Both the position numbers and the translations under genes were made by a program. Under the pieces are notes generated by a model. That model saw only the letters and a program-made list of their open reading frames with translations, had not been told where the DNA came from and did not search any database. A stretch of DNA of 41,393 nucleotides from Nitrososphaeraceae archaeon (GTDB lineage: Archaea; Thermoproteota; Nitrososphaeria; Nitrososphaerales; Nitrososphaeraceae): NCBI GenBank assembly GCA_021325295.1, contig JAJPHM010000055.1:1-41393 (forward strand), read 5' to 3'. Positions 1-41,393 of the stretch are shown piece after piece (positions within the stretch are counted from its first letter, which is position 1; each line of letters opens with the position of its first letter).

Positions 1-210
1 CCGGATGTGCTGAGAGTAAAACCTGTAGAAGGGTGGAAGAGAGGTAAAGCATTTGTCTTTTATCCAGAAAGATGCATATCTGATGGAGCATGCGTAGGTG
101 TATGCCCAACAAAGGCAATCTTTTGGATGAGACCAATGGAATACACCCCAGGACAGCCAATTCCATTAAAGAAGAACGGTTTGTTCGTAAAGGGCTGGGA
201 AGAAGGTTAA
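1..210 (+). CDS. ferredoxin-like iron-sulfur protein, C-terminal part
   Basis: The frame is open to the left edge, so the 5' end is missing; a GTG at position 7 is probably internal. Counting from that GTG, a ferredoxin motif is visible with Cys23, Asp26, Cys29 and Cys33 followed by Pro, i.e. C-x2-D-x2-C-x3-CP. In the usual motif the second position is Cys; Asp there is known in Pyrococcus and Sulfolobus ferredoxins and can bind a 3Fe-4S or labile 4Fe-4S cluster. No second Cys cluster follows before the stop, so further ligands would have to lie upstream, outside the window. It is probably a small electron carrier. A T-rich tract follows the stop. Confidence 0.75.
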   Translation, partial: PDVLRVKPVEGWKRGKAFVFYPERCISDGACVGVCPTKAIFWMRPMEYTPGQPIPLKKNGLFVKGWEEG

Positions 211-246
211 GCAAGCAGCAAGGAAGCTACTAACCCGATCCCAAAC

Positions 247-270
247 TTTTCTTTTTATCTTTTCTTTTCC
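247..270 (+). terminator. T-rich terminator after ferredoxin gene
   Basis: A pyrimidine tract dominated by runs of four to five T lies about 36 nt after the ferredoxin stop. Archaeal intrinsic termination depends mainly on such U-rich tracts, and no hairpin is evident. Confidence 0.45.
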
Positions 271-479
271 TCGCAATTCTCATTGCATTACATTGCACTA
301 ACCGGCTGCTTCTAGCAGTTGTCCTCCACCTGTCGGCCGCCGGCATTACTCGACACTGGTATACCTGATTGCATTTGTAGAGAATATGTGCATAATACAA
401 CACAATCAGTAGCCGGGCTGATTCAGTATACCAAAAATATATTTATCGACATACCTGCCTGTCTTTAGCGTCACGCTAA

Positions 480-1199
480 TTGCCAAAAGTATTATTTGTA
501 ATCGGTGTCGGGCCGGGCTCCCCGAGCTATCTGACCGATGCGGCCAAAGAAGCCATACGCAGGTCACAGTACATCGTAGGTTACAGGTACACACTGTCAA
601 CAATTGAAAGTATCATAGATAGAAGCAGGCAGAAAATATTTGAAGTCACTATGAAGACCCAGGAGGGCATATACACAAAGGTTTACGACGCCATGCAAGA
701 CGGCGAGTGCTGCACTGTTCCTTTTACGGGAGATGCGAGTTTTTCCGAATCTGAGGTGGTCGATAGGCTGCTCCAGATCTTTGGGGAAGAAAATGTCGAG
801 ATCATCCCTGGCATCAGCTCCATTCAAGTTGCTGCGGCAAAATCCAGAGTCCCGATAGACAAGTCTCTGGTGGTGACATTTCACGTTACAGGAGATATCG
901 AGCAGAAAAAGCAGGATCTGCTAAAGGCAGTATCTGATGGGAAAAGCGTCATTCTCCTACCACGACCCTGGCCAAATGACCCGGCAAAGCACTTCATGCA
1001 ATCAGATATTGCGAGGTTTTTGAGGAAAAGCGACATCAATACTGGCGGACTGAAAGTGTGGGTCTTTGAACACCTGACTACAGACAAGGAGACTATCTTC
1101 AGGGGAAATGTCAGCGATCTGGAAGGCCGGGATTTTAGCGACCTTTCAGTTATGGTCATTGATCAGGTAGAACGCAAGACCTATCTTGAATTCAACTGA
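480..1199 (+). CDS. cbiE: cobalt-precorrin-7 (C5)-methyltransferase
   Basis: A 239-residue tetrapyrrole methylase that begins with the family's glycine-rich signature (VGPGSP at residues 10-15) and then LTDAAKEAI. A second SAM-binding element, PGISSIQVAAA, lies near residues 111-121. CbiE transfers a methyl group from S-adenosylmethionine to C5 of cobalt-precorrin-7 in cobalamin synthesis, and ammonia-oxidising archaea are known B12 producers. There is no CbiT (decarboxylase) domain, so this is the stand-alone CbiE form. The start is TTG at 480, since MPKVLFVIG is the natural beginning of the fold. No other cob/cbi genes are in the window. The alternative is another tetrapyrrole methylase such as CbiF or CobM, which is less likely given the VTFHVTGDI and LLPRPWPND regions. 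Confidence 0.82.
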   Translation: MPKVLFVIGVGPGSPSYLTDAAKEAIRRSQYIVGYRYTLSTIESIIDRSRQKIFEVTMKTQEGIYTKVYDAMQDGECCTVPFTGDASFSESEVVDRLLQIFGEENVEIIPGISSIQVAAAKSRVPIDKSLVVTFHVTGDIEQKKQDLLKAVSDGKSVILLPRPWPNDPAKHFMQSDIARFLRKSDINTGGLKVWVFEHLTTDKETIFRGNVSDLEGRDFSDLSVMVIDQVERKTYLEFN

Positions 1200-1218
1200 T
1201 CACCAGCCAGCCAATCAT

Positions 1219-1965
1219 TCAGGCAATACCAGGCGGCTCGCCGCGCTCTATTACTTTCTCAAAATAATTCATCTGCTGTTCCATGAACTTTTTGCGCTTC
1301 TCTTCCTCATCCAGCTCATACATGCCAGGTGGAGCAATCCCGAGGGCCTTCAGCAACACCTGAAGCACCAGCTGCGCCGTCTTTGGCTGGATTATGTTCG
1401 GGTTGTCTATCTCGCCGAGCAGACATATTGCGTCAAGGCCCCGCTCCTTTGCCAGTCCAAGTACGAGGCCATTGAATCCTGTTACCTGGCCTTCGCCTTG
1501 AAGCACGATTGCGCCGCATTTTTCCACATCTGCCAGCATTTCGTGCCTGCTGGCAACTGCATACACTCTTGTTTCTGCCGGACTTGACGCGTTGGCTTGA
1601 CGCAACGCGGCCCCGATAGAATAGACTGTTTTTGCGCCTGTCCTTTCTGCCATCCTCAAAACCTCATAGCATATTTCATACAGCCTTCTAGGATCTGTTG
1701 GACTAAAGTCTCCGGTAAAGATCAAAAGGTCGCTTCCTTCTACATGATAGAACTTGTAGCTTGACTGGGAGTAGTCAATTACTCCATCGGTATATGTTAC
1801 GTAGGGCGGCCAGTAAGAATAGATCTCTGCATAAAGCTTTGCGTCAAGCTTTTTTGCCAGATATCCAAGGCCAATGCCGGCAACATTTCCCATGTCCGGA
1901 AGTGCAGCCACCATCCTTGGATTTGAGGAGAACCGTGGATTTGCATGAACTTTGAGCCCAATCAT
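1219..1965 (-). CDS. PAC2 family protein (proteasome assembly chaperone-like)
   Basis: 248 residues with the PAC2 family layout: an N-terminal strand leading to MVAALPDMGNVAG (residues 18-30), then a central region with IFTGDFSPTD and a GLVLGLAKERG helix near residues 166-176. The C-terminus (about residues 210-248) is rich in Glu/Lys and helical. Archaeal PAC2 proteins such as PbaB resemble eukaryotic proteasome assembly chaperones, although many paralogues have no proven role. It converges with cbiE, with only 19 nt between the two stops, and shares no evident operon. The family is clear; the exact function is inferred. Confidence 0.8.
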   Translation of the reverse strand: MIGLKVHANPRFSSNPRMVAALPDMGNVAGIGLGYLAKKLDAKLYAEIYSYWPPYVTYTDGVIDYSQSSYKFYHVEGSDLLIFTGDFSPTDPRRLYEICYEVLRMAERTGAKTVYSIGAALRQANASSPAETRVYAVASRHEMLADVEKCGAIVLQGEGQVTGFNGLVLGLAKERGLDAICLLGEIDNPNIIQPKTAQLVLQVLLKALGIAPPGMYELDEEEKRKKFMEQQMNYFEKVIERGEPPGIA

Positions 1966-2061
1966 TTTTTGCTTTCACTAACGTTGTATTACACCTGCGG
2001 CTTATGGGATAATAAGTCATGTGTTGCAGGTTTTCTTCTTATTGCTTGTCCGGCAGCCTTC

Positions 2062-2337
2062 CTATATTCTAAACCATTTTCTTGTACCTTTCTTTGCCAG
2101 CGAATCAGAAAACAATTCTTTGATCGTCCCCTTTACCTCCTGCGGCATATTCCTGTCCTCCACTATCCTGTGCAGATCAGATCTGTTGATGGCCAAGCCT
2201 GCCGGGTTTATCTTGTAAAACCAATCAATGTCTGCAGAACTCTTTGCATTCACAGGTTTACTGCATCCTTTCATGCCACAGTAAATTAGGTTGTCCTTGC
2301 TGAAGGATATGTGATTGGCATCGCATTCATAGATCAT
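2062..2337 (-). CDS. small conserved-looking protein, function unknown
   Basis: A 91-residue, mixed-charge soluble protein. The N-terminal part has three cysteines (Cys4, Cys20, Cys25), not a canonical zinc ribbon. The C-terminal half is rich in Lys/Arg and ends in KKGTRKWFRI. The ATG at 2337 opens the frame directly after a short spacer from the divergent zinc-ribbon gene at 2421. I do not recognise the family. Overlapping plus-strand frames look like shadows because they have a less natural amino acid composition. Confidence 0.5.
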   Translation of the reverse strand: MIYECDANHISFSKDNLIYCGMKGCSKPVNAKSSADIDWFYKINPAGLAINRSDLHRIVEDRNMPQEVKGTIKELFSDSLAKKGTRKWFRI

Positions 2338-2388
2338 GTCCCATGTCCGCTAGGCCCGCTCGACATTAAAAGCTGTTTATCAGCAGAA

Positions 2389-2400
2389 TGCATTTATAGA
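2389..2400 (+). promoter_or_regulatory. TATA box for the 45-residue zinc-ribbon gene
   Basis: A GCATTTATAGAC segment is centred about 27 nt before the ATG at 2421. That is the spacing expected for an archaeal TATA box giving a leaderless or nearly leaderless transcript. Confidence 0.4.
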
Positions 2401-2420
2401 CAGAGAGGCTTTTTTTGCAT

Positions 2421-2558
2421 ATGTCAATAGATAACAAATCTGTTGGCATCGCCCAAGATAAAGGCGCCATGAAAACAAAGGCAAGATACTGCGTCGAATG
2501 TGGCGCAAAAGCGCCTGATGCTGCACGCGTATGTCCTGCCTGCGGCGAGACTCTGTAG
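2421..2558 (+). CDS. small zinc-ribbon protein
   Basis: A 45-codon frame starting at ATG 2421. It encodes a short polar N-terminus followed by a zinc ribbon with Cys24-x2-Cys27 and Cys38-x2-Cys41, in the knuckles CVECG and CPACG. Such stand-alone zinc ribbons are common in archaea and usually mediate protein or nucleic acid contacts; the role here is unknown. Support for a real gene comes from the intact four-Cys ribbon, a TATA-like box at the right distance, and the absence of a better gene on the other strand. Confidence 0.65.
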   Translation: MSIDNKSVGIAQDKGAMKTKARYCVECGAKAPDAARVCPACGETL

Positions 2559-2719
2559 GCGGGTACGAGCGGATGAGCTGGTGGCGGTGCTGTTTATTTG
2601 ACAATCGCCTTGAATGTCAAAGGGCTATCACTCCTCCCTTTTTTGTCTGCAGTCGAATTCCGATAGTTGATTGATTAATTAATAAATTAATAAAGTTCAG
2701 AAACGTCACAGCACATTGC

Positions 2720-2995
2720 ATGAGCGAAAAAAGCTATCCTGTGTCAGAAACGTTTACTGTACTTGATGGATACGATATCTACAGAAGCAGCAATTTGATT
2801 ATTGCACTGGTTGTTGTCCAGAACCAGTTTGGCAAAGACCTGAGACTGTACAGGTGGATGAAAAGAAAGGAACAGTGGAAGGTTGATCTGTGCAGGATGA
2901 GCGTGAGCAGCTGGAAGTGGAGCGAGATAGCTGCAAAGGCTGCAGAGTTTATAGAAAAATACCAGCTAAAGAAAGGCTCTATACAAGAAGAGTAA
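2720..2995 (+). CDS. small unknown protein, 91 residues
   Basis: ATG 2720 starts a 91-residue protein with an N-terminal beta-rich half (TFTVLDGYDIYRSS, then LIIALVVVQNQFG) and a C-terminal helical, lysine-rich half. Trp residues cluster near positions 46-67. It looks like a small alpha/beta fold with a strand pair followed by an amphipathic helix. I do not recognise the family. An AT-rich stretch upstream (about 2665-2695) could hold the promoter. The downstream gene is convergent. Confidence 0.55.
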   Translation: MSEKSYPVSETFTVLDGYDIYRSSNLIIALVVVQNQFGKDLRLYRWMKRKEQWKVDLCRMSVSSWKWSEIAAKAAEFIEKYQLKKGSIQEE

Positions 2996-3048
2996 CCAAG
3001 CAAGCAGCCGCAGACGTTGTTCACAATAACAACAAAAATAAAAGCCAC

Positions 3049-3597
3049 TCATAGGCGCAGACTGTTGCCGCCTGGAGCAAGCCCACCGAACTGCACTATC
3101 AGCCCCCACTCGATTATTGCCGCCACCAACAGGACCACAACAGCTATTCCAACTTCAATAGCGGTAGGAACAACATATTCACGCCAGGGCTTTCTTTTGA
3201 CAAGCTGATATACAAGCATGCCGCTTCTTGACATCGCCAGCCCGTAGGCAAAGACTTCCATAACTCCAAATGGCGAGATCATAATTATCAGCGGAGAATA
3301 GCTGCTCAAAATCGGAGAGTTTTTGGCAAGCGCGCTGAACACCATGCCTGTTGATAGGCCAGAGAATACACCCAGACCGGCACCGAATGCAGGAATAAAC
3401 ATTCCCAGAGCAATTCTCATGTTGTTAGCAAATATGCCATACTGGTCTATTCCCTGTGTCTGGTCCGCGAACTGCTTTTTGAGGTCGCTTGCGTCTTTGT
3501 CAGAGAGTTTGGTTGTCGCTCCAATATAGTATGCAACAAGAAATGCAACTGCTCCAAGTGAAAGATAGAAAAGTCGACGCTTGATCCTGAAGCGCAA
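3049..3597 (-). CDS. SpoIIM/DUF95-like integral membrane protein
   Basis: 182 residues with an N-terminal membrane segment (about residues 9-27), a soluble loop (28-57), and then several hydrophobic segments (about 60-80, 95-125, 145-170). The ALGMFIPAFGAGLGVFSGLSTGMVF stretch, split by glycines, and the ISPFGVMEVFAYGLAMSRSG motif near residues 106-125 are typical of the stage II sporulation protein M family. Outside spore formers this family is a membrane protein of unsettled function. The short Arg-rich N-terminus suggests it faces the cytoplasm. Confidence 0.78.
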   Translation of the reverse strand: MRFRIKRRLFYLSLGAVAFLVAYYIGATTKLSDKDASDLKKQFADQTQGIDQYGIFANNMRIALGMFIPAFGAGLGVFSGLSTGMVFSALAKNSPILSSYSPLIIMISPFGVMEVFAYGLAMSRSGMLVYQLVKRKPWREYVVPTAIEVGIAVVVLLVAAIIEWGLIVQFGGLAPGGNSLRL

Positions 3598-3743
3598 AGC
3601 CCATGATATCTCAAGTCACCCTAAATATAACAATTGGCTTGGCACGCTGCAGGCGAAAATCAGTAATCAACTTATTTTCAGCTCATTTGCTTGATAGTTG
3701 ATTTAATTTAATTTATATTCCAAATCCTTTTTGCATTTTTAGG

Positions 3744-4112
3744 TTGGTCAAAATAACATACTCTCCGATAAAGGAAATCATAATCCACGAGATGGTAGAA
3801 TACCCTCTTGCTGACTTTGTAAAACTGATGACTGATAACGTCCCGCCAGGCAATATCTCCTCTTCAGTCAAGTGGTGCAACGGGATGGTTTTTATGAGCA
3901 CAGGCTTGCCATCGACAGTTGACGTGGTCAAAGACCAGATGGCCGGCACAATTCACTGGTCATGGTTTGCATTTGCAGAGATGCCGGTCTTCCGGCCGTC
4001 GATAGAAACAGCATCCAAAGTCATACTGCCAGTAATAGATGTCAGCAACAATGACCTGAATAGAAAGCTAGTCGATTGGGTGCGAAGCAATAAGCGTACA
4101 TTCACAGTGTAG
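3744..4112 (+). CDS. unknown protein, 122 residues
   Basis: A soluble alpha/beta-looking protein with TTG at 3744 as the most natural start, giving MVKITYSPIKEI. It has a single Cys and a Trp pair (HWSWFAFAEMPVFRP, around residues 71-85). No signal peptide or membrane segment is visible. I do not recognise a family. It stands alone between the SpoIIM-like gene and a long intergenic region. Composition supports coding and the opposite-strand frame is shorter. Confidence 0.55.
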   Translation: MVKITYSPIKEIIIHEMVEYPLADFVKLMTDNVPPGNISSSVKWCNGMVFMSTGLPSTVDVVKDQMAGTIHWSWFAFAEMPVFRPSIETASKVILPVIDVSNNDLNRKLVDWVRSNKRTFTV

Positions 4113-4170
4113 TGGCAGTGGCTACCAAAAAGACAGCACGGATATGGCAGGCATTATCATGCATGCCACA

Positions 4171-4191
4171 CTTGGCATAAAATTTGCCAAG
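4171..4191. other. short perfect inverted repeat
   Basis: CTTGGCA and its exact complement TGCCAAG flank a 7-nt AT loop, giving a 7-bp stem. It lies 59 nt after the stop of the 3744 gene within a gene-free stretch (4113-4351). It might be a processing or termination hairpin or a dimer-binding site. Confidence 0.4.
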
Positions 4192-4351
4192 GCACATGCA
4201 TATTCCTTGCCTTAGCCTTACTTCCATGCTGAAACCCGCATATTCACGGGCATGATTACTACCAGGTTTTGCCTATATAAGTAAATGGGTGAGTTTTTCT
4301 GGCACAATTATTGTATATTTTGTACTGTAATTTCTCTACAGGATCAGCAGG

Positions 4352-4699
4352 CTATGGCCTGATACTTTGCCAGTTCTCGAGCTGGTAAAAGGTTATTCCA
4401 TAATGCCCAAGTGTGATAGAGCTGTATCTGCTAGCAGGCTGGAGAATAGCAACTACCGCAAGACCGCCTTTCAAGTCAGCCATTTCACTTAGCCTCTTTA
4501 CCTCGTATCCCTTAAGCCTGGCAGATTTGGAGCTTGCCTTTACCTGAATAAACCACAGGGCATCCCTCCGCACAGCCGTAATGTCCGCGGGGCCCTTGCT
4601 TCCCTTAGATAGGCTGACGCTCCAGCCTCTAGATTTGAGGTAAAGTGCCACTACAAACTCGGCCTCTCTTCCAAATTCACTCCACGAATAGGATTGCAA
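4352..4699 (-). CDS. PD-(D/E)XK-fold nuclease-like protein
   Basis: 115 residues. The layout is that of Hjc-type and restriction-like nucleases. An N-terminal helix (SEFGREAEFVVALYLKSRGW) supplies the conserved early Glu region. A glycine-rich turn and acidic residue follow (KGSKGPADITA, Asp near residue 39), then a beta strand ending in IQVKAS. Gln replaces the usual Glu of the E-x-K motif; Gln is tolerated in some subfamilies, so activity is uncertain. Candidate roles are DNA repair or Holliday junction cleavage, but it could equally be an inactive DNA-binding relative. Confidence 0.6.
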   Translation of the reverse strand: MQSYSWSEFGREAEFVVALYLKSRGWSVSLSKGSKGPADITAVRRDALWFIQVKASSKSARLKGYEVKRLSEMADLKGGLAVVAILQPASRYSSITLGHYGITFYQLENWQSIRP

Positions 4700-4877
4700 G
4701 CATGGCGGCTAGAGACGGCGCCTTAATAGCTCTATTGGTAGTAAAATCTGAAGCAAAAGGTGAGAAAAGCAATAACATGGAAAAAGAAAAGAAGGAAGCA
4801 ACAGTAATTGACAATCACAGGACTGTATAACAACAATGCTACCGCAGCGGCACATGCATAAGTATGAATACTAGAAT

Positions 4878-6713
4878 ATGCACTTGTTTGACAGACGCAA
4901 TCAATTGAAAAGCCGTACCATCGTCCAAGGATCATGGAATCTTGCAGACCTTGTAAAGGACCCCTCGGGTACAGAGTTTAACCACCTGCTGGCCTTGACT
5001 GAATCTGAAGTAAAAGAATTTGAAGCCAGTCGCAATCAGCTAAAACCAGACATACCAGAATCAGACTTTTTGCATCTACTGCAGCTGTCAGAGAAAATCT
5101 CTGAAAAGATTAGCATTGCGACCGGCTATGCGCATTTGCGATATTATGAAAACACCTCTTCAAATGAAGCCTCTGCTCTTGTGACAAAAATGGACAAGCT
5201 TGCATCTGACATTGGCAACAGGATGCTTTTCTTTGATCTGTGGTTCAAAAAAGACCTCGACGAGCAGAACGCTCGGCGACTGATAAACTCCGCTCCACCC
5301 GTTTACAGAGAACATCTGGAACACAAGAGGCTGGTTGCAAGATATGCAATGAGTGAGCCTGAAGAAAAGATAATCAATACACTAGAGGTGACCGGAACCC
5401 GGGCACTTGTAAAGATATACGACAAGATGACGACCGGTTTTGAATTTCTGTTCGCCCTCAAAAAAGGGAAAAAAACCATTACTAAAAAAATCGAGCACAA
5501 AGAAGAGCTGCTGGCACTTGTGCGCAGCCCTGACTATTATAAAAGAGAGGCAGCATACAGGGCGCTTCTGCAGACTTATCAGAAAAATAGCGGTGTGCTG
5601 GGCGAAATTTACCAAAATATCGTTGTTCAGTGGCGCGACGAGGCTGTATCTATGCGAGGCTACAAATCGCCAATTTCTGTGAGAAATATAGCCAATAACC
5701 TGGACGATACTACAGTTGATGCGCTGCTTGCCGCCTGCCGGCATAACTCTGTTGTTTTTCAGGATTATTTCAAAGAGAAGGCAAAAATGATAGGCTTGGG
5801 GAGGGGCAAGAGGCTGAGGCGCTACGACCTCTATGCTCCGATTTCCCAATCAGCTGAAAAAAAATTCACATACGGAGAAGCAGTCAGGACAGTTCTAGAG
5901 ACATTTGGCGATTTCGATCCTGCCTTTCAAAATTACGCTCAGCAAGTTTTCTCACAGCGCCATGTGGATTCGGAGCTCAGAAAGGGCAAAAGGGACGGTG
6001 CATTTTGCTATACTGTCACGCCAAAAATTACACCATATGTTCTGCTGAATTTTAATGGCATGGTGAGGGATGTCTCTACTCTGGCACACGAGTTTGGCCA
6101 CGCAATACACAGCATGGTTGCATCAGACAAACCAATAACGGTATTCCATGCCCCTCTTCCCCTGGCAGAGACTGCGTCAGTGTTTGCCGAAATGCTGCTC
6201 AACGAAAAGCTTGCCAGCAAAATGTCAAAAAAAGAACAGAGAGTCCTGCTTGCAAGCCAGATCGACGATACCTATGCCACGATAATGCGGCAGGCTTACT
6301 TTACGCTTTTTGAAATTGATGCCCATGCTGCAATAGCGGAACGGAATGCCACAATAGATGAAGTTTCAAAAATCTATCTGCAAAATATAGAGGAGCAGTT
6401 TGGCGGAGCTGTAAATGTGAGTCCAGATTTCCAGTGGGAGTGGCTATATATTCCGCATTTTTACCATACTCCATTTTATTGCTATGCATACTCGTTTGGA
6501 AATCTTCTTGTGCTATCTCTATATCAGCAGTACAAGTTGGAAGGCAAGCCAGCATTTGTCCCGAAGTACCTCAAAATACTCTCAGCAGGCGGGTCGAGAA
6601 AGCCTGAGAGCCTGTTGCTAGAATCTGGGATAGATATTTCAAAGCAAGAGTTTTGGCAGCAAGGGTTTGATTATATATCTGAAAAGATACAGCAGCTCAA
6701 GGAATTAAGTTAA
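4878..6713 (+). CDS. pepF: oligoendopeptidase F (M3B family metallopeptidase)
   Basis: 611 residues, the usual length for PepF. The zinc site is intact: HEFGH at residues 404-408 gives both His ligands and the catalytic Glu405, and the third ligand is Glu431 in the AETAS segment, the expected distance downstream. The C-terminal region, with a Tyr/His-rich FYHTPFYCYAYSFGNLL stretch, matches the substrate-binding part of M3 peptidases. The enzyme degrades short peptides in the cytoplasm; no signal peptide is seen. It is a single gene, starting at ATG 4878. Confidence 0.92.
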   Translation: MHLFDRRNQLKSRTIVQGSWNLADLVKDPSGTEFNHLLALTESEVKEFEASRNQLKPDIPESDFLHLLQLSEKISEKISIATGYAHLRYYENTSSNEASALVTKMDKLASDIGNRMLFFDLWFKKDLDEQNARRLINSAPPVYREHLEHKRLVARYAMSEPEEKIINTLEVTGTRALVKIYDKMTTGFEFLFALKKGKKTITKKIEHKEELLALVRSPDYYKREAAYRALLQTYQKNSGVLGEIYQNIVVQWRDEAVSMRGYKSPISVRNIANNLDDTTVDALLAACRHNSVVFQDYFKEKAKMIGLGRGKRLRRYDLYAPISQSAEKKFTYGEAVRTVLETFGDFDPAFQNYAQQVFSQRHVDSELRKGKRDGAFCYTVTPKITPYVLLNFNGMVRDVSTLAHEFGHAIHSMVASDKPITVFHAPLPLAETASVFAEMLLNEKLASKMSKKEQRVLLASQIDDTYATIMRQAYFTLFEIDAHAAIAERNATIDEVSKIYLQNIEEQFGGAVNVSPDFQWEWLYIPHFYHTPFYCYAYSFGNLLVLSLYQQYKLEGKPAFVPKYLKILSAGGSRKPESLLLESGIDISKQEFWQQGFDYISEKIQQLKELS

Positions 6714-6867
6714 GTCAAATTGAGTCGAGTCGAACCAGCCAAGGTTGCAAGGCTAGGCTAGACCAAGCTAGCCAAACCGGTCCCCAACCTGCTTGCCCAA
6801 ATAATCAACTATTTGCCGGGAAAAATAGAAAAGACAACAGAGATAGGCTAAAAAGGTAAAGGGGCAG

Positions 6868-7788
6868 TTGATCAAATTCAAGATCAGCAATGACGTCGTT
6901 CTTCTTTTAGCTATAGCTGGCTCTGTAGCATCAGGCGTCCTGATACCATCGGTAGGGCTGGCACTTGAACCATATCTTCTTGTCTGGCTAGGGGCCTTGC
7001 TCTTTCTGAACCTGTTAAGGCTCAAGCCCTCAGATCTTGTTCTTACTTTTACCAGACCAAGACAGCTTGCGATACTGTCTGCAATAAAACTGCTGGTATT
7101 GCCACTTGCAATTTATGCCGCGGTGTATATTGTCTACCGGCCTTTTGCATTGCCCTGCCTGCTTCTATCGGGAATATCTACCGGTCTGGGCGCACCCTTT
7201 GTAGCCAATCTGGTTGGAGGCAGGCTGCCTCTGATAGTAGGTATGATTATCGTAACGTCTCTTGCTGTTCCATTTGTGATGCCAGCTATTGTATATGAGT
7301 TGCTTGGAGGCTCTGAATTCAAAATACCACTTGGACAGATGATTTTTCTTCTGTCAGCTGCTCTTTTTACACCGCTCGCTGCAGGCTGGCTTACGAAAAG
7401 ATATTCGCCGTCAGTTTCAAGGTTTGCTGATGAAAAATCATTTCCTCTGTCCATCGTCTTTGTCATTTTAATTAACTTTGGCATGTTCGCAAAATTTTCC
7501 GAATACTTCTATTCAGAGACACAATTTTTGTTACAGACAGTGGCAGCTGCATTTCTACTTTTTGCAGCATTTGGCCTTGTTGGATATGCAGCAACATTTG
7601 GCGATAGACAGGAAAAGATGGCAGGTCTGGTATCTATGATGTATGTAAATAATGTGCTTGTGGCAGTATTTGCCTTGCAGTTTTTTGGCTCCCAGGTTGC
7701 TGCACTTGCGGCGCTGTACAATATTCCCTATTATGCTGGTATAATACCGATCAAGAAGATCATATTGCGCCTGAATGTAACCAAATAG
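6868..7788 (+). CDS. bile acid:sodium symporter (BASS/SBF)-type membrane transporter
   Basis: 306 residues, almost entirely hydrophobic, with about nine or ten membrane segments. Helix-breaking motifs lie in the middle (GISTGLGAPFVANLVGG near residues 101-117) and late in the protein (MYVNNVLVAVF near 252-262), as in BASS/SBF carriers, which resemble Asbt. Family members export or import organic anions; the substrate cannot be told. The likely start is TTG 6868, preceded by a purine-rich AAAGGGGCAG segment. A related possibility is an ACR3-like arsenite carrier, but the cysteine expected there is not apparent. Confidence 0.7.
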   Translation: MIKFKISNDVVLLLAIAGSVASGVLIPSVGLALEPYLLVWLGALLFLNLLRLKPSDLVLTFTRPRQLAILSAIKLLVLPLAIYAAVYIVYRPFALPCLLLSGISTGLGAPFVANLVGGRLPLIVGMIIVTSLAVPFVMPAIVYELLGGSEFKIPLGQMIFLLSAALFTPLAAGWLTKRYSPSVSRFADEKSFPLSIVFVILINFGMFAKFSEYFYSETQFLLQTVAAAFLLFAAFGLVGYAATFGDRQEKMAGLVSMMYVNNVLVAVFALQFFGSQVAALAALYNIPYYAGIIPIKKIILRLNVTK

Positions 7789-7872
7789 TCCAATCTATCT
7801 GGGTAGAAAGCCTGATCGAACTGTAGCAAGCTACTTGAAATTCAAACTAAACTATCGCTCCTTCACTACCTG

Positions 7873-8754
7873 TTAGTTTCCTTCTTTTGCCGCTTCTTTT
7901 TCAGCTTCCAAAATTGCCCTTGCCTGCTTGTAGTGCACGGCGTCTATCATCCTGCCTTCAAGCCTTACTGCTCCTCTACCACTACCTTTCTCCATCGCTT
8001 CCCCAAGAGCCGCGACTACTTTTCTTGCCCATTCAATTTCGTTTTTGCTTGGCACAAACACCCTGTGTACGTGCTCAATCTGGCTTGGGTGAATTATGCT
8101 CTTGCCAGAGTACCCAAGGCGCTTTGCCGTGGCAGCATCCTTTATCAGGCCATCAATATCGTCTATTTTCTGCCAGATGGCATCAATTGCTTGTACGCCG
8201 GCAGCCCTTGCATCCACAGGAACCTTTGATCGTGCATACCAATAGCTGCTGTCATTGCCTTCATTGTAGTCTAGGCGCATATCATATAGAAAATCAAATA
8301 CGCCAAAGACAAGTGCATTTACCCTTCTGCTGGACAGGGCTATATCATATGCATTCACGACTCCTCTTGCGGTTTCAATGGAAGGCACAAGCCTGATACT
8401 TCCTTCTTCAATGCCTCTACCTTTCTCAAGAGCAGAGATAATTTCGGCAGCCTTGATGACTTCACTTTTGTCATTTACTTTTGGGATAACGACTCCTGTG
8501 ACTCCAGTGCCAAGGACAGCCTTCAGATCCTCAGAGACCATCCCTGATTCGAATGAATTTGTCCTTATGTAGATTGACCTCTTCTGGCCACCTTGCTGCT
8601 GCAATGTAGCAGCAATCATTTTTCTTGCCAATTCCTTTTCATTTAAGGGAACCGAGTCTTCCAAGTCAAAGCACACGATGTCTGCAGCCAGTGTGCTGGC
8701 CTTTGCAAGGAATCTGGCGCTGTTGCCGGGGACAAATATCAGGCTCCTGAACAT
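7873..8754 (-). CDS. HpcH/HpaI family aldolase, CitE-like lyase
   Basis: 293 residues with the full CitE/malyl-CoA lyase signature: RSLIFVPGN at the N-terminus for CoA contacts, FDLEDSVP with the metal-binding acidic pair, an Arg in YIRTN, the metal ligand Glu in VPSIETARGV, FGVFDF, and KSIIHPSQI near the C-terminus. Relatives cleave citryl-CoA, L-malyl-CoA or beta-methylmalyl-CoA, or hydrolyse such thioesters, with Mg2+. Citrate lyase alpha and gamma partners are not nearby, so a stand-alone CoA-thioester lyase is likelier. An MDR oxidoreductase lies upstream on the same strand, 113 nt away, and could be transcribed together with it. Confidence 0.82.
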   Translation of the reverse strand: MFRSLIFVPGNSARFLAKASTLAADIVCFDLEDSVPLNEKELARKMIAATLQQQGGQKRSIYIRTNSFESGMVSEDLKAVLGTGVTGVVIPKVNDKSEVIKAAEIISALEKGRGIEEGSIRLVPSIETARGVVNAYDIALSSRRVNALVFGVFDFLYDMRLDYNEGNDSSYWYARSKVPVDARAAGVQAIDAIWQKIDDIDGLIKDAATAKRLGYSGKSIIHPSQIEHVHRVFVPSKNEIEWARKVVAALGEAMEKGSGRGAVRLEGRMIDAVHYKQARAILEAEKEAAKEGN

Positions 8755-8830
8755 ATTGCTTGACTCACGACCTGTAGGGGAGAAAAATAATTGAACTAAT
8801 TAATTATACGCTAGTGGTAATTGATTGACA

Positions 8831-8860
8831 GAAAGAGAATAAAAGAAAAGAAAAGAAAAG
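8831..8860 (-). terminator. T-rich terminator with AAAAG pentamer repeat
   Basis: On the minus strand this reads as a run of CTTTT units, repeated four times, directly after the stop of the MDR oxidoreductase gene. It is a plausible archaeal U-rich terminator and also a small tandem repeat prone to slippage. Confidence 0.45.
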
Positions 8861-8867
8861 CAGCCAG

Positions 8868-9917
8868 CTAGAGCTTTTGCGGTGTAGTCAGTATCTTGCC
8901 AAACTGCTGTGCCTCTGCCATCATTACATGGCCCCTTGCCATGTCGCTGAACGGCAGGATAGTATCAATTACCGGCTTGATCTTGCCTTTGCTGACCCAA
9001 TAGATTACGTCTTCAAGCTCTGCCTTTGTACCCTGGGTTGAGCCTAACAGGTTGATACCTTTGAAGAACAGATACCGCAGATCTATGGTAGAGTCATAGC
9101 CTGTGGTAGCGCCGGTAGCAACAAGGCTGCCTCCCATCTTCAACAATCCTACCTCCTGCGGAAATACAGCCTTACCTATGTGCTCAAACACTACGTCTAC
9201 TCCCTGCTTGTTTGTAATCTCGCGCACTTTTTTGTACCAGTCAGCTTCTCTGTGGTTGACGACATAGTCGGCGCCAAGCGCAATGCATTTGTCCATTTTG
9301 TCTTTGTTGCCTGCTGTGGCTATTACAGTGCAGTTGTAAAGCTTGGCAATCTGTATTCCCACCATGCCAACTCCACTTCCTCCGCCCATTATCAGCACAG
9401 TCTGTCCCGGCTTTATCTTGACCCTACCTACCAGCATGTGCCATGAAGTCATGCCCACCATAGAAACTGCAGCTGCATCGTCAAATGATATGTTATCTGG
9501 CAGCTTGACTACGTTCACTTCTGGCAGGTGTGTATACTGGGCAAAGCCTCCCCACAGCGGACCTGTCTGGAATCCCCATACTAGCCTGTCATTGCAATCA
9601 AACTCTCTGCCTGACGTGCACATATCGCATACCCTGCAGCTGAGGTTAGAATGAGAGACAACTCTGTCTCCAACCTTGATCTTTCTTACGTCCGGTCCAA
9701 CTTCAACCACTGTGCCTGCGACATCGCTTCCAGAGATATGCGGCAGAGGGGTCTTGAGCGGCTCACCCCAGATTGCCCACAGGTCATTATAGTTGTAGGC
9801 TGCCGATTCTACCTTGATCATAACCTCGTTAGCCTTCAGCTTTGGAACGTCAATATCCTCAATCTTGACAACCTTTGTCGGATCCTTGCTATATTCTCGA
9901 AATACGGCTGCTTTCAT
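8868..9917 (-). CDS. MDR-family NAD(P)H-dependent oxidoreductase with structural zinc only
   Basis: 349 residues with an N-terminal GroES-like domain and a Rossmann domain (MGGGSGVGMVG near residues 174-184). The structural zinc lobe is present: Cys94, Cys97, Cys100, Cys108. The catalytic zinc ligands of true alcohol dehydrogenases are missing: the usual Cys position falls in NYNDLW (about residue 42) and the GHE His is replaced in GSDVAG. This pattern fits quinone oxidoreductase, enoyl-thioester reductase or acryloyl-CoA reductase-like members. Proximity to the CitE-like lyase suggests a shared CoA-linked pathway, which is inference only. Confidence 0.82.
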   Translation of the reverse strand: MKAAVFREYSKDPTKVVKIEDIDVPKLKANEVMIKVESAAYNYNDLWAIWGEPLKTPLPHISGSDVAGTVVEVGPDVRKIKVGDRVVSHSNLSCRVCDMCTSGREFDCNDRLVWGFQTGPLWGGFAQYTHLPEVNVVKLPDNISFDDAAAVSMVGMTSWHMLVGRVKIKPGQTVLIMGGGSGVGMVGIQIAKLYNCTVIATAGNKDKMDKCIALGADYVVNHREADWYKKVREITNKQGVDVVFEHIGKAVFPQEVGLLKMGGSLVATGATTGYDSTIDLRYLFFKGINLLGSTQGTKAELEDVIYWVSKGKIKPVIDTILPFSDMARGHVMMAEAQQFGKILTTPQKL

Positions 9918-10111
9918 GGAACTGTGAGAACGTTCTAGACTTAATATAGTTAACTACATTACAATAGATCGGATTATCGTTTAATAATTCAATAGTCTTA
10001 CCAATGAAATGAAAAAACTGAATTGCAATACCGCCTACTCCTCAATTTAATTTTCTTAGTTGACGGGCCGAATTGTGAATAATTATCAGATAATGTATTC
10101 TAATTCATTTT

Positions 10112-10408
10112 TCAGCGCCTGTCAATTCTGAACTCTTTTTTTGGTTGCTGCGTACTTTGCAAGATCTGCTTCAGTTCCTCGTCTGTAAGCGCCCTGTTTA
10201 ACCTTCCAGACGAAGCGGCATTTATCAAATAATTTTCAACCGCTGCAGCAAGCTCGGGCTTGACGAGCCTTATGTTCATCAGCCTCTGGCGGGCCTGCGG
10301 TTCTAAAAGCACCTGCAGGACGCGCTGCCGCATGGCCGCTTCTGCCTCACGTTTCTTTGCTTCTTCGTCGCCTGGTTGATGAGGTTGAGGGACAGACATT
10401 GTTGTCAA
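10112..10408 (-). CDS. PDCD5-like DNA-binding protein
   Basis: 98 residues with the archaeal PDCD5/TFAR19 layout: a charged N-terminal helix (EEAKKREAEAAMRQRVLQVLLEP), then ARQRLMNIRLVKPELAAAVENYLI, and a C-terminal ALTDEELKQILQ helix. Archaeal members bind double-stranded DNA, but their cellular role is unsettled. The gene lies directly downstream of rps19e, the usual archaeal order, with a 103-nt gap. Confidence 0.9.
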   Translation of the reverse strand: MTTMSVPQPHQPGDEEAKKREAEAAMRQRVLQVLLEPQARQRLMNIRLVKPELAAAVENYLINAASSGRLNRALTDEELKQILQSTQQPKKEFRIDRR

Positions 10409-10511
10409 AGCTCACCTGCCAATTATTTAACGGGTACAGTCATATACATACATTCGTTCATTTACCCGGCCGATAGGTAGACTGAGGATTTTATTGTTAA
10501 TAATATTGTTA

Positions 10512-10967
10512 TTATCCATACCGTTGAATCTGCGGCATAGCTTTGACAAGCTCCTTGTGTATTTCGGTAGCAAGTCTGTCAATTTTCTTCATGCCTTCAC
10601 TTGAGATCATTCTTCCCTTACTTTGTACCTTTGAGATATAGCCGGCAGCTTCGAGCTGCTGCAATGCCTTGCGTATTATTGCGCCACCGGCATCGCGGTG
10701 GTGAGCCAAATTGTATCCCATTTGCTTTCCGCCGCCATAGTCAGACCTCAAATCAGAGATCCCGATCGGACCGTGGATGTAAACTTTTCTTAGCAATGAT
10801 GCACAGCGAGTATACCACCAGTCTCTGTTCTGGGGAATCTTTTCCGCATGAACACCAGTCTTGACAAATGCTGCCCAAACAGGCGGCTCTATCTTTTTTT
10901 CCTTCTTTAGTTGTTCAGCTAATCTTGCAATGAGCAGATCGGCTGGAATATCATAAACCTTGGCCAA
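10512..10967 (-). CDS. rps19e: 30S ribosomal protein S19e
   Basis: 151 residues, matching the S19e family: WAAFVKTGVHAEKIPQNRDWWY (about residues 28-49), RCASLLRKVYIHGPIGI, and RSDYGGGKQMGYNLAHHRDAGGAIIRKALQQLEAAG, which is the winged-helix-like core. The small-subunit protein takes part in late 40S/30S maturation. The gene leads a minus-strand translation cluster with the PDCD5-like gene. The promoter has a TTTATAAGGG segment near 10998-11011. Confidence 0.95.
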   Translation of the reverse strand: MAKVYDIPADLLIARLAEQLKKEKKIEPPVWAAFVKTGVHAEKIPQNRDWWYTRCASLLRKVYIHGPIGISDLRSDYGGGKQMGYNLAHHRDAGGAIIRKALQQLEAAGYISKVQSKGRMISSEGMKKIDRLATEIHKELVKAMPQIQRYG

Positions 10968-11110
10968 AGTTAGTCTAACCTCGAATTATCGAACTTCAAA
11001 TCCCTTATAAACTCTTGCTCAGCGGTTTTTCATCTTGTCTGGTTTGGCTTGATTTGCATTTGGTTCCGAGAACTCTACTTCTACTTATCTATCTTATCTT
11101 AATTATCACT

Positions 11111-11410
11111 TCACTTCAGAATCTTGCGGTAAACATGTCCGCATCTGAGGCAGGTAATTCTTACTGCCTTTGTTCCAGATCGTCCGATCCTGACCCTCGA
11201 GTGCTTTCCGGGGATAATAAACATCTTGCATTTTTTGCAGTAAAGCTGTCTTATGGCGTAGGGAAGCTTTAGCTGAAAACGCATGGCAATTTTTTTTGCA
11301 AGTTTTGCCTGAGCGGCAGCCAACAAGGGGTCCTGTTCTTGGAGCGCATGCGCCACCAGAATGGTTATTCTTTCCATTGCTATTTCCCTGGCAGCATGCT
11401 TTTTCAACAA
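11111..11410 (-). CDS. rnp4: ribonuclease P protein component 4 (Rpp21/Rpr2)
   Basis: 99 residues. The N-terminal helices contain AREIAMERITILVAHALQ. A zinc ribbon follows with Cys58-x2-Cys61 and Cys87-x2-Cys90, and between them a basic strand, IPGKHSRVRIG, that is characteristic of Rpp21. With the RNase P RNA and other subunits it removes tRNA 5' leaders. The start is TTG 11410: an in-frame TAG stands immediately before it, and the conserved KKHAAREIAMERI helix begins at once. A start at ATG 11377 would cut that helix. Confidence 0.9.
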   Translation of the reverse strand: MLKKHAAREIAMERITILVAHALQEQDPLLAAAQAKLAKKIAMRFQLKLPYAIRQLYCKKCKMFIIPGKHSRVRIGRSGTKAVRITCLRCGHVYRKILK

Positions 11411-11514
11411 CTATGGTGACCTGCCTGCAGAAATAACCCTTTTGCTTCAACCAAAAGCTACAGATAGGGAAATACCGTTAATTATTTTGCAACGCCATAT
11501 CTTGTTGTACCATC

Positions 11515-11928
11515 ATGACCAGCCTAGATGACCTTGAGAAGGTGGCAAAGGAGTATATGCAGCAGAGCGGCAGAAATGAGAAGGGCAGAGCTGCAAAAGC
11601 GGGTCTTGCCCAGGACATTATTGACAAGTTCTCATCAGTGGATTTTCAGCTACCCCTTAAAGAGCCGGCGTTGACAAGTAAAGGCGCTACGACGTATATT
11701 TATGAAAATGGATCCACCTATCCTGCTACTTTTGAACTTCTTGCCGAAATATTGCACACAACACTGCCGATAGCGATTCAAAGCACGAAATTAGGCCCCG
11801 GAGAAGTTATTGTTGAAGATGAGGATCCAAAGAAAGCAAGAGACGAGATTGACTATTGTGTCAGAGAACTCAAGCGACGTGTGCATGCGAAAAAGCCCGA
11901 ATTTTTGCGCAGCGCTGAAGCCTCTTAA
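11515..11928 (+). CDS. unknown protein upstream of nep1
   Basis: A 137-residue soluble, charged protein with helical ends and a central part containing TTYIYENGSTYPATFELLAEI. The C-terminal helix, VRELKRRVHAKKPEFLR, is basic. I do not recognise the family. It is 29 nt upstream of the nep1 ATG on the same strand and so probably co-transcribed, which hints at ribosome biogenesis. It is divergent from rnp4. Confidence 0.65.
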   Translation: MTSLDDLEKVAKEYMQQSGRNEKGRAAKAGLAQDIIDKFSSVDFQLPLKEPALTSKGATTYIYENGSTYPATFELLAEILHTTLPIAIQSTKLGPGEVIVEDEDPKKARDEIDYCVRELKRRVHAKKPEFLRSAEAS

Positions 11929-11957
11929 ACTGGATATTGCTTCTAGTTGGCAGGGCA

Positions 11958-12707
11958 ATGAATGAAGCTACCACAGATAAAACCAGCTATGGAGATAGAA
12001 GGCTGATCCGGAGACAATCACCAGTATCGCTTGTAATTGCCGAATCGGCACTTGAAACTGTACCACGAGAAATTGCAGGACATTCATCTGTCAAAAACCA
12101 TGCCCAAAGGCTTGGAAAAAAACCTACGGAAATCCTTCTCGACAGAAGCTATCACCATGCTGCAATGAAATCACTCAAATCAAACTGGAAACGAGGCAGG
12201 CCGGATCTGGTCCATTTTGCTCTCGCTGAGGCCTTGGCAACACCATTGTTCTTCAGTGGAATGCTAAAGGTCTATGTCCATACTGCAGACGACAAGGTCA
12301 TTATTGTCGGCGATAACCTGCGCATACCAAAAGCTTATTTTCGCTTCGAAGGCTTGATTATGGATCTCTATAAAAAAAAGACAGTAACAAGCAGTGAGGG
12401 CCAAATGCTGCTTGAGCTTCAAGATAATGTCAGCTTCGAGGCCCTTGTAAAAAGGATAATCAGGCCGGGCATATTGGTCGGGCTATCGACTGTGGGCTTT
12501 CCGGCTACTGTCGACCATGTAGTCAAAAAGAATATAGACGCAGCTCCATGTACCTTTGTAATAGGTGGCTTTCCCAAGGGTCATTTTTCTGATAGAATAA
12601 CAAGCCTGTTGCAAGCTACATATTCTATTGGCGAGCAGAGTATGGAAGCCCATGTGGTGATTGCAAGAATAGTCTATGAATGCGAAAGGGCATTGCATTG
12701 CACTTGA
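11958..12707 (+). CDS. nep1: rRNA (pseudouridine-N1-)-methyltransferase Nep1/Emg1
   Basis: About 249 residues from ATG 11958; a TTG at 11937 is also in frame but adds only seven residues. Hallmarks are LVIAESALETVP at the start of the SPOUT fold, LLDRSYHHAAM, GRPDLVHFALAEALATPLF, and the SAM-binding FVIGGFPKGHFS near the C-terminus. Nep1 methylates N1 of a hypermodified pseudouridine in small-subunit rRNA and aids 30S assembly. It forms a two-gene unit with the upstream unknown gene and converges with ctaB. Confidence 0.93.
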   Translation: MNEATTDKTSYGDRRLIRRQSPVSLVIAESALETVPREIAGHSSVKNHAQRLGKKPTEILLDRSYHHAAMKSLKSNWKRGRPDLVHFALAEALATPLFFSGMLKVYVHTADDKVIIVGDNLRIPKAYFRFEGLIMDLYKKKTVTSSEGQMLLELQDNVSFEALVKRIIRPGILVGLSTVGFPATVDHVVKKNIDAAPCTFVIGGFPKGHFSDRITSLLQATYSIGEQSMEAHVVIARIVYECERALHCT

Positions 12708-12730
12708 CTTGCACTTAAGACCTTCTTTCT

Positions 12731-13618
12731 TTAGTGAAAGAATGCGTCGACAATAAATGCGATAAAGAGTGCTGTGAGATATGGGCTTGAAAATTTGAAG
12801 ACTGTCCATGAGGCCTTTTCACTTGGCCTGATAAGCAACCACAGTGACAGGCCTACCATTGCGGCGCCGAAAATGCTTGCTGTTACAAGATAGATCAGTC
12901 CAAACAGGTGGAAGAAGAAAGGCAGGACGCTGAACAGAACCATCATAAGGGTTGTGCCAGCTATTATCCGCACAGATTTTCTTTCGCTCAAAACCACCGG
13001 CAGCATGGGAACTCTTGCTTTTGCATAGTCTTTGCGGACATGGAGTGCCAGACTCCAGATATGAGTAGGGATCCAGAGAAAAACAAGTCCTGCCATTACA
13101 AGACCAACTTCAAGGTTCTGCGTTGTGACAGCTACATAACCTATTAGCGCGGGGGCTCCGCCGGAGAATCCTCCAAGTATGATGTTGGAGCCACTTCTTC
13201 TTTTGAGCCACTTGCTGTATACAATGATGTTGTCAAAAAGCCCAAAGGCCATCAGGGCAAATGCCCAGATATTGATAAACCATGCACATACAAGCGAAAT
13301 TGCTGCAAGGATCAAACCAAATGCAAGGGCATTTTTGGGAGAGATTCTGCCAGAGGGTATCGGCCTTCCCATGGTTCTATCCATGATGGCATCGATATCC
13401 CTGTCGTTATATCCTGTCAGCGTGTCGGCAGCGGCGGAGCCGGCGGCTACGCCACCAATCAGGAGAACCCAAGTCAGCGGACTGATTGGAATATGGGAAA
13501 GGTATGACGCTGTAAGCGCCGAGCCAAATGCAGTAAAAACAAGCAGATACCAGATTTTGGGCTTTGTCAGCTCATAGTAATTCTTGAGCCTATTGCCAAC
13601 AGTCATCTGGGGTATCAA
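12731..13618 (-). CDS. ctaB: protoheme IX farnesyltransferase (heme O synthase)
   Basis: 295 residues of a UbiA-type membrane prenyltransferase with about nine helices. The first Asp-rich site is NDRDIDAIMDRTMGRPIPSG (about residues 71-90), and YELTKPKIWYLL occurs near the N-terminus, typical of CtaB/CyoE. The enzyme attaches farnesyl to heme b to make heme O for heme-copper terminal oxidase, consistent with an aerobic ammonia oxidiser. No oxidase genes or CtaA are in the window. Confidence 0.93.
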   Translation of the reverse strand: MIPQMTVGNRLKNYYELTKPKIWYLLVFTAFGSALTASYLSHIPISPLTWVLLIGGVAAGSAAADTLTGYNDRDIDAIMDRTMGRPIPSGRISPKNALAFGLILAAISLVCAWFINIWAFALMAFGLFDNIIVYSKWLKRRSGSNIILGGFSGGAPALIGYVAVTTQNLEVGLVMAGLVFLWIPTHIWSLALHVRKDYAKARVPMLPVVLSERKSVRIIAGTTLMMVLFSVLPFFFHLFGLIYLVTASIFGAAMVGLSLWLLIRPSEKASWTVFKFSSPYLTALFIAFIVDAFFH

Positions 13619-13793
13619 CGGGTGAACGAATTTACTTTTCCTTACCTCACATTAAATCTTTCTTTGCCAAGGGATGGCAGTCTTGTGGTAAGTATCAGGC
13701 ATATACTAATAGTAGTCTGCCAGAACCCAGGCTTCAGAATGTTTAGCCCTTAAATAGGCTGATTTACTGCTTGTCTGCTTGGTCGATTTCTGG

Positions 13794-14258
13794 CTATTTT
13801 GCTACAGCAGTTGGGTAGGCCGGCTCGCGGACAGTTTTTCTCATCTCGATAAACGTCTCTGTCTTTTGCACGCCTTCAACTCTGCCTATCTTTTCAGATA
13901 TAAGCTGGTGCATTTCGTCAAGGGACCTTGCATTCATTGTAACAAGGACATCGAATCTGCCTGTGACCTCGGCCACCTCGCGCACTTCAGGTATCTTGAA
14001 AAGCTCATTGAGGACATTGTCCCTTAGCTTAGAGTCCATATTGATCCCTGTAAGGGCCTTGACATTGAAGCCAAGCGCCTCGTCATTTATTACTATTGTA
14101 AACTTTTTGATAAGGCCTCTTTTAACCAGACGCTTGACCCTGCTATAAACTACTGAAGCATTGACATTGATTTTCTTGGAAAGCTTTGGCACAGAGATAC
14201 TTGCGTCCTTTGCAAGCTCTGCCAGTATTTTGATGTCTAGGTCGTCAATTCTTGCCAT
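13794..14258 (-). CDS. Lrp/AsnC family transcriptional regulator
   Basis: 154 residues. The N-terminal winged helix runs from DDLDIKILAELAKDASIS through KINVNASVVYSRVKRLVKRGLI, followed by a ligand-binding RAM/ActR-type domain with EVREVAEVTGRFDVLVTM and a C-terminal KTETFIEMRK strand. Such proteins usually sense amino acids and act as octamers. The ATG at 14258 faces a divergent radical SAM gene across a 257-nt region. A TATA-like TTTATACG at about 14298-14306 fits this gene. Confidence 0.9.
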   Translation of the reverse strand: MARIDDLDIKILAELAKDASISVPKLSKKINVNASVVYSRVKRLVKRGLIKKFTIVINDEALGFNVKALTGINMDSKLRDNVLNELFKIPEVREVAEVTGRFDVLVTMNARSLDEMHQLISEKIGRVEGVQKTETFIEMRKTVREPAYPTAVAK

Positions 14259-14475
14259 CGAGGCAGTCGGTGTATCTATGAGTTTGGTGATTAATAAACG
14301 TATAAACTATTGTTAAACCAGCAGTTAATTGCGTATTTTCTACAAAAATCCCCATCAAAGTGTTATGAACATATACATATCATAGAAGCGGCCTCTCTGC
14401 AGCCTGCCTGGCTGTTCATTCAGGGCAGTAACAGCCGCTCCCAACTCATTTACTATACGTACAGGACAACTGTGA

Positions 14476-14492
14476 TCAAACCTTATAAAATT
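14476..14492 (+). promoter_or_regulatory. TATA box for the radical SAM gene
   Basis: An ACCTTATAAAATTG segment lies about 30 nt before the TTG start at 14516, within the divergent region shared with the Lrp/AsnC gene. Confidence 0.4.
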
Positions 14493-14515
14493 GTTCATGC
14501 CTTCCTATTTGCGGA

Positions 14516-16186
14516 TTGTCAGACGGATACAAAATTGTTCTTTCTGGCAGCAAGACCACTGTAAGTGACTTTCGCCACGCTAGCTGGATCGGGTTTCTCG
14601 GCTGCATTCCCTCAAACTATCCTAAAATTCCGTATGGCAGAAAGATGATGGAAGATATTTTCTTTCCAACGCACAGCGACAGAGAAGGCCGGCTAGAGTT
14701 TGCTCCCTATCCGCTCAGGAAAATAGAGGCGGCTCTGCTTGATTATGGATTTAAGCAAGACGAAGTCATAATAGCAGACCCCCGCAAACTGGATGCGGCG
14801 ATAGGCCCGGAAACCAAGGTAGTAGGTCTGACTGTGCATGACCCTATGGGATACTCTGCAGTATCGCAACTAAACGCCTGCATTTTTAGGCTAATCAACT
14901 GGTGGCCAGCCCCTTCATATACCGCAGTGGATTTTGACTGTCTTATCAGGAACCAGATCCTGAAGAAATATGGCTCCAAGCTGATAATTGGAGGTCCAGG
15001 TATATGGCAGCTTGAAGAGCATCCCGAGATGTTCAAACAGTGGGGTATCGACTGCCTTGTCTCCGGGGAAGCAGAGTCAATCGTCGGTCCGCTCTTTGAG
15101 AGTGCAGTTAAAGGCCAGCCTCTGCCTGAGAGAACGTCATCGCCTAGGCCGCTGCGGGCAGACCGTGTTCCACTCATACGAGGACCATCAACTGGTGGCA
15201 TAGTAGAGATAACCAGAGGCTGCGGGCGCGGATGCCAATTCTGCACACCCGACCTTTTGTTCTTTGGAAGTATACCCAAGGAAAGAATTCTCAGGGAAGT
15301 AGACATCCAAGTAAAGCATGGCACCAAGAGAATAGACCTTCACTCTGAAGATGCTTTGTTCTATGGTCGCAAGCCCGGCGGTTTTGAAGTAAACCATGAT
15401 GCCGTAGTTGACCTTTTTAGCTCTGTCAGAAAATTTCCGGGTGTCAGACAGGTCAGCACTGACTTTGTTGCATGCTCGACTGTCAAATCTGCCCCCAAGA
15501 CAGTCAAGGCGATCTCTGAAATAATGAAGCTAGACAAAAACCATCCTGGCTATATCGAAACCGGTCTAGAAACTGTAAGCCCAAGGCTTGTCAAAAATAT
15601 CATGCCCGGCAAGGTCAAGCCCTACGCTATTGAGGATTGGCCAGACGTAATCAATGATGCCCTCGGAATTCTGGACGACAACCGCTGGTTCACTGTTGCA
15701 TCCATGATGACTGGACTGCCAACAGAAACAGAGCATGATGTCATAAAGAGTATAGAGTTTATCGACAGGATAAAGCATCACAACGTGTTTGTCTGGGTCT
15801 TTCCGCTTATGCCACTCAGGGCCATGCTCAAAAATGCTGCCAAATGGGCACCAGAATATACACCACTAAGGCAGGAACTTATCCTGAAAGCCACCAGGCA
15901 TTCTATTAACCTGATAAACAGAGAAACATCAAGGATACTAAAGATACTGCCAGCCTGGTATAGGCCAGCAGCCAACTTGGCGCTCAAATATGTAACTGGA
16001 ATGACAATGCGGTTCCTCAAGGGGACAGACGAGGCCATTGCGAGATCCGAAGACCGACTTAACCTTTACAAAGATCTGCAGTACGGGCAGAACAGGGAAG
16101 GAGAGGCTATCATGCATGTGTCGAGTGTTGTCAACGACCTTGTCAAGCTGGCTGGCCTGCATGGTGGAGATCAAGAGGCTGGCTAG
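14516..16186 (+). CDS. B12-binding-domain radical SAM protein
   Basis: 556 residues. A cobalamin-binding-like Rossmann domain (about residues 60-200) contains VVGLTVHDPMG and LIIGGPGIWQLEEHPE, ending in DCLVSGEAESIVGPLF. The radical SAM core follows, with Cys236-x3-Cys240-x2-Cys243 in RGCGRGCQFCTP. The His of the B12-binding DxHxxG motif is not obvious, so cobalamin may bind base-off or not at all. Archaeal members of this class include lipid-modifying enzymes such as the GDGT ring synthases (Grs) and tetraether synthase; ammonia-oxidising archaea make crenarchaeol, so a lipid role is possible but unproven. The likely start is TTG 14516. Confidence 0.8.
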   Translation: MSDGYKIVLSGSKTTVSDFRHASWIGFLGCIPSNYPKIPYGRKMMEDIFFPTHSDREGRLEFAPYPLRKIEAALLDYGFKQDEVIIADPRKLDAAIGPETKVVGLTVHDPMGYSAVSQLNACIFRLINWWPAPSYTAVDFDCLIRNQILKKYGSKLIIGGPGIWQLEEHPEMFKQWGIDCLVSGEAESIVGPLFESAVKGQPLPERTSSPRPLRADRVPLIRGPSTGGIVEITRGCGRGCQFCTPDLLFFGSIPKERILREVDIQVKHGTKRIDLHSEDALFYGRKPGGFEVNHDAVVDLFSSVRKFPGVRQVSTDFVACSTVKSAPKTVKAISEIMKLDKNHPGYIETGLETVSPRLVKNIMPGKVKPYAIEDWPDVINDALGILDDNRWFTVASMMTGLPTETEHDVIKSIEFIDRIKHHNVFVWVFPLMPLRAMLKNAAKWAPEYTPLRQELILKATRHSINLINRETSRILKILPAWYRPAANLALKYVTGMTMRFLKGTDEAIARSEDRLNLYKDLQYGQNREGEAIMHVSSVVNDLVKLAGLHGGDQEAG

Positions 16187-16194
16187 TTGATTGA

Positions 16195-16749
16195 TTAAAT
16201 AGAATCTGTTGCAGTCTTTTCGTCCAATCTTTTCATTCTTTTTTCGTAAATGATGATTGCAGCGGTAATTGCAATGTATGCTGCCTGAAATAGCTCATCG
16301 TAGATCCCAAATGAAGCTGGTGCCGCTCTTCCAGTAATAGGATTGCCGGGCATTCTGGTAATAGCCCATATTGCAATGAGCACTGCTGTTCCTGCTATGC
16401 CTGCATAGTACCATGGTGTTCCCCAGCGCCTAGCCATTGGCAGTGCCCAGAACATCTGGGTAATGCCTGCTACTGTGAAGAATATCGCCGTATATGAGAA
16501 CAAGCCTCCCTGCGGGCCTCTTTGCTGTGGTGGAGGTGCTTGCGAAATCTGAGTCTGAGTCTGCGCTGCCGGGCCGGTGGCATTTGTGTTGATATTGGCA
16601 TTGTCTCTAAAACTTGCCGGCGGCGGTTGATTTGCATGTGAAAGCTGACCTACTCCCATTGTCAAATGAAGGATACCGGGAATTACTGTAATTACTGCCG
16701 CTACATAGCACATTATTTTTATTCTAGTTACTGACATGGCTCGGCTCAT
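16195..16749 (-). CDS. four-helix membrane protein, function unknown
   Basis: 184 residues with hydrophobic segments at about 12-34, 86-107, 113-133 and 150-168. Between the first and second lies a long polar loop rich in Asn, Thr, Gln and Pro (about 37-80), probably outside the membrane. The C-terminal tail (EKRMKRLDEKTATDSI) is charged and cytoplasmic. I do not recognise the family. It converges with the radical SAM gene, with only 8 nt between stops. Confidence 0.65.
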   Translation of the reverse strand: MSRAMSVTRIKIMCYVAAVITVIPGILHLTMGVGQLSHANQPPPASFRDNANINTNATGPAAQTQTQISQAPPPQQRGPQGGLFSYTAIFFTVAGITQMFWALPMARRWGTPWYYAGIAGTAVLIAIWAITRMPGNPITGRAAPASFGIYDELFQAAYIAITAAIIIYEKRMKRLDEKTATDSI

Positions 16750-16861
16750 CTGATTCCATCCTCTTATCCTAGTTAGACTTTTCCATTCTGTAGATTTGAT
16801 TCAAAGGAATCGATTGCAATAGCGACCGACAATCTACCTACCTACCTATCTTTCTATCAAT

Positions 16862-17203
16862 TTATTCTGCCCTCGAAAACAACTGCTCATATCTTTCCAG
16901 AATCTCGTTGAGAAATTTCTTGCCCTCCTCTGATATCCTATACATTATTATCTTTTTGTTTCCCCACTTTTCTTCTACCCTTATTATCAATCCTTTTTCA
17001 GCCATATCAACAACTATGCCCTTGTGGGCCGCATTGTTGAGGCCACAGTAACTCATGAGCTTGCTTTGATTGAGCTCGCCGTATTCCAAGAGTTTCGAAA
17101 GTATATCCTTTCTAATGTAAACTCTGTCCCTATAGTCATGCATGGGACCCCTGTGCTGCTGCGAATTGTCCAAGATATAGCAGAATCGAGCCTGTCCTTG
17201 CAT
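16862..17203 (-). CDS. winged-helix DNA-binding protein
   Basis: 113 residues. The core DRVYIRKDILSKLLEYGELNQSKLMSYCGLN, a recognition helix region, and a wing with YRISEEGKKFL match the small archaeal winged-helix proteins abundant in ammonia-oxidising archaea (HTH_45-like). The C-terminal helix could dimerise. Two starts are possible: ATG 17203, which sits about 26 nt after a TATATAAATA box and would be leaderless, or ATG 17143, which begins just before the domain. I favour 17203 because of the promoter spacing. Confidence 0.75.
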   Translation of the reverse strand: MQGQARFCYILDNSQQHRGPMHDYRDRVYIRKDILSKLLEYGELNQSKLMSYCGLNNAAHKGIVVDMAEKGLIIRVEEKWGNKKIIMYRISEEGKKFLNEILERYEQLFSRAE

Positions 17204-17223
17204 AGTTCATTGATATACCTGTA

Positions 17224-17236
17224 GGTATTTATATGT
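17224..17236 (-). promoter_or_regulatory. TATA box for the winged-helix gene at 17203
   Basis: The minus strand reads ACATATAAATACC, centred about 26 nt upstream of ATG 17203, which suggests a leaderless mRNA. Confidence 0.45.
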
Positions 17237-17291
17237 TGACATTTTTGTCTCTACATCTGACAAAATATTTCTATACTGTAAAGAGCAGGCG

Positions 17292-17642
17292 CTAAAGCTT
17301 TTGAGGTATTTCGTTCAAGGGCGAGCGCTCAGCGTGGATCTGCGACATCTCTAGCGCAAACTTTTGCAGAAATGCAACAGCCTGAAGGTCTGTGTTCAGC
17401 CTGTACATGTTTGTCTTGCCTATCTTTCTGCTCAAATAGATTATCTGCATCTGGTCTAGGTTTGGAAGCTCTCTGAAAACAGTCCTAAATGAGAGGCCAG
17501 TTTTTTTGGCTATCTCGCCAGGAGAATAATCAAACTCCTTGTGGTCAAGGAAAAAGTCGATTATCTGCGAAACTGCTCGGGAAGAAAAGATATTTGAAAG
17601 AATCCCCTCGTACTCTGCAGCATCATCATTTTGCGCAGACAT
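17292..17642 (-). CDS. winged-helix transcriptional regulator
   Basis: 116 residues. After a short acidic N-terminus, ILSNIFSSRAVSQIIDFFLDHKEFDYSPGEIAKKTGLSFRTVFREL gives helix 1, helix 2 and the recognition helix of a winged fold, with the wing around YLSRKIGKTNMYRLN. The C-terminal helix may dimerise. It resembles ArsR/MarR-like regulators of ammonia-oxidising archaea, for which no target is known. It lies next to another winged-helix gene and is divergent from the membrane-anchored one at 17765. Confidence 0.75.
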   Translation of the reverse strand: MSAQNDDAAEYEGILSNIFSSRAVSQIIDFFLDHKEFDYSPGEIAKKTGLSFRTVFRELPNLDQMQIIYLSRKIGKTNMYRLNTDLQAVAFLQKFALEMSQIHAERSPLNEIPQKL

Positions 17643-17764
17643 AATATATCTTGATTACGGACATATTTGTGCTTTGCTATTGCAAAATACATCGTTATTA
17701 TCTACCCAATGGTCCTGGCTATCTTGATAAAAAAGATAAATAGCGCTAATGGCCCAGTCTCTTT

Positions 17765-18361
17765 ATGAGCCCATTTGAAGTTGCTGTCCTGCGCATTCTG
17801 GTCAAGAGGCAGCAGCCTGTAAAGTTCTCGGTTCTGGTTGGCGGCTTTCCTGATGATTGCGAGGACAGTGTACTCTCGGCAATATCTGCTTTGGAACTGG
17901 GCGGTTATATCGTTATTTCTGATTATGGGCCTGATGGGTATATTGTGATAAACAGAGCCAAGCGGCACGAGATTCTTCAGATCGTCGAATCAGATATGGG
18001 CATACCTTTTGCCAGAAAGATAGAGGGAGAAGCACAGGAAGAGAAGAAGATAGTGGTTGCTCCAATCTCTGGCAACAAGTCAAAGCCAAGCTTTGTCATG
18101 TCCAGACCTGGGCTTTCTGGACGTACCGTGGGAATTGCTATTGCCTCTATTCTCGTAGTAGGGTTGCTTGGTACAGGATTTGCCTCGCAAACTGCAAGCA
18201 GCGGTCAGGAATCTGTCATCCACCATGCTGCATTTCACAATCACTGGAATGCATATTCTAATGCCCCTGGCAGCAATTTGTTGCTTGTCAATAACTATCA
18301 TACGTCAGCTTCGTTTGTTGCATGGCATTGTATTTATAATGCCACCAGCCAGAGCTCATAG
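17765..18361 (+). CDS. membrane-anchored protein with N-terminal winged-helix-like domain
   Basis: 198 residues. Residues 1-75 look like a winged-helix domain (FEVAVLRILVKRQQPVKFSVLVGGF, then SVLSAISALELGGYIVI and a wing with DGYIVINRAKR). A basic linker follows, then one membrane helix (about 121-140). The roughly 58-residue C-terminal part, rich in Asn, His, Ser and aromatic residues, would lie outside. This arrangement resembles one-component membrane-tethered regulators, but no signal domain is recognisable. The ATG at 17765 is used. Confidence 0.6.
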   Translation: MSPFEVAVLRILVKRQQPVKFSVLVGGFPDDCEDSVLSAISALELGGYIVISDYGPDGYIVINRAKRHEILQIVESDMGIPFARKIEGEAQEEKKIVVAPISGNKSKPSFVMSRPGLSGRTVGIAIASILVVGLLGTGFASQTASSGQESVIHHAAFHNHWNAYSNAPGSNLLLVNNYHTSASFVAWHCIYNATSQSS

Positions 18362-18485
18362 CGCTTCTGTCAATTCAGATCGGCCAAAGTTCAAGCCAAC
18401 GGTACCTGCGGCAATAGATTAGAACTTAGTACTATAACTTGCAATCGGCACAAATATCTAGAGGCTGGCATGACTACTCATTGTA

Positions 18486-18842
18486 ATGGGCCAAGAGAAA
18501 GCCAAAAAATCACTTACTCAAGAGTTCTTTGACTTTCTCAAAACATTTGGAGTTATAGGTTTGGCAATAGCGTTTGTGATAGGCGCTGCCGCATCAAGCC
18601 TTGTTACAGCGTTGGTTACAGATATTGTCAATCCCCTTGTTGGGTTATTTCTGCCAGCTGGCGATCTGGCCAAGATGCAGGTCAATGCTACCTCGGTCTC
18701 TGGTACGACGTCTTCATTTCGGTATGGCGACCTTACAGGACACATTATTGATTTTCTCATAATAGCCTTCATTGTCTTTTTGGCATACAAAGTGCTTTCA
18801 AAGCATGGAATTGTCGAAGATAAGACAAAGCCGGCATCATAG
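18486..18842 (+). CDS. mscL: large-conductance mechanosensitive channel
   Basis: 118 residues, a normal MscL length. EFFDFLKTFGVIGLAIAFVIGAAASSLVTALVTDIVNPLVG forms the amphipathic N-terminal helix and pore-lining TM1, followed by a short outer loop and TM2 (IIDFLIIAFIVFLAYKVL), then a charged tail. It opens under membrane tension to release solutes during osmotic downshock. It is probably a single gene, with a start at ATG 18486. Confidence 0.93.
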   Translation: MGQEKAKKSLTQEFFDFLKTFGVIGLAIAFVIGAAASSLVTALVTDIVNPLVGLFLPAGDLAKMQVNATSVSGTTSSFRYGDLTGHIIDFLIIAFIVFLAYKVLSKHGIVEDKTKPAS

Positions 18843-19050
18843 AAAAGCGGCGACATGATACTGTTCAAGCCAATCAGAGGCAGAAATTGACAAGCAACTA
18901 AGTTCACCTACAGCAGCTTCTGGATGAAAAATATCTTTTGACAATGCCAAAAGAAGGAGGAATAAATAGGATGTAATGGATTTTTACTCTATAGATCCAT
19001 TGCACAAATGTTATAATCAAAAAGTTGTGCCTGTCAGATGAATAGCTAGA

Positions 19051-19272
19051 ATGGGGCTAACCGCAGGGATCCTTGGCATGATATTGATACTGGCAGTGCT
19101 TGGACTCGGTTGGCATGTGGTCTGGGATGGCATGATTAAGGGGTTTGGTGTTGTTAGACAGGCCGTAGCAAGCATATCTGAATATTTCTTTTCATCATAC
19201 CGCGCTTCCTCAGCTCAGGAAAATAATCCAAGCCTTCATGCTACTCCTGAAAAGAATCATTACAAGCTATAG
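19051..19272 (+). CDS. small single-pass membrane protein
   Basis: 73 residues. ATG 19051 is followed at once by one hydrophobic segment (about residues 3-24), then an amphipathic stretch and a polar C-terminal tail ending in NHYKL. I do not recognise the family. A T9 tract just after the stop is a likely terminator and supports expression as a separate gene. Confidence 0.55.
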   Translation: MGLTAGILGMILILAVLGLGWHVVWDGMIKGFGVVRQAVASISEYFFSSYRASSAQENNPSLHATPEKNHYKL

Positions 19273-19276
19273 CCAG

Positions 19277-19285
19277 TTTTTTTTT
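19277..19285 (+). terminator. T9 terminator
   Basis: An uninterrupted run of nine T begins 5 nt after the stop of the 73-residue membrane protein gene. Confidence 0.5.
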
Positions 19286-19404
19286 AATAGCCGGCATCTT
19301 TCATTATCCGATTGTCTTTACAACACAAATCTGTTGATTCTTTATGGTGCTGGCAAGACTGGCACAGGTATTCTGCTCTAGCTATTTTTGTTACTCTGTA
19401 TAGA

Positions 19405-19950
19405 TCAGATTGTAAGGATATTTTTTGCTTCGTTTACTTTCTCCAAAAGTTTTTTGAGAAAGATGTTTGCAAATTGCTCAAACGAATACACTCCATACTT
19501 TTCTTTGTACTCTGCCTTTCTTTTCTCGTATTCTGAGGCAAGCCATTCAAAGTCGGCTTCTTTTAATTTAACGACATAATTCTGTGAGTTGGCCTTTGAT
19601 TCAAACATGTTCAGCATAAAAATGCCTGCAAAATGTGTGAAACTGCTTGTCCTGTATTTCATGGCATATTCGTCCTTTAGCTTGGCATAGTTTTCTTCCA
19701 GCCATGCCTTTACATCTGACCTGATGGTAAGGGAAGTATACCTGCCTGAAAAGTCTGCCTTGATATTGTTCATGCCGACGGTGTAGTATCCGCGCTTTAC
19801 TTCATTCATCATAATTATAAGGGCACTTGGGAGAAACATTCCTGGGTAAAATTCGTCTGTTGACTTTTCCAGCCTGCTCAAAATGGCGGGCTTGAGGCCT
19901 ATTGTGGCATAACCCTTACTGGGCACGGTTTGTGTAGATATGTTATTCAT
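19405..19950 (-). CDS. protein with three internal ribbon-helix-like repeats
   Basis: 181 residues built from three similar units (about 13-55, 70-118, 123-172). Each starts with a short beta strand (YATIGLKPAI, YTSLTIRSDV, YVVKLKEAD), continues with a long charged helix (LEENYAKLKDEY, LASEYEKRKAEY) and ends with a hydrophobic helix (FTHFAGIFMLNMF, FEQFANIFLKKLL). The strand-helix-helix order recalls ribbon-helix-helix DNA-binding modules in tandem. I do not recognise a named family. ATG 19950 lies in an AT-rich region. Confidence 0.6.
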   Translation of the reverse strand: MNNISTQTVPSKGYATIGLKPAILSRLEKSTDEFYPGMFLPSALIIMMNEVKRGYYTVGMNNIKADFSGRYTSLTIRSDVKAWLEENYAKLKDEYAMKYRTSSFTHFAGIFMLNMFESKANSQNYVVKLKEADFEWLASEYEKRKAEYKEKYGVYSFEQFANIFLKKLLEKVNEAKNILTI

Positions 19951-20037
19951 TAATTAATTTTTACAATCTATTTTTGCTCCTTTGCTATCATGGAACAGCA
20001 TTTCAAGACTGAGAGATGCTGCTCTGTACATGTTTGT

Positions 20038-20502
20038 CTATCTCACCGCAACAACGGGGCAATGTGCGTGGCTGATGACATTGCTTGCCACACTGCCCAA
20101 AAGGAATTTTTCCATACCTGTCATTCCCAAGGTGCCGATAATTATTACATCGATATCATTATCTTTGGCATATCCTATTATGGAATCTGCTATCGAAGAT
20201 CCGGATATAACTTCAGTCTGTACCTTCAGATTTTCTCTTTCACAGGCTGCCTTTATTTCATCTAAAAGTTCTTTAGCCTTTCTTTGCACTGCCTCCTCGT
20301 AAGGCTCAACCCTGCCTCCCCTGTAGTATCCCAGCATATCGCCTACAGCTCCAAGGCCAAGGGAATGCTTGTCAATTACATGAATAGCTATTATTTCAGA
20401 ATCCATAGCTTTGGCCAGCATGGAGGCAAACGCAACGATTTTGTCTTTGTAGCCTGATCTGTCAACAGCGATCAGTATATTTCTGATTTGGTTTGATGTC
20501 AT
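20038..20502 (-). CDS. universal stress protein, UspA family
   Basis: 154 residues with the UspA alpha/beta fold: IRNILIAVDRSGYKDKIVAFA at the N-terminus, a central VISGSSIADSIIGYAKDNDIDVIIIG, and the ATP-binding loop GTLGMTGMEKFLLGSVASNVISHAHCPVVAV (G-x2-G-x9-G-S/T-type). It begins 20 nt after the stop of the upstream sodium:solute symporter, so the two are probably one transcript. Usp proteins paired with transporters are thought to modulate them. Confidence 0.9.
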   Translation of the reverse strand: MTSNQIRNILIAVDRSGYKDKIVAFASMLAKAMDSEIIAIHVIDKHSLGLGAVGDMLGYYRGGRVEPYEEAVQRKAKELLDEIKAACERENLKVQTEVISGSSIADSIIGYAKDNDIDVIIIGTLGMTGMEKFLLGSVASNVISHAHCPVVAVR

Positions 20503-20522
20503 TTATCCAGCTATCAACTCCT

Positions 20523-22082
20523 TCACCGCTTTATCAGCCTGACATCAATTGGGTTAACCCAATCCTTAACATCAGTGCCTGCAACTACGTCTTCGTCTCT
20601 CGGTACAAGGTAAATGACATCGTGCCTTGGAGGAGTTTTCTTTTGAGTCGCCAAGCTGACAAGAATAAATACTGCAAGCGAGATCGGCGGCGGGATCATT
20701 GTATCCAGACCGGCCCACGATGCCCAGGGACTAGTCGATGGAGCGGTGGATATTAGGAAGTACAGAAAAAGCCTTATCGCCGATCCTACAGTAATAGAAG
20801 CGACTGCCCCAGCAGCAGTTGATTTCTTCCAATATGTACCAAATATCACAGGAACCAAACAACCTGCAAGTACAATATCAAAGGCAAGAACAAGATATCC
20901 CCCAGGCCTTGGAATGATGTACCCCACTGCAAAAGCCGTAAAGAACATTGGTATCACAAGCAGTCGGGTTGCAAGCAAAAGCTGTCTATCAGTGAATCTC
21001 TTCTTGTTCAAGCGTGGCAGTATATTTCGCTGCAACATATTTCTTGACAATACGCTTGCAATAGCAAGGGTTCCTCCGTTTGCTGTTGACATTCCACAGC
21101 TTATTGTGCTTACCAGAACCAAGATTCCCAGTATAGCCGGCATGTGATTGATAGCCAAGATGGGATAGAGTGTGTAGGGGTCGTTGAGTTTTGGCTCAAG
21201 TGTGAATCCAATTATTCCCATCATGCTGACTGGAATCAGTATCAGCAATGTCAGCCCTGCTCCGAAATAGCTGCTCTTCTCGGCAGTCCGGCCACCATCG
21301 GCTGCAAAAACTCTTTCCATAAAGTCAAGCGCGACTATATCTCCCAAGCCGAGACTGAGTATTGCGGCCCAGTTTATCAAAGCGCCATTACCTACATCGT
21401 ACAGACCAGACATGTCCATAAAATTAGCCGGGGCATTTGCAACAATCGTTTCAAGCCCGCCTGGGATTGGCGACCATGGACTGATAAAATACAGAAAGCC
21501 TCCCCAGAAGCCCACTACTGCAAGATAGATATGGAAAATATCGGTATATGCACAGGAAAACAATCCTCCAAAGTAAGTATACAGTAATATTATTCCGGTT
21601 GAAATCAGCATTGCAAATACGAGTGGTATTCCCAATACAGTGCTCAGGATGTATCCGCTTGCCCCCAGGTTTCCGGCAACAAGGACAATGAAGCTTATAG
21701 ACATTATGGTGCCGGTCATTACTTCTGTAGTATTTCCATAGCGTCTGAAGTAAAAATCTGCCAGGGTAATCATGTTCATGCGATTGAATTTCTTTCCAAA
21801 GAAAGCGCCCGTAAGCACCAGACATATTGCAAGCCCCAGTGGAAGAACCGCGCCGCCCCAAAAGCCACCTGTAAAGACACCAGCAGCGCCCAGAGACGTG
21901 TTTCCGTCAACTGCTTCAGCAACCAGCATCGTCCCAACAAAGAATAGTGGCAAACTTTTTCCTGCAACGATATATCGCTTGCTGCTCTTCTTGACCAGTT
22001 TCACTGCTAATACGCCAATAGCGGCTGTTGCAGCTACAAAAGCTAGGATGGCAACCGGATAGTAGAGCGGAATATCCGTCAT
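20523..22082 (-). CDS. sodium:solute symporter (SSS) family transporter, candidate urea or guanidino-compound importer
   Basis: 519 residues and about 13 membrane helices. LADFYFRRYGN, the GASGYILSTVLGIPLVFAM region, and the SCGMSTANGGTLAIASVLSRN loop are typical of SSS carriers of the urea/polyamine (DUR3-like) and related branches. Substrate cannot be read directly. Its promoter carries a palindrome also found before the ureohydrolase gene and, in a degenerate form, behind ureC, which favours urea or a urea-yielding compound. A UspA gene follows. TATA-to-ATG spacing implies a leaderless mRNA. Confidence 0.85.
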   Translation of the reverse strand: MTDIPLYYPVAILAFVAATAAIGVLAVKLVKKSSKRYIVAGKSLPLFFVGTMLVAEAVDGNTSLGAAGVFTGGFWGGAVLPLGLAICLVLTGAFFGKKFNRMNMITLADFYFRRYGNTTEVMTGTIMSISFIVLVAGNLGASGYILSTVLGIPLVFAMLISTGIILLYTYFGGLFSCAYTDIFHIYLAVVGFWGGFLYFISPWSPIPGGLETIVANAPANFMDMSGLYDVGNGALINWAAILSLGLGDIVALDFMERVFAADGGRTAEKSSYFGAGLTLLILIPVSMMGIIGFTLEPKLNDPYTLYPILAINHMPAILGILVLVSTISCGMSTANGGTLAIASVLSRNMLQRNILPRLNKKRFTDRQLLLATRLLVIPMFFTAFAVGYIIPRPGGYLVLAFDIVLAGCLVPVIFGTYWKKSTAAGAVASITVGSAIRLFLYFLISTAPSTSPWASWAGLDTMIPPPISLAVFILVSLATQKKTPPRHDVIYLVPRDEDVVAGTDVKDWVNPIDVRLIKR

Positions 22083-22091
22083 TCTCTATTT

Positions 22092-22114
22092 ATAATTAGT
22101 AAATATATAAAAAC
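22092..22114 (-). promoter_or_regulatory. promoter of the SSS transporter with TTACTAA box
   Basis: On the minus strand a TTTATATA TATA box (about 22104-22111) is followed by TTTACTAAT. TTACTAA begins 20 nt before ATG 22082 and the TATA centre is about 26 nt before it. Confidence 0.6.
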
Positions 22115-22124
22115 ATATCGATAC

Positions 22125-22139
22125 GTTCGACTGTCGAAC
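22125..22139. promoter_or_regulatory. 15-bp palindromic operator upstream of the SSS transporter
   Basis: A perfect palindrome GTTCGAC-T-GTCGAAC centred about 24 bp upstream of the TATA box. The same 13-bp core occurs before the ureohydrolase gene, and a degenerate copy lies behind ureC. The upstream position suggests an activator or dimeric regulator site. Confidence 0.65.
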
Positions 22140-22318
22140 TAGAATAGCTTGTGATCCCGGGCCACGTGCATACTAAAGGCAGATTCTTTATCGAAAGATT
22201 CGTCACATGTGATGCACATATAGATCGTTTTTTTCTGGTGAACCTTGTCGGCGTGATCTAGAAGCTGCTCCCTTTCATTAAATGCCTCTCCACAGGATCC
22301 ACATCCATATCTTTTCAT
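22139..22318 (-). CDS. two-finger C2H2 zinc-finger protein
   Basis: 59 residues from ATG 22318 (64 from an in-frame TTG at 22333). Two C2H2 fingers are clear; numbering from the TTG they use Cys11, Cys14, His27, His32 and Cys40, Cys43, His56, His61, with typical hydrophobic positions (Phe18, Leu24). C2H2 fingers are rare in archaea but occur in small proteins of ammonia-oxidising archaea, perhaps as regulators. The gene ends one nucleotide from the palindrome upstream of the SSS transporter, on the same strand. Confidence 0.7.
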   Translation of the reverse strand: MKRYGCGSCGEAFNEREQLLDHADKVHQKKTIYMCITCDESFDKESAFSMHVARDHKLF

Positions 22319-22383
22319 TTTTATGCCGAACAAACAATAATCAATAGTTATTCTGTTAATTAACTATTTAATATTGCTGCTTA

Positions 22384-22896
22384 TTACCATTTCATTCTTT
22401 TCAACTTTGCGTGCAGGAGCGGATCCAGCTTTCTCGACGTATCAAAGCATTTCTGGGATTCATTTATTCTGCCAATAAGCGAGAGCGCTCTGCCCTTGTT
22501 ATACCATGCCTTAGCATAGCCGGCATCCTTTTCTATTGCTTTGTCAAAGCACTCTATGGCCTGCTCTGTCCGTTTCAGCTTGAGCAACGCAAGTCCCTTG
22601 TTATTCCATGTTTTAGGATTACCAGGATCTATTGTGATGGCATTTGAAAAAGCTGCAAGCGCATCTTCTGTTGCGCCTTTCTTTTCTAACATCAATGCTT
22701 TATCGCCCCATGCGTATTCGTTTTTTGGATAAATTTGAAGAGCCTTCTCAAATGCGTCTAATGCTTCGTCTATTCTATTTCCGTTGGCCAGATCTTCACC
22801 ATATTTGACCCATTCATCCGACGCTTCCCTTCGAGAAACTTTCTTGATTACTGGCTTCTCGGGGGCCTTTTTGCCAAATAGCCATTCGAGTACCAT
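22384..22896 (-). CDS. tetratricopeptide repeat (TPR) protein
   Basis: 170 residues. After a short basic N-terminus come at least three consecutive TPR units: EWVKYGEDLANGNRIDEALDAFEKALQIYP, YAWGDKALMLEKKGATEDALAAFSNAITIDP, and TWNNKGLALLKLKRTEQAIECFDKAIEKD, with a fourth ending in KLDP. Each shows the W/L/G/Y/A/F/A/P pattern. TPRs bind partner proteins; no catalytic domain is present. It is a cytoplasmic scaffold or adaptor of unknown target. Upstream lies a 44-residue membrane protein gene on the same strand. Confidence 0.88.
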   Translation of the reverse strand: MVLEWLFGKKAPEKPVIKKVSRREASDEWVKYGEDLANGNRIDEALDAFEKALQIYPKNEYAWGDKALMLEKKGATEDALAAFSNAITIDPGNPKTWNNKGLALLKLKRTEQAIECFDKAIEKDAGYAKAWYNKGRALSLIGRINESQKCFDTSRKLDPLLHAKLKRMKW

Positions 22897-22958
22897 ATCT
22901 ATTCTTCTCTTGATGGGCGAAATTATTATACTTTAGTAACCGACCGGTATCAAAATAC

Positions 22959-23093
22959 TCACGGGATCTCGTCGGCTTTGTGTAGCTGATCTTCTTTCTT
23001 GTCTCCTTTCAAACCTATGGTGCCAAGGTACAGAAAGATGCCGCTTGCCACCAGTATTGCAGCAAACATGGCTATGACTCCTGATAAATCCAT
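22959..23093 (-). CDS. 44-residue single-pass membrane protein
   Basis: A short frame starting at ATG 23093: a hydrophobic segment (about residues 5-27, with VIAMFAAILVASGIFLYLGTI) followed by a charged tail, KGDKKEDQLHKADEIP. Support comes from a promoter matching its neighbours: TTTTATATA, then TTTACTAAT, with TTACTAA 19 nt before the ATG. It could be a small partner of a membrane protein such as the nearby SSS transporter, but no family is recognised. Confidence 0.55.
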   Translation of the reverse strand: MDLSGVIAMFAAILVASGIFLYLGTIGLKGDKKEDQLHKADEIP

Positions 23094-23103
23094 ATACCAT
23101 AGT

Positions 23104-23125
23104 AATTAGTAAATGTATATAAAAT
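23104..23125 (-). promoter_or_regulatory. promoter of the 44-residue membrane protein with TTACTAA box
   Basis: The minus strand reads TTTTATATACATTTACTAAT, nearly the same as the SSS transporter promoter; TTACTAA starts 19 nt before ATG 23093. Confidence 0.55.
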
Positions 23126-23196
23126 TTATGATCTGCGGCGTGGTGACAGCTGATCAAGCTGGCGACAAAATTAGAGCTTGGAACCTGCAACACCTG

Positions 23197-23481
23197 TCAA
23201 CAAGACCAATTCTTGCTGACATGCTTGCAGATGCCGGATTCTTTCAGTATATAAAAACAGAAATTGATGTCGTCTATGGTGATATCAGGTACAGACTTGC
23301 CAGCTTCGTGCTTTAGGTCCTGAATGAAATCATAAATTTCATCTGCTGTGATATCGCTTTGAGGATAACCAAGGTTTTCATTCACTGTATTGTACATCGC
23401 GATATAGTAGCTGAGAAATGAGTTCTTTATAATGGCCTGTTCGTAATCCCGACCGGTTTTCTGTCGTACTACAGACGCCAT
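23197..23481 (-). CDS. unknown helical protein, 94 residues
   Basis: Starts at ATG 23481, about 28-30 nt after a CCTTATAAGG TATA-like segment (about 23504-23513), so probably leaderless or nearly so. The product is soluble and mostly helical, with ADEIYDFIQDLKHEAGK followed by a beta-helix end, DINFCFYILKESGICKHV. I do not recognise the family. It is divergent from the ParB-like gene. Confidence 0.6.
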   Translation of the reverse strand: MASVVRQKTGRDYEQAIIKNSFLSYYIAMYNTVNENLGYPQSDITADEIYDFIQDLKHEAGKSVPDITIDDINFCFYILKESGICKHVSKNWSC

Positions 23482-23628
23482 CCCTGTCTATCATGCTCAA
23501 ATCCTTATAAGGTTTGGGGTACAAGATGTAAACTACGGATTTATTCGTGCAAGTTCATAGGTAGACTACATTTTTCATTCGAAATTGTCAATTTTTTCAT
23601 ATAGTTTATCGTCAAATATGAATAGTTA

Positions 23629-23653
23629 ATTATAAATACGTATATTACTAATA
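23629..23653 (+). promoter_or_regulatory. promoter of the parB-like gene with TTACTAA box
   Basis: The 11-mer ATTATAAATAC starts exactly 32 nt before ATG 23661, and TTACTAA starts 16 nt before it. The ureA promoter has the same 11-mer and a TTATTAA at identical distances. Confidence 0.6.
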
Positions 23654-23660
23654 TCTGGGT

Positions 23661-24410
23661 ATGAAGCTGAAGAACATTCCAATAAGCAAGATAGATATAG
23701 CAGAGGAGAATGTCCGAAAAGAGCACGCCTTTGGCGAAGATAAAAGCGACAAGCTGATTGTAGACCATTTATCAAAATTTGACCTTCTTCAGCCGGTGGT
23801 TGTACGGTTCGACAACGAAAGTCAGAGGTACAAGCTACTGATTGGCCGCAGACGCTTCTTTGCCCTTACATCAAGAGGAGAAAAGGAAATTCCGGCAGTA
23901 GTGACCGAGCTTGAAGGAGCCGAAGCAGAGGCAGCTTCTCTGTTTGAAAACCTCATACGCAAGGACCTTGCACCTCTTGAAAAAGCAAAGATGGTCAAGA
24001 GGCTGGTAGAAACCACAGAGTCAGGAATCACCGGAGTATCAAGAAAATACGGCTTGCCTAAAAGCACCATAAGCGAATGGCTCAGTATTCTAGAGCTTCC
24101 AGAAAAGCTTGCAGAAAAGCTTGATTCGGGTGAAATTACGCTATATGAGGCTATTCAGATCACAAGGAAGCCAAAAGCGGTGCAGGAGAGGCTTGTCACC
24201 GCTATAGCTTCTGGCAAGCTGCAGGAGGAGATGGTGCGAGAAGGTGTAAAGCGTGGCGCACCAAGGGGCCTGCTTACCATACGCCTCGTATTTGACCCGA
24301 GGAAAAAATTTGACAAAAGGCTATGGGATCAGCTGAATGAAAAGGCCGCAGAGAAGGGCCTGGAAGTAACTGATTATGTGCGAAATGTGCTTTCAGAGCA
24401 TGTTCACTAA
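23661..24410 (+). CDS. ParB/Spo0J-like DNA-binding protein
   Basis: 249 residues. Residues 3-100 form the ParB N-terminal domain: IPISKID at the start, IGRRRFFAL (61-69) in place of the usual GERR box, and FENLIRKDLAPLEKA (95-109). Residues about 113-145 form the KorB-type helix-turn-helix, GITGVSRKYGLPKSTISEWLSIL. The C-terminus (about 205-249), LTIRLVFDPRKKFDKRLWDQL and LEVTDYVRNVL, looks like a ribbon-helix-helix dimer unit. Lacking a ParA neighbour, it is more likely a regulator than a partition protein. Its promoter resembles that of ureA, and it sits between two palindrome-bearing genes. Confidence 0.85.
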   Translation: MKLKNIPISKIDIAEENVRKEHAFGEDKSDKLIVDHLSKFDLLQPVVVRFDNESQRYKLLIGRRRFFALTSRGEKEIPAVVTELEGAEAEAASLFENLIRKDLAPLEKAKMVKRLVETTESGITGVSRKYGLPKSTISEWLSILELPEKLAEKLDSGEITLYEAIQITRKPKAVQERLVTAIASGKLQEEMVREGVKRGAPRGLLTIRLVFDPRKKFDKRLWDQLNEKAAEKGLEVTDYVRNVLSEHVH

Positions 24411-24441
24411 TATGCCCGCGTCAGCCAAAGCGTAACTTACA

Positions 24442-24455
24442 GTTTTTTCCTTTTT
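24442..24455 (+). terminator. T-rich terminator after the parB-like gene
   Basis: Two T runs (six and five T) separated by CC lie about 33 nt after the stop and before the ureohydrolase promoter. Confidence 0.4.
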
Positions 24456-24478
24456 GCCTGAAAACTGAATTTGTTCTG

Positions 24479-24491
24479 TTCGACAGTCGAA
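24479..24491. promoter_or_regulatory. 13-bp palindromic operator upstream of the ureohydrolase gene
   Basis: A perfect TTCGAC-A-GTCGAA palindrome, centred 41 bp before an ATTTAAAAAC TATA-like box. Its half-sites are identical to those of the site at 22125-22139. Confidence 0.65.
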
Positions 24492-24518
24492 TATTTGAAA
24501 AACGTAAATTACTGAGCA

Positions 24519-24552
24519 ATATTTAAAAACTCTTATTAACCAATTACTAATT
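24519..24552 (+). promoter_or_regulatory. promoter of the ureohydrolase gene with TTACTAA box
   Basis: A TATA-like ATTTAAAAAC centred about 38 nt before the ATG is followed by AATTACTAATT; TTACTAA starts 20 nt before ATG 24564. Confidence 0.5.
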
Positions 24553-24563
24553 GCAGATAGACC

Positions 24564-25721
24564 ATGGGAATGGAATTTTACGGTGAATCATACAAAGGCA
24601 ATGACGAACCCATCTTCGTAGGAATACCCACGTTTCTGAAATTGCCATGGGTAAGAAGCCAGGAGGAGCTGCAAAAAGTAAAGCCAGATGTTGCAATAGT
24701 AGGGGAGCCATTTGATTTTGGAACAACTATTCGGCCCGGAGCAAGATACGGCCCTAGGGCAATAAGAGCAGCTTCGACAGTTCCGTCGCCACCATATGAG
24801 CATTTTAACATCGAGACAGGAGTCGATCCTTTCGGAGTTTTCAAGACAGTCGACTACGGAGACGTAATTGTTTCTCCGGGTGATGTAGTAGAATCGCTTA
24901 AAAGAATGACAGACAAGGTAAAGCAGGTTCTCGATATCGATGCCATTCCAATAATGCTTGGAGGCGACCATTCTATAACATTTGCAAATGTGCGGGCCTT
25001 TGCCAAAAAATACAAGAACATAGGCATGATTCACATAGATACGCACGCTGACTGTGCTCCCCAAGGACTTTGCGGGTTCAAATACGATCACGGCGCTCAC
25101 ATCAGAAGGATTATGGAACTTGGGTGTCTTAAGGGCAAAAACTATACCCTGATAGGGCCAAGAGGCTACTGGCCGGGGCCTGACCTGTACAAATGGATGG
25201 CCGATCAGGATTTCCAGTGGTTTACGATGCTAGATGTTGAAGAGCTTGGAATAGACCAGATTGCAAAGGAAGCTGCAGATAGGGCAAATGATAACGTAGA
25301 TGCAGTGTTTATCAGCTGGGATATCGACACATTTGACCCTGCGTATGCGCCAGGAACAGGAGAGCCAGAGCCAAACGGCCTTACATCAAGGGAAGGGATG
25401 AGGCTGATGAGATTGCTCTCGACTTCTTTCGACCCAGACAGATTTGCATTTGACCTGGTCGAGGTTGCGCCAAACTATGACGTAAGCGACGGCAACTCGT
25501 ACAATGGAGGAATCACGTCCGGGCTGGCAAACAGGCTGATAACTGAGCTTATGGCAGGTCTGTCTTTAACAAAGAAGGGAATGCTGGAAGGTCGCCCTGT
25601 AAGGCCCAAGTTCTACCGTGGCAAGGGGCATACGTATGACTTTGGCAATGGGCCGCATGCAAGGCCGCCAAAAAGACCTGCTCTGACCTATGGACCCAAA
25701 GCAGCTAAAGCCAAAAAGTGA
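24564..25721 (+). CDS. ureohydrolase of the agmatinase/arginase family, candidate nickel-dependent guanidine hydrolase
   Basis: 385 residues, longer than typical agmatinases (about 300) and close to the nickel-dependent guanidine hydrolases. All metal ligands are present: His136 (GGDHS), Asp159, His161, Asp163 (HIDTHAD), and Asp253, Asp255 (SWDIDTFDPAYAPGTG). The family hydrolyses guanidino groups and releases urea. An extra N-terminal stretch of about 40 residues and a basic C-terminal tail are seen. The next gene overlaps by 4 nt and encodes a UreA-like protein; a nickel permease follows. Classic agmatinases use manganese, so the nickel context is suggestive. Agmatine, guanidinobutyrate or guanidine remain possible substrates. 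Confidence 0.85.
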   Translation: MGMEFYGESYKGNDEPIFVGIPTFLKLPWVRSQEELQKVKPDVAIVGEPFDFGTTIRPGARYGPRAIRAASTVPSPPYEHFNIETGVDPFGVFKTVDYGDVIVSPGDVVESLKRMTDKVKQVLDIDAIPIMLGGDHSITFANVRAFAKKYKNIGMIHIDTHADCAPQGLCGFKYDHGAHIRRIMELGCLKGKNYTLIGPRGYWPGPDLYKWMADQDFQWFTMLDVEELGIDQIAKEAADRANDNVDAVFISWDIDTFDPAYAPGTGEPEPNGLTSREGMRLMRLLSTSFDPDRFAFDLVEVAPNYDVSDGNSYNGGITSGLANRLITELMAGLSLTKKGMLEGRPVRPKFYRGKGHTYDFGNGPHARPPKRPALTYGPKAAKAKK

Positions 25722-26152
25722 CACAACGTATGAAAATACGGGCAAAAGTAAAGGGAGAGCCGGACACAATTCCCTTTATAAGGACTTTTTCGCTTCAAGA
25801 CAGGTCTGACGAGGAGATTTTTTTTGGAATGGCGGCTGCAGTGCAGGACAAGCTGGCCAGAAAGTTAAAAATTAACGTAAACGAGGCTCTAGTGGTTTAT
25901 TGCGCCCTTGTTCTGGACCAGGCTCTTAAAGGGGTAGATGCCCGGACTATTCAAGATAGTGCCCGTACCATTCTATCTGCTGGCGATGTGATGATAGGAG
26001 TGCCAGAGACTTTGCATACTGTTACATTTGAACTCGCAATCAATGGCCGTGCTGAAAGGATAGTGCTGGAAGAGCCGATTCCAATTCCGTCCAGACGTTA
26101 TTACACAGCTACGGCAGCAAGAATGCCCGGTAAGAAGAGCAAGGAGCGTTAA
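25718..26152 (+). CDS. divergent urease gamma subunit (UreA)-like protein
   Basis: 144 residues. From about residue 27 it aligns along its length with the true UreA encoded at 29279: MAA near the first helix, then LKINVNEAL (LKLNYAEAI in UreA), GDVMIGVPETLHTVTFE ([17 protein letters not shown] in UreA) and a final strand ending in EEPI (HNPI in UreA). It adds an N-terminal extension of about 25 residues and a basic C-terminal tail. The start is GTG 25718, overlapping the ureohydrolase stop by 4 nt (ATG 25730 is the alternative), which implies translational coupling. No UreB- or UreC-like gene accompanies it, so it may act as a subunit or metallochaperone for the ureohydrolase. Confidence 0.8.
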   Translation: MTQRMKIRAKVKGEPDTIPFIRTFSLQDRSDEEIFFGMAAAVQDKLARKLKINVNEALVVYCALVLDQALKGVDARTIQDSARTILSAGDVMIGVPETLHTVTFELAINGRAERIVLEEPIPIPSRRYYTATAARMPGKKSKER

Positions 26153-26212
26153 ATTAATCGAATTGATCACCAGCAAGCTTTTTGACCTGCAGAATGGAAG
26201 GAAGCAACAATC

Positions 26213-27178
26213 ATGGTAGATGTCTGGACACTTGTCTTGGTTTCAATTCCAGCTATGATTGCGCTTGGAGTGCGCCATGCTTTGGATGTCGACCACATAA
26301 CTGCAATTGACAACTTGGTAAGGTTGCATAATGCACAAAAAAAATCAAGATGGGTTGGCACAGGATTCAGCTCAGGACACATGCTCTCTGTGCTGGCTGA
26401 AATGGTTTTCATAATCTACATTATTGCAGATATTAATGGAGCCGGTGGGCTTCAGCTATGGGGTAGCGTCATTGGGGCCATTGCTCTTGGAGTAATAGGC
26501 TCGATGAATATCTTCTCCATGAAAAGATATGGAAAAACCAGCCCTGCAATATTTGCCAGCAAGGTTCTATCCAGAACAGGAATGATTGGGCCGTTTGGCT
26601 CTGCTCTGATAACTGGACTTGTTTTTGGTCTTGGGTTTGACACCGCTACCCAGATCTCGGCTTTAACTCTCTCTGCAATTGCATCGGCAACTGCAGGAGT
26701 ACAGGTTGCCCTTGTATTGGCAGGCTTTTTTGCCCTGGGCATGATCCCTGTAGACACACTGGACAGTGTCATTCTGCGCTCTGCATTTCACAGGATATTC
26801 AACAGCCAAGGGTTCCGCCACATGTCTTATGCACTCTCTGGCTCTGCACTCACAGTAGCCGGCCTAGAGTCCTATTCGACGATAACAGGTGTCAATATAC
26901 TGCCAGAATGGTTTGGCATGGCTCTTGCAATCAGTATTATTGCTGCTTCATTTGGGTATGCCTTTGCAATGCGTGACAAAGGCAGAGAAAAGGTTGTACA
27001 TGAGCATCGGCATCAGCATGGCGATGGCAATTCATATTCGCATATCCATACCCATCAGCACGCTTTTGAACAAGAGCACGATCACGAACATGAGCACAAG
27101 TATGAGCACGATATGGATGTAAAGGAGAAGGCGAATAACAGCAATAGAGACAGTGGCACCAGTAGCGAAGGCGGGTAG
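26213..27178 (+). CDS. nickel/cobalt permease, NiCoT family
   Basis: 321 residues, about eight membrane helices. The signature RHALDVDHITAIDN (residues 21-34, with His22, Asp25, Asp27 and His28) in helix II and GLGFDTATQIS (139-149) are diagnostic. A cytoplasmic or outer tail (263-299) holds about 15 histidines in HEH/HQH runs, likely a metal buffer or sensor. It imports Ni2+ for urease and possibly the ureohydrolase. It starts 61 nt downstream of the UreA-like gene and may be in the same operon. Confidence 0.92.
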   Translation: MVDVWTLVLVSIPAMIALGVRHALDVDHITAIDNLVRLHNAQKKSRWVGTGFSSGHMLSVLAEMVFIIYIIADINGAGGLQLWGSVIGAIALGVIGSMNIFSMKRYGKTSPAIFASKVLSRTGMIGPFGSALITGLVFGLGFDTATQISALTLSAIASATAGVQVALVLAGFFALGMIPVDTLDSVILRSAFHRIFNSQGFRHMSYALSGSALTVAGLESYSTITGVNILPEWFGMALAISIIAASFGYAFAMRDKGREKVVHEHRHQHGDGNSYSHIHTHQHAFEQEHDHEHEHKYEHDMDVKEKANNSNRDSGTSSEGG

Positions 27179-27253
27179 AATAAAAAACAAACTGCAGCCT
27201 TCTAGTCTCTGCTCTTCAATTCCATTCTATCGTGACGTAACAGTGAGCTGGCA

Positions 27254-28987
27254 TCAATGATAGTGGTGGGCAGGACGCTGCATCTTGCCTAATCTGTCAA
27301 AATGGTCATGTGTCTTGTTGCCACCCTCGTGGGAGTGAGTCGTGCCATCTGCATGTGTATGCGTAGACATTGTGGGCTTGGCCATCATTACATCATCAAC
27401 ACGCATGAGCATGCAGGTTACCTCGACAGCCGTCTTGATCACCTGCTCCTTGACCATGCAGGGTTCGATGATGCCCAAGGAGAACATATTCTTGATTTCA
27501 CGGCCAAATGCATCTATTCCGTACCAGTTCTGGTTATGCCCATTTCCGTTCCCGGGGTGCCATTTTTTATCAGAGTTTCTTGCCCTGAGGGCTACCATGG
27601 CGTCAATAACATTCATCCCAGCGTTTCTTGCCAGCGTGAGCGGTATCTCCTCAAGGGCATCTGCAAATTTTTGCATGACAACCTGTTTTCTGCCCACTGC
27701 ATACAAGGATCTATCCCTGATCATAGTCGAGATAAGCGATTCTGCTGACCCACCTCCGCCCACTACAAAAGGCCTAACAATAAAGTCTTTCAATACACCA
27801 ATTGCATCCAGTACGGACCTGTGGCATTCGTCAAGAGCAGTTTTTGTCCCTGCCCTCAGAAGGAGCGTCACAGACTTTGGATCCTGACATCCTTCTATGA
27901 AGACCATCCTGTCATCACCGACATGCTTTTCAATCACTCTGCCTGCAAAACCCAGTGATTCTCCTGACATGCTTTCCAAGTCAGTAATCTTGCCGCCGGT
28001 GGCTTTCTGGGCCCATTGCAAATCATTCTCTTTTACCCTGCGGATTGAAATAATGCCCTCTCTGGCAAGCAAGGTCAACGCCAGCGGACTGATGCCCTTC
28101 CTTGATATGACTACATTTGCGCCACATTTGATTATTTTCTCAACCTTTTTCAGAATCTCAATCTGCTCTTGTTTTCTGATGGCATTGACCTGACTTGGCG
28201 CTGAAATAGATATCTCGGCATCAGTTTTTGTTCTATTGTTGTCCAACTCGTCGTCTAGTAGAAGAATCTTTGCCTTTTCTATCGCCTTGGGCATCAAAGA
28301 GCTGTCTATTGTTTTATCAATAACCATACCGTATACAAGTTCAGTATCAGAAATATTTCCTGTCTTTTCTTCGATTTTTATGTCGTCTGGCTCGATTTTG
28401 CCTTTGCCAAAGTCTGCAACTGCACACACTGCGTCAATTACAAGCCTTGCAATCTTGGCATCTTCATCCTGATGCTGTCTGTCGATGGAGCCTAGAATCT
28501 TTGATTTCAGGCAGGTGGACGCAAGCCTCTCCAGAGCCTGCCTATCAGAATTTGCCAGAGGATGGGCAATAGACTGCAGGATTTCAAGTGAAGTTTCCAT
28601 AGCTTCTAGGTATCCGTCGATTATAGTTGCCGGAGCAATGCCCATCTGTAATAGCTCTTCTGCCTTTTCGACCAAAGCTCCGGCAAAAATCACAACTGAG
28701 GTAGTTCCGTCGCTTACTTCATTATCAACAGAATTTGATGCATCAATTATAGCTTTGGCAGCAGGGTGCTCAACGTCGATTTTGCGCAAAAGTGTAGCGC
28801 CGCTCTTTGTCACCGTGACTTCGCCAAGAATATCAACAAACATCTTGTCCATGCCTCTTGGGCCAAGCGAGTTTTTGACAAGCTCGGCAATCAGTTTTGC
28901 TGCAATAAGGTTATACCTTAGTGCATTGCTTCCACTAGTACGTCTGACTCCTTCACCGAACAAGCTTGTCATCTTGTTTGCTGTCAA
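27254..28987 (-). CDS. divergent group II chaperonin (thermosome-like) with His-rich C-terminus
   Basis: 577 residues with the full three-domain chaperonin fold: LGPRGMDKMFVDILGEVTVTKSGATLL, SDGTTSVV (Asp93 kept) and VVGGGGSAESL. The usual D of the nucleotide site (NDGATI in thermosomes, KDG in GroEL) is Ser62 here, whereas the later catalytic Asp in SVLDAIGVL is kept. Instead of the normal Gly/Met-rich tail, the last 38 residues hold nine histidines (THTH, THSH, THDH, HHYH). Its location between a nickel permease and urease suggests a role in nickel handling or urease folding; this is inference. It is probably an extra, specialised subunit rather than the housekeeping one. Confidence 0.88.
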   Translation of the reverse strand: MTANKMTSLFGEGVRRTSGSNALRYNLIAAKLIAELVKNSLGPRGMDKMFVDILGEVTVTKSGATLLRKIDVEHPAAKAIIDASNSVDNEVSDGTTSVVIFAGALVEKAEELLQMGIAPATIIDGYLEAMETSLEILQSIAHPLANSDRQALERLASTCLKSKILGSIDRQHQDEDAKIARLVIDAVCAVADFGKGKIEPDDIKIEEKTGNISDTELVYGMVIDKTIDSSLMPKAIEKAKILLLDDELDNNRTKTDAEISISAPSQVNAIRKQEQIEILKKVEKIIKCGANVVISRKGISPLALTLLAREGIISIRRVKENDLQWAQKATGGKITDLESMSGESLGFAGRVIEKHVGDDRMVFIEGCQDPKSVTLLLRAGTKTALDECHRSVLDAIGVLKDFIVRPFVVGGGGSAESLISTMIRDRSLYAVGRKQVVMQKFADALEEIPLTLARNAGMNVIDAMVALRARNSDKKWHPGNGNGHNQNWYGIDAFGREIKNMFSLGIIEPCMVKEQVIKTAVEVTCMLMRVDDVMMAKPTMSTHTHADGTTHSHEGGNKTHDHFDRLGKMQRPAHHYH

Positions 28988-29006
28988 TAGCCTGTCTCAC
29001 CTGTTT

Positions 29007-29117
29007 CTATTTGTCAGTCTGTCCTGCAGTAATTATCAGAGAAAAATGAAACTGTGTGAAGCAAAGCAGACATGGCACACAAGTTTGCACAGTTGTACCA
29101 AGGCCAAGAATATTCAT
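29007..29117 (-). CDS. possible 36-residue leader peptide upstream of the chaperonin gene
   Basis: ATG 29117 opens 36 codons, Cys-rich (four Cys) and hydrophobic, ending 19 nt before the chaperonin ATG. It is preceded by a promoter matching its neighbours: ATAAATAC starting 30 nt before and TTACTAA 15 nt before this ATG. The alternative is that this is simply the 5' leader of the chaperonin mRNA. Confidence 0.25.
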   Translation of the reverse strand: MNILGLGTTVQTCVPCLLCFTQFHFSLIITAGQTDK

Positions 29118-29122
29118 TGGCA

Positions 29123-29148
29123 GTATTAGTAAATATGTTGTATTTATG
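29123..29148 (-). promoter_or_regulatory. minus-strand promoter upstream of the chaperonin gene
   Basis: The minus strand reads CATAAATAC, then ATATTTACTAATACT. The arrangement matches the promoters of the parB-like gene and ureA. A transcript starting here would have a leader of about 130 nt before the chaperonin ATG at 28987. Confidence 0.45.
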
Positions 29149-29246
29149 CAGAGCTATATCGTGGGTATACTACGAAAAGGCTTTCTTTCAAATCCGGAAG
29201 AGGAAAAGTAAGTTACGGATTGACCTTATTTTACGATAGCCAGATT

Positions 29247-29270
29247 ATTATAAATACATGCATTATTAAT
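29247..29270 (+). promoter_or_regulatory. ureA promoter
   Basis: ATTATAAATAC starts 32 nt before ATG 29279 and TTATTAA starts 16 nt before it, the same arrangement as in the parB-like promoter. A leaderless or nearly leaderless transcript is expected. Confidence 0.6.
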
Positions 29271-29278
29271 TACAACGT

Positions 29279-29581
29279 ATGATGTTATCTCCGCGTGAAA
29301 TTGACAAACTCTACATTTTCATGGCAGCCGAAATTGCCCGGAGGAGAAAACAGAGAGGTTTGAAATTAAATTATGCCGAGGCTATTGCGCTGATAGCAGA
29401 TCACATTGTGGAAGGGGCAAGAGATGGAAAGTCGGTTGCTGAGCTTATGAGCTCGGGCCGCAAAGTCCTTGGCAGAGATGACGTTATTGCAGGCGTGCCG
29501 GAGCTTATAAAATCTGTTCAGGTGGAAGCAACCTTTAATGACGGAACCAAACTTGTCACCGTTCATAATCCGATAGTATAG
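29279..29581 (+). CDS. ureA: urease gamma subunit
   Basis: 100 residues, the normal UreA length. [48 protein letters not shown] and [20 protein letters not shown] are the family's conserved blocks. It forms the (UreABC)3 urease with the next two genes and lies outside the active site. The start could be ATG 29279 or the next codon, ATG 29282. It is first in a tight ureABC operon, with 21 nt to ureB. Confidence 0.96.
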
Positions 29582-29602
29582 TGCGGTGTGGCGTGACCAT
29601 TA

Positions 29603-29983
29603 ATGATCCCAGGCGAATATCTTCTCCGCAAAGACCCTGTCGTTGCTAATGTGGGTAGAAAGACTGCAAGGGTAAAGGTAAGCAATACCGGAGACAGGCC
29701 CGTTCAGGTTGGCTCGCATACACATTTTTTTGAAGTCAACAAGGCTCTACGGTTTGACAGAAAGCGAACCTACGGGTACCATCTTAATATCCCATCAGGC
29801 ACCTCATTGAGGTTTGAGCCCGGAGACACAAGAGAGGTAGAGCTGACAGAATACGGCGGGAAAAAAGTGGTGTATGGGTTCAATGGCCTTGTAAACGGGA
29901 AATTGTCTGAAAAGAAAGCCCTTGCCTTCAAAAAGGCAAGGCAGAACGGCTTTAGAATAGAGTCCGACGGTGGTGGCAGCTAG
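29603..29983 (+). CDS. ureB: urease beta subunit
   Basis: 126 residues. MIPGEYLL at the start, [22 protein letters not shown], and [26 protein letters not shown] are diagnostic of UreB. A C-terminal extension rich in Lys (about residues 105-126) goes slightly beyond the usual beta subunit. It is a structural subunit of the urease trimer. The gene overlaps nothing and ends 2 nt before ureC, so it is clearly co-transcribed. Confidence 0.96.
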
Positions 29984-29985
29984 CA

Positions 29986-31701
29986 ATGCTCAAGATCCCA
30001 AGAAAGCAATACGCCGAACTCTATGGGCCTACTGTTGGCGACAGAGTCAGGCTGGCTGATACTGACCTCATAATCGAGATCGAAAAGGATCTGTTGACCT
30101 ATGGCGACGAGCTGGTCTTTGGCGGCGGGAAGAGTATCAGAGACGGGATGGGTCAGGCAAGTGGGATAACGAGCAAAGATGCCCTTGACTTGGTTATCAC
30201 AAACGCAATAGTCATGGATTCTATGCTGGGCATAATCAAGGCTGACATTGGCATTAAAAACGGTCTGATAGCCGGAATTGGCAAGGCCGGCAACCCTGAC
30301 ATAATGGATGGAGTCAACAACAAGATGATCGTTTCTTCTGCCACCGAAGTCATTGCTGGCGAGCACACTATATGCACGGCTGGAGCAATCGATACTCACA
30401 TACACTTTATCTCGCCTCAACAGGCAATAGAAGCAATCTGCAGCGGAACTACCACCATGATAGGCGGCGGCACCGGGCCTGCAGATGGCACGAACGCTAC
30501 TACCTGCACTCCCGGGCCTTGGAATATCCATCGCATGCTTGAGGCGCTGGATGAATTCCCGCTCAACTTTGGTCTGCTTGGCAAAGGAAATGATTCGCAG
30601 GAGCCTGCGCTGGTTGAGCAGATTGCAGCCGGGGCATGCGGCCTGAAGTTGCATGAGGATTGGGGCTCTACACCCGCGGCAATTGATGCTGCGCTCCGGG
30701 TGGCTGATAAAACCGACACCCAGGTCGCTATCCATTCAGATACCCTGAACGAATGCGGATTTGTCGACGATACAATAGCTGCTATTGCCGGCAGGACAAT
30801 CCACACCTATCACACCGAGGGAGCCGGAGGAGGCCATGCTCCAGATATTATGAAGATTGCCGGCGAGAAGAATGTCCTGCCCTCATCGACAAATCCTACC
30901 AGACCATTTACCACCAATACTCTTTCTGAGCACCTTGACATGATGATGGTCTGCCACCACCTGAACCCTTCGATACCAGAAGATGTCTCTTTTGCAGAAT
31001 CCCGCATCAGAAGGGAGACCATAGCTGCAGAGGATGTTTTGCATGACATTGGGGCATTGAGCATGTATTCTTCTGACAGCCAGGCAATGGGCCGTGTTGG
31101 CGAGGTTACTACCAGGCTCTGGCAAACAGCTGACAAAATGAAAAAGGCTGCTGGGAGGCTGAAAGAAGAGTCAGGCGATAATGATAACCTGCGCGTGAAG
31201 AGATACCTGTCAAAAGTTACAATCAATCCAGCAATAACCCATGGCATTTCAGATTATGTGGGCTCGCTGGAGCCGGGCAAGCTTGCCGATATTGTCATCT
31301 GGAGCCCGGAATTTTTCGGAACAAAGCCCAAGATGGTCATAAAGGGCGGGTTTATCGCCTATTCTCTTATGGGTGACCCAAATGCATCAATTCCCACTCC
31401 AGAGCCAGTCTACTACAGGCCAATGTTTGGAGCATTTGGCCGGGCAAGATACGCAACATGCCTGACCTTTATGTCAAAGCTTGCCATAAGAAATGGAGTT
31501 GCAAAAAAGCTTGGCCTGCGTAAAAAAGCAGTGCCGGTCAGAAATTGCCGCAATATCAGCAAAAAAAACATGGTATACAATGACCTGACACCCAAAATAG
31601 AGATCGACCCCGAGACCTATATTGTCAAGGTGGATGGAAAAGTAGCAACCACCGAGCCAAGTGCAGAGCTGTCTCTTTCAAGGCTGTACAACCTGTTTTG
31701 A
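29986..31701 (+). CDS. ureC: urease alpha subunit (catalytic)
   Basis: 571 residues, the normal length. The dinickel site is complete: His138 and His140 (DTHIH), the carbamylated Lys221 (GLKLHEDWG), His250, His276 and Asp364 (SSDSQ). The flap residues Cys323 and His324 (MVCHH) are present too. It hydrolyses urea to ammonia and carbamate, giving ammonia for oxidation and CO2 for fixation. The accessory genes ureD/H, ureE, ureF and ureG needed for nickel insertion are not found in this window and must be elsewhere. Confidence 0.97.
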
Positions 31702-31709
31702 CGAATTGG

Positions 31710-31724
31710 GTTCGGTTGTCGAAC
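31710..31724. promoter_or_regulatory. degenerate copy of the palindromic operator behind ureC
   Basis: GTTCGGTTGTCGAAC: the right half-site is exact and the left has two changes from TTCGAC. It is centred about 19 bp before the TATA box of the 83-residue gene. Confidence 0.45.
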
Positions 31725-31728
31725 TGAA

Positions 31729-31748
31729 AATATTTATATATTTACTAA
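31729..31748 (+). promoter_or_regulatory. promoter of the 83-residue gene with TTACTAA box
   Basis: AATATTTATATATTTACTAA is almost identical to the SSS transporter promoter; the TATA centre is about 26 nt and TTACTAA 21 nt before ATG 31763. Confidence 0.6.
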
Positions 31749-31762
31749 ATATAATAATCAAT

Positions 31763-32014
31763 ATGAAACCAGTCAAAACTGAAGCCGACGTACAGAGCGC
31801 AGCAAAGAACGCTGTAGAAGCGCTTTATGGAAAAGTTGAGGGCTTTAGAATCAGAACTCTGCTTCCTTTCCCGACTGAGCATAAGGCCGAAGCATGGGAC
31901 GCTCAGGTTGTTTTTATGTCTAAGGGCATGCAATACACAGTTGACCTGCTTATCAACAGAGACGACGGGCAGGTTACAAATGCGAGGCTGATAGATCAGA
32001 TGGCTCCGCTCTAG
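31763..32014 (+). CDS. 83-residue unknown protein of the urease region
   Basis: Starts at ATG 31763, chosen because of the promoter directly upstream; an in-frame TTG at 31661 would run into ureC. The product is small, soluble and alpha/beta: a first helix (EADVQSAAKNAVEALYG), then strands (GFRIRTLLPF, WDAQVVFMS, QYTVDLLINRD). The order helix-strand-strand-strand recalls PepSY-like or GvpO-like small proteins, but that is weak. Its own promoter and operator copy tie it to the urea/nickel gene set. The function is unknown. Confidence 0.7.
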   Translation: MKPVKTEADVQSAAKNAVEALYGKVEGFRIRTLLPFPTEHKAEAWDAQVVFMSKGMQYTVDLLINRDDGQVTNARLIDQMAPL

Positions 32015-32053
32015 TTTTTTGTTCTTCTTTTAATTTTTAGGCTTATTTTTTTG
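32015..32053 (+). terminator. T-rich terminator region
   Basis: Several T runs (six, four, five and seven T) follow directly after the stop of the 83-residue gene. Confidence 0.5.
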
Positions 32054-32081
32054 ATTATGAGGATCAGCTGCTTTTCGGTAA

Positions 32082-32100
32082 ATAGAAAAAAGGAAAAAGT
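32082..32100 (-). terminator. T-rich terminator of the PEFG-CTERM gene
   Basis: On the minus strand a run of five T, then CC, then six T lies about 19 nt after the stop at 32119. Confidence 0.4.
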
Positions 32101-32118
32101 AGAGCGCTGACTCTGCCG

Positions 32119-33204
32119 CTAAATTCCTCTATTCCCTAGCTTGCCTGCCCTTGCTGCCGCAACTATCATGGCTCCAAGCGCACCGGCCATCATAAGTACA
32201 GGCCATGGAAATTCAGGTGCTACAGTTGTTCCTGTTATTGTGACAGTGTGTGTGCTGTGGTGATAGTTTATCTCCAAAGTGGTTGCGGTATCATTGTCGG
32301 ATGTAACAATGATGTCATTATCAGCAACTGCATTTCCATCTATTGCCACTGCGATATCTCCGCTCAGCATAGCCTTTGGTATGGTTATCTGAGTTACACC
32401 ATGTGTGCCACTCTGTCCTGTGACTTGGAAGGAGATCTGCTTTTTGGATTGGTCAAAGTTGACATTGCTCACAGTGGAGTTGCTTGCAATCTGCAGATCA
32501 AAGTCTTGTTCGGCGCCGCTATCAGAGTGTGCCTTGACGGCAAATGCATTTGGGCTGACTACCACAAACTTGGTAGATGATTGAAGCTGTGCTTTTACAT
32601 CTGCACTCAATGCCCCAAGCAGGTCAGCCTTGACTTCCAGTTTAGCCTGCACTGTATAGTCTCCCTGTTTTGCGTCGCTTGGCAGGGTAAACGATGCAGT
32701 ATATCCTCCATTGCTATCGAGCTGTGTAGTGCCATTGTTTACCACATTGCCATTGTTATCCTGAACCTGTACCAGGATTAGGCTAGTCCCCTGCAATGAT
32801 GCGAGAAGTTGTGAGGATACGTCACCATTTACGGTTACTTTCTCGCCGGGCTTGTAGAGGTGATGGTCTGTCTGGACTGTAAGTGAATCTTTGGAGTCGG
32901 CTGTTGTCTGAGAATATGACGAGTGATATGATGTATGTGATTGACCTTGGCTCTGTCCTTGCGACTGGCCTGCAGTAGCACTGGCGCTGGCATTAGCATT
33001 GACGTTTGCGTTGCTGTTTGTATTTGTATTTGTATTTGCGCCAATATTTGCACTGGCATTGACGTTTGTATCTGCATGTACCTTGTCTTTGGTGCTGACC
33101 TGGCCAAAGCTGTATTGCATATGCAGGGCAGCTCCAACTGAAAGTAATACGAGCAATATCGCAGCTGGAATTGCTGCCCTTTTTGCTATTCCTGTGTCGT
33201 TCAT
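32119..33204 (-). CDS. exported protein with PEFG-CTERM-like sorting signal
   Basis: 361 residues. A signal or anchor helix (about 10-33) is followed by a low-complexity linker rich in Asn, Ala, Ser and Gln (about 43-100). An Ig/macroglobulin-like domain follows (about 105-195, with LTVQTDHHLYKPGEKVTVNG and GGYTASFTLPSDAKQGDYTV), then a second beta-rich domain. Residues 330-332 (PEF) begin the C-terminal signal: a hydrophobic helix and a basic end, AGKLGNRGI. PEFG-CTERM proteins of ammonia-oxidising archaea are thought to be processed by an archaeosortase and placed on the surface. The PEF is followed by P here, not G. Confidence 0.8.
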   Translation of the reverse strand: MNDTGIAKRAAIPAAILLVLLSVGAALHMQYSFGQVSTKDKVHADTNVNASANIGANTNTNTNSNANVNANASASATAGQSQGQSQGQSHTSYHSSYSQTTADSKDSLTVQTDHHLYKPGEKVTVNGDVSSQLLASLQGTSLILVQVQDNNGNVVNNGTTQLDSNGGYTASFTLPSDAKQGDYTVQAKLEVKADLLGALSADVKAQLQSSTKFVVVSPNAFAVKAHSDSGAEQDFDLQIASNSTVSNVNFDQSKKQISFQVTGQSGTHGVTQITIPKAMLSGDIAVAIDGNAVADNDIIVTSDNDTATTLEINYHHSTHTVTITGTTVAPEFPWPVLMMAGALGAMIVAAARAGKLGNRGI

Positions 33205-33385
33205 ATTAATCTGGATGCACCTTACATGTTCGTGTATATAACATCCATAGCCATCATAACCCAGACAAAAATCATAGAGAAGAAATACTTAGAAGAGTAA
33301 ATTGAAAAATTATGCAGTAAAATGATCTACTTTTTGGAGGGTCAAGGCATAACGCAGTTTCAGTTTGTTGGCGGTAGGTAGTTAG

Positions 33386-33664
33386 TTAGGCCAGCTTAAT
33401 GACTATATTCCCCGGCTTGCCGTTTGCCCTCAACCCTATTCTCAGGGTATTGTCAGAATACTCAATGTCGCCTATGCTATCCTTGAATCCCCGAGACGCC
33501 AGATGAATTCTGCTTGCCTTTAGATTGATTAGAAACGACCCATTATCATTTTCAGTAGCTGAAACAAAACTTGTCATTTTTTCATTGACAAGCTCAAACA
33601 GTTCTCTGCAAACCGGCTTGATGATATCCCATGCTTCTGTTTCAGTAATTTGTCTGGCGACCAT
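33386..33664 (-). CDS. unknown protein, 92 residues
   Basis: ATG 33664 begins a soluble protein with an N-terminal helix (ETEAWDIIKPVCRELFELVNEKM), followed by beta strands (SFLINLKASRIHLASRG, IEYSDNTLRIGLRANGKPGNIVIKL). It ends in an amphipathic strand. I do not recognise the family. It is upstream of the PEFG-CTERM gene but separated by more than 180 nt, so an operon is unlikely. Confidence 0.55.
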   Translation of the reverse strand: MVARQITETEAWDIIKPVCRELFELVNEKMTSFVSATENDNGSFLINLKASRIHLASRGFKDSIGDIEYSDNTLRIGLRANGKPGNIVIKLA

Positions 33665-33764
33665 TCAACGCTTCCTATTCTGGGTGGTAATAATAAGATA
33701 AGGCGCACTTCACTTCACTTGGAACTTTTGTTATTTCAAAAACCAATGCTAGCAGATAATGACT

Positions 33765-34137
33765 TCATTTAGACTGCCTAGCTTTTGATTTTTTCTTGCT
33801 CTTTGGTGGAAGCTTTGATGCATAGGCAAATGACTTATCTATCCACGCCCGCAGGTCAGACGGTTTTGACTCTTTTGGAACAACAACATATTCTCTCATT
33901 ATGTGTCCAGGCATAGGTTCAAAGACACTGCCACCATTTTCCAACAGGCCCTGACGATCCTTTTCAGAAAGCCTCAACCATGCTCTTGCCGTGTAGCCCC
34001 ATAAACATATTGCCGTTCACAAAGCAACAGGGATATCCAAACATTTGGCGCCTCTCGACTCCGTGCTCTGGCTTTGGATTTGGCGCCACATTGTCAAATA
34101 ATCTGAGCATTTCAGGCCCCGGCTTTTCAAACTTCAA
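33765..34137 (-). pseudogene. TfoX N-terminal-domain protein, frameshifted
   Basis: Reading on the minus strand from about TTG 34137 (or ATG 34110), the first frame encodes PLKFEKPGPEMLRLFDNVAP, a linker, and the TfoX core MFGYPCCFVNGNMFMGLHGKSMV, then stops at 33965. The rest of the domain, RLSEKDRQGLLENGGSVFEPMPGHIMREYVVVP and a basic tail, continues in another frame to 33765. The break lies near 33972-33983 and a net one-base change would restore the frame. The domain, named after the Sxy/TfoX competence regulator, is widespread in small proteins. It is either a recent pseudogene or a sequencing error. Confidence 0.7.
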
Positions 34138-34372
34138 TGGGTTTTTGTCAGTGGAACTAGTACTTAACCGTGATATTGTTGGAGATTCCCGGTCTCTTAA
34201 TGCATGCTACTCTGTAATTTTGTCGTTGAGATTAATTAATTATCCTTATTTTGTTTCATAGCTAAACGTGGTCAGCTCTAGGGAATATCATATGCGACGA
34301 ATAATATTACAACTCAATTCTCAACTGTTGCTGTTAAGTGGCTTAGATAAGCATGCACATTTGCCACTCTAT

Positions 34373-34888
34373 CTATCCGCCAGCATTCATTCTCGCAAGT
34401 TTGGATATGGTATTCATGTTCCGCATCGTTTCTTCATTGGCCTTCCTTGGAAGCTTGAGCTTTGAGCGTCCCATACCATCAGGATAATGAATATACACTT
34501 CGCGGCAGCCAAGTACCACCTCTTCTCTTCCTGTCGTGGAGATATCTGATGAAAAGTCCTTGGGAACGGGTCCTGAAAATAATAAAATGCCAACCTGTGC
34601 AGCGTTTGCGGCAGGGAAGGGGTTATGCAAGATAATGTTCTCAAGCTCCTTTACTGTTCGAATAATAGTGGGAATGTGCCTGCCAATCTTTTCAGACACT
34701 GCCCGCTCTAACTTGTTTACCAGTGCCATTTCGGAAAGGTCACTTTCGAACAAAACATTTCCGCTCTGAATGTAGGTGCGAACATTTCTTAACCCAATAT
34801 TTTCGCAGAGCAACTTCAAATCTGACATGGAAATCATGTTGTTGCCGCTCACATTGACTGCTCGCAAAAACGCTACATACTTTGTCAT
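34373..34888 (-). CDS. DUF1697 family protein
   Basis: 171 residues starting with KYVAFLRAVNVSGNNMISMSDLKLLCENIGLRNVRTYIQSGNVLF, the hallmark of DUF1697. The rest (EKIGRHIPTIIRTVKELENIILHNPFP, then VYIHYPDGMGRSKL) fits too. The family has a ferredoxin-like fold and no established function. It is widespread in soil bacteria, so transfer into this lineage is possible. A single gene, on the same strand as the TfoX remnant upstream of which it lies. Confidence 0.85.
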   Translation of the reverse strand: MTKYVAFLRAVNVSGNNMISMSDLKLLCENIGLRNVRTYIQSGNVLFESDLSEMALVNKLERAVSEKIGRHIPTIIRTVKELENIILHNPFPAANAAQVGILLFSGPVPKDFSSDISTTGREEVVLGCREVYIHYPDGMGRSKLKLPRKANEETMRNMNTISKLARMNAGG

Positions 34889-34942
34889 TTTTAAATTGTG
34901 GTCTTGATTCTTGAACTAATACTTTGTGAGTCTGATGATATG

Positions 34943-34959
34943 CTAGAAATCCATTCTAG
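34943..34959. other. inverted repeat upstream of the PII-like gene
   Basis: CTAGAA and TTCTAG flank a 5-nt spacer in the divergent region between the DUF1697 and PII-like genes. It is a possible dimeric regulator site or chance; no second copy was seen. Confidence 0.25.
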
Positions 34960-35049
34960 GTGGTAATGGCGGTTATATGCATGAAATTTGACATAACGGC
35001 GTTGGCAGGCGGAGATAGCCTTTTCTACTACGGCAATTAACCAACAGTA

Positions 35050-35421
35050 ATGGCACGAGAAAAGTTAGAGTTGCCGTTTGAAATAACGTACTCTGAAAAG
35101 CCAAGCAAAAAGTCAAAAAGCATGAAGCGACTTGCCGTAATCGTAAAGCCAGAGACCGTAGACAGCCTTATTTCCTCTCTCAAGCAGATGGGCCTCGAAT
35201 CTACCATATATGATGTCCGACGAGCTGGAAAGGACAAGGAAAGGGCTTCTTCTGGAAGAGGAACAGGCTACTTCGAAACTTCATACACTACAAGAAAGGT
35301 TGTGGCTACAGTGGTGAATTCAGATGATATCGAAGGAGTAGTCAGCAGAATGAAGAAGGCTCTGGCCGGAGAGAAAGGAGTCGTCATGATATCGCCGGTA
35401 GATGACTTGGTGATGATTTAG
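35050..35421 (+). CDS. PII-like (GlnB-related) signalling protein
   Basis: 123 residues. A 24-residue basic N-terminal extension precedes the PII-like core starting at MKRLAVIVKPETVDSLISSLKQMGLESTIYDVRRAG; ATG 35122 is an alternative start. The T-loop (about residues 60-82) lacks the canonical uridylylation Tyr context (YRGAEY), and the B-loop TGKIGDGK is replaced around AGEKGVVMIS. The protein may therefore bind different ligands or not be modified as usual. PII proteins sense nitrogen and energy status. It is a single gene, 3 kb from ureC. Confidence 0.7.
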   Translation: MAREKLELPFEITYSEKPSKKSKSMKRLAVIVKPETVDSLISSLKQMGLESTIYDVRRAGKDKERASSGRGTGYFETSYTTRKVVATVVNSDDIEGVVSRMKKALAGEKGVVMISPVDDLVMI

Positions 35422-35574
35422 AGAACTTATTCAGACGCTCTGGAATTGATTGAGCAAGGGTAAAAATACACAGTAAGGATCTGCAACTAGGCCCTAGATT
35501 CAATCTTATTGTCTTTCTAATTGAAAGATTGAGTTTCCAGCTGACACTATCTGATAGTTGCTTTATGCATTATT

Positions 35575-36450
35575 TCAAATCATTTGCAGAGAAATATCGT
35601 CTCCGATGGGAAATGTTCTATCGATGACTGCGATATCCTGTTCGCTCAGAGACCAGCCAATTGCGCTTTCAGCATTCTCTCTGGTATGCTGCGGATTGCT
35701 GGCTTTTGGTATACTGAAGACATTTGGATGTCGTACAAGATAGTTGAGTGCCACCTGACGCGGGGTGCGATTGCCATGTCTCTTACCAATGTCAGCCAAT
35801 ACCTTACCCTGCTGGCTATTGGAAGAGGGAAAGTTGCCATGACCAAACGGTGAATATCCTACAATGGCAATCTGTTGCTCTGTACAGTAGGGCAACAACT
35901 GCCGCTCGATCCCACGCTGGTCCAGACTGTACAGAACCTGGTTGCATACAATGCGATGCTTTGATAGTGCCTGCTCGGCTTCCTGAAGGTCTGCCACATC
36001 AAAGTTGCTTACCCCGAAAAACCGTATCAGGCCATCGTCTACAAGCTTTTCCATTGCGCGCATGGTCTCTCTGATTGGATAGCTGCTGGGCCAGTGTAGA
36101 AGATAAAGGTCAAGCCAGTCTGTCTTGAGCCGCTTGAGGCTTCGCTTGCAGGCTTTTAGGGTGCCCTCGTACGATGCATTGGAAGGAAGGACCTTGCTTA
36201 CCAAAAAGACCTCGTCTCGTCGTCCTGCAATGGCTTCAGCCACTATCTCTTCAGCCTGTCCATTGCCATACATCTCTGCTGTGTCTATGTGAGCAAGTCC
36301 AAGGTCAAGCCCCAGCTGCAAGGCTTTGATTGCCTGCATCTTGTCTTTGTGCGATCCTTGATTGATCTGCCATGTACCCTGACCTATTATGGGCACACCA
36401 ACACCGGTCCATCCGAATTTGCGCTTTGGCACAGCAACTCTGGATGACAT
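35575..36450 (-). CDS. aldo/keto reductase
   Basis: 291 residues with the full AKR catalytic tetrad: Asp56 and Tyr61 (DTAEMYGNG), Lys86 (VSKVLPS) and His119 (LLHWPSS). GFGTWQ-like GQGTWQ near the N-terminus and the late IPKASNPQHTRENAES segment for cofactor binding are present. The enzyme reduces aldehydes or ketones with NADPH; the substrate is unknown. The C-terminal tail (IGDDISLQMI) lacks the extended loop of animal AKRs. It is a single gene, convergent with the PII-like gene. Confidence 0.92.
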   Translation of the reverse strand: MSSRVAVPKRKFGWTGVGVPIIGQGTWQINQGSHKDKMQAIKALQLGLDLGLAHIDTAEMYGNGQAEEIVAEAIAGRRDEVFLVSKVLPSNASYEGTLKACKRSLKRLKTDWLDLYLLHWPSSYPIRETMRAMEKLVDDGLIRFFGVSNFDVADLQEAEQALSKHRIVCNQVLYSLDQRGIERQLLPYCTEQQIAIVGYSPFGHGNFPSSNSQQGKVLADIGKRHGNRTPRQVALNYLVRHPNVFSIPKASNPQHTRENAESAIGWSLSEQDIAVIDRTFPIGDDISLQMI

Positions 36451-36788
36451 TCTATTGGTTCACCATATCTGATTCCTGTATCTCTCCTCTTTTGATCGCT
36501 TCCTTTTAGGTGACATGAATATGGCTGGCAAAATTATCAGAGTATGTATGATCATTCAAGGACATAAACGTCTGCGTGGGTGGGACTAGTAGAAGAAATT
36601 TGCAGAAGGCAGCTATTATGTTGTCGTACAACAGATTGACAAAAATGTATTCTTCAAACCCTGTATGGCAGCCTGCTATTCTTGCTTTAGATTCCTCTCT
36701 TTAGAATTATTTTTGGTAATCGTACTTTAAAAGTTGTTATGGAATAATGGGTGGTTCCGCATAAGTAACTTGGTCGCCGGATTTTGGC
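36451..36788 (+). other. 338-nt intergenic region
   Basis: It separates the divergent aldo/keto reductase and royal-jelly-type genes. A GTACTTTAAAAGTTG segment at about 36721-36735 could serve as the TATA box of the plus-strand gene, leaving a leader of roughly 30 nt. Only a 24-codon frame at 36516 was noted, without support. No hairpin or repeat stands out. Confidence 0.4.
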
Positions 36789-37958
36789 ATGATCACAGGC
36801 AACCAAGATACAATATCAAGCGATATGTCAACATCACCCGCATGGCGTGATTTCTTGCCAGCAGACGAACATTTGGGCACACTAGAACCGGTCGCCTACT
36901 TTAATGGAGCAATGCCAACAGGGGTGACTGTGTCTCACAAGGGACGTATCTTTGTCAACTTTCCAAGATGGGGCGATGACGTTCCATTTACTGTCGCAGA
37001 GATTCGCGATGGAAGACCTGTTGCCTACCCGGATCCAGAAATCAATCAGATGAATGAACAGGATCAGCCTGCATCATTAGTGTCAGTGCAATCGGTTGTA
37101 GTAGATCCTGTAGACCGTCTGTGGATCCTTGATACAGGCAGCCCAATGTTCAAGCCAACTAGATACGGTGGACCAAAGCTTGTCTGTGTAGACTTGGAGA
37201 CAAATCAAGTCATCAAGAAAATCCTCATTCCGCAAGATGTAGCTTTACCAACCACATACCTCAACGATGTACGTTTTGATCTCAGGCAGATCAAAGACCA
37301 TGATAGAGGAATAGCATTTATCACTGACTCTTCCCAAAATGGGCCAAATGGAATTATTGTGGTTGATCTGATATCAGGCGAAAGCTGGCGCCGGCTAAGC
37401 GACCATCCTTCAACAAAGGCAGAAGACCTTCAAAGCTTCCTTCCTGTAGTTGAGGGTAGATCTTTTGTGATCAAGCAAGAGAATGGATCTACCGCTCTGG
37501 CAGCCAATATGGGATCTGATGGCATCGCAATCAGTGCAGATGGTGACCGGTTGTATTATTGTCCACTTGCAAGTCGAAAGCTCTACAGCGTAAGCACAAA
37601 AGCTCTCGTTGATCGTTCACTTGATGAGCAGAGTGTAGCAGGCACTGTTGAAGAAGAAGGCGACAAGGGCGGAGCATCTGATGGACTTGAATCAGATGCT
37701 CAGGGACGCATATACGTGACCAACTATGAGCACAATGCAATTCTGCGAAGGAATCTAGATGATGGATGGGAGACCATAGCATATGACCCTCGATTACTGT
37801 GGCCGGACACCTTGTCTATGGCAACAGACGGGTATCTTTACGTCACAGCAAATCAACTGCACCGCCAAGCGCGTTTTCATGATGGGCAAGATCTGCGCAG
37901 AAAACCATATACGCTCTTTCGCGTTTGGGTAGATGCTGACCCTGTCATGCTACGATAA
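36789..37958 (+). CDS. major royal jelly/Yellow-family beta-propeller protein
   Basis: 389 residues with several signature blocks: the opening LGTLEPVAYFNGAMPTGVTVSHKGRIFVNFPRWGDDVPFTVAEI, VQSVVVDPVDRLWILDTG, TYLNDVRFDL, and GSDGIAISADGDRLYYCPLASRKLYSV. No signal peptide is evident, so it is probably cytoplasmic. Bacterial members resemble gluconolactonases and other six-bladed propellers, with no agreed reaction. The family is mainly bacterial and insect, so horizontal gain is likely. The next genes appear unrelated. Confidence 0.85.
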   Translation: MITGNQDTISSDMSTSPAWRDFLPADEHLGTLEPVAYFNGAMPTGVTVSHKGRIFVNFPRWGDDVPFTVAEIRDGRPVAYPDPEINQMNEQDQPASLVSVQSVVVDPVDRLWILDTGSPMFKPTRYGGPKLVCVDLETNQVIKKILIPQDVALPTTYLNDVRFDLRQIKDHDRGIAFITDSSQNGPNGIIVVDLISGESWRRLSDHPSTKAEDLQSFLPVVEGRSFVIKQENGSTALAANMGSDGIAISADGDRLYYCPLASRKLYSVSTKALVDRSLDEQSVAGTVEEEGDKGGASDGLESDAQGRIYVTNYEHNAILRRNLDDGWETIAYDPRLLWPDTLSMATDGYLYVTANQLHRQARFHDGQDLRRKPYTLFRVWVDADPVMLR

Positions 37959-38078
37959 AAATGGCAATATTTCAGCATTAGGATACGTATGTATTGTTGT
38001 GACTAAGGTACGTGTGCAAGATTTCGCCGGAGTGACTAACCTTGAAGCTTTTATTCATCAATCTCTACTCCCAATGTT

Positions 38079-38402
38079 GTGTACGACAATACAGCCAGAA
38101 GGGAGGCAGTTCAGCTTGCTATCGTGACCCTTGTCTCTACGTTTTCGTTTACGGTAGGAGCTGTGGCCTTGTCCCTTGGAGAGGGTTTTACTGTAGGCGC
38201 CGCGCCTGCTGTTGGAGTGATGTCTAACTCCAGCATGAGCGGTGCAATGGCTACGGCAATGAAGACCTATAATAGCCTCGAGGCTTACTCTCTGGACCTG
38301 ACGATCATAGGCGTTATTATGATGGTTGGGGGATTTGGACTCGGAATTGGCTATTTTCTAGTTGTTCACAGAAGGATTAGAAGGCATGAACATCAACGAT
38401 GA
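38079..38402 (+). CDS. two-helix membrane protein, function unknown
   Basis: 107 residues from GTG 38079. Hydrophobic helices span about 13-33 and 71-94, separated by a Gly/Ala/Ser-rich loop; the tail, HRRIRRHEHQR, is basic and probably cytoplasmic. I do not recognise the family. An unusual GTG start without strong upstream signal leaves the exact 5' end uncertain. Confidence 0.55.
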   Translation: MYDNTARREAVQLAIVTLVSTFSFTVGAVALSLGEGFTVGAAPAVGVMSNSSMSGAMATAMKTYNSLEAYSLDLTIIGVIMMVGGFGLGIGYFLVVHRRIRRHEHQR

Positions 38403-38434
38403 ATGCTAAAGAATGTTGCATTTGGCTCTTGCGT

Positions 38435-38695
38435 TTAAGGATATTCACTGTGCGGCAGTGAGGAATGCATGGTCATGCATTCATGAATATTCCTCAAAAT
38501 ATCTTTCGCCGAATGACCAAGCATGATCTTCATCACGCTTTCAAATTTATCTGGATTTGAAATAATTTCACTTTCATTCACCCTGTAAATCAGCTTTAAG
38601 GTTTTGAGTATTAAAATAGCGGTCACTTTGTCGAGTGCTTCTTCTAAATACCGCCCTATGTCTTCAATACTTTTACCTTTTTTAGAAATTGCCAA
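38435..38695 (-). CDS. small helical unknown protein, 86 residues
   Basis: TTG 38695 is the apparent start. The product is helical, with EDIGRYLEEALDKVTAILILKTLKLIYRVNESEIISNPDKFESVMKIMLG split by a turn. The pattern of a helical core followed by a 'PDKF' segment and a LGHSAKDIL helix resembles small regulatory or adaptor proteins seen in ammonia-oxidising archaea. No name is assigned and the function is unknown. Confidence 0.5.
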   Translation of the reverse strand: MAISKKGKSIEDIGRYLEEALDKVTAILILKTLKLIYRVNESEIISNPDKFESVMKIMLGHSAKDILRNIHECMTMHSSLPHSEYP

Positions 38696-39089
38696 TGGGG
38701 TCTCACAAATGAGGTAAAGTGATTATCTCAGTAATGGGTGGGCCGCGTACAATGCATTGCACCACATGACAGTATTGGTAAGACACAATGGCTATGCTCT
38801 AAAGCCTTGTGTCATCTCATGACATGCCTGAGAATGTTTTATCGCTTCCTGTCTATCTTTCTTTTTATCTATATCAAAAGTGAGATTGCAGGTGTAACAT
38901 CTAACAAGTAACAATTTGACAACGGTTCCAATGACGTACAACTTAATCCTTGCGAGATCACCGAAAAGTTAGGATGGCATTTGTGATTGGCCTGCCTGTC
39001 AATAAATCATCAAGGTTGAGATTGGAATTTGATGGGAAATTTTACATTTCAAGACGACTAATGAATCCTTTTATAGTAAAGCCAGTTAA
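38696..39089 (+). other. 394-nt intergenic region with a hairpin
   Basis: No credible gene is seen. Apart from the hairpin listed separately (38782-38813), the region contains an AT-rich stretch and a CTTTTATAG TATA-like segment (about 39067-39075) close to ATG 39090. Confidence 0.4.
38782..38813. ncRNA. strong stem-loop, possible small RNA or element remnant
   Basis: GACACAA, a bulged T, and GGC pair with GCC and TTGTGTC around an 11-nt loop (38793-38803), giving 10 bp with one bulge. It lies in a long gene-free stretch. It could be part of a small RNA, a protein-binding site or an end of a decayed element. Confidence 0.3.
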
Positions 39090-39710
39090 ATGTTCAGGAT
39101 TAGCGCCACGTCCAAGAACAGCAAGAAGCATCATACAAGAATACCTATACAGGAAATTAAGATAATAGTGCTGGCATCGTTTGTAGCTACTTGTTTTGGC
39201 GCCGCTACTTTTGCTGCCCCGGTCAAAGCAGAAGCTATTCCTGGGCCCATACACCTCTCGGGAACAACAAACCCCAACCATATATTCAGAGTCGATATAA
39301 ACTGGTTTTCAGCCAATATCGGAAGCAACAACACTTTTTCATTGCGAGTCTGGAACGCGTCCTCTGGGCAGGAAGTTTACAATAATCTGACTGTTGATTT
39401 TGTGATAACTCAAGCCCAGAACAGCAATGGAAGCCAATCTCAGAGCCAAGAATCTCAACTGGTCGATTCCCATCTTACCAAGCCTATGAGGCCTGCCGAT
39501 AGTGCAACCTATACTTATGGTATGGATTATGCATTCAGCCAGCCGGGAAGCTATATGATAAAGATAGAAAATATCAACAATTCTGGCGAGAGCATTACAT
39601 TCCCAGTCCAAGTTACTCCAGAATTTCCGTATGGAATGATTGGTGCAATAGCATCAGTTTCAATGGCAATAATTATTGTTATTGCCAGAAAGGGATTAGT
39701 TCTCAGATAG
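39090..39710 (+). CDS. exported protein with PEFG-CTERM-like sorting signal
   Basis: 206 residues. A basic N-terminus (KNSKKHHTRIP) precedes a signal helix (about residues 23-44, ending in the ATFAAPVKAEA cleavage-like stretch). The middle is a beta-rich extracellular domain (about 55-170) with a Ser/Gln-rich loop (NSNGSQSQSQESQ). The C-terminus has PEFP at 177-180, a hydrophobic helix and a basic end (ARKGLVLR). This tripartite tail matches PEFG-CTERM and resembles that of the 32119-33204 protein. The domain itself is not recognised. Confidence 0.75.
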   Translation: MFRISATSKNSKKHHTRIPIQEIKIIVLASFVATCFGAATFAAPVKAEAIPGPIHLSGTTNPNHIFRVDINWFSANIGSNNTFSLRVWNASSGQEVYNNLTVDFVITQAQNSNGSQSQSQESQLVDSHLTKPMRPADSATYTYGMDYAFSQPGSYMIKIENINNSGESITFPVQVTPEFPYGMIGAIASVSMAIIIVIARKGLVLR

Positions 39711-39763
39711 AAAAGAGGTTTCAAGTAGCCGGCTTGGCCGAGGTTCTACAGCGAGAACTAGTT

Positions 39764-39976
39764 CTACTTGCCTGAATTCTGATCCGCTATCTGGTTGATT
39801 TGAGTCTTGGTTTCATTCAGAATATACTGTTTTGCTTCGCCTGTGGCATTTTGCACCACCGGATTGCTGCCGACTTTTTGTGCGCCGTGCAAGACTCCCG
39901 TAAAGAAAGTGCCAACTCCTAATCCAATTATAGATAGCACTGCTATAATTGCTATTACCGTTATTACAAAGCCCAT
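39764..39976 (-). CDS. small membrane protein, about 70 residues
   Basis: ATG 39976 starts directly at a hydrophobic helix (MGFVITVIAIIAVLSIIGLGVGTFF), followed by a soluble tail (VGSNPVVQNATGEAKQYILNETKTQINQIADQNSGK). A frame to 40069 adds 31 residues that contain two Cys and look less natural. It is a single-pass protein with an extracytoplasmic or cytoplasmic coiled tail. The 'NPVVQN..' motif occurs in small membrane proteins of ammonia-oxidising archaea; the function is unknown. Confidence 0.55.
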   Translation of the reverse strand: MGFVITVIAIIAVLSIIGLGVGTFFTGVLHGAQKVGSNPVVQNATGEAKQYILNETKTQINQIADQNSGK

Positions 39977-40240
39977 GATGGAGGCAGCAAAGATTTCCCT
40001 AATCTTGATGGGACTTAGCTTTAGTTGACATATAGCTAGATTTTCGCATTCCTGTCTATTTTGAATCAATTATTGAAGGAAGTTATCTATCTATATGATT
40101 GAAAATGACCAATCAATATAGTGAATAATTTTGTCTCGACCAGTATTGGCCCGTAAAAGTTCTGCTAGGTTTAATTTAATGCATCTTGTTTCTAACGGTC
40201 CTATAATCATTAAATGTAAAATTGGGAATAATACTGTAGT

Positions 40241-40522
40241 ATGTCATTCTCCTCATCTCAAAGGGAAATGAACAGAGATAACAGTCTAGATTCTGAGCAT
40301 GAAATAAGCAGGCTGGTTGATACAGCAGTTTCCTGTAAAGACATAGAAGTCAAGAAGAAAGTTATTGACGTGCTTGAAGTTTATGGAGAGCAGGGAATAA
40401 CACCAATACAGGATATCATTGACCTGAATCATGCCACAGAAGTCAAGCTCTACGCTTTGGATGCTATCAAGAGAATCAAACAGGAATCAGCATCAAGACG
40501 CTTGCTATCTGCGCTCAGGTAG
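40241..40522 (+). CDS. HEAT-repeat-like small protein
   Basis: 93 residues. After a polar N-terminus (about 20 residues), paired helices follow: EISRLVDTAVSCKDIEVKKKVIDVLEVYGEQGITPIQDIID and ATEVKLYALDAIKRIKQESASRRLLSAL. The D-V-R/K...A-L-x-A pattern resembles one or two HEAT repeats. It could bind a protein partner. ATG 40241 is preceded by an AT-rich promoter-like stretch. Confidence 0.6.
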   Translation: MSFSSSQREMNRDNSLDSEHEISRLVDTAVSCKDIEVKKKVIDVLEVYGEQGITPIQDIIDLNHATEVKLYALDAIKRIKQESASRRLLSALR

Positions 40523-40920
40523 TTAGATATTCAGAAAAAGATTAAGGCAGGAAATGGATTCAGCAATAGCGAAATACAACCTAGTTCTGGTAACTTACAT
40601 ATCTGCATATACTTTATACAAAAATGAATATACTATACTGCATTCATTCGTGACCATCCGGGTTACACTATGGGCATATGATGATTGACCTTAAAATGGA
40701 TAAAGAAAGGTTATCGTGTTCCCTGTACGGCTCAATCGAAGGCTTTACGACTACAGTGGTCGTTCTTCTATCTATGGAAAGTCAAGGTTTTATCCTACTC
40801 ATCTTGGAAAGCCTTCCAATTTGACTTAATAGCTCAGGTGCGTACAGCCGTAGCATGCCAGCTTGGGTTATAGCTGTGCACCCAATAGAAGTACAGTGCG
40901 CAAGCCGTCTATCTACTATA
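40523..40920 (+). other. 398-nt region without a convincing gene
   Basis: A plus-strand frame of about 60 codons from TTG 40685 and two shorter overlapping frames in other phases were examined. None has clear family features. The frames might be the remains of a decayed gene. AT-rich segments near 40610-40640 could be promoter-like. Confidence 0.35.
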
Positions 40921-41181
40921 TTATAGACCCTTAACTTCGGGAACTACGAACTCTACCATCTGGCTGGATAGCCTTAGAAAGCGATTTCCTTTATCAGTTG
41001 TCTTGTATATCCCTTCAGTTGTGTTCCAGTCCAGAAGTCCATTTGCCATCAAAATGGCCAAGTATTCCTTTAGCTGCGCGTATGACAGGAAGGCTTTGTA
41101 CATTATCTTTGTCTTTGTAGCTCCACCATTGGCAGCTTCTAGGATTTGCGATACAATATCTGTTCTGCTTCTGTATTTCAA
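40921..41181 (-). CDS. winged-helix DNA-binding protein (HTH_45-like)
   Basis: 86 residues. KYRSRTDIVSQILEAANGGATKTKIMYKAFLSYAQLKEYLAILMANGLL followed by a wing, TTEGIYKTTDKGNRFLRLS, is the typical layout of the small winged-helix proteins abundant in Nitrososphaera genomes. The helices NGGATKTKIMYKAFLSYAQL form helix 2 and the recognition helix. The target is unknown. The promoter side is AT-rich (about 41190-41215). Confidence 0.88.
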   Translation of the reverse strand: MKYRSRTDIVSQILEAANGGATKTKIMYKAFLSYAQLKEYLAILMANGLLDWNTTEGIYKTTDKGNRFLRLSSQMVEFVVPEVKGL

Positions 41182-41281
41182 ATGTAATCACATTACCTAA
41201 GCAATATAACTATAAAAGGTTCCGTGCAAAGTTTAGTAGAAGATTACTAGCGCTGCACAAGGAGCAAGCGTATTTGCTGAT

Positions 41282-41393
41282 ATGGACTCTTTCTTTCATA
41301 TGCAGAAAATCCACCAGCTGCTAGAACACGAGATATCATTACCTGCCAGATACGATGCCAGACTGAGGGGCTTTTGCTTTTACAATGAAGCCA
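41282..41393 (+). CDS. possible start of a gene cut by the window end
   Basis: ATG 41282 opens at least 37 codons to the right edge without a stop. An AAGGAG sequence lies about 19 nt upstream, somewhat far for a ribosome binding site. The start of the product (MDSFFHMQKIHQLLEHEIS) looks helical; too little is present to identify it. Confidence 0.3.
   Translation, partial: MDSFFHMQKIHQLLEHEISLPARYDARLRGFCFYNEA

Follow-up and report, generated by a model that had tools for sequence, protein, structure and literature searches.

We describe a gene module of ammonia-oxidizing archaea (AOA) in which a ureohydrolase (UH), a UreA-like protein (UreAL) and a NiCoT-type permease are encoded near urease, and in which a sodium:solute symporter (SSS) and a chaperonin with a His-rich C-terminal tail track UH, not urease. 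The UH-UreAL-NiCoT trio is one end of this larger module. Judged from its genes, the kit near urease probably lets the archaeon feed on a guanidine-type compound from its surroundings, and the reading that we favor as the probable one is that UH, as a nickel enzyme, cleaves a guanidino compound that is imported and probably cationic, with urease taking the urea. The stretch of DNA analyzed, hereafter the window, comprises 41,393 nucleotides of a Nitrososphaeraceae archaeon (GCA_021325295.1, contig JAJPHM010000055.1), in which the genes concerned and their neighbors are arranged as follows.

20038-20502, minus strand: universal stress protein, recurring beside AOA loci and on Haloarcula pNG700
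20523-22082, minus strand: SSS, 519 aa, non-DUR3
22384-22896, minus strand: TPR protein of a family that recurs in 47 of the 60 loci read
23661-24410, plus strand: ParB/Noc-like protein directly 5' of UH, recurring at many AOA loci
24564-25721, plus strand: UH, ureohydrolase, 385 aa (Pfam Arginase PF00491, 265 bits)
25718-26152, plus strand: UreAL, UreA-like protein, 144 aa (Pfam Urease_gamma PF00547, 39.4 bits, cut-off 23.9)
26213-27178, plus strand: NiCoT-type nickel/cobalt permease, 321 aa (NicO/NiCoT PF03824, 66 bits, cut-off 27.7)
27254-28987, minus strand: thermosome (group II chaperonin) paralogue with the His-rich C-terminal tail STHTHADGTTHSHEGGNKTHDHFDRLGKMQRPAHHYH (Cpn60_TCP1, 489 bits)
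29279-29581, plus strand: ureA, true urease gamma subunit
29603-29983, plus strand: ureB, urease beta subunit
29986-31701, plus strand: ureC, urease alpha (catalytic) subunit

The open reading frames of the window bear out the three-gene series with ureABC downstream (29279-31701) as it was first described. The original prediction of an agmatinase-family protein of 385 residues with six metal ligands is confirmed by the Arginase match and by the invariance of the ligands, that of a 4-nt-overlapping gene with a UreA-like product by the Urease_gamma match and a UreA-type fold, and that of a NiCoT permease next in series by a gap of 60 nt between UreAL and the permease gene. The GTG start of UreAL lies within the UH stop codon, and the chaperonin gene sits between the NiCoT gene and ureABC on the opposite strand. 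The ParB/Noc-like protein is a possible candidate regulator of the module, and the ties of the universal stress protein and the TPR protein to it are uncertain. Small proteins without a Pfam match, of families that turn up repeatedly at the UH loci of AOA, are encoded at 19405-19950 (minus), 23197-23481 (minus) and 31661-32014 (plus). No tRNA was found in the window, and its only Rfam match (5_ureB_sRNA, 30136-30432, minus), which is antisense inside ureC, is most likely conserved ureC coding sequence.

On sequence grounds, UH is a new archaeal ureohydrolase clade and not a standard agmatinase. It carries the Arginase domain and the two-metal ligand set of the ureohydrolase (arginase) superfamily, and the ligands His136, Asp159, His161, Asp163, Asp253 and Asp255 are invariant among 29 AOA and haloarchaeal orthologues. 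In the tree, the AOA and haloarchaeal UHs form a single clade (support 100/99) that is separate from the guanidinases, which form their own clade (100/100), and apart from the guanidinobutyrase/propionase proteins and the agmatinases, including SpeB of E. coli and the agmatine ureohydrolase of T. volcanium. The signature of the clade is GTGEPEP with Glu267, accompanied by two inserts, PSPPYEHFN (74-82) and SDxxSYNGGITSG (about 308-320). Glu267 replaces the guanidinase Trp in every complete orthologue examined, and most other ureohydrolases have Thr there; this invariant Glu and the two inserted loops set UH apart as a separate clade. The best sequence match of UH among solved structures is the guanidinobutyrase GbuA (3nio, 180 bits), which differs in being without the UH loops and Glu267 and in falling on a separate branch.

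As now annotated, UH would be an ordinary manganese agmatinase, serving polyamine synthesis or tuning urea levels. It has been seen beside SSS in NS-delta AOA and named agmatinase/SpeB (PMC11131427), it is an "agmatinase family protein" in haloarchaea, and the Pfam Arginase match is consistent with such a role. We nevertheless regard this role as very improbable. UH scores below the SpeB equivalog cut-offs (155 vs 174.3 for TIGR01230; 197 vs 302 for NF002564), and the phylogeny places it away from, not inside, the manganese agmatinases. Its strict linkage to urease, the symporter and the His-tailed chaperonin also argues against an ordinary agmatinase, as does the presence of at least one PF00491 gene besides UH in all 48 AOA checked, with or without UH, so that UH need not be the enzyme behind polyamine synthesis.

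The structural neighbors of UH lie elsewhere. Foldseek with the UH model ranked the guanidinases 9fek and 7esr at the top and metformin hydrolase next, a ranking qualified by the moderate quality of the model (pLDDT 69), in which the active-site loops are among the weak segments, with loops below 50 pLDDT. UH has the fold, the six ligands and the Thr of the GTT motif in common with the guanidinase GdmH (Synechocystis 7esr/7oi1; Nitrospira inopinata 9fek), which is likewise accompanied by urease in a nitrifier. The residues that define guanidinases are Thr97 and Trp305 in Synechocystis numbering (PMC11410670). Although the Thr is present in UH, the invariant Glu267 stands in place of Trp305/313, which makes a guanidinase-like specificity uncertain. 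UH differs further from GdmH in its two inserted loops and separate clade, and its module uses SSS instead of an APC or ABC importer.

A narrower form of the favored reading takes UH as a true guanidinase that converts guanidine to urea and ammonia. Besides the top Foldseek rank of the guanidinases and the retained Thr, it is consistent with the fact that every product would be usable by an ammonia oxidizer, guanidine being the only candidate substrate that yields three ammonia, and with the incomplete putrescine catabolism of AOA (PMC10753782), which argues against agmatine. The missing Trp and the separate clade weigh against it, as do the Rfam search, which found no guanidine riboswitch in the window, and two published screens that list no guanidine genes in AOA (PMC11410670, PMC12625717), the former being the 2024 Nature survey of guanidine, with no guanidine-use genes in AOA. 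We therefore hold a strict guanidinase to be possible but doubtful, and guanidine as the substrate is unsupported as stated. The likeliest substrate of UH is either guanidine or a related small compound, for example methylguanidine or agmatine.

The distribution of the module was scored in 250 genomes of the class for UH, UreC, SSS and the His-tailed chaperonin. UH orthologues are found in 59 of them, in the families f1, f2 and f5, with 78-94% identity across AOA, and a scan of further genome contigs adds UH in Nitrosocosmicus, Nitrosotalea, Nitrosarchaeum, Nitrosopumilus and Marine Group I strain D17. Within the sample, UH and UreC occur together in 58 genomes, UH alone in one and UreC alone in 34 (Fisher p=2e-31). 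As urease is present in 58 of the 59 UH genomes, urea is the likely product of UH, and the earlier proposal that UH feeds urea to the adjacent urease gains comparative support. UH and SSS occur together in 56 genomes, with three UH-only and two SSS-only genomes (56/59 vs 2/191, p=1.5e-49); the latter two (G193 and G244) hold SSS fragments in incomplete MAGs. The corresponding numbers for the His-tailed chaperonin, scored from matches extending to the tail and from two copies seen directly (L064, L080), are 51 with both, eight with UH alone and one, G193, with the chaperonin alone (51/59 vs 1/191). Among urease-positive genomes, SSS is found in 55 of 58 with UH vs two of 34 without, and the chaperonin in 50 of 58 vs one of 34.

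All of these co-occurrence figures partly reflect physical linkage; SSS nevertheless accompanies UH even on a separate contig in G141, G144, G118 and G158. Relatedness was controlled for by shuffling the labels 20,000 times within the eight genera where UH is present in some genomes and missing from others (63 genomes). Agreement with UH was 59/63 for SSS and 58/63 for the chaperonin, against an expected 33, and neither value was reached in any shuffle. DUR3, used as a control, has no positive within-genus link to UH (agreement 23/63). In urease genomes that are at least 95% complete, the UH and SSS states disagree in two of 59. The UT-type urea transporter (PF03253) was also considered as a UH-associated element and rejected, with no association (p=0.05).

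Part of the module extends to haloarchaea, in which the contig scan unexpectedly revealed UH orthologues 53-56% identical over 349 residues. UH lies near an SSS homologue (35-37% identity) in all 11 haloarchaeal loci fetched, with an AbrB/PhoU-like regulator between the two in the records read with annotation. All 11 haloarchaeal genomes with UH possess urease gamma, and in Natronorubrum bangense UH adjoins a whole urease operon, ureBCAGDEF. A His-tailed chaperonin was found in haloarchaea only in Haloarcula and Haloquadratum (L216:4187-5803; L225-L228), with a tail different from that of AOA: the Haloarcula copies terminate in HDHAHAATGGYPWAVGH and lie about 6-8 kb from UH, and Haloquadratum has a related one elsewhere. 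That the His-tailed chaperonins of AOA and haloarchaea go back to one origin is unsupported: in the tree, the H. marismortui copy falls among haloarchaeal chaperonins, on a branch that is long and unsure. This copy appears to have arisen independently, and the haloarchaeal His tail may be a convergence. The UH neighborhood on pNG700 of Haloarcula marismortui (L216) also encodes a formamidase, a universal stress protein, an APC permease and a Mov34/MPN protein.

In AOA papers SSS proteins are listed as urea transporters (PMC11131427, PMC10579303, PMC12686405). The window SSS, however, is only about 22% identical to the DUR3-type SSS adjoining ureC in other AOA, from which it was told apart by blastp, and is shorter (519 vs 660-750 aa). 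Its nearest solved structures are choline transporters, of the cation-carrying branch, a relation that hints weakly at a cationic substrate. DUR3 or UT is found in 30 of the 34 urease genomes without UH vs 29 of the 58 with UH (p=2.5e-4), and the genome of the window gave no match to either. Two readings fit the missing urea importers: urea is made inside the cell by UH, or SSS carries urea. If the latter held, SSS would be a plain urea importer, UH would recycle internal guanidino compounds, and the module would be a urea-supply island, in keeping with papers that count SSS proteins among urea transporters (PMC11131427, PMC10579303) and with half of the UH genomes having neither DUR3 nor UT. 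We consider this unlikely, because SSS is missing from 32 of the 34 urease genomes without UH, the two exceptions being the fragments in incomplete MAGs, and because of its distance from DUR3 and, as weak evidence, its closeness to choline transporters. Its near confinement to UH genomes in AOA, together with its position beside haloarchaeal UH, favors instead the substrate of UH as the cargo, as the favored reading holds.

By sequence UreAL matches UreA chains of known structure (best E 2.4e-9), and Foldseek with its AlphaFold2 model (pLDDT 89) retrieved only urease gamma-type structures at E<0.001. Like urease gamma UreA, it possesses the UreA fold and the VMxGVPE motif; it differs from UreA in an N-terminal beta hairpin extension, high divergence and the pairing of its gene with a ureohydrolase. 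It scores above the cut-off of the Pfam family and yet far below those of the UreA equivalogs (39.6 vs 123; 35.6 vs 82.3). A UreAL reading frame directly follows UH in 46 of the 58 AOA loci read, overlapping it by 4 nt in 28 loci and by 1 nt in 11; this gene order is not a chance one. Compared with the 78-94% identity of UH, 31 other copies of UreAL are only 25-45% identical to that of the window. Some of the other 12 loci are broken by contig ends or Ns; UreAL is seemingly truly missing in five (L083-L085, L110 and L117), three of them Nitrosocosmicus-like and two from Nitrosopumilaceae. None was seen beside UH in haloarchaea. A urease-derived partner, as originally predicted, thus holds at the level of fold and not as a strict requirement, given its absence in these few AOA and beside haloarchaeal UH.

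UreAL might be a spare urease gamma subunit and not a partner of UH, as its UreA fold would allow and as a copy from the f5 family (L118), which is without the N-terminal extension and is intermediate in sequence between UreA and UreAL, could suggest. Such a role is, however, quite improbable in view of the true ureA already encoded in the window, the codon-overlapping order of UH and UreAL in most loci, the large shortfall from the UreA equivalog score (39.6 vs 123) and the low identity of other copies to that of the window.

Several observations point to nickel as the metal of UH. At many other AOA UH loci, too, a NicO/NiCoT-family gene comes next; the permease of the window passes the PF03824 cut-off, scores 83.7 vs 333 for TIGR00802 and carries a long His-rich C-terminal stretch of its own. 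Nickel is likely because of this gene, the His-tailed chaperonin that tracks UH and the structural neighborhood of nickel guanidinase and metformin hydrolase, and the nickel enzyme envisaged in the original prediction is to this extent upheld. The AOA His-tailed chaperonins form one clade (100/100) with a His-rich tail instead of the usual thermosome GGM-type end. At the UH loci of both large AOA families, every complete copy keeps this tail, whereas the tails of ordinary chaperonin copies are GGM-like or short. Since the chaperonin follows UH among urease-positive genomes, its client would be UH rather than urease. The His tails could also bind other metals, or the chaperonin could serve nickel storage instead.

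Of all parts of the locus, the chaperonin may be the most novel, and in the open-access papers searched we found no description of it or of UreAL. A comparable folding machine with a metal-binding C-terminal tail for a nickel enzyme is the GroES protein HspA of Helicobacter pylori, whose His/Cys-rich tail binds nickel and serves hydrogenase (PMC3856676). HspA is a co-chaperonin, whereas in AOA the tail sits on the group II chaperonin itself. A parallel to the UH layout is also found in metformin and dimethylguanidine hydrolase (MefH, MfmAB), a nickel ureohydrolase that needs a partner and has nickel transporter and chaperone genes alongside; the metformin hydrolase needs HypA/HypB, and its operons carry hypA, hypB and the nickel transporter gene hupE (PMC11399263). 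In those systems a second ureohydrolase acts as the partner and HypA/HypB as the chaperones, whereas the UH locus has a UreA-like protein and a chaperonin.

In our proposal, the five genes besides urease make up a conserved module for import and hydrolysis that lies upstream of urease. We propose that a small guanidino compound, probably a cation, may enter the cell with sodium through SSS and that UH, whose fold and ligands are those of a dinuclear ureohydrolase, would convert it, by analogy with its superfamily, to urea and ammonia or an amine. The urease encoded alongside would split this urea into two more ammonia for energy and nitrogen. NiCoT would supply Ni2+ to UH, and the dedicated chaperonin, with its His-rich tails inside the folding chamber, would fold and metallate UH, standing in for the HypA/HypB chaperones of guanidinase and metformin hydrolase. 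UreAL may be a urease-derived accessory subunit, translationally coupled with UH, that either helps to stabilize or load UH or links it with the urease machinery. The earlier overall idea is largely upheld for UH, the fold of its partner, the likely nickel and the likely passage of urea to urease; free guanidine is the part left unsupported as stated, with Glu in place of Trp and UH outside the guanidinase clade. In its fullest form, our proposal is an unrecognized archaeal nickel-ureohydrolase system with its own symporter, in which the chaperonin tails load nickel in the chamber and UreAL couples UH to urease, letting AOA, and partly haloarchaea, live on a guanidino compound; we offer this fuller form only tentatively, as something that could well prove otherwise.

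NS-delta AOA may turn other organic nitrogen into urea (PMC10579303), and the UH module is a candidate answer to the source of urea in those UH-bearing urease AOA that are without a known urea importer. From its distribution, one of the symporters that are counted as urea transporters in AOA would seem to have a different cargo. If true, the dedication of a group II chaperonin to a single enzyme, by way of a conserved His-rich tail, would amount to a new route to a nickel enzyme. With the UH module in roughly one in four of the sampled genomes of the class, AOA seem to have an additional class of organic nitrogen open to them.
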